Assembly: GCF_018320785.1 (NCBI RefSeq)
Contig: NC_054885.1
Span: 3,484,921-3,548,920, forward strand
Length of the DNA: 64,000 bases
Direction: 5' to 3'
From: Cheilinus undulatus
Lineage: Eukaryota; Chordata; Actinopteri; Labriformes; Labridae
Position numbers and translations under genes: made by a program. Below, piece after piece: positions 1 to 64,000 of this stretch. Under the pieces are notes generated by a model. That model was given only the letters and a program-made list of their open reading frames with translations, did no database searches and was not told the DNA's origin. Position 1 is the first letter of the stretch. Each line of letters begins with the position of its first letter.

Positions 1-620
1 GCATTCCCAAAGTAAACCCAAAGATGTAAGTGTCCTGTCAGCTCTGTACATTGTTTTAAATAAGAACACAGGCCTGGTATCGGTGCGAAGGATGGGAAAG
101 GCAGAGTTATTGTGAGGGTGACGGTACTATGGTTTTGTATTTTTTTATGTGAAGGTTATTGGATGGTTGTAAGGAAAGACATCTGTGTTTGAAATATTCT
201 GTGCTTCAGATTAGTGAAAAATAAGGACTGAAAGCTCTGGTGAGGCCGGGTTAGTCAGAGAAGAAGGTGTCTGATTGGGATTTTAAAGGACGTGTAAGAT
301 ATGAATATTAAAATAATATATGTCATATAAACTGGTAGTAATGATGCCTAACGTCAAACTCCTTGAACTAAAGTGCATAGGCTATTGATGTCAAATTTCT
401 ATTACTTTTTAAAGACTTTTCACGAGTTTCATAGTCACTTTGAAGCAATTAAATTTTATAAACTTTCAAATGTTTAATTTAAGTATCTATCTTTTTATAC
501 ATGTAGAATTTTTAAGCTCACACCACCTTTATGTAACCGCACAGCTCTTCAGTTTATGATTATGAAGGTTTATGTCAGATTTTAGATTGTGTTTCTCAAT
601 GAATTAATAAATGTGGACCA
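1..620 (+). other. possible 3' UTR of an upstream gene
   Basis: No gene-like reading frame is recognisable. An AATAAA signal at 606-611 is followed by a GT-rich stretch, as at a vertebrate polyadenylation site, so this may be the end of a plus-strand transcript that starts before the window. A frame from base 3 stays open for about 37 codons but resembles nothing I know. AT-rich fish DNA has many chance AATAAA sites, so this is weak. Confidence 0.25.
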
Positions 621-824
621 CACTGCCTCTGTTGTATGTGTCATTATTTATGAACCTAGTACTGCCAGCGATGTAAGGCTGCAAGACTCAGAGTATTTAT
701 GTTAAAGACTATCTAATTAAGGGAAATATTTCAGCAGCATTTCCCTGCATTATGAGAGTCAGACTTGGAAAGACTAAATAAGATTCTTGCAATCTCATGT
801 TGAACTACAGGCCTTGTTGCATAA

Positions 825-1185
825 CTATCCATCCATTTTCTTCCACTTATCCGAGGTTGGGTCGCAGTGGCAGCAGGTTAAGCAATTCCACCCAGACATA
901 TCTCTCCCAGCAACATTTTCAAGATCCTCTTGGGGTTTTCCGAGGCGTTCCCAGGCCAGATGAGATATATAATCTCTCCAGTGAGTGCTGGGTCTACCCC
1001 GGGGTCTTCTTCCAGACAGACGTGCCCAGAAGACCTCCACAAAGTCTTGAAAGTGGTCTCGTCCACGCTGAACACCAGGTTTGGCTTTGCCATGTTGCCC
1101 GAACCACCTGAACTGGCTCATTTCGACGTGAAGGAGCAGCAGCTCTACTTCCCTCCAGATGTCTGAGCTCCTCACCTTATTTCTA
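825..1185 (-). mobile_element. LINE 3' end fragment
   Basis: Read on the minus strand, the stretch encodes the familiar C-terminal tail of a fish non-LTR retrotransposon: a block like QFRWFG, then GRRPRGRPSTHWRDYI, then LAWERLG. It ends with the usual tail near a run reading AAAATGGATGG on the minus strand. Only the last roughly 120 codons are present, so it is a 5'-truncated copy. An open frame continues upstream to 1343 but I do not recognise that part. The LINE clade is not certain from this piece. A second copy of the same family lies at 33540-33820. Confidence 0.75.
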
Positions 1186-1977
1186 ACCTCCAATTTCCAC
1201 ATACAGCTGTGATCCGCCGGCAAATCGTACTGTGGAGCACATCCCTCCCTCTCTAGTCCATCAGAGCATTTCCACAGCTGGCGGTCTGCTTTGTTTGAGA
1301 TACGCTGCAGGTCTATTTTCAGCGCTGGCTGCTGCCAAACCACGTCAATATCCGTTGATCAGAAAGCTCCAAAAAGGAAGTCACAAGTGTAGAATATCCG
1401 GTTGTTTCAAAATACAACTCAATGCACGGACTCCCAGTTGCAAATCATCACTATATCAATGTTCCGTCTCAGCCTGCAGTGACAGCAAAGGGTCACTGAG
1501 AGGTCAGTGGGTCACAGAGCTACAACGGCGCCATTGACAAGGAAAAGTTAACTTTTGAGGACATTTAGCCAAAGAATGTTACATAAAACCACAGATCCTT
1601 TAAGCAAACATTGACCTTTTAACTTCCCAATGTACTCACCCAATGGTGGACGCAATAATATCATGGACTTATACTGGCATGGATGATAAATTAACCCCAA
1701 AAGTAAAATTTTCTGCTGTTAAATACTATTCCTGCATGAAGTCGCAGTTCTGATCAGGGCTGCAAAGAAAAGAGGCAGGGAACCACTGTGTTAGGTGAGC
1801 ATATTGCTAAAGTTACAAGCACTGACTACAGATGCACGTTTAGATTTTGGATCCCATGGTTGACACAGCCCGTACACCCATCAGATGATCTGGTGTTGGG
1901 GAATGTCCACCAGAGGGCGCACCATCACAACCATCCAAGACCAGTCTGTCCCTCGGTCTAAACAAGGGGATTATCAA

Positions 1978-2185
1978 ACTCAACTTTTTCTCTCATACAG
2001 TTTCCTTTTAAAACAGTTGACTTTTAATTTTGTGTTCTGACCTTCTGAACAAATAAGTTTGAGTTTTTATCTCAGATTTTGAGCCTTTAAACTTCTCATT
2101 CTTTTATCTGAAAATCGTTTATCATCAGTGCAAAGGTTTTTCCTCCTGTAATTTATTGCTGGTGAAAACGAGGCCTTTTAACTGT
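1978..2185 (-). mobile_element. partial hAT-like element, inverted copy
   Basis: This stretch is the reverse complement of bases about 2812-3015 inside the hAT-like element at 2715-3544. Shared blocks include the one around CTTTGCACTGATGATAAAC and the AAAGTCAAACTTATTTGTTC block. It has no recognisable ends, so it is a fragment of the same family in the opposite orientation. Confidence 0.65.
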
Positions 2186-2491
2186 GAAAAGCACTGTTTA
2201 CTTATTTTAAAGGCAATCGAAAGGTTCCTTCCTTTATGTTTTTTTAATTAAATCTTGATGAATTTTATCTACTTTTTTATTCTATAAATGTGAGACACCA
2301 ATGCAAATTTGTGAGGTGAGAAGTGTCAGTCCCCACAACTCTGCGGACAGCAGGTGAATATGTCTGTACACCTCCTACAGGTGGCAGCATAACCCTGATG
2401 AAAGAGCACAAAAGTCCTCTTTGTTCAGTCAACAACAAATCCTCCTAAGGAGCAATGCAACGAGTGTCCTACAGAAGTGGACTTCAAACTC

Positions 2492-2514
2492 TTTTTTTTT
2501 TTTTTTTTTTTTTT
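2492..2514 (+). repeat. poly-T run (23 T)
   Basis: An uninterrupted run of 23 T. It could be the tail of a minus-strand retroposed copy, but no SINE or LINE body was recognised next to it. Confidence 0.9.
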
Positions 2515-2714
2515 GCCCAGGCACAGTCAAGATCAGGCCAAATGTCCAAGCCTACCAAATTCATTACCCTTGCAAAACAGCCTCCCTAACACATTAGAAT
2601 ATCTATGTGTATAGTTGTAGTAATAATGTTTGGTTGAATAATCTCCCAGTAAGCCACACCATGTAGGAGTCAGGGGCAACTGGTGCTTCATTCATTATTT
2701 TTGTTCATTCATGG

Positions 2715-3544
2715 CAGGGGTGTCAAACTCAGTCATAGCAGGGGCTGGATTCTGAATTGAGGTCTAACCTGAGGGCCTAACAGGGTCAACATTTAACCAT
2801 AAACTGTCATCCTCATTTTCACCAGCAGTAAATGGCAGGAGGAAAAACCTTTGCACTGATGATAAACAAGATTTTGACATAAAACAAGTCAAAATGATAA
2901 GTTTAGAGGCTCAAAATCTGGGATAAAAAGTCAAACTTATTTGTTCAGAAGGTCAAAACACAAAATTAAAAGTCATAATGTTTTAAAAGGCAACTGTATG
3001 AGAGAAAAAGTCAAAACCACGAGTTTAAAAGGTCAAAATATGAGTGCAATCTTTAACTTGGGAGTCTAAAAGGTCAAAATATGGGATTAAAAGTAAAAGT
3101 AAGGAGCTTTAAAGGTCAAAACATGACATAAAATTTGAAAGAATATGTTTAAAAGGGTCAAAATATGACCTCAACTTCAAAATTGTTAATCTTAAAGGTA
3201 AAAAAAATTAGATAAAAAGTCAAAATCATGAATTGAAAGGTCAAAATATTTAATTCAAAGTCACAATCATAAGCTTAAGTGAGATACAAAATTGAAAATA
3301 TGACATGAAATATTAATTTCGTTTGCCACAATTCTGACTTTTTCTTATTATTTGTGCTCTTTACACTTTAAAACTTTTATGACTTAACAAGGATTATTTG
3401 AATTGTCAGGGTTAAGTTTGGAGGAAAACTGCAGCCCTTACACCGCTGGACCAGTTTTCATAAAAATATGATATGATCTGTGGGTCGGGTGTACCTGTAC
3501 CATGGACCAGATTTGGCCCTCGGGCCTTGAGTTTGACACCCCTG
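2715..3544 (+). mobile_element. hAT-type nonautonomous element
   Basis: The ends are inverted repeats (CAGGGGTGTCAAACTCA at the left, TGAGTTTGACACCCCTG at the right). The flanks ATTCATGG (2707-2714) and GTTTATGG (3545-3552) match at 6 of 8 positions, as expected for an aged hAT 8 bp target duplication. The interior has no transposase frame. It is built of degenerate direct repeats around AAAGGTCAAAATATG. This is therefore an internally repetitive MITE mobilised by an hAT transposase elsewhere. Confidence 0.8.
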
Positions 3545-3964
3545 GTTTATGGGAATCAACAAATTATTCACAGACTAAGAAAATGATTCAGTCTATTCAA
3601 TGGGTCAAACTGTGCACTACAGTAAATCCACTGGACCATTCAACTAAAGCAAGTATTTCTACAGCAAAGGGAACAGACTTCACATCCAAGCAACTAAATA
3701 TATTCAACTTTTTCACCAAAATCTAAATTTCCTTCTCTGAAGTTACACTTGAACACATCATTTTGGCATTTTATTTACCTTAGCATTGCAGTCATTGAGA
3801 GGCCAGACCTTAAAAACAGCATAACCTCACCTTTTGTCACCTCTTTTGGCTACCTAACTAGCAGCTAACCCAAATTATATTTTGTTCAATCCGACAGTCA
3901 AACATGCTCCAATTTAGTTTAATTTGATTAACACTGCTAATATGATTAGCATTTCCTGGCTGGC

Positions 3965-4190
3965 AATCTAATTACACTACACCACCCACAATGCTTCTCT
4001 CAGCTGCAGACACCACTGTGATGTGCATTTTTGATAGAAAGAGTGCAGCACTGAGCAATGGAGGTATGCACATGCACAGTATTTGTTGTAGTCCACAGAG
4101 AGAGAGTGTAAAGACATTTATGGACATTGTTTGATGCTGCATTGATATAATAAATGTCCTAAAATAGATCCCTGAGGCACACCATATTAG
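3965..4190 (-). mobile_element. LINE reverse-transcriptase scrap
   Basis: On the minus strand, bases 4183-4166 read GVPQGS, the conserved reverse-transcriptase motif of non-LTR retrotransposons, followed by ILG-like codons. The rest is heavily decayed. A similar scrap, also on the minus strand, lies near 10030. The short length keeps this tentative. Confidence 0.4.
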
Positions 4191-4307
4191 ATCAGTCATT
4201 TTACTTGAGGTTCAAAAATTGCTGATAACATTGATTTTCTCAGGAAGTATTTAACATGATATTTCTTTTTGACACAGTGTTTCTTAAACCCTGTAGAAAC
4301 TTTAAAG

Positions 4308-4405
4308 GTCAGCACTGATCACAATCTGACAACAGTCATCACAGAAACAGCTGCTTTCTGCAGACAGCTGCTCGTCTTTGGGTGGAGCCTTGAAGATAAG
4401 AGATG
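4308..4405 (+). repeat. duplicated segment with E-box/CACCC/GATA, left copy
   Basis: About 100 bp are nearly identical to 10164-10262. The segment contains two CAGCTG E-boxes, a GGGTGGAG (CACCC-like) box and AGATAA, closely spaced. These are motifs used by erythroid enhancers (TAL1, KLF1 and GATA1 respectively). The two copies flank the alpha-globin gene. It may instead be part of the same LINE-derived repeat that lies beside both copies. Confidence 0.6.
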
Positions 4406-4794
4406 TCTGCATTTGGGTTACTGTGATACCAGAATTTTAAACTTTGACAAGCAGCGAGTAAAAATTGTAATCAGCCAACAAAACTAATCTGCTGTTTTCT
4501 TGGATTCAGTCATCAAAGAGAGCAGTCTTATTGCATTAAAACACTCTTAGAGTGCAGGAGTTTGCATGCGTGTTTGATGGATTCTTCCTCTTCTACGCAC
4601 CCGTCTGAAAGTTAAATAGCATCATGCATTCATGCATTCTAGTTTTACGATAACAGTGATAATATGTGATACTTTTGAGACTAAACAGAAACTTTTAAGG
4701 TTATCTAACAGCATTTTAGACAGGACAAGGCTGGTTTTGATTCGATTGAGGCTTAAACTTGCACCAACTCCTGTCTTTCATAACTCAGTCTGTG

Positions 4795-5022
4795 GGGGCT
4801 TGGACTGAAAAATGGAGGGCTGCTAGTTTAACTCCTGGTTCATACCCATGGAAAACGTGACAAAATTGGTGGGAAAACTGATGAAAAGGGGTAATAAAAT
4901 TTGACAAAATTGGTGTAAAGTGGCAACAGTGTAATTTAAAACTTATTGTTGGTTTTAAAAGGCAACTGGAGATCCCCTCTCAGTGTCTCATGACCCCCAA
5001 GGTTGAGAACCAATGGTTTAAG
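4795..5022 (+). mobile_element. hAT element right end
   Basis: The sequence ends CATGACCCCCAAGGTTGAG followed by AACCAATGG. This is the mirror of the common hAT start CAGTGGTTCTCAACC. The left boundary is unclear and the copy looks truncated. Confidence 0.5.
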
Positions 5023-5823
5023 GTGCAATGTGTCGTTAAAAATGAAGCTTTTCCTGCAGCTATAATCCCGTTCTGCTTCATTAAAGTATGATGGTTGTGA
5101 TATGCTACCTCACCTGTCATTAGCCTTTTCACGTGCAGCTCACTTGCTATGATTATGACATATGGAGGGAAATACTTCAAAAGGATAGAGATGTTATAGG
5201 AGTGTGATAATAAAAAGACTGCTGATGAATATTTCCAGAGGAGCAGAAACAAAATCAAACATATGTAAGAAAATGGAGGTTTCTTCTTCGTTGGCTACCA
5301 CTACTCAGCCACAGCTGAACGTCATTTTCAGCTATTTTAGGAAACAGTTTCTATTGTCACACAGCAAATCAGCAGAACTACGCACTTCATTTGATAAAGC
5401 ATCTTATCTCCCTGTTGTTTTCAGGGGGTCCACCCTTACAGCTGCGGTGTTGTGGGTTAGATAAGCCTGATAATCAGGACTTGTATTGTTAGGAAGCAGA
5501 AAAAAAGTCATTTCACAGGAAGGTTTCTATCTGGTACACAAATCTAGCATCATAATATTCTATTCTGCTGGATTAAGATCTGCATGTTTGAACATTTTGA
5601 ATAGAAGAAGGCCTTATTATTAAGCATCTTCACACACAGACAGTAATGCTGCTGGGGGGTAAGGACATGTATTTTTCAGGCATTTATTATAAATATGTGC
5701 TCATTACATAGCATCATCTTAATGATGCTAATTAAAGCTATACCTCAGCTATACTAGAGATAGACTACATATCACGTACAATCATTCAGCTAAAAATATC
5801 CAGACATGATTTTTGGTCTACAG
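5023..5823. other. intergenic, nothing recognised
   Basis: AT-rich sequence between two hAT-derived pieces. Open frames are short and show no known motif. Confidence 0.5.
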
Positions 5824-6890
5824 CAGTGTTACTCAACCCTGCTCAACCAAAGAGCCAAATTGTTGAAAAATACCTTTGCAAGAGACACAACCTAAGCAGT
5901 GAAAAGTGGCAAAAATGGTTTGAAGTAGCAACAAAAATAAGTTAAAGGTGGCTAAAATGGTCAAAAAGCAGAAAAAAATGAATGAAAAGGGGAGAAAATG
6001 GGGAGAAAAGTGGAAAGAGTCAGAAAGGAGCAGAAATGGGTGAGAAGTTACAAAAACAATGAGTTACAGGTGGCAAAAAATGGTCCAAAAGTGGCAAAAA
6101 ATGAGTGAAAAGTGACTAAAATGGGCAAAAAGCAGTCAAGAGTGGACAAAAAAGGGGCAAATAATACAAAACAAGTAGTATTTAATGGCAAAAGGATGCT
6201 TAAATGGGCAAAAACATGGGATGAAAGTGGCTAGAAGAAGTGGCAAAAATGGGCAAAAATAGGAAACAATTGGTATTTAATGGCAAAAGGATGCTTAAAT
6301 GGGAAAAAATGGGATAAAAGTGGCTAGAAGAAGTGGCAAAAATGGGCAAAAAATATGAAACAATTGGTATTTACTGGCAAAAGGATGCTTAAACAGACAA
6401 AAAAATTGTGAAAACGGCAAAAATGGGATAAAAGTAGCAAAAAGAGGAGGCAAAAAACAGGAAACTAGTGGTATTTAATGGCAAAAAGTAGCTCAGTTGG
6501 GTGAAAAGGGGTGAAAAATGGTGAAAAGGGCAAAAATGGGATAAAAGTGGCAAAAATGGGCAAAAAGAGGTTTCAAAAATGGGGAAAAAAGAGGTATGTA
6601 ATGACGAATGGTATCTTAAATGGGAGAAAAGTGGCAAAAAATGGTGAGAAAGGGCAAAAATTGGAAAAAGTGACCAAAAAAAGGTGGAAAAAGTGGCAAG
6701 TAAAAGTGGCAAAAAGTAGAAAAAAAAGTGATATTTAATGAGAAAATGTAGCTCAAATGGGTGAAGAGTGGCTAAAAATTGTATAAAGCAGCAAAAGCTT
6801 CCCGTTCTTAAGGTTTTCTGGGGACTAATGTTTTAAATTAAGACATAAAGAGCCACATGTGGTTCTAGAGCCACGCGGTGAGTATCACTG
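5824..6890 (-). mobile_element. hAT-type element with internal minisatellite (copy 1)
   Basis: It starts CAGTGTTACTCAACC and ends GAGTATCACTG, inverted ends shared with the elements at 34235-35583 and 40226-40905, in the opposite orientation to those. The flanks GTCTACAG and CTCTCCAT agree at 5 of 8 bases, so the target duplication is aged. The interior is a purine-rich degenerate tandem repeat around GTGGCAAAAATGGG. Several open frames arise from it but none looks like a protein. Nonautonomous. Confidence 0.75.
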
Positions 6891-7002
6891 CTCTCCATCG
6901 TCCAGGCCTATGGTGATGTCTTTTGTACTCATAATTATTAAAATACAGTAAACTCTGCTGTCCTCTTTGACCTGCTGCAGTCACGGTGGGAAGGATTATT
7001 TC

Positions 7003-7081
7003 TTATCTGATAAAAGTGGGACCCGTCTCTTGGACCGCCCCCTGATGGAGGAGGCGGGGCCCCACATTCTGGGGTATAAAA
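7003..7081 (+). promoter_or_regulatory. alpha-globin core promoter with paired GATA sites
   Basis: A back-to-back pair of GATA sites (TTATCT at 7003-7008 and GATAA at 7009-7013) lies upstream of a GC-rich box (GGCGGGGCC). A TATA box, TATAAAA, follows at 7075-7081, about 55 bp before the start codon. This spacing and content are those of an erythroid promoter. Function is inferred from motifs only. Confidence 0.75.
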
Positions 7082-7134
7082 ACCTCCACAGGTTGGCTCA
7101 TCAGTACAGTCAACAACAGTCAAACCAGGGTAAG

Positions 7135-7756
7135 ATGACCAGTCTCACTGAGAAGGACAAGGCCACCGTCAGAGCCTTCTGGGCCAAAGTATCTCCGAGG
7201 GCTCAGGACATCGGCACCGACGCGCTCTCCAGGTAATTACTGCCTAAAACAAACTGACTGATTCAACCTCCTCTAGTATGAGACTCACAGTGACCGCGTT
7301 TCCTCCTCCAGGATGCTGACTGTGTACCCACAGACTAAGACCTACTTCGCCCACTGGAAGGACACAAGCCCAGACTCTCCCTCCTCCAAGAAGCACGGGA
7401 TCACCATCATGGGTGGAGTTGATTTTGCTGTTTCCAAACTGGATGACCTTAAAGGAGGTCTGCTGAATCTCAGCGAGCTGCACGCCTTCACTCTGCGTGT
7501 GGACCCTGCCAACTTCAAGGTGCGCTAACGCCGACGAGATTCAAAGACCCAGTCATCTAGTTCACAGATTCAGGAACATTTAGGCGTTTTGAGCTTGTGA
7601 ATCATGTTTACTTACATTCTTTCACAGATCATTTCTCACTGCATCCTTGTGGTCATGGCCATCATGTTCCCTGATGACTTCACCCCCGAGGTCCACGTCT
7701 CCATGGACAAGTTCCTGGCTGCTCTGGCTCTGGCTCTGGCTGAGAAATACAGATAA
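7135..7756 (+). CDS. hba: hemoglobin subunit alpha
   Basis: This is the alpha chain of hemoglobin, which binds heme and oxygen in red cells as part of an alpha2-beta2 tetramer. Three exons are seen: 7135-7232, 7312-7519 and 7628-7756, all with GT-AG introns at the two conserved globin positions. The product is 144 residues, about the family length. It starts MTSLTEKDK and ends ALAEKYR. The distal heme histidine is H61 (in KKHG) and the proximal one H90 (in SELHAF), 29 residues apart as expected. The codon at the first splice is split AG|G, as usual for alpha. The ATG chosen is the first after the TATA box. The frame is intact, so the gene looks functional. The nearest coding neighbour is a beta-globin gene on the opposite strand, 3' end to 3' end. 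Confidence 0.96.
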
Positions 7757-7807
7757 ACAGCAGAAGATGATGGAGGCTGCAGCATGAGTTCACAGAGAAT
7801 AATGATG

Positions 7808-7813
7808 AATAAA
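7808..7813 (+). terminator. polyadenylation signal of alpha-globin
   Basis: AATAAA lies 52 bp after the stop codon, the short 3' UTR typical of globin genes. Confidence 0.8.
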
Positions 7814-7854
7814 TGCATGAAAAAAGCAAATTACTTTATGGTGTGTCATTTTGG

Positions 7855-8562
7855 GAGCCCATTTCCAAAAAATCTGAAACACTGTGTAAAAAGTAAAAAA
7901 ACAAAAAACAAAAAAAACAAAAAAACAATTCAATGAATAAATTTACAATATTATATAAAAGCATGTAAGATGATGAAACTGAGTCATTTTACCACTTCAT
8001 GAAAAATATTTGAATTTGATGGCAGCAACACATCTCAAAAAATAGGAACGGGGCAAAAAAAGGCTGGAAAAGTAAGAGGTACTAGTGAAAAAAAAAGCTA
8101 AGGGGCATTATGGGACTAATTAGTGGCAACATGTCAGCAACATGACTGGGTATAAAAGAAGCATTTAAGAGAGGGAGGGTCTCTCAGAAGTACACATGGT
8201 CAGGGGTTTAACTGTCTTAAAAATAGGCATAATTCTGTACTGGAAATCCCTGCATGGGCTCAGGAAATCTGTCAACACAGTGGACCGTGCCATCCACTAA
8301 TGACAGTTAAAGCTGGATCATGGAGAGAAGAAGCCATATGTGAACAGGATCCAGAAACACAGCTGTCTTCTCTGTGCCAAAGCTCATTTAACCTGAACTG
8401 AGTCTACGTGGAAAACTGTTCTGTGGTCAGACAAATACAAATGTGTAATTCTTTTTGGAAACTACAGACACTGTGTTCTGTAGAGGAACCATCCAGCTTG
8501 TTCTCCTGGCTCAGTTCTACAGCCTGCATCTCTGATGGTATGGGGTTGCATTAGTGCCTATT
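7855..8562 (+). mobile_element. Tc1/mariner-like fragment
   Basis: The sequence is homologous to 18857-19710 in the C1q gene intron. Shared blocks include GATGGCAGCAACACA, ACATGACTGGGTATAAAA and GGTATGGGGTTGCATTAGTGCC. The 3' half is missing because another element begins at about 8570. It contains a decayed piece of the transposase region and no intact frame. Confidence 0.7.
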
Positions 8563-8569
8563 GCAATGA

Positions 8570-9475
8570 TCATCAACTAGTGGCCCAGGGGCCAAATCAG
8601 GCCCCCCAAAGCTTCCTGACTGGCCCCCAGAAGATAATTAAATTCAGAAAAGCAGGAAAAGAAACTGTTGTGGTTTAAAGAGTATCTTTTGGCTTTAAAT
8701 GTCTTCAGCTGTTAAATCCACCCCAAAAGTATTTCATTAAATAGTTTTAAAAATGACTAACAGTTGATCTGTTTTTACGGAAATTCACTTATCAGCCTTT
8801 GTTAGTAAATAGTTTAAAAAATGTGTTAAAACTGGCTAAAATGGCTGGAAAAGAGGTGAAAAGGGGTTAAAGAGTGGAAAAAATGGGTGATAAAAGTGGC
8901 AAAAATGTTGAAAAGTAATGAAAAGTGGAAAAAATGATGAGTGTTTTAAGGGAGTTAACGAATGGCAAAAAATTGGGTTAAAGAGGAAAAAAAAGGGCAA
9001 GAAGCAAGGTTATTATAGTTAACTAGAACTAACTAAATAACTAAAACTAAAATTTAAAAATCATTTGAGTTAACTGAAACGAAATAAAAACTAAGCTTTA
9101 CCTAAGAAATGAGAACTAAAACTGTATAGTGCGCTTGCGAAACTAACTGTAATAAAATAAAAATGGAGACAAAATATCCTTAGTTTTAGTCTTTGACACA
9201 ACCAGACTGACTGGCACCTAAATTGTGAGACGCTAAATTGAAAATGTGAAAATAAAACACAAATTAATTTCTTTTCCCACATTTCTTACTTCTTATCTAA
9301 ATATTTTTACTCCTTACTTTTTCAGATTTAGTTACTTAAGTATATTTTAAATCATCAAGGATAAGTTCATATTTTTATACTGGAGGAAATCTGCAGACCT
9401 CTAATGGGACAGTTAGAACAGAAATATGAGACCATCCTGCGGGCTGGATTTAACTGTTTGACACCTGTGCTGTAA
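8570..9475 (+). mobile_element. hAT-like element, composite
   Basis: The left end reads ATCATCAACTAGTGGCCC, a usual hAT-type start. The right half (about 9220-9475) matches the right part of the element at 2715-3544, including the GTTTGACACCTGTG end. An inserted TA-rich stretch (9005-9160, AGTTAACTAGAACTAAC-like) is a separate dispersed repeat. No transposase is present. It truncates the Tc1/mariner fragment to its left. Confidence 0.6.
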
Positions 9476-9479
9476 GGTT

Positions 9480-10160
9480 TGAGGATGACCAAGGAAACAA
9501 ACGCAAGTCCTTAAAAACATTTTGAAGTTTAAAGAATGAGGACAAATAAAGAAAAAGAACCCAACTGATACAGGTTTTTTGGTTCAGCCTAAAACTCCAC
9601 TAGTTTATTAGTATATATGGACATAATACATATGCATAAATATCGCCAGATATCAATACCAGACCGATAATATCATGCATCCTTAAAATAAACGTTTTCT
9701 TCATTGGTAAAATGATTGGCTATCATTTTTAAGCCACACTGAATTTAAATGATTGAGGTTTTTTACAAAGTGAGTTTTACTTTATGGAATAATTTCTCAC
9801 ATCTGTGTGAAAAAGACTGATATTGATGCTGCTTTAAAAATATTAAATGACCAACTTTTAAGTGTGATTAATGATGTTTGAGTTATTTGAACTGATTTAA
9901 GGTAACTTTAAATATCGATTTAATTCTCCAGCAATGGTGTTTGAACCTCTACTCTAGAAAAAAAGAAGTAAAAAACAAAGATGTTGTTTTGTTTGACACT
10001 GCAACAATTTAATCAAAATATGAATTGTCCTACTATGGATCCCTGAGGTACACCATATTTAAATCAGAGCTAATCTGATGGTAAATTCTTTGCTCCCAAA
10101 GTAAACCACACTAGCTTGTTTTTCTTTTTTACATGATGGTTTTGACAACCTTACTGGCTG
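9480..10160. other. intergenic between the globin genes
   Basis: AT-rich DNA. Near 10030 the minus strand again reads a GVPQGS-like reverse-transcriptase scrap. No gene is seen. Confidence 0.5.
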
Positions 10161-10163
10161 ACA

Positions 10164-10262
10164 GTCAGCACTGATCACAATCTGAGAGAAAACAGTCGTC
10201 ACAGAAACAGCTGCTTTCTTCAGACAGCTGCTCGTCTTTGGGTGGAGTCCTTCAGATAACAT
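10164..10262 (+). repeat. duplicated segment with E-box/CACCC/GATA, right copy
   Basis: This is the second copy of the segment at 4308-4405. Both CAGCTG boxes, the GGGTGGAG box and AGATAA are kept, with a few substitutions and one short insertion. It lies between the two globin genes. Whether it is an enhancer or just a repeat cannot be told from sequence. Confidence 0.6.
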
Positions 10263-10269
10263 GCAGTGT

Positions 10270-11150
10270 CTTTAAAAGTCAAAAAGTAAAATAAGGAATG
10301 TATTGACTAGTCCACAGAGTAAAATATGTCTCAGTAAAGTCACTCCTGACAGTCCGCTTCAGTTTTTTATCATGCAGTACAAAAAGAAATCACTCTGTGG
10401 AGCTAAAGAAAAGCAGTCTGGCATATTTCAAATCTCTGGATATTAGAAGAAAATGATTCACTATGTTTAAACTGAATCTTTATTCTAATGCATGCATCTG
10501 TTTTATGAAACTATACGGGGTGTTTGGAATCTCTAATTTACAGCTTTCATGAAGGTCACAATCATGGAAACTCACTAGCAAGCTTCCTACTGCGGTATGC
10601 TACTCAGATGAGCATGGGACACGCTGACAACTGTGTTTTATTTATTTGTTTTAGTTTTCATACAGGAAAGTTTTTCTGCATCTGAATGCATTAAACAGGA
10701 GAACATAAGCCGGGGTCACACCTCTGCAGAACCTTAGAGGAAAAAAAAACAGGGAAGAGGAGAAGATTGTTGCCTTTTGAAGATCTGTTATCAGCTGCAG
10801 CTTTTAGAAGAGATGAGCGGCTCTACACAGCTCCAAAAAAGATCTGGGAATGGAAAATAGAGTGCTTATTTGGCCAATTAATACATATTTATGCCTTAAT
10901 GATAAATATAAGATTTTGTGTAAGATCTCATTTGAATAAGGCAATTTTAGTGCTTTTCTGCACTGTCCAACCCAAGACCTTAATGATGTCTAGGTCTTTC
11001 TGGGGCCCAGCCAAACTGGAGGTCAAAATCATGGGACATTGTAACTTAAAGCTGTGGTATTTTAGAATTTACTTGAATAATAACCACTCTAATCAAAGAA
11101 AAAAAAAATTATTCATTTGGGTAGTAAGTAGCCCTCTTAAAATTGTAAAA
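10270..11150. other. intergenic, unassigned
   Basis: No gene recognised. A 139-codon open frame (10767-11186) has an AT-driven composition with no known motif and runs into the low-complexity repeat that follows. Confidence 0.45.
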
Positions 11151-11159
11151 AAATATTAC

Positions 11160-11700
11160 CCTGTAAAAATTGCTAAAATTGGTTAATAGTGACAAAATAT
11201 GGTGGGAAAGGTGGTGAAATTATATTTAAAAAGCAGCAGAAATGGATAGAAATGCCAAAATTTTGAAAAAAAGCAGCAAGAATTAACCAAAAAATCTCAA
11301 AAATGGGTTGAAGTGGCAAAAATGGGCATATTTAGTGGTGAAAGGGGATTCGAAAGTGCCTAAAATGGCATTAAAGCATCAAAAATAGGTGGAAATTTGG
11401 TGAAACGGGATAAAAATTGATATAAAGTGGCAAAAAGAGTTACATGAGGCAGAAAAAGTCAGAAACTGGCAAAAATTGGCATACCAAATTATAAAATGTG
11501 CCTCAAAAAGTGGTAAAAGGGGTTAATAGTGGCATTTATGTGTCAACAGAACCAACAACAGGCAGAGACTGACAAGATTTGGTTTAGAAGTGGCAAAAAT
11601 AGGCAGAAAAAAAGTGGTGGAAAGGGTTTAAAACTGACAAAAATGAATTATTAGTTGAAAAAATGTGTTAAAATTGGCAATATTGGTGGGAAAAAGTCAT
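11160..11700 (+). repeat. degenerate purine-rich tandem repeat
   Basis: Loose repeats of a GTGGCAAAAATGGG type resemble the interior of the hAT-type elements at 5824, 34235 and 40226. The diagnostic inverted ends were not found here. Confidence 0.6.
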
Positions 11701-11985
11701 GTTTACATCTAAGTTTTTTTGAGGTTGCTCTGGGATTTAAGCATGCTGCTTCAGAGAGGAGACTTAAAATGCTGGTGCTGCTGCTCCACGTGGTGGTCAA
11801 CAGTAGCCTAAACTCTTAAATTACTACTGTTTATTTTTTAAAGTGTATATTTTGTTCACTGTTTGTGCACTTCAGCAGTTACACTGTTCACACATTTGTA
11901 AACCCAGGGTGTTTGCAGGTTTAACATTTGAACATCTGCTCTGAGAAATTTGACAGACAAACAAGTTTTTGAATTTGCGTGTTGT

Positions 11986-11991
11986 TTTATT
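11986..11991 (-). terminator. polyadenylation signal of beta-globin
   Basis: AATAAA on the minus strand, about 66 bp past the beta-globin stop codon. Confidence 0.75.
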
Positions 11992-12057
11992 TGTTTTGAG
12001 ACAACAAAACAATTTTAAATTGAAGCTCCGCATCATTTGGTCTTCTGCTGCAGCTGT

Positions 12058-12678
12058 CTAGTGGTACTGTTTGCCCAGAGAGGAAACGACCACAGCCAGA
12101 AACTTCTGGAAAGCAGCCTGGATCTCACCAGTGAATTCTTTGCCCCACTGAGCGGCGACCACGATGGTCAGGCAGTCAGACAGCAGCTGCAAGACGACAA
12201 ACATCAAACATTAGAATACATCAGTATCATGAGAGCAGAGGTGTTTTCATCATCACAATATCTCCACATTTTTACCCTGAAGTTGTCGGGATCCACGTGC
12301 AGCTTCTCGGAGTGCAGCACGCTAAGCTCGGCGTAGGTTGCCTTGATGTTGTCCATGTTCTTCATGGCCCTGTCCATACCGTGAAGGATGACTTTTCCGT
12401 GTTTAGCAACCAACGGATTTGAAATGATAGCAGCGGCGTTGTAGAGGTTTCCAAAGTTTCCAAAGTACCTCTGAGTCCAAGGGTAGACGACCAAACACCT
12501 GAGGAACAAGAAAAGTTGCAGGGTTAGACCGAGGGAAGGTTTTTACAAACATTTCTGAACACAAATGAGGAATAAGAATCTCTCACCTGGACAGAGCTTT
12601 GGGACCGACAACTTCATAGTCCATCCTGGCAAAGATGTCCTGGATGGTGGCACGCTCGAAGTCTGTCCATTCAACCAT
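12058..12678 (-). CDS. hbb: hemoglobin subunit beta
   Basis: This is the beta chain of hemoglobin, partner of the alpha chain. The exons on the minus strand are 12678-12587 (92 nt), 12498-12276 (223 nt) and 12186-12058 (129 nt), exactly the classic beta-globin exon sizes. The product is 147 residues starting [10 protein letters not shown] and ending GKQYH. Distal histidine is H64 and proximal H93, 29 apart. VYPWTQRYF is intact. Residue 94 (position F9) is serine and the C-terminus is histidine, residues linked in fish to strong pH dependence (Bohr/Root effect). That link is family knowledge, not shown here. The frame is intact with GT-AG introns. It converges on the alpha gene with about 4.3 kb of repeat-rich DNA between the stops. 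Confidence 0.97.
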
Positions 12679-12744
12679 GATGCCGGCTTTAGAGTTATCT
12701 GTGCAAGTCAGAAGATCCTGTTTCTCTACGGCTTCAGCTGCAGC

Positions 12745-12836
12745 TTTTAAAGCAGCCCGACGCTCCTCCCAGGGCGTGTGATTGGCTGAGCAGCGGGCTG
12801 GACAACATCTGCATGTTGGATTTTTGGCTCTGATAA
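12745..12836 (-). promoter_or_regulatory. beta-globin promoter
   Basis: On the minus strand the order toward the gene is GATAA (12836-12832), CCAAT (12785-12781), CACACGCCCT (12780-12771, KLF1-like) and a TATA variant TTTAAAA (12751-12745), about 67 bp before the ATG. Order and spacing fit a vertebrate beta-globin promoter. Inferred from motifs. Confidence 0.75.
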
Positions 12837-13069
12837 GACCCGGGCGCTTCTGCACTGTTTAGATTATCTCTGACATCGAGAAAAAACCCTCACAGCCTCA
12901 CAGAGAGCAGACAATCGACAATGCATTATCACAGACAACACCTCAGACACCCAAACACACACTTTAGAGTCCTGAGCATTAAGGGAGACAACAGATGTGC
13001 ACCATGATCCACGACAGGGGGTCTTGAAGTGAAGTTTTTACAGTACTGCTATAACAATAAGTTAACATT

Positions 13070-13703
13070 TAGGGCTAGGCAATTAATCAAAAATTAGATT
13101 AAATCGCAATATGGCCTGCTGCAATTTTCAAATCCCAAAAGGTGCAATATTTCTTTAACCTGAATTTGTGTCAAAATAGCAGTGTTATACTTTTTTTTTG
13201 CAGTAGAGATGCTATGCATGACGTATGCAATCATTCAAGTGCAATTTTTTTAAAAAAGATTTATTTTGGGCCTTTTCATGCCTGTATTGTATAGAGGAAG
13301 GACAGTGGATAGACTTGGAAACAGGGAAGAGAGCGGGGAGAGACATGCAGTAAAGGGCCACAGGCCGGACATGAACCCGGGCCGCCCGCACACATGGGTA
13401 GCGCCGTAAACCACTCGACCACCTGCATGGCTAAGTGCCTTTATTTTAGAATAGTCTACAAAAAAATCCTACCTTCTTTTTTGTACCTTTTTCTTATTAA
13501 ATATGAGAATGATAAAAACCCTTCAAGGCAAAAATTCATGTCCATTTTGCAGTAAAGGTCAAAATCATCAGAATTAGATCTTTTTAGAGGACTGTTACGT
13601 CCTCGTTTGGGAAAAAAATAGAGTTAAGGAATAATCAAATATCAAACGCAATACTGGAGAAAAAATTTGCAATTACATTATTTTCCAAAATAGTTCAGCC
13701 CTA
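13070..13703 (+). mobile_element. hAT-type MITE (TAGGGCTGGGCAATTAAT family), copy 1
   Basis: It begins TAGGGCTAGGCAATTAAT and ends with AGTTCAGCCCTA. The flanks TTAACATT and TTGATATT match at 6 of 8, as for an old 8 bp hAT duplication. A SINE has inserted at 13245-13431. Related copies lie at 14262-14748, 37439-37961 and 37970-38205. Confidence 0.75.
13245..13431 (-). mobile_element. tRNA-derived SINE inside a MITE
   Basis: On the minus strand the head reads GGTCGAGTGGTTTACGGC (A-box region) and, some 35 bp on, GGGTTCATGTCC (B-box), a tRNA-like polymerase III promoter. The body and A-rich end follow. It splits the surrounding MITE, with AAGTGC-type sequence repeated on both sides as the target duplication. 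Confidence 0.75.
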
Positions 13704-14261
13704 TTGATATTCTTTAAAAAATCCTATTCTTTAAGTAAGTCTACTACTACAAAGTGCAATAGAGGCACTACTGTAAACTTAAAGGCTCTTCTGTAGAAAT
13801 TTTGATTAAATCTTCGTATTTTCTACTGCAATTTTCAAATTGCAGAAGTAGTAAAATTTCATCACCCTGAAACGTGTCTCAAAAAAAAAAAAAAAAACAG
13901 TTTAACCCCTTAAAGCCTGTTCTATCATATTTTAAACATACTTTTATGATACTTCAACCTAATCAATATGATTATAAATTCTAAAAAAAAAAAAAAAACT
14001 TCTGAATACAATCTGATAAGTGATAAAAATGCCCTCAAGTGAATTATGAGTTACCAAAAACACTTAATGTATCAAATGAGATACAAAAAATATATATGTT
14101 AAATTTTATGGAAATTTTTATTTTTTGGATTTCAATAGAAAGTGAAATAAACATTTCATTTCTAAAAAAAAATAGAATTTTCTGGCTATAAATTGTGTTT
14201 TCAGGGTTTAATGAGTTAATACTTCTTTTGCAGCTGAGAGATTATGCTCTGCACATCATGC

Positions 14262-14748
14262 TAGGGCTGGGAAATTAATCACAAATTAGATTAAATTGCA
14301 GTATGGTCTGCCGCAATTTTCAAATCGCGGAAGTTGCAATATTTCTTTAACCTGAAATTTGAGTCAAAATACCAGTTTAAAACTTTTTATTCACAGCAGA
14401 GATGTTATGCATTAACTTCGAGACCATTTGTTTTAGAATAATCTCCAAAAAATCCTTCTTTGTCCATTTTTGTCATTTATTTCTGATTAAATATGAGAAT
14501 ACCTTTAAAATGATTATTCTCTTCAGTACAATAATTTGTATCCAATTTGCTACACGAGTCAAAATCATCATTGGATATTTTTTCAAAATTGTCAGTGCTA
14601 TTGTGTTGATTATAATATAGAATGATGTATTGCTTGTGTTTGTTGGAAAATACATAAACTGAAGAACTTAAGGAATAATCACATATCAAATCGCAATATT
14701 GGGGGAAAAAATTACAATTAGATTATTTTCCAAAATCGTTCAGCCCTA
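14262..14748 (+). mobile_element. hAT-type MITE, copy 2
   Basis: It begins TAGGGCTGGGAAATTAAT and ends ATCGTTCAGCCCTA. The flanks CATCATGC (14254-14261) and CATCATAC (14749-14756) match at 7 of 8, supporting an hAT 8 bp target duplication. No transposase. Confidence 0.8.
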
Positions 14749-14929
14749 CATCATACAAATATTTAAGTACAATTTTTTATAGTAGTTTTCTAAAAATCCT
14801 ACCATCCTAATTTTGTATGTCTTTCAAAATTAAAATGAGAGCAGCATCACAATGATCATTCCCTTTAATGCAACAATTTATACCACACTTGCAATATGGA
14901 TATAAAAAAATATCTCTGTATTTTTTTTT

Positions 14930-15295
14930 TTTAAATATCCATCCATTTTCTGTACTCCTTATCCCGTTGGGGGTTGCGGGGGGCTGCAGCCTATCCCAGC
15001 TGTCATTGGGCGAGAGGCGAGGTACACCCTGGACTGGTCGCCAGTCAATCCCAGGGCTGTGAGACAGACACACTCAAACTCACACCTACGGGCAATTTAG
15101 AGTCACCAGTTAACCTAATGAGAATGTTTTTGGTGATGGGAGGAAGCCAGAGAGAACCCAGAGAGAACCCAGAGAGAACCCAGAGAGAACTCACGCATGC
15201 ACGTGGAGAACATGCAAACTCCACACAGAATGGCTCTGATCGGGAAATGAAGCAGGAAGCTTCTTGCTGTGAGGCAACAGCGCTAACCCCTTTAT
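14930..15295 (-). mobile_element. tRNA-derived SINE
   Basis: The minus strand reads a tRNA-like head near 15295, then TGGAGTTTGCATGTTCTCC and a body with ACTCTAAATTGCCC. It ends in the ATGGATGGAT-type tail at 14940. A short tandem of CAGAGAGAACC lies inside (about 15150-15190). A plus-strand relative is at 21391-21748. Confidence 0.75.
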
Positions 15296-15329
15296 CAAAA
15301 TAATTCAGGCCTAAGTTTTAGTCTCAGTT

Positions 15330-15610
15330 TGATAGTGGTAAGAATCGAGAACCAGTTCCAGTTGAGAACCAGTTCCAACCAGTTTAATCCATCAACATCT
15401 TTTACCTTTAATCTTAACGATGCCTTACTTCTGCGTGCCCTGAAAAACACGGTCTAGCAGGAAGCAGTCAGCGTGAACAGGAGAGAAGTTGAGGAAGTAA
15501 ACATGACGGACAGTCACAGAAACAGGCTGCAGCAGTCAAAAGTATGGCTTCCTTTCTCAAAAATGACGAGGCGTATTACTGCTAACCAGTGATTTAACGT
15601 AAGGGATCAA
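15330..15610 (+). mobile_element. hAT transposase N-terminal fragment
   Basis: The left part reads GTGGTAAGAATCGAGAACC, with repeated GAGAACCAGTTCC, a usual fish hAT end. Near 15504 a short frame starts MTDSHRNRLQQSKVW and resembles the start of a BED zinc finger. The frame is broken soon after. Fragment only. Confidence 0.45.
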
Positions 15611-16130
15611 AAACTGAGCAAATACTTTCAGCCCCACTTTTTTAACCAGTGATTTATTTATGTTGCTGTTCTTATTATTGTGTCTGAGCTTTCTTCTATT
15701 TATTCCTCCTGTTTGAGGTGTTGAATGTATTGTACTGCTGACTGTGAAGCAAATAGTCCCTAAGGGGTAATAAAGATATCCTTGATCCATACCTAAATAA
15801 AGAAAATAATGCTGAAACATCTTCATAGATATCAGTGTCATGGTGATTGTACAAGAATAATAATGGAGCTCCATGTTTGTATTTTAGTCTCCTGTCTGTC
15901 TGATGGGTCTGTTGTGAAAGTTGACTTTGGTTTGATTTCTTGGAAAGCTCAGAATATACTGTAAGTAGGAGCTAGTGATTAACAACAAAAGTAGAAGAAC
16001 CACAAAGCAGGAAATACAACTGAATATGACTGAAATGAATGGCTACAGCTAGCAATCTAAGCTAGCTGCTGGGCTAGCGCTAGCAAAAGTTACAAATCAA
16101 TAGATTGAGGTATCTGAACTTACAGCCCAG
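15611..16130. other. intergenic, nothing recognised
   Basis: No gene or clear repeat. A palindrome-rich GCTAGC/GCTAAC patch lies near 16050-16085. Confidence 0.4.
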
Positions 16131-16139
16131 TGTTTACTC

Positions 16140-16510
16140 ACAGTATTAAAGTAGTTCTCTCAGACAGTCCTCATCACAATCCTTGTTATCGTCCATGTTA
16201 GATACTCCACCATCCATTGCGTTAGCGATTAGCATCCTCATTGCTAAAGTTAGCAGCCTGTTATTCTAACATCCTCCTGTCTCCCTCCGTTGTTATGGAT
16301 AAAAAAAATGACAGATTTTAGCATCAGCTAAGCAGAACGATCAAAAAAACATGATTTCAAATATTAACTAAGCAATAAACTAAAACTGCAGGGGTAACAT
16401 GTACTCTAGCACCAAACATTTCAGTAGAAACCACAGCGGAAACCAGCCAAACACAGCGCTGAATCAAACGAGTTCAACGGCCATGAACGCGTGCGTCAAC
16501 ATGACGTCAT
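16140..16510 (-). promoter_or_regulatory. possible orphan promoter and first exon
   Basis: A perfect CRE (TGACGTCA, 16502-16509) sits upstream, on the minus strand, of a short frame beginning MDGGVSNMDDNKDCDEDC that ends LRELL. A good splice donor (GTGAGTAA) follows the stop within a few bases. The acidic peptide is unlike repeat-derived frames nearby. No downstream exon was found before the beta-globin promoter. It may be a dead or noncoding first exon, or chance. Confidence 0.25.
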
Positions 16511-16611
16511 TACGTACAAATTGTAACTTTCTTTAATTGGCTTTCTCTCCTTGAATTTGAAGAAAATATCCAACATGATACGTTACCTAACTCTAAAGTA
16601 CGACGAGTATT

Positions 16612-17080
16612 AGTACGACGGCGTACGACGGCGTATTAGGGACACATGAAGAGGACAAAAAAAGGTTTTCTTTTTTTTGACATTATGAGAGGAAAAAAAT
16701 TGTAATATTACGAGAATAAAATATTACAAGAAAGAAAGTCTGCCGGGGCGCCGCCTCCATTAAAAAGAGCAATGTTCAGCATGTTGTGAAGCTGTTCTTT
16801 AGTATCGGTTCACAAATAAGGAAATACTTCATCTTTTGGCACATCAGCATTAAATTATTATCAGAATCAGGACAATACTCCGTCGTAGATCTGCAGCGCC
16901 GCGGCAGAATGTCTTTCTTGTAATATTTTATTCTAGTAATATTACGATTTTTTTCTCATAATATTTTAACTTTATTCTCGTAAATTACGATTTTTTTTCT
17001 CATATTACGACTTTATCCACATAATATCAAAAAAAGTTTTTATTCTTTTTTTTTTCTCTTCGTGTGGCCCTCCATCGTAC
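16612..17080. mobile_element. foldback element with long inverted arms
   Basis: The two outer stretches (about 16630-16750 and 16895-17070) are inverted copies of each other. Both are built of TAATATTACGAGAATAAA-like repeats and end near AAAGAAAGTCTGCCG / CGGCAGAATGTCTTTCTTG. The centre of about 150 bp is unrelated. This is the layout of a nonautonomous foldback or MITE-type DNA element. The superfamily is unclear because no clean target duplication was found. Confidence 0.65.
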
Positions 17081-17394
17081 TAAACATACCACCAGTCCAA
17101 ATCGAAAACAAATGGTTTTATTATTTTCCAAGGAAAAATAATTTTGAGAAAACTGTTTCAAGGCCATATTATCCTGCATATGTTTGGGTAATTGTACAAA
17201 CTGTGAATATATAAAAATCTATTTATAAACATATAAATATACATATGGGAAATTTGTTTAAAATTTCCCATGAATCAAAATTGAATTTTGGGGATGTAAC
17301 TTTTAGTGTTAATGTTGATGCTTGGCCTCAACAAGTCCTTGTGGTCCATTATCAAAATACGCCATACCTCTCTCACTGACTGACATCAGTTTTT

Positions 17395-17555
17395 TCTAGA
17401 CATATTTTAGGGACCTTTTGTCTTTATCCAGAGGGGAGGACAGTCGGAACCAGGGATGAGAGATTAGGGGGATAGGAGGAGCCACAGGTAAACCTTTAAC
17501 AGGAGCCACCATTATACATGGGGCACAATCCAACCACGAGGCCATCTGTATTCCC
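17395..17555 (-). mobile_element. old tRNA-derived SINE
   Basis: On the minus strand it follows the same plan as the SINE at 13245-13431: GGCCTCGTGGTTGGATTG for the A-box region, CCTGGTTCCGACTGTCC, then GACAAAAGGTCCCTAAAAT. It is more diverged, so older. Confidence 0.55.
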
Positions 17556-17559
17556 TGAT

Positions 17560-18490
17560 ATCATTTCTTGCTTTCTTACTGACTGAAGACTCCCCACAAC
17601 TGACCAATTGGCTGTCTCACAGCTTAAATACTGCTCTAAAACCAACCCAGTCCTGAAGTCAATTTAATTTAGTATCACTGACTTACTGCTTCTAAAGTCC
17701 AACCAGACAACAGATAAAAATAAGTTTTCATGCTTTTATCAGCTAACTTGGAAAGGAAGGCAATGTCAAAGGTAAGAACTGAAAAGAAAACAGACATCAG
17801 CATCTTTTACAAGATGTTTTTAGATCTTTATACTTGCATGAGCCGAAAAGACAGCATAAAAAAGTGGAATTAAACTGTTTACAAGGTCAATATTCTCGAT
17901 AAGTAGTCATGCATTCCTACTTACTAAAAGGTCTATACAAGAGCTGTTTAAATTTTTATCTGAACAAAAGATGCATGAACATGATCAGTCAGCAGTCGCC
18001 ATCTGTTGGACAGTCAGGGTAATTACACCACACCCACTGCACAGATGCAGACTGCATATTTTACTATTTACAGAAAAAGCACTTCTCTAACCGAATTCCT
18101 GCTTTAATGCACATGAAACAATGTCTTCTTAATAAAAGTAGTCCAAACTATAAAGAACACACACACACACACACAAATCTGATTTATTGTATGTAGTTCT
18201 TAGAAATGATCTTTTCTGGGCCATGAATATTTAATGTGATTGTAAATAACCTAAAAATTCAAAACACTTTTGTGAGATAGTGGATAAAAAATACAAAAGC
18301 CTCTCAAGTAAACATAATGTTTAAGTTGAGCCAGTCATGTGCAATTTCTGCAGATATTAAGAGATGGATGGACTGATCCATCAAGCAAAAATAAGGGGAA
18401 AAAAGGAATAAATTGTTGAAAAATATCAGCATATATTTTTGCATTTAAAATACATCATATGTATGAATAAAACCTTCTGTACATAATAAC
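17560..18490. other. 3' flank of the C1q gene, (AC)n microsatellite
   Basis: A short (AC)n run lies at about 18158-18174. Otherwise this is AT-rich DNA with no gene. Part may be the 3' UTR of the minus-strand C1q gene. Confidence 0.5.
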
Positions 18491-18497
18491 TCTACCA

Positions 18498-21400
18498 TTA
18501 ATCACAAAGGAGCCAGCACATGAGCAGAGACATGACGACACTCAGTAAAGCTGCTCTCAGGACGGTTGAGTCTGACAACACCAATCTGCTGCTCTGACCA
18601 GGCAGAGGACAGGAGTTGACATATTTCACCCCCAGCATGGACACGCCCTCACTGGCCAATAGGACGCCGGAGAAGGTGATGGTTCTGGAGGTGGTGCTGG
18701 CCCAAGCACAGCTCCCAGGAAACTGCTTCACCGACACCTTGTCACCTTTCTTCAGTTCCTGCATGAGGAAACATGTGTTGAGGGTCGTGTCAGTACCAGA
18801 AACCTGTGGGACAAGAGCATAGGGTGGCGACTTTTAGTCACTGTGTTCTGTTAATACAGCCTCAATTCCAAAAAAGTTGGGGCGATGTGTAATAAAAACA
18901 GAAGTCAATGATTGTCAAACATCATAAAACCCATATTTTATTCACAGTAGAACATAAACAACACATCAGATGTTGGAACTGAGACATTTTACCATTTTGT
19001 TAAAAATATGAGCTCATTTTGAGTTTGATGGCAGCAACACACCTCAAAAAAGTAGGGACGGGACAACAAACTGCTGGGAAGGAGTGGTACTATGGAAAAA
19101 CAGCTGGAGGAGTTTTTTGCAACCAATTCATTAAATTATCAACAGGTCAGTAACATGACTGGGTATAAAAGGAGCATTTTAGAGAGGCAGAGTCTTTAAG
19201 AAACAAAGATAGGCAGAGGTTCCCCAGTCTGTGAAAAACTGAGTCTAAAAATTGTGGAAAAATTTCAGAATATGTTCCTCAACCTAAACAAAGACTTTGA
19301 AAGTCCAACCATTTTCAGTCCATAATATTATCAAATGATTCAGTGAATCTGGAGAAATCCCTGTGAGCAAGAGACAAGGCTGAAGGTCAATATTGGATGC
19401 TGGTGATCTTGGGGCCCGCAGGGGCCACTGCATTAAAAACAGGCATGATTCTGGGCTGGAAATACCTGAATAGGTTCAGGGACACTTCCAGAAATCATTG
19501 TCTGTGGACAAAGTCGGCTGTGCTTCCAGAAACGTGCCATCTTCTCTGGGCCAAAGCTTGTTTAAAATGGACGGAGGCAATGTGGAAAATTGTTCTGTGG
19601 TCAGAAGAAACCACAGATGCCATGTCCAGTGGACTAAAGAGGAGAGGGAGCATCCAGCTTGTTCTCCTGGCTCAGTTCTAAAGCCTGCATCTCTGATGGT
19701 ATGGGGTTGCATTAGTGCCTATGGTGTGGGCAGCTGTAACATCTGGAAAGGAACTATCAATGCTGAAAAGTAGAGAGAGCTTTTAGAGCAGCATATGCTC
19801 CCATCCGGACAATGTCTCTTTCAGGGAAGGTCTTGACTATTTCAGCAAGACAGCGCTAAACCACATACCACACCCATCACAACAGCATGGCTTCACAGGA
19901 GTAGAGTCAAGGTCCTGAACTGGCCTGCAGTCCAGACCTTTCACCAACAGAAAACAGTTGGAGCATCGGAAGAGGAAAAATCCAGCAAAGACGACCCAGG
20001 ACTGTTGAGCAGCTAGAACCCTACATGAGACAAGAATGGGACAAAATTCCTCTCCAAAAACTCCAGCAACTGGTCTCCTCACTTCTCAGATGTTTACAGA
20101 TTGTTTTTAAAAGGGGATGCTTCGCACAGCGCCCCATCTCTTTTGGAGTTAGGGTTGTATTTGCTGACATACAGTGGTTCATGGTAAAAATAGGCGGGCC
20201 TCTGAATCGATGGATTCTTTGAGTATGAGACATCGCACTCATGCAGGTAGTCTGGAAGCCCTGACTTGTTAGGATGCACGCTGTTGTGGCTACCAAGCAT
20301 TCAGTGTGAAACGGCTGTTAGGCTTGGAGCAGCTCCCAGTTACAGTACTATACACTCAGACTACCTGGTGGTTGACATTCCTTACTCTGTATATTTATAC
20401 ATTTATGTCATAGTAAATCCACAGGGTGAAAATAAGAGGTAGAAAGAGAGCATTTCTACCCCCTGGGAGAACCACAAAAAATAGACTGCGTCTTATATAC
20501 CAGTGTAACGCATTTTCTAGATTTTAAGGTATTGTATAACAAACTCTGCAGCGCTTCACACTGACTTTTAACGAACCAGTATGTCATGTTCAGTCTTTCC
20601 CTGGATGATTTAGTTAAATCAACTCTTATGGATTCTTTCAGTTTATCTCTCTTGTTCGTTGTGTTTACCTGAGCATGGCAGGCCATTTTCCGGACCCCCT
20701 TCAACATGAACCCCCAAACATTGTTGTGATCTCCACGACAGAGCTGGGCCGCAAACACAAACTGGTAGATGCCATCGACTGGAGCAGTGAACATGCCTGT
20801 GGCATTGCTGTATGCAGACCCCAGGTTCACCACCACGTCGTTAAAGATGATGGGGTTGTACTCGATGTCTCTCAGGGAGCCCTGGTAGGAAGCGTAGAAC
20901 AGAACAGCAGCCCCTAGGACAAAGATCCATATGTCAATCCAGCGGCACAAAATACATTATACCAAATTATACATGTGGTCTCTCTCTCACTCACAAAATA
21001 AAGACATACACACTGTTCCTACCCTGCTTTGTGACAACTGTCTGACGAGGGATCTGAGGAGAAATTCAGAAACATGCTGGTCAAATTTAGCAAGAATAAA
21101 CAATGAAGTTAGCATAAGAGACAATCTTTAACTTAACCCAATCCTAAAACACTATTTACAGCAAAATCAAGAGATATGGTGGGCAAAGATCACATGGAAT
21201 TGTACTGATCGTATAAAAGTGCATTCATCGTATCAATTGTACTACATTGCACTAATGAATCATATTGCATTGAACACATCGTACTGCACTGGTCACATTG
21301 TATCACATTGGTCGCCACATATCCCACTGATCACACATTATTGCATTGTCTTGCACTGATAGCATAGTGTTGCATGGATCGCATCGTATCAGAGCTGCAC

Positions 21401-23400
21401 GGTGGAGCAGTGGTTAAGCGCTGTTGCATCACAGCAAGAAGGTTCCCAGTCAGGGCCTTTCTGTGCAGAGTTTGCATGCTCTCCCCTTGCATGCATGGGT
21501 TCTCTTCGGTACTCCGGCTTCCTCCCACCACCAAAAGACATGCTCGTTGGGTTAATTAGTGACTCTAAATTGGCTGTAGGTGTGAATGTGAACATTCCTT
21601 GGTGTGTTTGTATATGTCAGCCCTGTGATTGACTGGTGACCAGTCCAGGGTGTACCCCACCTCTTGCCCAGTGACAGCTGGGATAGGCTCCAGTCTTCCC
21701 CACAAACCCAAACGGGATAGGCTGTATCGAAAATGGATGGATGGATGCATCCCATCACATTGTACCACATCATTTTGCATCGATTTCAACGTATTCCATT
21801 GATTGCATCGTATCACATTAATAGCATCATTTTGCAGTGATTTTACCGTATGACGTTGATCACATCGTACTGCATTGATCGCATTGCATGGTAAAGCATT
21901 GATCACATCATATCGCATCATATCGCACAGTGATGCATCATTTGCATGGTAACACATTGTAACGCATTGATTGCACTATATAGGATTATATAAGATTGAT
22001 CAGATCATATCACGCTGATTGGATCATATCGCATTAATAGCATTGTTGTATTAATGAAATTGTACTGTATTGATCATATTGTATTGCATTCATCATATCG
22101 CATTGATTGCATTGGAATGCTTTGATCGCATCATAATTATCCTAACACATCCCAGCATATTGCATTGATCACATCGTATTGCATTGTATGGTATTGATCA
22201 CACCATAATATCTCATTTATGGCATTATATCCCTTTGTACAGTGTCACCTGTTTTTATTGTATCATGTCGTATCGTATATCATGTAATGTCACATCATGT
22301 CCTTTTATACCAAATTGTATTGTTTTGTTTGGTTATGATATTGCATGGTGTCGTAACATAACATAGCATATTGTATAGTTTCGCATCATGTACATCATGT
22401 GCATCTAAACGGGCTGGCTCCTCCCTATCTTTATGGCCTTTTAAAAACCCATATTTTATCCCGGACTCTCAGATCCTCTGATCAGTGTCTTCTGACCATC
22501 CCAAGGTCAAGGTTGAAGCTCAGGGGTGACCAAGCCTTCTCAGTAGCTGCGCCAAAGCTCTGGAACGCTCTTCCTCTTCCTGTTAGACTGTCCCCCTTTC
22601 TGCCTTTAAATCAATTGTTTTTAATTTTTACTGTACAGCACTGTGGTCAGCATTTTGTTGTTTTTAAATGTGGTTTATAAATAAATCTGGATTGGATTGG
22701 ATGTACAATTATATTGTATCCTTTCATATGGAACCGTATGGAATCTTATTGCATTGAATCATTATGTTTTTTATTGTATACTTTATATTGCATTCCACTG
22801 TGTCAAATTATATTATATTTTAATGTTTCCTGTTTTTCTGGTATCATATGTTTTGTTATATTGTTTTCTTTCCTATTGTGTAGTTCTGTATCATATCTGA
22901 CAGTTCCCTATCGTACCATATCTAATCATATTGCATTGCACCGTGCTGTATCCTATGGTATATTATCTGTAGTCTCTGCAGCTTTAAGATTCTCTTCAAG
23001 TGGCTGTTGTATTGTCACATTGCTTCTCTGAACTGCAGCTACTGAAGCAAGAGCTTCAAGCAAAATTACTGAGGTAGTTTTCGTGTCAGGCAAGCATGGT
23101 GGCCAATCACAGCAGCTGTGGTCTGCATAGCTTCAACATTCAGTTAGATTAACAGAGGAAATGCTCTTCAGGCCAAAGCATGGACTCAAAACAAACATAT
23201 AAATCGGGCTTAAGGGTGGAAAGTTTGGATACTTACACGCTCCGCTGATACAGCTGATGTTGAGCTGGTTTCAAACAAGACCACAATAAAAAAAGAAAAC
23301 ACCTGTGACAAAAAGACAGTAAATGTGTTACTAAAACATCCTTAACATTCAGAAGCAGATGAAACACAAAGGCAGAAAGGCCAACCTTTAAGGTGATCAT
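18498..23400 (-). CDS. C1q-domain protein with hydrophobic C-terminal tail
   Basis: Exons on the minus strand are 23400-23386, 23302-23237, 21053-21023, 20913-20669 and 18803-18498. All junctions are GT-AG and the phases agree, giving 220 residues. Residues 1 to about 25 (MITLKVFSFFIVVLFETSST and on) are a clear signal peptide. From about residue 38 a C1q/TNF-like domain follows, with ATGMFTAPVDGIYQFVF and the closing ITFSGVLLAS strand typical of cerebellin and C1q-like proteins. There is no collagen stretch. Unusually, about 45 residues follow the domain and end in a hydrophobic run (LLSVVMSLLMCWLLCD), which could be a GPI-attachment signal or a membrane anchor. C1q proteins trimerise outside the cell. 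The ligand is unknown here. The first two small exons are the least certain. No gene name is assigned. Confidence 0.8.
18857..20157 (+). mobile_element. decayed Tc1/mariner transposon in C1q intron
   Basis: The ends are inverted repeats (CAGCCTCAATTCCAAAAAAG left; the degenerate mirror GGAGTTAGGGTTG right), flanked by TA on both sides (18855-18856, 20158-20159). The interior follows a Tc1/mariner transposase: pieces such as VLWSEETT, the region matching SPDLSPIENIW (about 19930-19965) and RQEWDKIPLQKLQQLVSS (about 20028-20080) are recognisable, but the frame is broken in several places. It lies in the last intron of the C1q gene, opposite in orientation. A truncated relative is at 7855-8562. 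Confidence 0.8.
21180..22390 (+). repeat. degenerate ~19 bp satellite
   Basis: Loose tandem units of the type GCATTGATCACATCGTATC run through the first C1q introns. Units vary by substitution and half-unit slips. The array is interrupted by a SINE at 21391-21748 and followed by a LINE tail. Related T-rich sequence continues to about 22950. Confidence 0.75.
21391..21748 (+). mobile_element. tRNA-derived SINE inserted in satellite
   Basis: The head reads GCACGGTGGAGCAGTGGTT (A-box region) with TTGCATCACAGCAAGAAGG. The body includes GACTCTAAATTGGC. The tail is ATGGATGGATGG. It is the same family as the minus-strand copy at 14930-15295. The B-box region is eroded. Confidence 0.75.
22391..22698 (+). 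mobile_element. LINE 3' end (L2/Jockey-like)
   Basis: The frame from 22399 reads the typical C-terminal tail of fish LINEs: NGLAPPYL, RTLRSSDQ, then FSVAAPKLWNALPLPVR. The 3' end carries AATAAATCTGGATTGGATTG, a short terminal tandem as in L2-type elements. It is 5'-truncated and sits in the satellite array. Confidence 0.8.
22950..23230. other. C1q intron 2, remainder
   Basis: No repeat or motif recognised. Confidence 0.5.
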
Positions 23401-23905
23401 CTTCCTGCTAAAAGCCACACAGCAGTGACAACCTCTGCCAGGCTTCTGTGGAAACGTTGCTGTGCCAAGCAAGCAAAGTCCACCTGCTGCTGCTTTGTTA
23501 CAAAATCTGTTTGACTAACTCAAACCAACAAATAAAAAAGGACATAAGATAAAGGCAACAAAGAGGACAGGGTGGAACTAAAGGTGACAGAAGAGACTGT
23601 ACAGTACTAGAAGGTTAGTGGAGTCCATCTTCTCCTCTCAGAGCTCAGATGAGGCTCTGCAAAAGATTCACAGAGAGGAAACTTTATCTTTGAGTTCATG
23701 TGGTTAAAAGAAGGGATTTCTTCTTGTGCATTTTAACTCTATCATGACACGGCTGGTGTGTTGTGATGACCTTATAGAGCGGGCACTGACATGGTGTAAG
23801 GTCACAGGAAGTTGGAATTTGACCTCTGATGGAGAAAAACAATCAGCAGAGACCTTAATGATCAGAATACAGTTCACACAAGGTAAAAGACACCAAATGT
23901 ATATA

Positions 23906-24746
23906 CAGTGCATTAAAAAACATAGAGTATGATGTAAAAAATCATTTTTTTCCTTGTGATTAAATTCAGAAAGTTAAACTTCCATATATTCTAGATTCAT
24001 CTCATACAAAGTGAAATATTTCAAGACTTTTTTTGTTTAATTTAGATTAAATCTTGACAAATAAGACTCCAGAAGACAATCACTGACACCCTCCATGAGC
24101 AGGGTAGGCCACAGAAGGTCAAGGCCCCAGAGTCTGGAGGAGGATCACAGTCCTTCAGGTCTTGAAGTCCAGTGATTTGGGGTGTCATGTCATCTGCTGT
24201 TGGTCCACTGGTCTTTATCAAGTCCAGAGTCTGCGCTGTCAGCCGTCTACCAGGAGATTTTAGAGCCCTTCATGCTTCTGCTGAGAAGCTGTATGGAGAT
24301 GCTGATTTCCTTTTTACCTGCCCACAGTGAAGCCAAGAAACCAGTTTACTGACCCTGGTATTACTGTGTTTGACTGGCCAACTGGTCTGACCTGAACCCC
24401 TGAGAGCACCCCTGGAAGATGAGAGACACTAGACTCAACAATCCAGGTAAACTGAAGGCTGCTATCAGAGCGACCTGGGCTTCATAACACCCCAGCAGGA
24501 TCACAGACTGATCGCCTCCATGACAAGCGCAGAGATGTAGGAATTTGTGCAAAAGGAGCCCCAACTACTAAGTGATAAATGAGAAGAATTTTCCAGAAGG
24601 TCAACATTTCTGTATTACTGAGCTGTAATCATCAAGATTAAAACTAATTGAATGAGATAAATCTAGATTGTATGGAAGTTGAACTTGAATTAAATCACAG
24701 GAAAAATTAACTTTTACATGATGTTCTAACTTTTGAGATGCACTTG
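23906..24746 (+). mobile_element. Tc1/mariner element with ~200 bp inverted ends
   Basis: Flanked by TA (23904-23905 and 24747-24748). The outer roughly 200 bp on each side are inverted copies (CAGTGCAT start, ATGCACTTG end). Between them are decayed transposase pieces: DTLHEQGRPQKV near 24085, a TDPGITVFDWP-like stretch near 24350-24380 and ELKAAIRATW-like codons near 24450-24480. The 841 bp length is shorter than an autonomous element of about 1.3-1.6 kb, so it has an internal deletion as well as broken frames. Confidence 0.8.
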
Positions 24747-24749
24747 TAC

Positions 24750-26640
24750 TTCTGTTTTTACGTTGTTAAATGGACAGCAGGGTGGTAGACTCTGCTGCCT
24801 CTACATTCTCCTGTAAGAAACATATAGAAATAAATGAACACAGTTAATTGCTTTTACTTTCTTAGGCTTTTTTCAATTCAAAAACAAGTTAAATACAAAA
24901 AAAAAAACCCTAAATATGTGAACTGAAGTCGCCTGTCAAGGATGATCTAGCATCAGTCTTTCACGTGTCTGACTTTGACCTCCGTCTCTGTATCACGCAC
25001 AAATCTAATAATTGTGTCCAGTCTGGCTGTAACCATCCTGACATGTGACCTGGATGAGATCGTTTCTCTCTTACTCTTAGCGCAGCTGTAATCCTGAACA
25101 TATGGTCCTCATAATAAAAGACCCTTTCTCTTCTGATGACTGTGAGTTTGACCGTGAAGCTCAGTGTTTTGTTTGGAACACAGAGAAGACGAGACAGAGA
25201 GAGAGATGTGAAAGCAAAAGTAATGCCCTGCTGTAGACCCACTAGACCTCCTTTATGAGAAATCTTAAAGCAGATTTAAGGGAATTTTCAAACATCCAAA
25301 TGTATTTTGATAGAAATGCTGCAGTTTGGATCCTAAATGGATAAAAACAGATTATTTCATCTGAGAATGTGTACATTTTGGTTGTTTTTGGAGAAATTGA
25401 CAAATAATTATGGGGAAAGCAGCTTTGTTACCTAATTAAGGTGAGCTAAATAAGCAGACATCTGTAGAAAACACTAAATTCATGTGGTACAGCAACAAAA
25501 GAAGATAAAATGTCACATAAACGCTGCAGAGTCTCTAATACAGTAAAGTTTTCACTCCCTTGGATGTTTAACCCTTTTTTGATTTTCTAAATCAATCATG
25601 ATCAGTATAGTTTGGAACTGTGATTTCAGTTAGCGTTTAAAATGCAGGTATTAACATCGGCGAGTACACGAGTTTATGCGTCGATCCGATACTGTTTGGT
25701 TTAACTTTCTATTTGTTTTGTTTAGCCATGCTAACTGTTAGTGCCATAAACTGGCTTCTTCGCTTCGAAAACAGGCCATGCACGGGCTACCATTTTTTTA
25801 GAGCAACGAAGAAGCCACCGTTTTCAAAAATACCCACCAGCATCTGGACTACCTGTTTATTTGTGAAGTTTATTCCAGCAGAGGTAGCACAGTCAGGCCA
25901 TAGGGTTGATATATTTAGTCTTGATATGATGACATGCATATATTATATTACACGCTAAGCAGGATTTGACTCAGATTGTACAGGATGGAGTCTTAAAAAG
26001 CTTCACATGTTGTTACTTATCTCCAAAAATGCAGGCGAACATCTGTTAACTGTCTAAATCATAAAGAAATAAGAGGGAAAGTGATGTAGCCAAGGATTGG
26101 TTGTAGTTCAGACGCTGTGAGGAGTTTACCTGCGGTTTCTATTGTATTTATTTCCTTCCTACACACTCGTCTCATGGAATAAATAAAGCTTTTAAACTTT
26201 TTTAATGCTATCAATCATTAAAATGACAGATATTTAAAATTATACAAACAGATGGTATCAAAAAGAATCACACTTTTGCACAAACAGCAAAGAATACAAT
26301 AATTTCCTTGAAATGGTTTTTCCTTCTTTTTCCAAAATATCAAAATATATATGGTCTCTGTGTTTTGGGATTTATGTCTCTGGATTAAATGTAAGAATAT
26401 GTGAAATTATTGTGGATTTGATTTCCATTTAAAGAGAAAAATCAGGGGTGTTAGTGGCCTAGTGGTTAGTTTCTGAGACTATATTCCTCAGATCTTTTCT
26501 GTTTTCTCTTTCCCAGTTTCTGGGATTCATTGTCTGACACTAAAATAAAGTCTTTAAAATCCCCAGACATCCTCCTGAGAGCCTGCATGCACATATGAAG
26601 ACCCTGTTATAGTCTGACTTTCCTTTGTCACAGTAACAAA
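24750..26640. other. intergenic, nothing firm
   Basis: AT-rich DNA. Two GAAGAAGCC/GGCTTCTTC-type inverted blocks near 25755-25815 suggest a small MITE, unconfirmed. No gene seen. Confidence 0.4.
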
Positions 26641-27210
26641 TTCTGCTTCTATGATTTTTGGAATCATAGTCCAATATTTTCCAAAAGGTTTGAGTAGTTT
26701 TCTTAAAATGTCTGAAGAATTCACTTTGATTTTTCGGGATTTTTTAAATTATATTTTGGGAATACTTTTGTATTTTTTTGGAGGGTTTGAAGTTTTTTTC
26801 TTTTTTTTTTTTGCATGGAGCAGTGTGCAAATTAATTTTTAGGTACTTTCATGGGGATATGGGCATTTTATTTATTTATTTAAATTTTTGGTGAATTTGA
26901 CAGAAAATTTGGTTGGGGAATTTCCTTCAAATTTTCTTTATTTTTTTTTCAAAATTCTAGGGGATTTGTTTGGATTTTTGGGAATTTTTAAATTTGGGGG
27001 AATTTAATTAAAAAGTTTGGTTGGAATTTGCTTGACATCTTTCAGGAATTATCATGAAAATTTTATTTAAAAATTTAACGTTAATCTTTTGCCTTTGAAG
27101 AAGATTTTACTGAAAGGTTTGAGGATATTTGGGGACATTTTTTGGTATTTTCAAAGAGTTTTTTAAATTTTCACAGACATTTTTTGTAATGTCTTAGACA
27201 TTTAAGATAT
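26640..27210 (+). repeat. degenerate AT-rich repeat (GGAATTTTT-type)
   Basis: Irregular repeats of GGGAATTTTC/AAATTTTTGG run here. The same motifs in reverse complement make up much of 37190-39260. Confidence 0.55.
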
Positions 27211-27222
27211 ATATATTTGTTT

Positions 27223-27270
27223 GTATGTGTGTGTGTGTGTGGTGGTGGTGGTGGGGGTGGGGGTGGGGGT
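27223..27270 (+). repeat. (GT)n/(GGT)n/(GGGGGT)n microsatellite
   Basis: GT dinucleotides pass into GGT and then three GGGGGT units. The G-runs could form a quadruplex with the adjacent GG. Confidence 0.85.
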
Positions 27271-27274
27271 CTGT

Positions 27275-28160
27275 TGTGGGAATCTGTTATTATTCTAAAG
27301 GGAATTTTCCAAGACCTCCTAAACTTTTAGTGGAAATTTTGATCATATCATCATCAGAAAAATGACCCCATTTGTCTCTTAATGACTCCGTTACTGACTG
27401 AACAGCCCCCTACCAAGTGGCCATACTTAAAATGTAGAAAAATTAGAATAAAGAAATTCATATGAATACATATTTTTTTGTACAGTAAGATAAGCCAGTT
27501 GTCCTCATATAAAACATTTTTTTGGGTGAAAACTACTTCCTGTTTAAAGACCAGGCTTTGGTTTTATACTTGTCAGGTCCTTCTGATCCCGAATAAGTGG
27601 GAAAAACTAGAAAATGCATTTCTAAAAGAAGTTTCGGTCTCAGGAGGATGTAAAGTTTGAAAAATAAAATTGAAATAGAACATGATTTTCAGAGCATTTT
27701 TAAATGTCTGCTCATCTTATTTTCTCTTTGAAAAGGAAACAACTTGAATCATAACCCTGATTCATATTCAATTCTTATATTTTGAAATAAATAAATAAAA
27801 ATTAGTAAATAGAATAACCACTGAATGACCATTTTGGAGCTGTAAATGTATTAACCAGAAGATCGATGGACCATAAGCACAGTTAATGTCTTAAAATGTG
27901 CAGAAAATCTGCTGCAAAGTGGGAAAAGGAGCAACAACTTAAACCACACGTCAGCCTTCTTTGAGTCTTTTGGCGTACAGAGCATTGTCATGCCTGTTTG
28001 AGCATCACTGGAAAGGTAAGAAATGGCCCAATCATGGCGGCGATATTGTCTGCAGAATCCCTCCTTGTTACTATAGGAGCCTGTGAGGTCAGCTCCAACT
28101 CTCCACACAGACTTTTTTACTTTTTCCGTTGTTTTTTGGGTTTTTTGGTAAATATTGAGG
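27275..28160. other. 3' flank of the LRR gene
   Basis: No gene seen. Part is probably the 3' UTR of the minus-strand LRR gene. No single polyadenylation signal stands out. Confidence 0.4.
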
Positions 28161-28163
28161 TCT

Positions 28164-31100
28164 CTAAGTTTGTGCCTGTGACTCAGTGTCCCAGTTCTTC
28201 CCTCGGTTCCTCTTCCTGTTCCTCTCTGCCATCACCATCGCCGCCACCACAGTGACCAGCACAGTGACGGTGATGACGAGTACGGTGGCGGTTTCTGCCA
28301 CACAGAGCTGGCTGTCCACCCAGGCCAGAGAAGCCCCCGCTAACTGCTGCGGGTCCTTACACGTCACGTTACGGTAGTCATCGATGTGGAGGTGTCGCAC
28401 GTGTAAGATCTTACTGAAGACTCGGTGCAGCTCGCAGTCACAGCTCCACGGGTTACCTGAGGGGAGAGACAACACAGGTAAGGTCCTTCTGTGTAAAACT
28501 AGCATTTAAAATATCAAGGGAGAAATGTCTGGTGTTGTTGTCGAGTCTCACAAGTATGGGTGAAAGTTAGTAATAGGACTGAGACTTAAGTCCTCTCTGT
28601 TTTACAGTCTGAATGTAACACAAAGGAGACGTTAACATCTACATGATGAAGCTCTCAGGGGTCGTCTCTGAGCTCAAAGCTGGATATTTGCTTCTCAAGT
28701 TTCTGGTCGGCTTACATACAACGATATCACAAGGATAAGGAAATATAATACAGAAAAATAATACTCAAATCCACAAAGCCAAACGAGATAAAATCACAAG
28801 GATTTAACAGAGCCATGCGTGCAAATCAAACAGCTATGCAATCATTATATTCTGCAGCATTTTCACAGCACTGGCATGCAACATTTCTTCAAGCTGAGGG
28901 AAAAAATGATGAGCTCTGTCTTACACTGTTCATGCTTAAATCATGGCTTTCTCATGAAAGTATGCAAACCTGCATGCACAAACAGAGAAATGTTGCACCG
29001 TTTTGTCAAAAAGTAAAAAAAAAGATCACGAATGCATGCTTGCTTCATTTGCACGCATGGCTTCTCTACTTCCTGATTCATTTGCACATGCAGATTTGTG
29101 AGCATTTTGCTGCCATAGACTCCAGTATTTTAGATAGACGACAAAAGAAGCCTAAAGTTGTGGCTCCCCGAGGTGACATAGCAGACTGGCCGTTTCAGAC
29201 TGGGTGGATGGTGGTACTCATTTCAGCTAGCACGTTTACAAATGAGAGTTTCCAGCCTGCCACATCTCATACACTTGGTATGCATGTCTAACATACGGCA
29301 AGTCTGGAGATTGAAGGGTTTGCCTACTTTTTTTTTGCAAGCTGTGCGTGTCTCTCGGCCAAAACAGACACTAAAAGGACAAACAGGCGGCCATATTTAT
29401 GCTCTTTTTACATACATGCATGTTAACATCAGTAGAATATGTCTGCAGTGTGTTTGATGATGACCCCGATGAAGGCTAAAACTTCAGCTGTTACTGGAAC
29501 GTTTGAGCTTTTCAAAATAAAAGCCTGGTTTGGCATGTCTGTGGAGAAACCCTCCTTGTTTTTGCAGAAAACGTAATTCTGTAATTTTACTGACTCAAGT
29601 CACTTGTAGGGGATTTATTTGAGTAAACTTTTAAAGAAAGACAGAGCTGTGACAGAAGAGAGACTAAGCCAGCACAGAAGCGGTAGCAGACACGTGCTAC
29701 AGCTGCATGCAGCAAATGCGCACCCAGTCTGAAGCAAATTGGGGTCGTCCTACTTCATATTATGGTTCTTATTTGCCTTACCAGGCCAGATCTGCTTGAC
29801 TACATCTCAAAGGGAGGATGACTAAAAACATCTGCCAAAGCAGGTAAAATAAAAGCTTCTAGAGCACAGTAAATGAAATAAAGGTCATGATACTGTCTAT
29901 TCAGCAACTGTTAATGTTAATTTGAGATTAAATGGGGTAATGTAAGTTTTATGAGCAGAGACCTGCCAGCTGGATGTGTGTAGCTGTGGTATGGAGGCTG
30001 ATGAAGGTCTTAAACTTGAGGTGATGAAGGTTATTTCCCTCCAGGACGAGGACGGCGAGGCTGTAGAGAGGAGCCAGAGCGTCGCTGTCGATCTGAGAGA
30101 TGTTGTTGTTCCCCAGCTGGAGCATCTACAGACAGACAGGCAGACGGACGGTCAGACAGACAAGCCAGCTTACTCTAATCAATAAGAGTCACTGAACAGT
30201 CACCTCCAGTCCAGGCAGCATATCCAGACTCCCATGCTGCACCACGGTCAGTCTGTTGTGGTTAATGTAGAGCTGTCGGAGCCTGGAGAGGCCCCTGAAC
30301 ACGCCGGGGCCGATCGACGTCAGCTGGTTGTGACTGAGGTCCAGTTTCTCCATGTTGTCCAGATACTCAAAGCTGACAGAAGGAACAAAGGAATATTAAA
30401 ATTCTAACGTTAAACTGTTAAAGGTGTGTAGAGCTAGTGTGTCATATATTTATCTAGTTCTTCTACTGTGACGTTTGACAGTGTTGAAAAGAACCAAAAC
30501 TTGAAAAGGTGCATCTATTTCATAAAACAGCTGGGTGAGGACTTATTGATACACTGTGATGTACAATTCAGAGATATGCAGATGTAAATGGTGCTACGGG
30601 TCAACATTAATTATGCTCCTGTTGGACTTCAAACCCCCAATCTCCTGTTTCTAAGTCAGCGATGTAAACCGCTGAGCTATCCAGGCCAAATCCCTTAAAA
30701 TGCATGCAAACTCTCGCAGTCTTTCCAAATCTTTCCCCAAAGGGAGGCAAAACTTCTACCTCAGCTAAATCAGGTAGCGTGCATGTGCAGAATGTGCAGA
30801 AGTTTAACTTGTTGGTGGATAAAACTCAAGCTGATGCCAGTCAGGAAAAGTGCAAAAACATCTTCTCTTCCAAGAGAAGCTTTCAGTGTAGCTCTTTATT
30901 TTATAAAGAAGTGTGGTCCAGTTCTGATAAAACTGCTGCTACATCATAGCTACATCCAAGCTAATTGCTACATTTGCGGCAGCCATCACTATCTGCTCCC
31001 AGTACAACTAAACCCTGCCTGAGATACTGCCTTTGTTTTAGACTGAAGCTTTGCAAGATGGATCTGCTTCATGACATACAGGATTCTGGAAAGTAAGTGA

Positions 31101-32963
31101 GAAATGACTGATATCATTGGCTGTTATTGCTGCTGTGTAATGTTTTATGTTCCAATGAATACATTTATTAAAAAAAAATCTAGAAATGAAAATAAAATAT
31201 ACTAAAATAACCAGTGAGTATTATGTTCATTTGACTGAAAAGCAGATTAATTTGGATTTGGAATTAACCCTTAGAGCTCAAGTGGCACAAATCCGTGTCG
31301 CAGGCACACCCTTTGAAAAATCTACAAAAGATTTTTAAGAAGATTGATCCAGGATGTGAGGGAACGACATGAAAACATCCTTCAAAATAAAAGCACCTCA
31401 TAACAGCCAAGGACAGGACAAAAGAGGGAGGCTTGAGGAATAGCACAAATGAATCTAACTGTAAAAAGTGCATGGACTTTTTCTTTGTATATCTGTAGAT
31501 ATTAAAAAAAAAAAAGAGAGATTTATCATAAAATGTTTATTTTTTTCACTTTTTTGTCTCCAAGAGATGAAGGAGCAAGTCTATGCAAAGAAAATGCTTA
31601 CTCACTATTGTTTACTGTGTTATATATAAAAATCTCTGAGTTTCAAATTCTGATTGTTTTTTCTTTTGTCTTTAGAGTCCTATAATTTTTTTCAAAAATC
31701 AAGTGGCATCACGGTAGTAGAGATATTTTTAAAGCCCACGTTGTCCTGAAAAAAAGGGATGTATAGAGATTGACGGTGCACCACAGTGTTGATGTTTCAC
31801 AAGCTTTTTTGAGACAAAAAATCCAGATTAGACATGATGGTAAAAAACTGCTGAGAGCTCTGAGAGTTAAAGTAATGTGGCCTTCTCAGAAACCAAAGTT
31901 GCCCAACCCTGATCCACATGGATTGCTGTTATTAATCATCTACATGCAGGCATCAAAAAGTGTTATAATAGATGTCATCTTGATTAATGCAAGACTAATA
32001 TTTGCTTCATTTTTAGCTCCATTTTGGTCTCCACCAACACCAATACTTAGCAGTGCGTCAAGCTAGTCCTGCCCTTTGAAGGACCGTCTTTCGGTGGTTT
32101 GACATTTCTCATTAGGACTGCAGAGAACAATCCGTATTAGTCCCCTAAGCACTGAAAGTAGTGTACCTGTATCCAGAGATGTGGTGGAGGTCATTGTGCT
32201 CCAGTCTGAGCTCCCTGACAGCAGACAGACTTATGGAGAAGTCCACTGGTAGAGACCTTAACTGGTTCCAACTCAGATCCAGTTTCTCCAGGAAGGACAA
32301 GGAGAAAAATGCCTGCAGAAAGAGAAATATTTTAATTCAAGATGCCAAAACCCTTTTTATCTTTCATTTTTTGTCCCTTAAACAGACACTTAAAGACTGA
32401 TTGGATAGGGTGCAATTTGCTTCAGAGTTTGCCTTATGTGCAAAGCACTGTGCAGATGGTATCAGTAGATTTTAAGGGTAAGGCCAACCCGAGCGCTCAG
32501 TTTATCTCCAGGCAAACAGAAAGTGAAGTGAAGCCAGCGTTTTTGTGGTGACCGCCATCGTTGCGCTTCTATGGGTGCTGTCAGCGAGACTACGTCCATA
32601 ACATTTATCCTGTTTACTTAACGATCTTTTAAAGGCTCCTGTGTAAACCCTCCATATTTTCATTCCTACCTGCGGTTGTACTTCTCTAATCTGGCTGTTG
32701 GTCAGCACCAGCACCCGCAGCGACCACAGTCCAGTAAACGCTCGGGTCCCGATCACGCTGAGGTTATTTCCTCCCAGCTCCAGCAGCCATGTGCCGTGTG
32801 GAAGACCCCTGGGAACGTGTTCGAACCCGCGGCTGTGGCAGTCCACCAGGTCGGCGTGCTCGTAGCAAGTGCACCTGAAGGGGCAGGACCGTGAGGCCTC
32901 GACGGATGGGAGAAGGGATGGGAGGTGAAGAAAGGCGAGAAGGGGAAGGAGAAGGAGACCCAT
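28164..32963 (-). CDS. leucine-rich-repeat single-pass membrane protein
   Basis: Five coding exons on the minus strand: 32963-32670, 32312-32167, 30372-30204, 30125-29963 and 28456-28164. All have GT-AG introns and matching phases, giving 354 residues. The order is: signal peptide (about 1-24, MGLLLLPLLAFLHLPSLLPS), N-terminal cysteine cap (CPFRCTC, about 27-42), roughly seven leucine-rich repeats (about 57-250, e.g. LEKLDLSWNQL and MEKLDLSHNQL), C-terminal cap starting NPWSCDC (about 259-308), membrane segment (about 314-334) and a short basic tail (RNRKRNRGK). It is a type I surface protein, probably for protein-protein contact. The plan resembles small LRR membrane proteins such as the BK-channel gamma group, but the exon structure differs, so no name is given. 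The ATG has a strong context (GCCATGGG). A short upstream frame precedes it. Confidence 0.88.
28810..29300 (+). other. unassigned block with 158-codon frame, LRR intron
   Basis: An open frame of 158 codons (28815-29291) lies in the last LRR intron, antisense to the gene. GCATGC and TTTGCAC words recur, suggesting a dispersed repeat rather than a gene. No domain recognised. Confidence 0.3.
30540..30690 (-). mobile_element. tRNA-derived SINE (candidate)
   Basis: On the minus strand the start reads GGCCTGGATAGCTCAGCGG (A-box region), and about 40 bp later GGGGGTTTGAAGTCC (B-box region), a tRNA-like head. The body beyond is short and unfamiliar. It lies in an LRR intron. Confidence 0.5.
31000..32160. 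other. LRR intron, nothing firm
   Basis: AT-rich intron sequence. No element with clear ends. Confidence 0.4.
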
Positions 32964-33044
32964 GGCAGCCTGTTCAGAGAGTTTGAAGCGTGGAAATTTG
33001 GATGAAGATGGGTGGTTTAGCTCTGCTGCTCTTCTTCAGTGGCA

Positions 33045-33047
33045 TCT
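33045..33047 (-). other. splice acceptor of LRR coding exon and upstream short frame
   Basis: On the minus strand TCTTCCAG ends at 33046, so the first coding exon begins at 33045. It starts at once with an ATG opening a 23-codon upstream frame that stops 10 bases before the main ATG. Such a frame could reduce translation of the LRR protein. This is inferred. Confidence 0.55.
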
Positions 33048-33539
33048 GGAAGACAAATCACAGAGATTAAGTTTAGTCAGTAGTGTGGTTTCTCGGTTCT
33101 CAGTTTGTGTTTTTTGTGTCTTTGGTCTGCAGCAACTCATATTGCTGTGTCTTTCAGCAGTTGTTTCAGAGTGGGTAAGGCAGATTTTGAGGGCTCAAAC
33201 ATCAAAACACTACGCTTTAAGAGCAGGCAAGCCCTCAACACACAGGATGGAAACCAAATCCTGATGCATGTCTTCCCCCTACTCTCTCCTGTCTCTCTTC
33301 AGTGTTAATGTCTATTACAAGCAAAAAGGCCAAAAATAATCTAAATAAACTGAAAATAAGACCAAAGCTCAGGACGTAAAGAAAACTTTCAGGGATGAGG
33401 AGACGTGGCCATCTCTCTCCTCTGCTCTCTATCTGTGAGAGCGGCAGTGCTGCAGACGTTGTACCAGACTATTATGAGGGAGCTGATTTACTGGTGGATC
33501 TTTGCTCCAACCCTCACCTATTGTCATGATCTGATTGCG

Positions 33540-33820
33540 GCTTCTGATTGCTTGAGAGACACTGCTCCTGCATTTTGAAAGGAGCCAGTTGAGGTGATTT
33601 GGGGACCTGATATGGATTGCCGGTGGAGGTCTTCCAGGCGAGTCGAACTAGGAGGAGACCCAGGGGTAGACCAAGGACTCGCTGGAAGGATTATACATGT
33701 AATCTGGGCTGGAAATTTCTCAGAATGCCCCAGGAGGAGCTGGAAAACATTGCTTGGGAGAGGGACTTGTTTAGACCGCTGCCACTGTGACCCTGGGTTG
33801 TGCCCCACTTAAGAGGAAGA
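33540..33820 (+). mobile_element. LINE 3' end fragment in LRR 5' intron
   Basis: The plus strand reads SQLRWFGDLIW, then a stretch matching RRPRGRPRTRWKDY with small frame slips, then PQEELENIAWERDL. It is the same LINE tail as at 825-1185. Truncated and decayed. Confidence 0.75.
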
Positions 33821-34234
33821 TTATGGATTTACTAACAGGTGAAAAACACTAAAACAGGGAGCGGAGGCAGAGGAGGAGAGGAGCCATGCAAAAATGGGCA
33901 CTAAGGAGCACCTTCAAGCACCAGCACTCCTACAGTTTAGCAGCTTCCTGAAGTTTGCTCTCGTTTTGTGTCTGAACGTAGAGATGAGACGTCAGTGTCT
34001 CCTCTCTCTGCTGCATGGATCGTCGTTCTCATCCTGACCAGGGACAGATCCGGTTGCAGTGGACCAGGAACCCCCTGGAATCTGTTGGCCACCCCAGAAT
34101 ACTTGATATTAACCCTCTTGTGATGGTTTTTACTAACTTTAATCCACTACAGATGAGGTATCTAAGAGGCCTTCTCCATGAAAAGTTTGGACACCCCTGA
34201 CCTGAACAAGATCAGGCACAAAAACTTCCTAGAC

Positions 34235-35583
34235 CAGTGATACTCAACGTGTGGCTCTTTTGTGATGATTTGTGGCTCTTTTATGTCTTTATTTGAAATA
34301 ATTTTCCACCAGAAAACCTTAAAAAGGTTAACTTTAACCTCAGAAATTATACACTGCAGTTAACATTAATCAGTTTGTTTCCCACTCTTGTGCAGTTGGC
34401 TTAAATTGTCAACCTTTATTTTTTTGTTTGTATATTTCCGTTGCCCTTATTTGCAATTTCCCCCCGTTTTTGGAACTTTCAATCTATTTTTACAGCTTTT
34501 TAAGCCTGTTTGCCACTTCTTTTGCCCCTTTTCACCAGGTATTTTCTTTTTTGTCCTGCTTTTTGCTATTTGCAATTTTTTCCACTTTTTTGCCGTGTTT
34601 TGCCTCTTCTCACCCATTTAAGCTGCCTTTTTCCATTGAATGCCACTTTTTCCCCATTTTATCCACTTTTGTCCATTTTAGTCTTTTTAAACTCATTTTT
34701 CTGCCACATTTTGACAATTTTTGGACTATTTTTGCCACCTGAAACTAATTTTTTAATTAATTATTCCACTTTTTCCTCCCAATTTTTGCCAATTTCCACC
34801 CATTTTTTGCCACTTGTGTCAGTTTTTGACAATCTTGCCACTTTTGTCCATTTAAGTCTTTTATAACTCTTTTTTTTTGCCACATTTTGACAATTTTTGG
34901 ACCGTTTTTGCCACCTGTAACTCCTTTTTTAAATAATTTTGCCACTCTATCTCCAGATCTTTGCCAATGTTCACCCATTTTTGCCATTTTGTCAGTTTTT
35001 GACTATTTTGCCTCTTTTGTCCATTTTAGTCTCTTTTCACTCAATTTTTTGCCACATTTTTACAGTTCTTGGGCCATTTTTGCCACCTTTAACGCAATTT
35101 ATTATTTTGCCACTTTATCCTCCCCATTTTTGCCAATTTTCACCCATTTTTTGCCACATTTTTACTGTTTTTGACCAATTTTGCCACCTGTATCTCTTTT
35201 CTTTATCAATTTCTGCCATTTTTCACCAGTTTCTGCCTCATGTACCTTTTGTTATTTTTAAAATTTGGTCCCCCTCTTGTACATTCATGCTGCCTTTTGC
35301 CATTCAACGCCATTTTTGCCCATTTTAGTTACTCATTTTTGCCACATTTTACTGTTTGTTGACCATTATTGCCACCTGTTGCTTGTTTTTTAATCATTTT
35401 TTGCCACTTTTTCTCCCCATTTTTGCCAGCTTTAACACAATTTTTTCCACTTCATTGTTGCTTTTTGACCATTTCACCACTTTAACTATTTTATCGCCTC
35501 TTTTCACTCTTATACTGTGGCTCTTACAAAGGTATTTTTTTTAACAATTTGGCTCTTTGGGTGATCAGGGTTGAGTAACACAG
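34235..35583 (+). mobile_element. hAT-type element with internal minisatellite (copy 2)
   Basis: It starts CAGTGATACTCAACGTG and ends GGGTTGAGTAACACAG. The flanks TCCTAGAC (34227-34234) and TCCAAGAC (35584-35591) match at 7 of 8. The interior of about 1.2 kb is a degenerate tandem of TTTTTGCCACTTTTGTCCAT-like units. The overlapping open frames here are products of the repeat. It lies in the LRR gene's 5' intron. Confidence 0.85.
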
Positions 35584-36359
35584 TCCAAGACCCTTATCCC
35601 AGCTCTGATGCTCCTCCTTTTCATCGGTGGCCTAGAAGGCATGTCGATGCTTCGCGATCACAATCCTGCATGAGAAAACCAGTTTCTAAATTCTGCCGTT
35701 ACATAAGTGACATACTTTAAATCTTCCTCAGAGTTGTTTCACTTGTTTTTAACCCAGGCCTCATCTGATTTATCCTCCCTTGTCCCATGTGAATGTAATT
35801 ACATAACTACAGTCACAGAGAGCACAGAGACAGGAAGGAATAAATTCACTTAGACGCTATATCTGTTTAAATAAAATGGTATTAACCTCATACCTGAAAA
35901 GCAGCAATAAAAGACTGTTATTTCTTTATTTTTCCAAGAATTTTTCCAAAATGACAAATAAAATGCTCCTATGATTTAAAATACCATTTAAAGAAGCATG
36001 CGGTGTTTATAATAACCCTGTACATCATTTTTCTGATGTTTTTGTAGCTTTTATGCTAATTTTATTGATTTTATTGTGAAGTCCTCACTCTTTAGCTTTT
36101 ATTATGATGATTTTTCCAAATTTTACCCAAGCTTTCTGTCTTTATTGATGCTTAACAGCCTTCCTCTAAGATTTTATTCATTTTTATTCACATATACCCC
36201 AGTTAAATTATGTTTTTTGAGAATTAGAATAAATAAATAGTAATAATGCTTTTCAAACTCAAACAAGTAGAAGAAAATGTCATCATTGCACTACTTAAAC
36301 AATAATAACAACAATAAAAACACCAGAGACTAATCTAATGTTGAGAATGTGAGACTCAC

Positions 36360-36480
36360 CTCTGGCGTCTTCTTATTGGAGCGTCATTATTGGTGTTTTT
36401 CTGCTCTGATGATGAGGACAGTTGGACGGAGACGAAGATGGAGATGCTGCACACAGAGAAGGAGACCGAGCGATGATGCT
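36360..36480 (-). other. probable noncoding first exon of the LRR gene
   Basis: On the minus strand a donor GAG|GTGAGT ends an exon at 36360. The acceptor at 33046 is the natural partner, giving a 5' UTR intron of about 3.3 kb. A TATATAA lies at about 36660 upstream. The exact start is unknown. Confidence 0.5.
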
Positions 36481-37185
36481 GATGGAGCCTCGGCGCAGTC
36501 AGCTGTGTCACTAATCCTCTAATCCTCTCCAATCACCAAATGCTTCCTCTACATGCAGCTCGTCTCATCGTTTAGTCCCGTCTCCCTCTCATTTTGTGTT
36601 AATACCACCAGGGAGCCCTGGCGTCCCTCCAGCCGTCTGTTTCACCCACTTTAACGTTATATAAAAGCTGCCAACATGTGGGGAGGATTTTTGAGAGGGT
36701 TTCAGAGGGTTGGGATGAGCAGACAAGGGGGCAGAGAGGAAAAGGCCAACTGGAATAAACATGGCTGCTCAAAAACATAGCAGGAATTCAAATTAGATTA
36801 GATTAAAGTTTATTTTCCTCTCTAATTTTTGTTATTTTTCACTTACAAAAAAAGAAAAAAAAACAACAGACACCAGAGGTGAAAGGCTTGGCATATCAAG
36901 GGCTTTGACTCGCTGGGGTACAGATTTTTTTTGTTTTTGTTACACAGAAAGTGTCTGAACATGCTTTGGTGAAAAAACAGACAATCTTGCTTCAGCTGAT
37001 GCCAGAAAGGCTGGTTGCTGACACCAGTCAGACAGAGCAGCTACAGAAGCCTCTCCTCAGTGTAAAACACATGAAGTGGAGTTTTCTGCAAACTAAAACC
37101 AAGCAGGCGTCCATGTGTTTAAGTCTGAGGAGAGGCTTCTGTCTTCCATAAAGCTCAGATCAGTGGAGGGCTGCAGGGACGGGTG
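36480..37185. other. upstream of the LRR gene, nothing firm
   Basis: A TATATAA-containing stretch near 36660 could serve the LRR gene. Otherwise no gene or element recognised. Confidence 0.4.
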
Positions 37186-37438
37186 TCCTTCTGGAACTTT
37201 CTCCCACTTCAAAATTTCCAAGAAAATTCCAAAAAATATCTGAATTTCCCAACAAATTTTCCCTAGAAGATCTCATCAAATTTCCAAATGCATAACCCAA
37301 AATTCAATAAAAATGACAAAAATACAGAAATTGCCCCAGACATCTAAATAAAATTAATTTAATTCAACTTTTTTTTGGCAAATTTGATACGAACTGTTGT
37401 ATTAAAGGGAATGAATTTTACATAATTCTCATATTTAA

Positions 37439-37961
37439 TGGGCTGGGCAATTAATTGAAAATTACATTAAATTGCAATATGGCTTTCTGCAATTTTCAAA
37501 TCGCAGAAGGTGCAATATTTCTTTAACCTGATGTCTCCAGGGTTTGAACCTGATTTATGTCAAAATGCCTGTTTAAAACTTTTTTCCAGCAGAGATATCA
37601 TGCATTACATAATCACGCAATCATTCAAGTGCCATTTTTTTTAGAATAATCTACAAAATATCATATTTTCTTCATTTTTATACTATTTTCTTATTAAATA
37701 TGAGAATGACATAAAAATGATCACCCCTTCAAAACAAAAATTCATATCCAATTTGCATTACGAGTCAAAATCATCACAATAAGGTATTTTCTGAAAATTG
37801 TTCAGCCCTTGTTCAGTCTAATATTGTGCTGACTGTAATATAGAATGATTTATTGCCTACATAAGATAAGGAACTTACGGAATAATCACATTTCAAATTG
37901 CAATTGCAATGTTGGGTAAAAAAACTGCAATTACATTATTTTCCCAAATCGTTCAGCCCTT
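37439..37961 (+). mobile_element. hAT-type MITE, copy 3
   Basis: It starts TGGGCTGGGCAATTAATTG and ends AATCGTTCAGCCCT. The flanks ATATTTAA and ATATTCAA match at 7 of 8. Same family as 13070 and 14262. Confidence 0.8.
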
Positions 37962-37969
37962 ATATTCAA

Positions 37970-38205
37970 TAAGAAAAACATTTAAAAAAGAAGAAAATAG
38001 GATTTTATTTACACTATTCCAAAATACGGCACTAGAATGATTGCATGAAATGTAATGTATAACATCTCTGCTGCAAGACAAGTTCTCAACTGCTATTTTG
38101 GCACAAATTTCAGGTTAAAGAAATATTGCACCTTCTGCGATTTGAAAACTGCAGCAGGCCAAACTGTGATTTACTCTAATCTGCGATTTACTGCCCAGCC
38201 CTACT
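37970..38205 (-). mobile_element. hAT-type MITE, truncated inverted copy 4
   Basis: It ends TTTACTGCCCAGCCCTA and carries the reverse complement of the family's left half (AGAAATATTGCACCTTCTGC). Only about half of the element is present, right next to copy 3 in opposite orientation. Confidence 0.75.
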
Positions 38206-39382
38206 TAAGATTCCAATAATAATTTCCTTTCAAGTTCCATGTAATCTCCAGAAATTACAGAAACAACTATCTCATCAAATTCCCACAACTTAATAAATTA
38301 ATTCCCCAATGACAGGAAATCCTTTATACTTTAAAATAATTCCATGAAAGTTTTTGAAAATTTCAAAGGACTGGGCCACACACCTCCAAATAAAAACTCT
38401 AACAACCTTACAAATATATGTCCCAAGTTTCATTGTTATTAAAATTTCAAAGCAAATTCCTCCCAAAAATTCAAAATACATTTAAAAATAAATAAACACA
38501 TTTCCCCAATTTTCTTTGAGATGCCTGAAAATTTTTAACCAAATTTCCCAAAGCATTCAAACAAAATTTTCCAATTCTTATGAAAATGCCCAAAAAGTCA
38601 AAGTAAATTTCTCAGAAACATTTCTAAAATAGTTTTTTTCGAATTCTTGAACATTTTTATGCCTCTCTAAGTACCCAAAAATGTCTTTAAATATTACCAG
38701 AAGGGTTTTAGTGAAATGTTAACATAATGCCTTTACATTCAAATAATTTCCTCTAAACTTCCACATGAACTCCTGAAAATTTTCAAACGAACTCCCTAAA
38801 ATTTCAAAGCAAATTCCCTCTAAAATTTCTCAGAAAATTCTTACTTATTCATAAAACATTCCACAATGACAGGAAATCCCTTAAACATCCAAAACAATTC
38901 CATGAAAGTTCTTAAAATGTTCAATTTCCCCCCCATACTCCTTCATATCTAATGCCTAAAACCACCTTACAAATAGGCCTAAATTTAACAACTTTCACTA
39001 ACAATACCAAAAAATATATATATAACAAAACGAATCCCTCTGAAACTCAAACAATATTTAAAAAAAATAATAAAAACACATTTCTAAATTTACTCTAAAA
39101 TGCCTGAAATCCAACAAACAAATCCCTCAAAGCATCCAAACATATTTGGCAAATTCCTATGACAATAACCAAACAATTTTAAAGCAAACCTCTCCTAAAA
39201 ATTCTAGTGACACTCTTCAAAACATACCAAAATATACTTTCCATAAAAATAATTTTAAAATTCGAAGCAAAGTCTCAGGACGTGTTTTAAGAGTAGTGAA
39301 GGGAAGGAAGACAGCTTCTAAATTCCTAGTTTCTTTATCAAAGTCAAACTACCTGTGTTGCACACCTGTGTGGCGTTTGGCT

Positions 39383-39622
39383 GCGCGGGAAACTCCACAC
39401 CTGCACATTTTAGCGCCAAACTTTTCCCTGCTCTCTATTATTTTACATCCGGTAAAACTCGCCATCATCTCTCTCTTCTTCTCCGTTTGAGAAGGCATTT
39501 CTCTCGGCTTTCCTACCTGGAGGTGTGCTGCGTCTTCAGCCAGCCGTCAGCCTCCCGCAGGTGAATCTGGGAAACCCGAGCCAACGCGTTTCCGCATCTT
39601 AAATAGGCAAGAAGGCGCGAAA
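39383..39622. promoter_or_regulatory. cluster of three E2F-like sites
   Basis: GCGCGGGAAA (39383-39392), TTTAGCGCCAAA (39409-39420) and GGCGCGAAA (39614-39622) lie within 240 bp in a locally GC-rich island in very AT-rich DNA. This looks like a cell-cycle type promoter. Possible donors exist on both strands (GTGAATC after CCCGCAG, plus; GTAGGA after CACCTCCAG, minus), so the direction is open. No protein exon could be tied to it. Confidence 0.5.
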
Positions 39623-39842
39623 TGATGGCTTCCGGTTTGAAGAAAAAAACGCTCCTTTGTCTGTTTCATGAGTTTTCTCCACAAGTATGACTTTGTTGTT
39701 GACTAGAAGGATAAATAAAATGTGTAAAATCACGCTGCAGAACCCTCGAGGGTTTAAAAGTTTAAACTGTGTTTAAATAGCGAGAAATTCCGTTTTTGAT
39801 GAAAATTGTGATCTGAAACTTCCGGTGGGAGGAGCAACAGGG

Positions 39843-40144
39843 TATAAAAGAGCGTGGCGTGGCCTGCTCAGGTGATAACGCCGCCCGGAGCCCGACAGCT
39901 CACGTGCGTGTAGCTTGCAACAAAGACTTACAGGAGAGGAAAACAACGATGAGTGATGAAGAAGAGCAGAGATGAAGGAAGGAAGGAGCTGCTCTGCGAC
40001 TGTTGTACGACAGAATATGAAATATGGAGTGGTGAGAGGATGAGAAACCGAGGGTGGCAGCAATGCAACTTCATGGATGCAAGCTACTGTAAAAACACCA
40101 CAGAAGAAGAAGACGGCTCACGTCTGGACCTCGTTGTCCTGCAG
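39843..40144 (+). other. TATA box and putative first exon, unknown transcript
   Basis: TATAAAAG at 39843-39850 precedes a GC-rich stretch and an exon that could end at 40144 (CTGCAG|GTAACC). A frame from 39953 (MMKKSRDEGRKELL...) is open through the donor in phase 0. Joined to 44402 it would stop soon after, giving about 100 residues with no known domain. The unit may be noncoding. Confidence 0.4.
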
Positions 40145-40225
40145 GTAACCGTCTTTATTTTCCCGCCTGTTGTTGTTCTTGTCCGTTTTTATGGTTGATA
40201 TTTGTGAGTCAGAATAGCTTCAGAG

Positions 40226-40905
40226 CAGGGATACTCAACCTGTGGCTCTGGGGCCACCTGCGGCTCTTTCGTGATTATTTGTGGCTCTTTTGTCTTATTT
40301 TTAAATATAATTCCCCCAGAAAACCTTACGAAAGGGACACATTTGCCGTTTTCACCATTTTTGCCACTTTTTACCCATTTAAGCTACCTTTTGCCATTAA
40401 ATACCCTTTTTTTTCTATTTTTTGCTGATTTTTGCAACTTCTTATTGACAGTTTTTCCCTGTGTTTGCCACTTTGATCCCATTTTGCCCTTTTTTCCATT
40501 TTTTTTGCCACTTTTCATCCAAATAAGCTCCCTTTTGCCATTGAATACCACTTGTTTCCTTTTCCCCCAAATCTTTACTTCTTCTTTTTGCCACTTTTTT
40601 GCCTTTTGCCATTAAATTCCCATTTCTTTCTTATTTTTTTTGCCAATCTTGACTGCTTTTTGCCCATTTAAGTCACTTTTCATCCATTTTTGCCACTTTT
40701 GAACCGTTTGTGCCACCTGTAACTCATTTTTTTGTCATTTCTCACCCATTTTTGCTGCATTTTGACCATTTTCTTTTCCACGGTTAACTTATTGTTATTG
40801 CTACTGCAAACCGTTTTTTCCACTTTTCACCTCTTACATTGTGGCTCTTTCAAAGGCATTTTTCAACAGTTTGGCTTTTTGGTTGAGCTGGGTTGAGTAA
40901 CACTG
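40226..40905 (+). mobile_element. hAT-type element with internal minisatellite (copy 3)
   Basis: It starts CAGGGATACTCAACCTG and ends GGGTTGAGTAACACTG. It is flanked by a perfect 8 bp duplication CTTCAGAG (40218-40225, 40906-40913), which fixes the family as hAT and suggests this is the youngest of the three copies. The interior is TTTTTGCCACTTTT-like repeats. No transposase. Confidence 0.9.
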
Positions 40906-40913
40906 CTTCAGAG

Positions 40914-43100
40914 CTTTTGGCATCCTTTACCTGTCAGTTTAAATTCTTTAAATAGAAATTCCCCCTGTTGTCTAGTGATGACTACTAGCTTTAGGACTTT
41001 ATTTTATCTTGAAAATGTAAAACTTTTGAGGTTTAGGTCTAAGAGACAGCAGTGACATGTGATGGCACGGTGACTTCTAAAAGCCATTTTATAATAACTT
41101 CATTGTACAGCACTTTAAAAAACAGTATTACTTCGATAATAAGCAAACTAACTAATAAAACAAAGCAACAGAACATAAAAAGAGCCAGTGATAGTTCAGC
41201 TAATACTGTTAACCTAAACATAAGAACCCAAGAACATACTACTGAATATAATTTAATTTTTACTACATTTGATACAAATTGTAGAATTTCTGGAAGAAAC
41301 AAATGTGTTTTAATCTTTACAAAATGCTTTTTCAAATGGGGGTCGTGACCCCCTTGGAGGCTGACATGTAAGCGGAGGCACAGACAAAGGATAAAGGATT
41401 AAAATAAGCCTGACTGTTTATACTGGTTATCTCTACAAAACCCTACTTGTTTATGTCCCTTTGATGAGTGAATCGCTGAATATAAAAATTCATGTCATTT
41501 TTCTATGCAAATCTTACAGTTAAAAGAAAATAAAGGCAGCCCATAATAAGGGGGGATAAAAGGGGAAAGCTTTCTGGTCTGGGGCCCAGTCATAAAGGGA
41601 CCAGTGTTAAAGTTAATCTGTGAAAACTGTATGTAATTCTTCACCTGAATAATTACTGCTCTTAAAACTGATTATTTATGTATGCTGTAGTACAGAACCA
41701 CTGTTTTCAAAATGTAAACCCCTTTCTTAAAAAAGTCAGTAATGTCAGACTTCAGATGAGCATGATGTGCATAAACATTAGGACCCAGGAGAAAGAAATG
41801 GAGGCAACCAAAATAACTTAAGGGAAAATTGTAGTTTGAGAGATTATTTATCTGTTTTTTGTGTATAAACAAGTAGTTTTTTGTCATTTCTTACCATTTA
41901 GTGGTTGGGGAAAAGATGAGTCATGCTAGCTAGCATAGCGAGTGAATTACTAGTCAATACATGTAGCCCTACTGATAGATACACTGCTTAAGGATTAAAA
42001 AACAAGTACACAACTAAGTGTTTTCTGATTCATTTTACATCAATCTTCAAATTAAGACACAATAAAGGGTTTGGGTGGGTGAAATATTTTCAAAAAATGT
42101 CTTTTTTCCAAGGTGGGCTCCTTGAAGAACTCCTTGATAATTCAGAAAGTTTGGCAAAAGAGGGATGGCAATTTATTTATACATTTAATTTATTCAATAC
42201 AGGCATTTATTTATACATTTGTTTCATTTTGGTGAGAGCATATTATCTTTATTTCCCTGGAAGTCACTGTAGAACCATTTAAGCCCATCTTATGTGTTTC
42301 AGTAGGAAATGATGACATTTTGAGGTTTGATAGCTTTTCACTGTAATTCTGTGTTGGATGTTGTTATATTAACTTCATTAACACAAGTACATCACAGATC
42401 ACACACTGCCCAGAAGAATTATGTCAGTTAATTTTGCATAATTTGTTTACAGTGAGAAAAATGCCAACAAAAAGTAAGAATCACAGCAACTGTCCTAAAA
42501 TCATAATTGTTACAAGCCAAACATTAAATCCAAGTTCAATAAGATATTGTTGATGCACTATAATGTCATTTAATACAAAAAACAAATACATTTTTTCATT
42601 TTGTCAATATTGAATAAAATGTTCAATGAAATGTTAAATACTGAAACCAATGAAAATTAGTTTTAGGCCTATTTAGTCATGTTTGTGGTGGTCCATTTTT
42701 ACAAGCTAAACTTTAAATCCAAGTTCAAAAGATCAATTTTGTTTAACATGTATAACATGTTACTGAATTAATGTGTTAACTACCTGAAAAATATAATAAT
42801 TTTTTTATATTTCTGTCAGTAAATGTGGTTGTGGGCTTATTTGGAACACACGTGGGCTTGAATGGTACTTAGGTACCAATTAAGCCCATGCCAGACTTTT
42901 GACTTTATTCATAAAATTTCTTTAATTTGTTCTTTAAAATATGCATCAGTAAATAAAATGTACTTTCAAAATGAGAGATTAATTCTTCATTTTAACAAAT
43001 GATCATGTCTAAACCATCTTAGTATCTATGAAAAATACGTTAGATTTGGTAACTTAGATTTTGGTGGGCTTAATGGGAAGACTTACCTGAGTTAATGCAG
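40914..43100. other. AT-rich, repeats poorly defined
   Basis: Nothing gene-like. Near 41340 a GGGGGTCGTGACCCCC word recalls hAT interiors. Possible inverted ends of another MITE are ATTTAAGCCCAT near 42277 and GTGGGCTTAATGGG near 43064. Confidence 0.35.
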
Positions 43101-43139
43101 AATGGCATAATGGGTTAAGACTAAAATGATTTAACAGAA

Positions 43140-43600
43140 AATTTGCTGAGACAGACGAAAGGGGGAAAAAAAAAGGGTTGCATAAACAGGCAATGGGTTA
43201 AAGATGGAAAAAAAAAAACAATGGGTTTAAGGAACAAAAATAGGATATGGTGTCAAAAAGGAGCTAAGAAAGACAAAAGGGCAATTGGATTGAAAGAAAT
43301 ATTGAAAAGCGGTTAAAACATACTAAAAAATGGGTTAAAACTGTCAAAAATTGGTCAAGAGACAAAAATGGAATAACATTACAAGAATTGGCCAAGAAAA
43401 GCAGATTGGGCAAAAAAATGGGTGGAAAAAATGTGAAAAGCTGTTTAAATGGGCCAAAGATGAGTTAAAAGTAGCAAAAACTGCAGAAATTGGTTAATTT
43501 GAAAAATTGGATTAAAGTGGCAAATAGATTAAGAAAGGCAAAAATGGTGAAAAGCTGTTAGAAAGAGGTAAAAATTGGTCAAAGGTGGCTAATAGCTTCT
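43140..43600 (+). repeat. degenerate purine-rich tandem repeat
   Basis: GGTTAAAA/GGCAAAAATGG-like units resemble the interiors of the hAT-type elements, but without their ends. Confidence 0.5.
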
Positions 43601-44401
43601 CAGTTTTTAGCTCCAAATAAGGAAACTGTTAGCCAGGAAGCTAGTTTAATTTGCTCTTTTTTATTAAATCTTTTAAAGACAAAACACAGTTGATGCATAG
43701 GCTACATGTGCAGCTTCAGTTAAGTGCAGAATTATGTGACTTTATGCTAGACTGATACAGGAAGGTGTTGTTCAAATGCTCCACTTTAAACTGGCAGCAG
43801 TAGCTTCAATGTACCAGAAGGTGTCGCTGTTTCTCTACAAATCTATACCCTAAACCTGAGAATCTTTTTCAGCACAAATAGAAAGAAAGCCCCAATACTT
43901 TAAGAGGTTTCATTCACCCATCTTTACTTTTGCACCTTCAAAATCGTATTTTAAAATGAGTGACTTCATATCTGTAGGTTAGTAGGACCTCAGAAGGTCA
44001 TCATGTGCAAGTGTTGAGATTCACGACTTCTCATCCTGTTTTCATCTGCTTAGTTTCTCTTTGTATGTGCATGGTTTTAGCCAGTTCATTATATTTACAT
44101 TTATTTTGGTTGTTTATTTCTTTTGGTCTTATTTTCATAGTTTTAAAACAACACGCAAAGTTTCAACTGAGATTCAATGGGATATTTGTGGCAAATATCA
44201 GAGAAAAGCCCTTGCACATCTATCCAAAATGCTTCTTAGTACTTGCCACTGTGACTTGATGCACAGGCTACATATTAGCAAATGCTGCAAATGTTAGCAA
44301 CGAATAGACAACTAAAAGCAATGGACATCAGCATTTTTGTTTTGTTTTGTACTTTTTTATGGCTTGTGGATCTGAAATAAATGTATTTTTTCTTTACTCA
44401 G

Positions 44402-44526
44402 ACTCCAGTCATCAGAGGCAAAGCGTCAGTTTTCAGAGTTATTCCTGATTCCCATCAAATTCAGCCTGAACATGGACAGAGACATCATCTCCAGGAAGGT
44501 ATCTGCTCCTAGACCAGGATTCACAG
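44402..44526 (+). other. putative internal exon, unknown transcript
   Basis: A strong pyrimidine tract and acceptor (TCTTTACTCAG) and a donor (CACAG|GTAGGT) bound a 125 bp block. In the frame continued from 40144 it meets a stop. No domain recognised. Confidence 0.4.
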
Positions 44527-44889
44527 GTAGGTCACAGCCCTCTTCATCAGTGTCCTGACCAGCCTCAGGTAAGTCCCACTTATTTATTCACTACAGAGGA
44601 GGCTTAAACGGTTGAACAAAGAAGCAAAAACAAACTAAAACACTTCTAGGACAAATAACTGCTGCCAAAACAATAAAATGCTGCTAAAATAATAAAACGC
44701 TGCTAAAACGGTGCTGGAACAAAAACAAAACCCCCCAGAGTAAACTGTACCCAACTGCCTAAACCCAGTAAATACAATGTGAAAAAAAATCAACTTAAAA
44801 AAAAAAAAACGTTCATCGCAACACTAACAATTTTTAACATTTATGATGGGATCAAATGCGCGAAACTTCTGCTGGTTTTTAAAAGAAGT

Positions 44890-44973
44890 GGACAACATTT
44901 GCATCTGAAAGGAGGCAGCGATGATCCAAAGCTACACCTGGACCTGACCATCAGCAGAGATGTCCAAGACCAG
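44890..44973 (+). other. exon-like block A, first copy
   Basis: The block contains CACCTGGACCTGACCATCA and ends with a donor-like GACCAG|GTAATGG. The same block, diverged, recurs at 51182-51263, in both cases just before a 57 bp array. A duplicated exon is likely. Confidence 0.45.
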
Positions 44974-45079
44974 GTAATGGTAGGTTGGTGATTGTTACTT
45001 TGACCTTTTGAACATTTTAAAGTTTGGACTGCTTTTATCTTTTGTTTTGCTAATGATAAAAATCTATGCAGTCTTTCTG

Positions 45080-48000
45080 ACGATGTGCCTTTTATTTCAC
45101 TAAGCTAAAGGTAATACAAAAACAATTGTGCTGGCAATGGCCCTGTTACTTTACACTGCTAATGGTAAAATAAAAACAGCATTCATGCAGGCCAGTGGGC
45201 GTTTTTATTTGACTCTGCTAATGGTAATACAAAACGAGTATTCAAGCTGACGATGGGTCTGTTATTTCACTCAGCTAAGGGTAAAACAAAAACATTTGTG
45301 TTGGCAATGGCCCTGTTATTTCCCACTGCTAATGGTAAAATAAAGCAGCATTCATGCAGGCACATGGACCTTTTTTATTTGACTCTGCTAATGGTTATAC
45401 AAAACTAGTATTTAAAGGGACAATGGGCCTTTTCTTTAATACTGCTAATGGTAAAATAAAACGGCATTCATGCTGGCAACAGGCCTATCATTTCACACTG
45501 CTAATGGTAATACAAAACTAGAATTTTTGCTAGCAATGGGGCTTCTATTTAACACTGCTAACAGTAATACAAAACATGCATTTGTGCTGGCAATGGCCTT
45601 TTTATTTCACACTGCTAATGGTAAAATAAAACTTGCATTTATGGTGGCAACAGGCCTGTTATTTCACACTGCTAATGGTAATACAAAACATGCATACATG
45701 TTGGCAATGGCCTTTTTATTTCACACTGCTACTGGTAATACAAAACATGCATTCATGCTGGCAACAGACCTGTTATTTCACACTGCTAAGGGTAATAAAA
45801 ACCTGCATTCATGCTGGCAATGGCCTTTTTATTTCACACTGCTAATGGTAAAATAAAACTTGCATTTATGGTGGCAACAGGCCTGTTATTTCACACTGCT
45901 AATGGTAATGTAAAACATGAGAGGTGTTTCAGTGGGTAAACCAGGTAAACCCAATGAAGAAACTGGAGCACACGAATCACTTGAGGACGTTTAATTAGGT
46001 GCAGAGGACTAACGTTTCGACACGCACTGCGTCTTCATCAGAGTCTTTTTTGACTCTGATGAAGACGCAGTGCGCGTCGAAACGTTAGTCCTCTGCACCT
46101 AATTAAACGTCCTCAAGTGATTCGTGTGCTCCAGTTTCTTCATTGGGTTTACCCACTGAAACACCTCTGATTGTTGCTGGTCCTTTTGTGAGCCCCGACC
46201 TCCACGAGTGGAGGGGCTGAAGCGCAAGAGACTCTCTCACCAATGTAAAACATGAATCGTGCTGGCAATGGCCTTTCAATTTAAAATGCTAATGGTAAAA
46301 TAAAACTGGCATTCATGCTGGCAACAGGCCTTTTAATTTCACACTGCTAACAGTAATACAAAACATGCATTTGTGCTGGCAACAAGCCTGTTATTTAACA
46401 CTGCTAATTGTAAAATAAAACTTGCATTCATGTTGGCAACAGGCCTGTTATTTCACACTGCTAATGGTAATACAAAATATGCATTCATGCTGGCAATGGC
46501 CTTTTTTTTCACACTGCTGACAGTAAAATAAAACTTGCGTTCATGCTGGCAGCAGGCCTGTTTATTTCACACTGCTAATGGTAATGCAAAATATGCATTC
46601 ATGTTGGCAACAGGCCTGTTATTTCACACTGCTAATGGTGATACAAAACATGCGTTAATGCTGGCAATGGCCTTTTTATTTCACACTGCTAATGGTTATA
46701 CAAAATCTGCATTTATGCTGGCAACAGGCCTGTTATTTAACACTGCTAATGGTAATACAAAATATGCATTCATGCTGGTAACAGGCCTGTTATTTCACAC
46801 TGTTAATGGTAATACAAAACGTGTTCATGCTGGCAATAGCCTTTTTATTTCACACTGCTAATGGTAATACAAAACATGCATTTATGCTGGCAACAGGCCT
46901 GTTATTTAACACTGCTAATGGTAAAATAAAACTTGCATTCATGTTGGCAACAGGCCTGTTATTTCACACTGCTAATGGTAATGCAAAATATGCATTCATG
47001 CTGGCAACAGGCCTGTTATTTCACACTGCTAATGGTAATACAAAACATGCGTTCATGCTGGCAATGGCCTTTTTCTTTCACACTGCTAATGGTAAAATAA
47101 AACTTGCATTCACGCTGGCAACAGGCCTGTTATTTCACACTGCTAAGGGTAATAAAAACCTGCATTCATGCTGGCAATGGCCTTTTTATTTCACACTGCT
47201 AACGGTAAAACAAAACATGCATTCATGGTGGCAACAGGCCTGTTATTTCACACTGCTAATGGTAATACAAAACATGAATCGTGCTGGCAATGGCCTTTTT
47301 TTCACACTGCTAATATTAAAATAAAACTTGAATTTATGCTGGCAACAGGCCTGTTATTTCACACTGCTAATGGTAATGCAAAACATGCATTCATGCTGGC
47401 AATGGCCTTTTTATTTCACACTGCTAACCGCAAAATAAAACTTGCATTTATGCTTGCAACAGGCCTTTTTATTTCACACTGCTAATATTAAAATAAAACT
47501 TGAATTTATGCTGGCAACAGGCCTGTTATTTCACACTGCTAATGGTAATACAAAACACGCATTCATGCTGGCAGTGGCCTTTTTATTTCACACTGTTAAT
47601 GGTAATGCAAAACATGCGTTCATGCTGGCAATAGCCTTTTTATTTCACACTGCTAATGGTAATACAAAATATGCATTCATGCTGGCAACAGGCCTGTTAT
47701 TTCACACTGCTAAGGGTAATGTAAAACCTGCATTCATGCTGGCAATGGCCTTTTGATTTAAAATGCTAACGGTAAATAAAACTTGCTTTCATGCTGCCAA
47801 CAGGCCTTTTATTTTCACACTGCTAAGGGTAATAAAAATCTGCATTGATGCTGGCAATGGCATTTTTATTTCACACTGCCAATGGTAGAATAAAACTTGC
47901 ATTCATGCTGGCAACAGGCCTGTTATTTAACAATGCTAATGGTAATGCAAAATCTGCATTTATGCTGGCAATGGCCTTTTTATTTCACACTGCTAAGGGT

Positions 48001-49265
48001 AGAATAAAACTTGCTTTCATTTTGGCAACAGGCCTGTTATTTCACACTGCTAAGGGTAATAAAAACCTGCATTCATGCTGGCAATGGCCTTTTTGCTTCA
48101 CACTGCTAATGGTAATACAAAACCTGCATTCATGCTGGCAATGGCCTTTTTATTTCACACTGCTAACGATAAAATAAAACTTGCATTCATGCTGGCAACA
48201 GGCCTGTTATTTCACACTGCTAATGGTGATACAAAATATGCATTCATGCTGGCAACAAGCCTGTCATTTCACACTGCTAATGGTAATTAAAAAAAACATG
48301 CATTCACGCTGGCAATGGCCTTTTTCTTTCACACTGCTAATGGTAAAATAAAACAGCATTCATGCTGGCAGCAGGCTTGTTATTTCACACTGCTAATGGT
48401 AATACAAAACATGCATTCATGCTGGCAATGCCCTTTTTATTTCACACTGCTAATGGTAGAATAAAACTTGCTTTCATTCTGGCAACAGGCCTGTTATTTC
48501 ACACTGCTAAGGGTAAGAAAAACCTGCATTCATGCTGGCAATGGCCTTTTTATTTCACAATGGTTATGGTTATACAAAATATGCATTCATGCTGGCAACA
48601 GGCCTGTTATTTCACACCGCTAAAGGTAATATAAAACTTGCATTCATGCTGGCAATGGCCTTTTTATTTCACACTGCTAATGGTAATACAAAACATGCAT
48701 TCATGCTGGCAACAGGCCTTTTTATTTAACACTGTTAATGGTAACATAAAACATGCATTTATGCTGGCAACAGGCCTGTCATTTCACACTGCTAATGGTA
48801 ATACAAAACATGCATTCATGCTGGCAATGGCCTTTTTATTTCACACTGCTAATGGTAGAATAAAACTTGCTTTCATTCTGGCAACAGGCCTGTCATTTCA
48901 CACTGCTAAGGGTAAGAAAAACCTGCATTCATGCTAGCAATGGCCTTTTTATTTCACACTGCTAATGGTAATACAAAATATGCATTCATGCTGGCAACAG
49001 GCCTTTTTATTTAACACTGTTAATGGTAACATAAAACATGCATTTATGCTGGCAACAGGCCTGTCATTTCACACTGCTAATGGTAATACAAAACATGCAT
49101 TTATGCTGGCAACAGGCCTGTCATTTCACACTGCTAATGGTAATTTAAAAAAACATGCATTCATGCTGGCAATGGCCTTTTGCTTTCACACTGCTAATGG
49201 TAAAATAAAACTTGAATTCATGTTGGCAACACACCTGTTATTTCACACTGCTTATGGTGCATATA
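45080..49265 (+). repeat. 57 bp minisatellite array, large
   Basis: The array consists of tandem units of about 57 bp. Since 57 is divisible by 3, a 19-residue period (MLATGLLFHTANGNTKHAF) appears in translation, with frames of up to 172 codons. Length divided by unit gives roughly 65-70 units. Frames break repeatedly through small indels and there is no consistent start, so I do not call a gene. It is interrupted by a 322 bp insertion at 45920-46241. A small diverged copy of the array is at 51320-51590. Confidence 0.95.
45920..46241. mobile_element. palindromic insertion with hammerhead-like cores
   Basis: It is flanked by a perfect 13 bp duplication, AATGTAAAACATG (45907-45919 and 46242-46254), so it is a true insertion into the 57 bp array. 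Its left arm (45920-46045) and right arm (46052-46168) are inverted copies with one mismatch and one 9-base length difference, around a loop of six T. A unique tail of about 70 bp follows. Each arm carries CTGATGA, a short stem, then GAAAC, GTTA and GTC, the layout of a minimal hammerhead ribozyme. Such ribozymes occur in Penelope-like retroelements, which also make inverted or partial copies. That assignment is inferred. Confidence 0.75.
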
Positions 49266-49369
49266 AAACAAGCAAGTGTTAAAAAAAATTCTATTTAATA
49301 TAACAAAACAAAGGACAAAGGTGTGTGGTTTTGGGTCAGGATTTAGGGTCTTTGTATTTTTTTTATGTG

Positions 49370-49454
49370 AACTTATTTCACAACCTGATCGATTGGCACT
49401 GTGACTCCCCATCTGAGGGCCCCTGCCGGCCGGCATTGTTCTGGTGTTCAGGTG
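49370..49454 (+). other. linker between the 57 and 39 bp arrays, first copy
   Basis: The linker contains CACAACCTGAT and GTTCAGGTGGACGGTT. A diverged copy is at 51620-51700 (CACAACCTGACTG, ACCAGGTGGATGGTT). It is part of the duplicated block. Confidence 0.6.
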
Positions 49455-50882
49455 GACGGTTCCTCTTGCCTCCGGGTCCTGCTCCGCCCTACAGAGGGTT
49501 TCTCCGGCCTCCGGGTCCTCCTCCACCCTGCAGAGGGTTCCTCTGGCCTCCGAGTCCTACTCCACCCTGAAATGGGTTTCTCTGGCCTCCGGGTCCTACT
49601 CCATTCTAAAAAAGTTTCCTTCAGCCTCCGGGTCCTAATCCACCCCACAGAGGGTTCCTCCGGCCTCTGGGTCCTATTCCACCCTGAAAAGGGTTCCTCT
49701 GGCCTCCGGGTCCTACTCCATTCTAAAAACGGTTCCTTCGGCCTCCGGGTCCTACTCCACCCTGAAATGGGTTCCTCCGGCCTCCGGGTCCTACTCCATT
49801 CTAAAAATGGTTCCTTCGGCCTCCGGGTCCTACTCCACCCTGAAATGGGTTCCTCCGGCCTCCGGGTCCTACTCCATTATAAAAATGGTTCCTTCAGCCT
49901 CCGGGTCCTACTCCACCCTGAAATGGGTTCCTCCGGCCTCCGGGTCGTACTCCACCCTGCAAAGGGTTCCTCCGGCCTCCAGGTCCTACTCCATTATAAA
50001 AATGGTTCCTCCGGCCTCCGGGTCCTACTCCATACTCAAAATGGTTCCTTCAGCCTCCGGGTCCTACTCCACCCAGAAAAGGGTTCCTTTGGCTTCCGGG
50101 CCCTTCTCCACCCTACAAAGGGTTCCTCCGGCCTCCGGGTCCTACTCCACCCTGCAGAGGGTTCCTCTGGCCTCCAGGCCCTCCTCCACCCTGCAGAGGG
50201 TTCCTCTGGCCTCCGGGCCGTACTCCACCCTGCAAAGGGTTCCTCCGGCCTCCAGGTCCTACTCCATTCTAGAAAAGGTTCCTTCGGCCTCCGGGTCCTA
50301 CTCCACCCTACAGAGGGTTCCTCCGGCCTCCGGGTCCTATTCCATTCTAAAAAAGGTTCCTTCGGCCTCCGGGTCCTACTCCACCCTGAAAAGGGTTCCT
50401 CTGGCTTCCGGGCCCTCCTCCACCCTACAAAGGGTGCCTCCGGCCTCCAGGTCCTACTCCATTCTAAAAATGGTTCCTTCGGCCTCCGGGTCCTACTCCA
50501 CCCTACAGAGGGTTCCTCCGGCCTCCGGGTCCTATTCCATTCTAAAAACGGTTCCTTCGGCCTCCGGGTCCTACTCCACCCTGAAAAGGGTTCCTCTGGC
50601 TTCCGGGCCCTCCTCCACCCTACAAAGGGTTCCTCCGGCCTCCGGGTCCTACTCTATTCTAAAAATGGTTTCCTCCGGGCCCTCCTCCACCCTGCAGAGG
50701 GTTCCTCTGGCTTCCGGGTCATACTCCACCCTGCAAAGGGTTCTTCTGGCCTCCGGGTCCTACTCCACCCTACAGAGGGTTCCTCCAGCCTCTGGGTCCT
50801 TCTCCACCCTGAAATGGGTTTCCCCTCGGCCTCCGGCCCTCCTCCACCCTGCAGAGGGTTCCTCAGGCCTCCAGGTCTTTCT
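49455..50882 (+). repeat. 39 bp GC-rich minisatellite array, large
   Basis: Tandem units of 39 bp (about 36 by length) give a 13-residue period, GSSGLRVLLHPEK-like. A 498-codon frame runs through it (49401-50897) while a second long frame (385 codons) overlaps it. Both follow from a stop-free 39 bp unit, so they are not evidence of a protein. Two main unit types alternate, one with CCACCCTGAAA and one with CCATTCTAAAAA, pointing to higher-order repeats. Confidence 0.95.
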
Positions 50883-50884
50883 CC

Positions 50885-51180
50885 CCCCCTTATGTGAACT
50901 TAAAACTAAATATCAAAGATTCATTCAATACAACAAAGAAAAGACTCTGCACTACAATGAATAAAAGTGTATTCAAAACAAAAACATTACTAAGTGTATT
51001 TTACACCAAAAGCAACAAAGTTCCCAAACTGTTTCCAGTAAGACAAAAGCAACAAATATGTTCAACGCAAAAAGTCAAAAAACAAAAAAACAAAAACAAA
51101 AAGAAAAGTACGAAAAGTTATTTTTGCAATTCAAATTGTCAAATGACTTTCACTGTCTAAATCTGGATGTTCACACACAA
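50885..51180. other. A-rich spacer
   Basis: A-rich sequence with no gene. Similar A-rich spacers lie at 44600-44820 and 51990-52400 beside the other modules. Confidence 0.5.
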
Positions 51181-51181
51181 G

Positions 51182-51263
51182 CATCTGTGAGGAGACAGCA
51201 GTGATCCCCGCCGACACCTGGACCTGACCATCAACACTGAACACTAAGATGTCTAATGACCAG
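51182..51263 (+). other. exon-like block A, second copy
   Basis: Diverged copy of 44890-44973, sharing CACCTGGACCTGACCATCA and ending TGACCAG|GTATTGG. Confidence 0.45.
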
Positions 51264-51319
51264 GTATTGGAGGTTGGTGATTTTTAATCCTAGTGCTGAA
51301 TTTGCCACAGTTTTTTTCT

Positions 51320-51590
51320 ATTCACATATGGGCCTATTTTTTATTCCACTAAGCTAATGGTAATACAAACAAGCATTCATGCTGGCAACAGGCCTTTTTA
51401 TTCCACTAAGCTAATGGTAATACAAACAAGCATTCATGCTGGCAACTGGCATTTTATTTTACTAAGCTAATGGTAATACAAGCATTCATGCTGGCAACAG
51501 GCCTTTTTTTTTTATTCCACTCTGCTAATGGTAATACAAACAAGAATTCACGCTGGCAATGGGCCTGTCATTTCACTCAGCTAATGGTAA
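51320..51590 (+). repeat. 57 bp minisatellite, small copy
   Basis: About five diverged units (AAGCTAATGGTAATACAAAC, CATTCATGCTGGCAAC) of the 57 bp family follow block A, as in the large array. Confidence 0.85.
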
Positions 51591-51689
51591 TGTTTTCATA
51601 ATGTTTAGTTGTGAATTAGAATTCACAACCTGACTGTAACTTTGACCCACAATCGGAGGACCCCACTGGCCAGCCTTGTGTTGGTAACC

Positions 51690-51860
51690 AGGTGGATGGT
51701 TTATCTGACCTGTGGGTCCACCCTTCAGGGTGTTACTTGGCCTGTTGGTCCACTACCTCTCTTTAGAGGTTTCCTTGACCTGTTGGTCCACTTCTACCCT
51801 TCAGAGGGTTCCTTGACCTGTGAGTCTACCTTCACCCTACAGAGGGTTCTTTTGTCAGGA
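51690..51860 (+). repeat. 39 bp minisatellite, small copy
   Basis: Four or five diverged units (GGTTCCTTGACCTGTTGGTC-like) of the 39 bp family follow the linker. A donor-like CAGCAG|GTAGGTC lies beyond, at 51923. Confidence 0.75.
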
Positions 51861-52399
51861 GGGCTCACCTCCACCCCTCCGTGGTTCCCCCCAGCCTTCA
51901 GCTACACCGTCATCCTGCAGCAGGTAGGTCACCATCACCAGGGGAGTCAAGTTTATTCAGTTCCTAAATGCTGCATGGTTGATCACTTACAACAACCTCA
52001 ATAAATAAGATCCCAAAAAACAAAAATGCAAAATACCTCAATATAAAATTAAACTGAATTCAAAAGTGTTGTTCGCTGAGTGAAAAAAGCAATGTGTGTT
52101 CATAATAAAGCAAAATAAAATCCACAAACCCACTGAATTCAAATGAAAAAAATAATACTCAAACTTTTCAAAGTTCAAAAAGTGTGTTCAATATCTATAA
52201 AAAAAAAGAGCTGTCATCCATATTACCAAAAAAAAAATCAATAAAAAAGCAAAACATCAAAATACAAAACAAACAAAATGGATTAAACACATTTATAGAA
52301 AGAGTCAAAGGGATATTGTTTTTTCAAGGGAAACATACAACTGAACGAAAAAATTCAAAGTGCTCTGACATCAATTATGTGGGTAAAATACTTTTAAGG

Positions 52400-53175
52400 A
52401 AACAGTACAACAACAGCAAAACAATATTTTCGAAGTGCTTTCAGGGAAACTTGGACCAACAATGGACCAAAAGTAAAAAAAACATTCTCAAAGAGCTTTC
52501 AAGGAAACTTGGACCAACAATGGACCAACAGTAAAAAAAAAAAAGTTTTCAAAGAGCTTTCAAGGAAACTTGGACCAACAATGGACCAACAGCACAACAA
52601 AACAAAACAAAACAAACAAAAAACAATATTATCAAAGAGCTTTCAAAGAAACTTGGACCAACAATGGATTAACGGTTAAAAAAAAAATACCCATTAAGAA
52701 TTTTTTAAGGAAACTTGGACCAACAATGAACCAACAGTAAAAAGATAAGTTCTCAAAGGGCTTTCAAGGTAACTTGGACCAACAATGGACTAACAGTAAA
52801 AAACACAATACTGTCAAAGAGCTTTTAGAGAAACTTGGACCAACAACGGACTAACAGTGGGAAAAAAACAATATTTTCAAAGAGCTTTCAAGGAAACTTG
52901 GACCAACAATGGACCAAAAGTAAGAAAATATTCTCAAAGGGCTTTCAAGGCAACTTGGACCAACAATGGACTAACATTAAAACAAAACAAAACAATATTA
53001 TCAAAGAGCTTTCAAAGAAACTTGGACCAACAATGGATTAACGGTTAAAAAAAACAATACCCATGAAGAGCTTTCAAGGAAACTTGGACCAACAACGGAC
53101 TAACAGTGGAAAAAAAAACTATATTTTCAAAGAGCTTTCAAGGAAACTTGGACCAACAGTGGAACAACAAAATTC
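52400..53175 (+). repeat. ~60 bp minisatellite array
   Basis: Twelve visible occurrences of CTTGGACCAACA at about 55-80 bp intervals. The unit is AAAGAGCTTTCAAGGAAAC, then CTTGGACCAACAATGGACCA, then an A-rich spacer of variable length. It is unrelated to the 57 and 39 bp units. Confidence 0.9.
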
Positions 53176-53542
53176 TAATTGCTCTCAGGAAATATCACAT
53201 CATCAGCGTTTTTTTAAGGAAACTATGATGCAGCACAGAAAATGATCACAAGGTGCTCTGGAAGGAACAACAGCCCAACACTGAGGAAGAATTATGACAA
53301 CCAGTGAGGCATCAGACCTTGTTTCTATCGCTCCTGCACAGTCACCTAGCAATATGAAGATAACAAAATGATAAAGAAGATTCAACAAGACCCAGGAGCC
53401 ATGGCATATACTGATAACTTGTTTATGTGTTTACTGTACCGGTCATGTTTGCAGTCCTTTGTGTATTTGTATGTCTGCTGTTCTTAAAAAGTTGCCAAAA
53501 TGCCCAATGCTGCAGAATTGGGCTTTTTGGCAAAATTTTCAG

Positions 53543-54361
53543 AGTCGCGCTGCTGCTACAGTGAGATGGTCTTTGGTTCCTCTGTCTACATGAGAAGTTG
53601 AGCCAGGCATCCTCGTGCTGGGGACCATTGCTGAAGGTAAGAGGAAGCTGGGACTCTACACACTCATGTCATGTTTCACTCAATTTCTAACTTAAGCCCA
53701 ACTTTAGATGGGTTAGCCATGATGTACAGATACACTTTTGAAACATCTTTGTTTTGTCCAATCTAAGGTGAAAACTGCCACATTTAATATATCAGTGTGG
53801 TTGAAATTCTCCAAACATTTTTGTTGCGATCTCTCCTTTTGGAGGGGGCGGGTCCTTAGACCAGTTGAAAACCACTGGTCCAAAGTTCCCAAAGATTAGG
53901 AAAAGAGAGAACTTTTTTGGATACTTTTGATACTTGTGGCTATTTTACAACTACCACATAAAATTCTCAACTGGATCCCAAAATTTTCATCTGTCCGTAC
54001 ATCCCATTATTTCCTAATAACTTGCCTGACAGGTTGGAACAAACCTAAAATAGATAGACCTATAGCTAGCGTAACGACAGTCTTCCAGGGAGAAAGATTG
54101 CATCTGCAAGTCAGCCTTTTGTGACTCTGGACTTGTCTCTGGCCATAGGCTGCAGGAGGGTATGAACCCTTGCCTGCAACTGAACCGATTTCTTCTTCTC
54201 TACCACAGTGTTCATCCTATAAGAAGACCCCGATGCCCTCCATCATCAATTGGATGCTGAGCCAGGATTCAGATTGGGTCGTCATCTAGCCACCGGATAC
54301 CTGAAGCCATTGGAGGCCAGAGCTGCTCTAACGTCGTTCCGACAGCAACAAGTGTGTGTAG
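53543..54361 (+). other. two putative exons, unknown transcript
   Basis: Blocks 53543-53636 (acceptor TTTTCAG, donor GAAG|GTAAGA) and 54209-54361 (acceptor CTACCACAG, donor GTAG|GTGAGC) have good splice sites. Neither has a frame I recognise. They may belong to the same plus-strand unit as the blocks at 39843, 44402 and 51182. A hAT-like end (TTGAAAACCACTGG, about 53862-53876) lies between them. Confidence 0.35.
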
Positions 54362-54589
54362 GTGAGCATTAAGTTCTGTTTTCTAGGCCTCCACCTATAC
54401 ACATAGTCTAAATGTTATGATGTTGCACTCTTGATGGGAAACTTGGTCATACTGCCATTTTTTGAGATTTTAGCTAAATCTTGAGAACCTGAGTATTGAT
54501 TTCAGTCAGTGTTTGGGCGACTGCAAATACTAAATGGAACTCTTACAAGCATCCATAAATCTACAATCTACATTCTTTTACAGGTCCTG

Positions 54590-55330
54590 CTGGTGTCAGC
54601 CCTGACTCCTGAAGGACTGTGCAAACTGCAAGGGGCTTCTGGTCATCTTCAACCCGAGCCCGAGTCTGGAGAGGATCCCTACTTTATGGAAGACTTCCTG
54701 CATGGTTCCTGTCCTGAAGACTTTGCACCTCAGAGAGCTTAACCACTTCAGACTCTCGCCTTTCATCTGATGAAGTCCGTGGAGGAGATCAACCTTAGCA
54801 CACCTATCCCCTGGTGAGCTCGAGTCTGGACCCCCCTGCAGCTCGCCTACCAGCCAGACATCAGGGTGCACAACGCCGTCATCTACCTGCTGCACAGGTC
54901 TCTGGTTCACCTGGAGAACCCCACCAGTGCTGTCAGGGTCATGTTCTTTGACTTCTCCAGTGGAGTACAGGCAGATCATTGCTGGCTTTGTAAGCTGGCC
55001 CCCCAGACTGCACCAGTGAACATCCATCCATCCATCCTTCGGAGCGTGCAGAACTCTTGTTATGGACATTTTACGATAGTGTGATGTCATCTGCTGTCCT
55101 TTATGCAGTGGTTGGCTGTGGAGGAGGGAGCACAGAAAAAGACGAAATAAACTGGTCAGGAGGGGCAGGTCTGTCCTGGACTGTCCCTCGCCCTGGACTC
55201 TGAGGAGGATGTTTGCCAGCTGGCATCCATAATGGACAACCCATGACACTGTTGGGGCCTCAGCAGCCCCTTCAGCCAAAGACTGTTGAGCCCTCCATTT
55301 AAGTAGTGCGAGATCATTCATAACAGGGAC
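54590..55330 (+). mobile_element. LINE with internal deletion
   Basis: Parts of a non-LTR reverse transcriptase are readable: an IPTLWKTSCMVPV-like stretch (54670-54720), AVIYLLHRSLVHLENP (about 54870-54920) and VRVMFFDFSS (54935-54965). After about 54990 the sequence jumps to the C-terminal region (LASIMDNP, SSPFSQRL near 55215-55290), so most of the middle is missing. Frames are broken. The clade is not certain. Confidence 0.75.
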
Positions 55331-55436
55331 GGGCAACTTTGGTTGCCAAGGGGACCACATAAACTGTTTTTTTTTCCTTCCTGAGGGCAACGTTGTTATA
55401 AATTGCCAGATAGGACTATTGACATGATTTATAACC

Positions 55437-55809
55437 AGGCCTGTCGAGATTAGTTGTGATTAATTCTGATGCATAATTAGTGCATTAGTATTTTAATCCT
55501 GAGTAATCTTACACTTTATTGTCTCTTTCAACACACTTTGGTTCAGCTGCTTCAACTTCTCCCTACAGCCAGTTATGAAAAATAACTCCCTCACTGATCC
55601 TCAGTTTTTTTACTTCCCTTTTAAAAACTCAGACAGCTCAGTGGACAAGTCAGAAGTCATCTGCACCTTATGTTATCAAAGGTTTACTTTACCTTCACTT
55701 GGAATTTAAATTGTGATTAATGTGATTAAACATGATGCGAGTAATTGCAATTAACTGCCGGGATTCTGAGATTAATCACGATTAAAAACGCTGATCATTT
55801 GACAGCCCT
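55437..55809. mobile_element. MITE with ATTAATCACGATTAA-type ends
   Basis: It starts CCTGTCGAGATTAGTTGTGA and ends CATTTGACAGCCCTA, approximate inverted repeats rich in GATTAAT. A nonautonomous DNA element, probably hAT-like, with no transposase. Confidence 0.6.
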
Positions 55810-57230
55810 ACTTGCAAATATATTTCATCAAATTTAATGAACCAGCATAGATTATTTTAAATCCCAAAAGGAAATAGAAAATCTTCATGAGTTAATATTA
55901 TATAAAACAGGATTTCAGCTTCTTTTTAAATGGCATAAGTTTTTTTTTTTTTTTAATTTTACCAAAGTGTCTTTTACTTGCATCTCATTTCCCCCCAGAT
56001 GCATTAATTAATGCTTCTTTAAAGGGTTTTACTAAAACAAATACAGTCAGTTCCATTCATTAATGTCCTGCAAAGAACAAAACATGCACCAGCAATCCAG
56101 TTATCCAAGATTATATATGAATATTTCTGTTGCATATTTTTCTAAGCTGTGCATGGTGTTGTGCAGGTGGATTTACCTCTTGGCTGATGATCTCATGTTT
56201 TCTTCATGTTTACAATTTGTTGACGCTAGAAATGTTCTCACGAGCAACATAGTGGCATGATTGCCACCCCTGATTCATCCTTACTGCAGTCAGACTCTTC
56301 AAAACCACCATGAAATTTATTATTTTATCTCATATATATATATAAGAGATTATATAAATGTGAATATGCTTTTATGTTTGTACAAATATGTATATAACCA
56401 CTATCCCACAGATGTTACAGCCATCTATCCAAAAGTCTTTGCTCCTCAACATGTTAAATTATTGATAATACTATCACAGTTTAAGATGAGTAATGATACC
56501 TGGATATTTAGTCCCTCATTCAAATCACTACTATTCACACTGTTTTTTAAAAATCTGGTCTTGATCCTTCCACAAGTTAAAGTGTGCATGTGTAAATTAG
56601 TAAAAAGACTATTCTATCACTTTTAGTCATCTGGTATTGAAGTATTGTTGGCAAATTTTCCCCTTTGGAGTTTTTGTCTTCATTTCTTTATTACAGAATA
56701 CAAGTGTTAGAAACACTCCCAGTTTTCATTTTGTTTTTATTAAATATTTGATTATGTTTCCCTCTACTTTGAGCAGTTGTCATAACCAAATTTACCCCAG
56801 TGGAGGATTAATAAAGTTTTATCAAATCTTTATTAACAATGTGATGAAATGTCAGCATTTTTACTGTATCTTGTGATTAAATGTTAAATATTCATCCATC
56901 TATCCAATTTCTGTTTGATCATTTCTGACCAAAAACCAGCAGCAAATAAATCCAGCTATTGTCTTTGTTTCCATACAGTCAAATACACTTTAAATAGGAA
57001 CTACGATGGTACCAGGACCTCTGTTAGGATGGAGAACATTTTAATCAGTTTATACACCGCTATATTGTGTAGTTCTATAAACTATACTCAGTGCTGTTTT
57101 GTACATTACATTACCATGGAGGAAAATTAGGGCCACTGAAAAAATAGGATGCAATTTTATATTCTAAGAAAAAGTCAGAGTTCTAGCTTTTTTTTTTTTT
57201 TTTTTACTGGTTTTATACTTTAAGTAGTGA
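55810..57230. other. AT-rich intergenic, nothing recognised
   Basis: Open frames up to 121 codons occur but are low-complexity. No motif seen. Confidence 0.45.
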
Positions 57231-57234
57231 CTAT

Positions 57235-57664
57235 GTTAACTGGTGACTTTCAGTCCTAAACTTTTTGTCATCGTGATTACAGCTGATGTTAACAAAATAT
57301 GTGTAAATATTATTATTATTTATTTTATTTTTATTTTTTTTAAAACTGCTTTGGCAGCAACTAATCACTTCATGCCAATAAACCAAGATTAAAATTGAAA
57401 ATTGGACAACAAAAGGTTTCCCAATGAATTCTTGAAGAATGTCAAAGACGTTCATTGGTTGTTTTTAGATTAGAGCAAGAGACATTAGTCCAGATACTTT
57501 CTGTTCACGATCTGTTGTCAGTGTGACAGCCACAGGTGCATCCGGCTGAAAGTCACCAGTTAACACGGTCACCTTTTAAATTATAACAGCAATACGTAGG
57601 CAAGCCACATAATCTCAACTAACCAGGTGCAATACGTTTCCTTGTGACCGTGTTAACTGGTGAC
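57235..57664. repeat. three-part inverted repeat cluster
   Basis: The word GTTAACTGGTGAC occurs at 57235 (+), 57552-57564 (-) and 57652-57664 (+). The first and second form a perfect 19 bp inverted pair (57235-57253 with 57546-57564). The second and third form a perfect 21 bp pair (57552-57572 with 57644-57664). Probably nested short MITEs just upstream of the pex12 promoter. Confidence 0.8.
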
Positions 57665-57863
57665 CTGAGTCTTTGGTTACAGACCGGAAGCGTCCAAACT
57701 TTAAAAAACCTGTTGATTATTTATCTTTTTTAATCAAAACGTCAAAACACACACAACACTGATGTCTGTAGCGACAAGTGAAGAACAAGAACTACACGGT
57801 GTTTTATTAAAACGAAAAACCGTCCTTTTAACTACGGTTGAACCTCCCGGAGTACTTGCGTCA

Positions 57864-58111
57864 TGACGTCATAATGTTAAGTCAAAACGTCTGTATGCGG
57901 AAGCAGAGGTTGCTCTATCTGTCAACAGTCCACCGTGCACGGAGAATGAGCAGAAGTTGTGGATGATTTGGGAATTTGTGGTCGCTTTATCTTAGCGGCG
58001 ATGATCGGTGTGATATGAGGAGTTTTTTCCAAGACGCGTGCGATGTTAACGGAGCACGAGGAGACGCAGCTAAGCTAAGTTAAAGCTAACGGCTAACAGC
58101 TAGGACAGAAG
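57864..58111 (+). promoter_or_regulatory. pex12 promoter region and noncoding first exon
   Basis: A perfect CRE (TGACGTCA, 57864-57871) lies before a CpG-rich stretch. A donor GAAG|GTACGG ends an exon at 58111. The acceptor TTGTACAG at 59037-59038, five bases before the pex12 ATG, is its likely partner. The transcription start was not located, but no TATA box is obvious, as for a housekeeping gene. Confidence 0.6.
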
Positions 58112-59038
58112 GTACGGTGTGTTATCTGGAGTTAAACCACATGGAGGCTTTTATAAGACCACTCTTTCACACCTGAGTTGAAAATAGACTTAAATTTTAG
58201 AGAACTGCTTCTGCTTTTTCCAGCATTTACTAAACTAATGATGCGTAACATTAAATTCACTTTTAAAGCTAGAAAGTGGTACAGTAACTTTGTAATTTGG
58301 GTGCAAAAGTGACATTGCAATGTCTTGCCATACTTTGTTGTATTGATTGCAATGTTATAAACACAGGCAATTTCTATGAGCCTAAGTAAAGACGATAAAC
58401 ATACAGGTCTTAAATTATAGTTCATTGATTTGACTGTACATTTAGTTTTCATCTAAGTGAGCACCACAGGAGGAGAAATGTGATGATCTAATACTATGAA
58501 ACCATATGGCTTTATCTGTTTGCATCTTTATGTTTCTGTGAATCTAAAATAAATAAGGCTGTCATGCAATAGTGCATTTTTTTTACTTTTGTTAATTGCA
58601 TTGTCTTCCTGCAGCCACAATGATGTAAAATAAATCTGCCCGTAATGTCTAATGCCACTTTAAAAGTTCAACTATAACATTTGCAGCAATTCTTCAGAGA
58701 TTACCTGGTAACTAGCTTGCTTTCATGCAGTCACATGTTAAATTTAGCTGTTTTTTAACTCTTGTATGGTTCTTTTGTGTTTGCTTTCTTTTGCTCTTTT
58801 CTTTTGCATGCATCTGCATGGATGTCAAAGCATTGTTATATAATTAATATAAAGCGCCCTTACAGTTGAAGCAGGATGGTAGGATTTTTTTACTGTTTTG
58901 ATGGTTGATGTCAGCAAACTCAATAGGAAACTTAAAAAATCAGTTGACTGAATAATAATTCAAACTGTAGCTCTATTACTTCCCTCTGTGCCCCCCTTGT
59001 GTTGTGAAGTAACATATCTTTGTGTTGTTGTTGTACAG
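58112..59038 (+). other. pex12 5' UTR intron
   Basis: Intron between the noncoding exon and the ATG exon. No repeat recognised. Confidence 0.5.
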
Positions 59039-59043
59039 AAACC

Positions 59044-60840
59044 ATGGCAGAAGCTGGAGCTCATCTGACCTCCACGTCAGTCAACGAGCAGCCGTCCATC
59101 TTTGAGGTCCTGGCCCAGGAGTCTCTGATGGAGGCGGTGAGACCGGCACTGAAACACGCTGTCAAGGTGAGAGGCAGTCATTTACCAGGGAGGATTTTAC
59201 AGCTTAGATTGGCCCTACTCCACATGATTTCAAGTCCTAACAAATTTGTATTCCAGACTTCTGTTTTTGTTGTCCAGATATAAATTCTGTTTTTCTGAGT
59301 CCAATCCTAGATTGAAATTCTAAAGTCATGACTATCCTTTTTCAGAATGTTGCATGCAACTCAAATAGGCCAACTATTCCCTTAGCTGTTAATGAAAATG
59401 CTGCAAAAAGGTCATTTTTGTTGAAACTTTGAGGCTTAGTTAAATCAAAGTTTCACAGTCCTTACAATTAAGATCTTAAATTTTAAGAATTATAAAACCA
59501 GAATAATAGAATTTAAAAAAGAATACAGCAGTATCGTTTTCTTACAGACATCACAAGTAACATTGTTCTGAGCTACTGTAAAGGACTTTGGTTTTAAAAA
59601 GCCAATTCAAGGATTTGGAGTCTTTTTTTGTCCAAATTTGCATGAAGAATCTGATTCACATTTCTCGTCATGTCCTTTAAAACCTTCACAGGTTCTCGCC
59701 GAGTCCAACCCATCTCGTTTCGGCTTCCTGTGGCGCCGCTTTGATGAGCTCTACCTGCTACTGGACCTCCTCCTGCAGAACCATTTCCTGTCCCACTGCA
59801 GCGCCTCCTTCTCCGAGAACTTCTATGGCCTGAAAAGAGTGACTGGACGGGGGCTTCCTGTCCATCTTGGGCTGAGCAGGAAGTCCCACTGGCGCTCTCT
59901 TCTCCTCCTGTGCCTCGTGCCGTACCTGAAAGCCAAGCTGGAGGTGACGCTGGCACAGCAGAGGGACGAGGAGGACTTCTCCATCCGGCTGGCGCAGAGC
60001 AGGAGTCAGAGGCTTTACCGGGCCGCCGTGGCAGCGTATCCCTACGTCAGCTCGGCCTGGCAGTCCTGGGTCTTCCTCCAGCAGCTGTTCTTCGTCTTTG
60101 GTGTCACCAAGACCCACAGTCCTCTGCTGTGGCTCGCTAGGGTCAAACTAGCACGACTTAATGCCCGAGATATCAGAGACCTGGAGCTGAAGCCGTATCG
60201 AACTGTAAAGCCGTCTGAAGGGGGGTATGTCTGTGTTTGCTGTCATGTTTCTCTGCTCATTTCATGCTTTATTAGGTACTTAAGGTTGCAAAAATACAAA
60301 AATATTTGTAATCACCCATCTAGAAGAGGCCAGATTTGTCTGATACTGGAATTTAAAGCCTTAAAGATGCTGAAACCTTAACCTTTGATGCACCTTTCCT
60401 CTGTTTTTAGCCTGCTAAAGAGGGTGTGGTGGATGATGTCCCAGGCAGCAAGGGGTGCTGCCCTCTCCCTCTCCACCTCCCTCTCCATGGGTGTGTTTTT
60501 TCTGCAGTTCCTGGAGTGGTGGTACTCCTCAGAAAACCAGAACACTGTGAAAACCCTCACCTCCCTGCCCGCTCCTCCACCACCGCTCCACCTACAGCAG
60601 GACCAGAGCGACCAGGACTCTTCAGCCAATCAGAGGGGAGATACTCGATTCGTTCCCAGCAGCACAAACTGTCCGCTTTGCAGAAGGCTTCGAACAAACT
60701 CTACGGTGCTGTCCACGTCAGGTTTTGTCTTCTGTTACCGATGCATCTACGCGTACGTAAAGGCAAACAGACGCTGCCCCGTTACAGGATACCCAACTGA
60801 ACTGCAGCACCTCATCAAGATTTACTCACCTGAGAGCTGA
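59044..60840 (+). CDS. pex12: peroxisome assembly protein 12 (PEX12)
   Basis: PEX12 is one of three RING proteins of the peroxisomal membrane (with PEX2 and PEX10) that ubiquitinate and recycle the import receptor PEX5. Exons are 59044-59166, 59692-60224 and 60411-60840, with GT-AG introns and matching phases. The product is 361 residues (mammalian PEX12 is 359). The N-terminus [20 protein letters not shown] and the blocks [31 protein letters not shown] and the end [10 protein letters not shown] are diagnostic. Membrane helices fall in the middle part. The C-terminal RING-like domain starts at C306 (CPLC) and continues C327, C330 and C341. It lacks the full set of zinc ligands, which is normal for PEX12. 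The ATG context ACCATGG is strong. The gene appears intact. Confidence 0.97.
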
Positions 60841-62195
60841 GATTTAGTGTAGACTTAAAACTGTTCAGTAAAGCTGTGGCCTTGATTGAAAAAAGGGAAC
60901 CGGCACAGAAGAAGAAAGCTGCTAACTGTGAAGAAAGTAGTTTTTGGGCTAGACACACAGCTTCTCCTTTTATATTAAAGCTAATCTGTTTTCAGTGATA
61001 TATTTGATATAAATGTGATGCTGGAAGGATTGTTTACCCAGTTTCTAATGAAGTATGTTGTAAAACTTTGATAGATCTACCTCCTGGCAGTTATATGCCT
61101 CTGTGAGGTTTACAATCACCAGATGTGGAAGGACAGCAGAAAGTACAGAAGCTACAGCATGGTGCAAGCAGTAAAGTAGAGTTAACAGAGACATACAGCT
61201 CTTATTTTTCATTTTCTGATGACAATCACTCAGTAGTTTTGCTTTTTCCTTGGATGGCGAAGGCATGACCTTCCTTCTGCCTCTAATTGGCTAGGGCTCG
61301 TCAGCCAATCATCATATATATTTTTTGTATATTTTTTGTAAGTAATTTATTGATCATTTTGATTAGATAGAGGTCCCATGAAAGTGTGTCAGATATGATA
61401 CAATAGGCATTAAGGGGTTAAATTTATAATCTTAGGATTTTATGTCTTTAACCTAGCCTTAAACCTTGCTGCTTTAGTGTGCCTTTAGAGAAATTAAATA
61501 GGAAAAAAATCACAAATTTAAATTCTGTGCTCATTTAACAGGCTGAAAATTCAGTTTTCAAAGCAAATAAAAAAACACTGAGAACTTGTTAAGAGTGTTT
61601 TGCTTGAATCCACTAATACTCTGCATTGTTTGGGATACTTTTTAAATAAACTCCTATGTGGTTTTAAGTGAACATTGTTAATTTTAACCAAAAAATGAAG
61701 TGAGGAGGGGTGGGGCTACTTCAAAATTTGCTGTGAAAAACTGTTAATAAATGGGTTGAGCTCAGAACATATCAAATAGTGAAAATGCACTGATTGAAGT
61801 AATCTGCATTTTGTTACAGCTTCAGTGTTTTTGTTAAATGTCAGATTCTTCAGTAAGTTGATTCTGTTGAAGAAATTTAAAGGAAATGATGAATATTCTT
61901 TCTGTTAAGGTCTTGAAATCTTTTAAATTGCTGTGACTTTAAACAAGGCTTTGGTTTATGGCATTGACTTTTTTGTCTAATTTTAGGTTTCTTAATAAAA
62001 ATACTTTTTGGAGCGGAATTAATTCAAGTCATGGTGTTTCTTAAACATTATCATCAGTTTAGTTTTGCCCGTTTGACTTCCGATTTCAAATCTTTCACTT
62101 TAGCCCTAAACATAAGGTAATATATTTATGCCAGGCTTTAAAGGGAAACCTGCACATGAATCATGTTATTAATGTTGATGTCTTTATTTGCTCAT
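60841..62195. other. 3' UTR and downstream flank of pex12
   Basis: An ATTAAA near 60974 and later AATAAA words could end the transcript. No gene or clear repeat was seen in the remainder. Confidence 0.45.
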
Positions 62196-62201
62196 TTCTT
62201 A

Positions 62202-62697
62202 AAGGTCACATATTATGCAAAATCCACTTTTTCAGGTTTTTCTAACAGAAAAAAATATGTTCCCCTGGCCTGTCTACAATTCTCTCAAGTACCAGAGTAC
62301 CCCCTCTCTTTCTCCACCTTTCAGAAAATGTGTGCTGAAACAAGCCGTTTTCAGATTTTCCCCTCATGATGTCATATGGGGAGTTAGCCCCGCCCCCTAG
62401 TTTGGTTGGCCCTCCCTGCTTGAAAGTAAGTTGCGCCATCCTCCTCTGAGCTGAGATGGTGCTAAGAGGGAGATCAGGAGAGCCACATCCATTGAGCCAC
62501 ATCCATTTCCTAAGAGGGGCGTGGTTAGGGGCGGAGTCAGATAGCTCATTAACATTTAAAGCCACAGACACAGAAACAGCTCGTTCTGAGCAGGGTTGAA
62601 ACAGAGGGGTTTTTAGACATACAAAAATCTGATATTAGAGTGTTTTTTTTTAACAGCAAACTTCACAGGCATGTTTTGGGGACCTCTAATGTTCACA
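62202..62697 (+). mobile_element. dispersed fish repeat (AAAGGTCACATATTATGC type)
   Basis: It begins AAAGGTCACATATTATGCAA and ends GTTTTGGGGACCTCTAATG, a repeat plan I recognise as common in fish genomes. The open frames inside belong to it. The superfamily was not determined. Confidence 0.6.
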
Positions 62698-63475
62698 GTA
62701 AGGTTATAATAGCTCTGCATTATTATTAATCATTTTCCATTTTTATTTTCAGTTTACTTTTAGCCGTTTTTTTCTGCTGGTTTTTAGTTAACCCTTAGTA
62801 TGCTCTAACAGGAAGATTTTAAAATAAGGCAATTTTGATGGTGCCAAAGGACTTTAAACCCTCTTGTACATATTATATTCCCCTGTTTTCTACAGTTTTT
62901 GGCAAGACAACAGGATCAGACTTACACCCGTCATCATAGCGCCCCCTACTGGCAACAGGAAATGACACATTTAGGTTATTTGTTTAATCCTCTTACAATC
63001 CTGAAACTATCATGCTCAAATTTTGAAATAAAAGCATCAATTTCTGGCTACAACTCTGACATGTGTTATTTGAGGATGCCTCAGTAGCGTTGTCGGGCAT
63101 TTTGATATCTCGCCATTTCACAGGAAGTTGCCGTAACTCTCATATGAAGCATCTGATATGCTTTAAATTTCACATGTATGATCAGGGTCTGCCCCTTTAC
63201 ACATTTAAATGATTATTTAATGGTTTTATTGTTCCTCTTCACATCCAGAAATTAGCATCCTGCTTTGTCACACTGCCACCTAGTGTTGACAGGCAGCAGT
63301 ACATCATATACAATGTGCAATATGCTAATTTTATTATGCTAATATTATTAGTTATTTTTAAAGTTTTTGTCTTTTTGCAAAGCTTTGTCTTTATTTTAGA
63401 TTTAATGAACTAAAATCTTTTTAATATTTCAGTGTTAGCTATTTCATCACTCTAGTTTCCTATAATAACCTCGGT
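62698..63475. mobile_element. MITE with AGGTTATAATAG ends
   Basis: It begins AAGGTTATAATAGC and ends CCTATAATAACCTC, inverted repeats. The interior includes GTTTTTAGTTAACCC and mirrored ATGAACTAAAATC pieces. No coding region. It abuts the previous repeat. Confidence 0.6.
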
Positions 63476-63525
63476 TTTCAGGTTAGATGAGCATTAAAAT
63501 CTGCAAAGAGAAGTCGGTGAATTGC

Positions 63526-64000
63526 TTTATTGAGTTTCCAGACAAGTTTAACAACAGGCCCACTTTAAAAAAAGAAACAAAGAAACAGATAATCAGGATC
63601 AACATCACAACATTACAGTGAGAGTAATAAAAAAGGGCTTCATTAAAATGTCCACAAACCCTGAAATTAAACAGAGTGAAGAATCACAAGAGTCACCTTC
63701 CCTTTTTAAGCTCCTGTAACATTTCATCAACAGAAAATCAGGACAATAAGAAAAAAAAAAAAAAAAAAACGGGCTGAAACTTCAAAAAAGGGACAAGTAT
63801 CACCATCAATAATAGTCACAGTAATAGATTGCTCGAATAGCGTGTATTGCACGTGTACACATATATGCACTTTATATACATGTGAGTCAGCAAGAACTAG
63901 ACACATGTCGCATCGTCGAAACAGGAAAGAATCGGGATAAAATGACCGCACGGACAGAGAGTAGTCAGGAATGTGCTTGTGATCAGTTCCAATAAAACCA
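63526..64000 (-). other. possible 3' UTR of a minus-strand gene beyond the window
   Basis: AATAAA on the minus strand at 63526-63531. The DNA from there to the edge is less repeat-like than the surroundings. No coding sequence is visible before the window ends. A poly-A run lies at about 63751-63769. Confidence 0.3.

Follow-up and report, generated by a model that had tools for sequence, protein, structure and literature searches.

The window, a stretch of 64,000 nucleotides from the genome of Cheilinus undulatus, contains a 57-nt minisatellite (45077..49270, delimited with Tandem Repeats Finder) that is the recipient of a palindromic insert. More tandem arrays (39-nt and about 61-nt units) lie beside the minisatellite at 49458-50888 and 52411-53169. 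The insert opens with an inverted arm of 126 nt on the minus strand (45920..46045), hereafter the A-arm, followed by a TTTTTT centre (46046..46051), which is the probable junction of two cDNA copies, and a direct arm of 117 nt on the plus strand (46052..46168). The left and right arms differ by one mismatch and one 9-nt indel, and a small duplication of the GGTAAACCA type sits in the left arm. As an inverted pair within the window they comprise two 102-nt arms, 99% complementary and spaced by 6 nt; judged by arm length, this pairing is far beyond chance.

On the reference scale described below, the A-arm covers x 70..199, from start site A to near the inferred mRNA 5' end. The direct arm, the pLTR part common to sister copies, belongs to a longer B-arm spanning x 0..202. 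It begins with a motif resembling a minimal hammerhead, GACT-CTGATGA-(stem II)-GAAA-CGTT-AGTC, recognised by eye on the plus strand (46052..46090). Start site A, CACCTCTGATTG (46160..46176, plus strand), is the point in the direct arm at which the inverted arms of sister copies begin. The tail (46169..46241, plus strand) is element sequence running from start site A to start site B and is present at one end only. Start site B, CTCTCTCACC (46232..46241, plus strand), forms the fixed right end of the family.

Within the window, the sequence AATGTAAAACATG has exactly two occurrences, at 45907-45919 and 46242-46254. The target-site duplication is thus 13 nt long, or 14 nt if the next A, which may belong to either side, is counted as shared; including this A, common with the element, the left copy spans 45907..45920 and the right copy 46242..46255. 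When the insert is removed, the joined flanks are alike with the minisatellite unit at 47252 at 45/50 positions across the junction, and a longer best match (103/133) is found with the unit at 47204. Because the joined flanks match another unit, the minisatellite array itself supplies the empty site. The palindrome, its six-T centre, the tail and the flanking duplication all lie where the original prediction had placed them. A phage collection contained no match. The eight listed Rfam matches in the palindrome (mir-2513, MIR162_2, mir-759, lsy-6 and others) all score below the curated values and reflect the long hairpin, and a microRNA reading was rejected.

The insert family in the host genome

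A search of the host genome (1.17 Gb, 46 contigs) with the insert returned at least 87 scored matches. A pattern spanning the arm-tail junction, with up to two mismatches allowed, was found at 49 genome places, and the reversed control pattern at none. The tail, described at first as unique, is so within the window but not in the genome, where its junction with the arm recurs at these 49 places. Fold-back insertions of this kind had likewise been expected to be rare, whereas the host genome carries dozens of related ones.

After removal of duplicate loci, 65 distinct copies were read. Thirteen of these, the window copy included, are compact fold-backs whose flanks do not align to each other and whose centres all differ, so they appear to have formed separately and not as copies of one palindrome. 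The whole set divides into 41 A/B copies, three A-only copies (L080, L084, L086), four B-only copies (L022, L026, L061 and L034, the last called by eye without a scored duplication), one copy set aside (L023) and 16 without a class (L021, L027, L029, L030, L033, L044, L050, L053, L058, L066, L071, L072, L083, L085, L089, L090). The A/B assignment is based on a scored duplication in 34 copies, on flanks compared by eye in L037, L041, L055 and L057, and on the arms only in L054, L064 and L069, with the site-B end of L054 cut back. One-ended copies therefore make up 7/49 of those classed, L023 being odd: one of its flanks is an inverted copy of the other for about 630 nt, which is why it was set aside.

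Outer ends, inner ends and arm concordance

Distances (x) were counted from the tail end on reference copy L021 for 46 loci. Both outer ends were measurable in 34 of these, the other 12 being L022, L026, L027, L034, L061, L080, L083-L086, L089 and L090. The outer ends are fixed: the site-B end falls at x 0-3 in 34/34 copies, and the inverted arm starts at site A between x 54 and 93, within 63-78 in 30/34 copies and outside this range in four (the L024 start was measured in a separate analysis from the other 33). The inner ends are free, ranging from x 97 to 935 in the A-arm and from x 22 to 553 in the B-arm across the 34 copies.

Most copies had been recovered with a pattern that needs the tail, and the resulting bias was tested with a second pattern ending at site A, which found 181 genome places compared with 60 for a control pattern. 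Among the 100 places listed of these 181, 15 tail-less members without a tail partner were recognised by eye, and 13 of them were fetched (C7:27820978 and C16:42527209 were left out). L079, L081, L082, L087 and L088 each combine a site-A arm with a short site-B arm and a clear duplication, and are included in the 34 copies. L091 also has a short site-B arm, flanked by a duplication with three mismatches, while L085, L089 and L090 have a site-A end and second-arm parts that stop short of site B. The other four of the 13 are the A-only copies L080, L084 and L086, together with L083, one of the copies without a class. Two tail-less ends facing each other were not seen among the 100 of 181 places listed.

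The duplication had been predicted to vary in length. Instead it is near constant, at 14-16 nt in 30/34 copies (14 nt in 18, 15 nt in eight and 16 nt in four; the remaining copies have 9, 17, 19 and 20 nt), and 26 of the 30 duplications of 14-16 nt are without mismatch. A copy's own flank pair scores 14 or more in 28/34 cases, above all 1,122 mismatched pairs, of which the maximum is 12 and 39 score 9 or more. The six low scores of 8-11 (L010, L016, L018, L019, L039, L091) lie inside this control range, and none of them is proof when taken singly. So nearly constant a length suggests that the two strands are cut with a defined stagger, leaving 3' overhangs, as priming from both sides would require.

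Many inner ends share a common stop. In the 34 copies, 22 of 68 inner ends (12 inverted, 10 direct) fall at x 196-206, at TTTGACTC. In long copies a promoter-like box, TTTAAGG, stands about 30 nt upstream of this stop, a usual spacing for a promoter. Among the 100 places listed of 195, there are 42 5' ends that are not continuous pLTR; of these listed ends, 33 end in TT before GACTC, and the T-run of the 33 is preceded by GG in nine and by a single G in 11. The extra G residues hint at copying of a capped end, short of proof. The common stops may be the run-off ends of capped RNA, in which case the capped 5' end would be expected at GTTTGACTC.

The two arms of a copy agree with each other. Two diagnostic sites, picked from an alignment of the 13 compact fold-backs, are identical between arms in 20/20 copies readable in both arms (from 51 loci), whereas shuffling gave a mean of 7.1 and a maximum of 15 in 10,000 shuffles. 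An arm stopping at 192-206 is paired with an arm running past 206 in 0/34 copies, with a shuffle mean of 7.2 and P of 0.00015 and 0.00005 in two shuffle runs. These first limits were set after the data had been seen and were then varied; with the stop limit at 220, one mixed copy appears (L028; shuffle mean 6.7, P 0.002). A variant private among 21 copies is present in both arms in 6/21, the window copy among them, and the window's rare T variant occurs in both its arms and, counting exact matches only, at one other place in the genome (L088). The nearest arm is strictly the partner in 8/42 arms and is tied with it in 13/42; in 21/42, another arm is nearer, a pattern also to be expected from mutations acquired later by old copies. 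Arm concordance and the common stop fit one RNA, or RNAs from one source. Concordance could also arise if one source were active at a time, or by later conversion between arms. Arms from two unrelated RNAs are disfavoured by the 20/20 haplotype agreement and the absence of mixed-stop pairs.

Relationship to Penelope-like elements

In longer copies, the same arm is immediately preceded by coding sequence. Its translation matches the Pfam family RVT_1 with E-values of 0.00015 (L074) and 0.00054 (L078), both below the curated cut-off of 29.6 bits, and a 167-aa piece in which a YIDD motif was recognised by eye has 136 genome matches. The best match of the 121-aa pieces is PF01541 (GIY-YIG), with E-values of 0.00071 (L078) and 0.0068 (L074), again below the cut-off (22.6 bits); a value under 0.01 was reached only once the fragment was trimmed to 121 aa, and a 99-aa piece gave E 0.066. 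Neither three shorter protein fragments nor the 254-aa frame of L074 matched a Pfam family at E 0.01. Searched against PDB sequences, the longer protein had no match and the EN piece matched only aminopeptidases, at E 1.6 or worse. NCBIfam gave weak matches only, to Drt3a for the longer protein (E 0.014) and to PepT for the EN piece (E 0.15).

The copies have the layout of a Penelope-like element (PLE), with one pLTR beside the ORF, a second in inverted orientation at the opposite end and a tail on one of the two, and they share the PLE trait of a target-site duplication. The earlier guess of a PLE is supported by the longer copies, in which arm and tail adjoin RT and GIY-YIG-like coding sequence. 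On sequence grounds, the insertions most likely belong to one PLE family. A PLE is by far the likeliest source, given the RT-like and GIY-YIG-like matches together with the inverted arm and one-sided tail, features of PLEs in the sections of PMC3846280 and PMC11167929 drawn on here. The genome search for arm and tail proposed at the outset yielded longer copies with RT-like sequence beside the arm, but not a full-length donor. No match to the 575-aa frame, which may lack its N-terminus, was found downstream of a tail over a span of, at most loci, about 1.4 kb; only partial copies were recognised. The hammerhead-like motif has no Rfam hammerhead match and its minimum-energy fold differs from it; PLE hammerheads are described in part of PMC6155905 as usually being without helix III.

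Neither the element nor its inverted-arm layout is of a new kind. A close parallel is PAc, a Penelope-like element (Poseidon) of the anole Anolis carolinensis: according to the parts of PMC11167929 cited here, its RT has two adjacent internal start sites whose interval corresponds to the tail, and 5' of these sites PAc likewise has a motif resembling a hammerhead. Its protein cuts and extends both target strands, as demonstrated in vitro (PMC11167929). There are also differences. The tail is 30-40 bp in PAc and about 70 in the window family, and in vitro the same PAc start sites are used on both strands, whereas the window family shows A/B pairing. Further, the PAc reading frame begins in the hammerhead (PMC11167929), while the ATG of the window motif leads, by eye, to a stop after nine codons. 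The main text of that paper uses the word 'inverted' once, of a blocking group.

The Penelope elements of the rotifer Adineta vaga resemble the window family: as far as the relevant part of PMC3846280 describes them, they carry an inverted pLTR at one of their ends, form palindromes at the inverted junction and have target duplications. There, one of the inverted pLTRs bears a 31-bp tail, and an inverted pLTR is 37 bp shorter than the full ones. Duplications in Adineta vaga are 8-10 bp or none in that part of PMC3846280, in contrast to mostly 14-16 nt here, and the window family differs further in its many short copies without a reading frame. The motif ATT directly follows the tail end in 7/30 loci (right flanks, read by eye), although the first A might be the element's own; in the portion of PMC11167929 consulted, the anole PLE cuts at ATT more often than at any other motif.

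Proposed two-ended insertion and competing mechanisms

How PLEs insert is debated, with self-priming, antisense templates and two-strand priming all considered. Since each palindrome records cDNA ends, start sites and stagger, the question can be addressed on dozens of natural insertions. We propose that the insert is probably a short PLE copy that arose by two-ended target-primed reverse transcription. The element endonuclease would cut the two target strands about 14 nt apart, creating two 3' ends. On the element RNA, one 3' end would prime cDNA synthesis at internal start site B and the other at start site A, which lies about 70 nt closer to the 5' end. The two cDNAs would extend toward the RNA 5' end and then be joined. 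The difference between the two start sites would account for the tail of about 70 nt at one end only. In the window copy, both cDNAs appear to have reached about the same point, likely the mRNA 5' end, and would have been joined with six Ts to give the head-to-head palindrome. Long copies would come from RNA beginning further upstream, and one-ended copies from events in which only one start succeeded.

The fixed outer ends, free inner ends, near-constant duplication, arm concordance and common inner stop are features of the copies themselves; from them we infer that RNA templated both arms, that one molecule served two enzymes in tandem, that the stop marks a capped end and that a joining step followed. 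The more specific version, in which paired reverse transcriptases work in tandem on one RNA with two adjacent start sites, each on one 3' end of a staggered cut of roughly 14 nt, is offered tentatively, with confidence falling slightly short of even. If it is true, a single reaction would have three outcomes, namely the tail on one side, the inverted pLTR and the short palindromes, and would take the place of self-priming. The data predict that, on a single RNA, each of the two target strands uses a start site of its own. Cutting and extension of both strands, with starts at two adjacent internal sites, are also seen with the anole PLE protein, but the A/B pairing goes beyond the account in PMC11167929, as far as its cited parts go, because no start-site difference between strands was seen in vitro there. 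A two-fixed-end census, the 14-nt stagger and arm concordance were not found in the literature searched (open-licence papers).

Among other routes, a template jump, in which cDNA from site B switches to an antisense RNA with its 5' end at site A, is unlikely. With such a jump the outer inverted end would be constant and the inner end variable, as seen, and bidirectional transcription of PLEs is suggested in part of PMC3846280. By itself, however, it leaves unexplained both the A-only insertions (L080, L084 and L086) and the absence of any common-stop arm paired with a run-past arm.

Self-primed fold-back, in which the end of one cDNA folds back and primes its own copying before the hairpin is inserted, is the reading offered for rotifer PLEs, on an antisense template, in the section of PMC3846280 that treats them. 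Head-to-head palindromes and identical haplotypes in both arms would follow directly, but so would equal inner ends, with no preferred stop at site A. The inner ends are unequal, for example, in L024, L025, L042, L048, L049 and L065: L048 has an A-arm to 731 and a B-arm to 299, while in L065 the A-arm reaches 97 and the B-arm 523. Unequal inner ends, combined with an outer inverted end that keeps close to site A, make self-priming very unlikely.

Twin priming of the LINE type, in which the second target strand primes within the same RNA upstream of the first reverse transcriptase, was suggested in the original prediction. It yields an inverted 5' piece and a target duplication, and LINE-1 twin-primed insertions indeed have an inverted segment at their 5' side and a target duplication. 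Their two segments are adjacent and not overlapping, the inverted start is variable and a fixed second start site is absent. In the window family, the arms overlap widely in most copies (but not in L079, L087, L088 and L091, whose site-B arm is very short), and the inverted start hardly varies. Both properties speak against twin priming, which we consider highly improbable.

Palindromes are prone to mis-assembly, yet the possibility that the palindrome centre is an assembly artefact or a local inverted duplication is exceedingly small, as copies at unrelated places, with different centres and duplications, have the same design; it is common to 34 copies, 28 of them with a duplication above every mismatched pair. 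A DNA transposon of the cut-and-paste fold-back or MITE-like type, bounded by long terminal inverted repeats, can be dismissed almost entirely: it would give inverted arms and a nearly constant duplication length, but the ends are asymmetrical with a tail on one only, the 13 compact copies have differing centres, arms are shortened from the inside, and the long copies contain RT-like coding sequence.

Several copies show irregular ends. The left end of L023 (C24:12230158-12238359) opens with an inverted tail, i.e. with site B. At the right end of L034, about 60 nt of tail together with flanking DNA is tandemly duplicated (~108 nt). The inverted arm of L024 consists of 14 nt from site A followed by x 345 to x 582, the gap representing either a jump or a later deletion. 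Finally, at the right end of L088 (C7:45061500-45063251), the first ~21 nt from site B are present three times, spaced by ATTATTA and ATTATGA, which looks like the result of repeated restarts of the enzyme at B.
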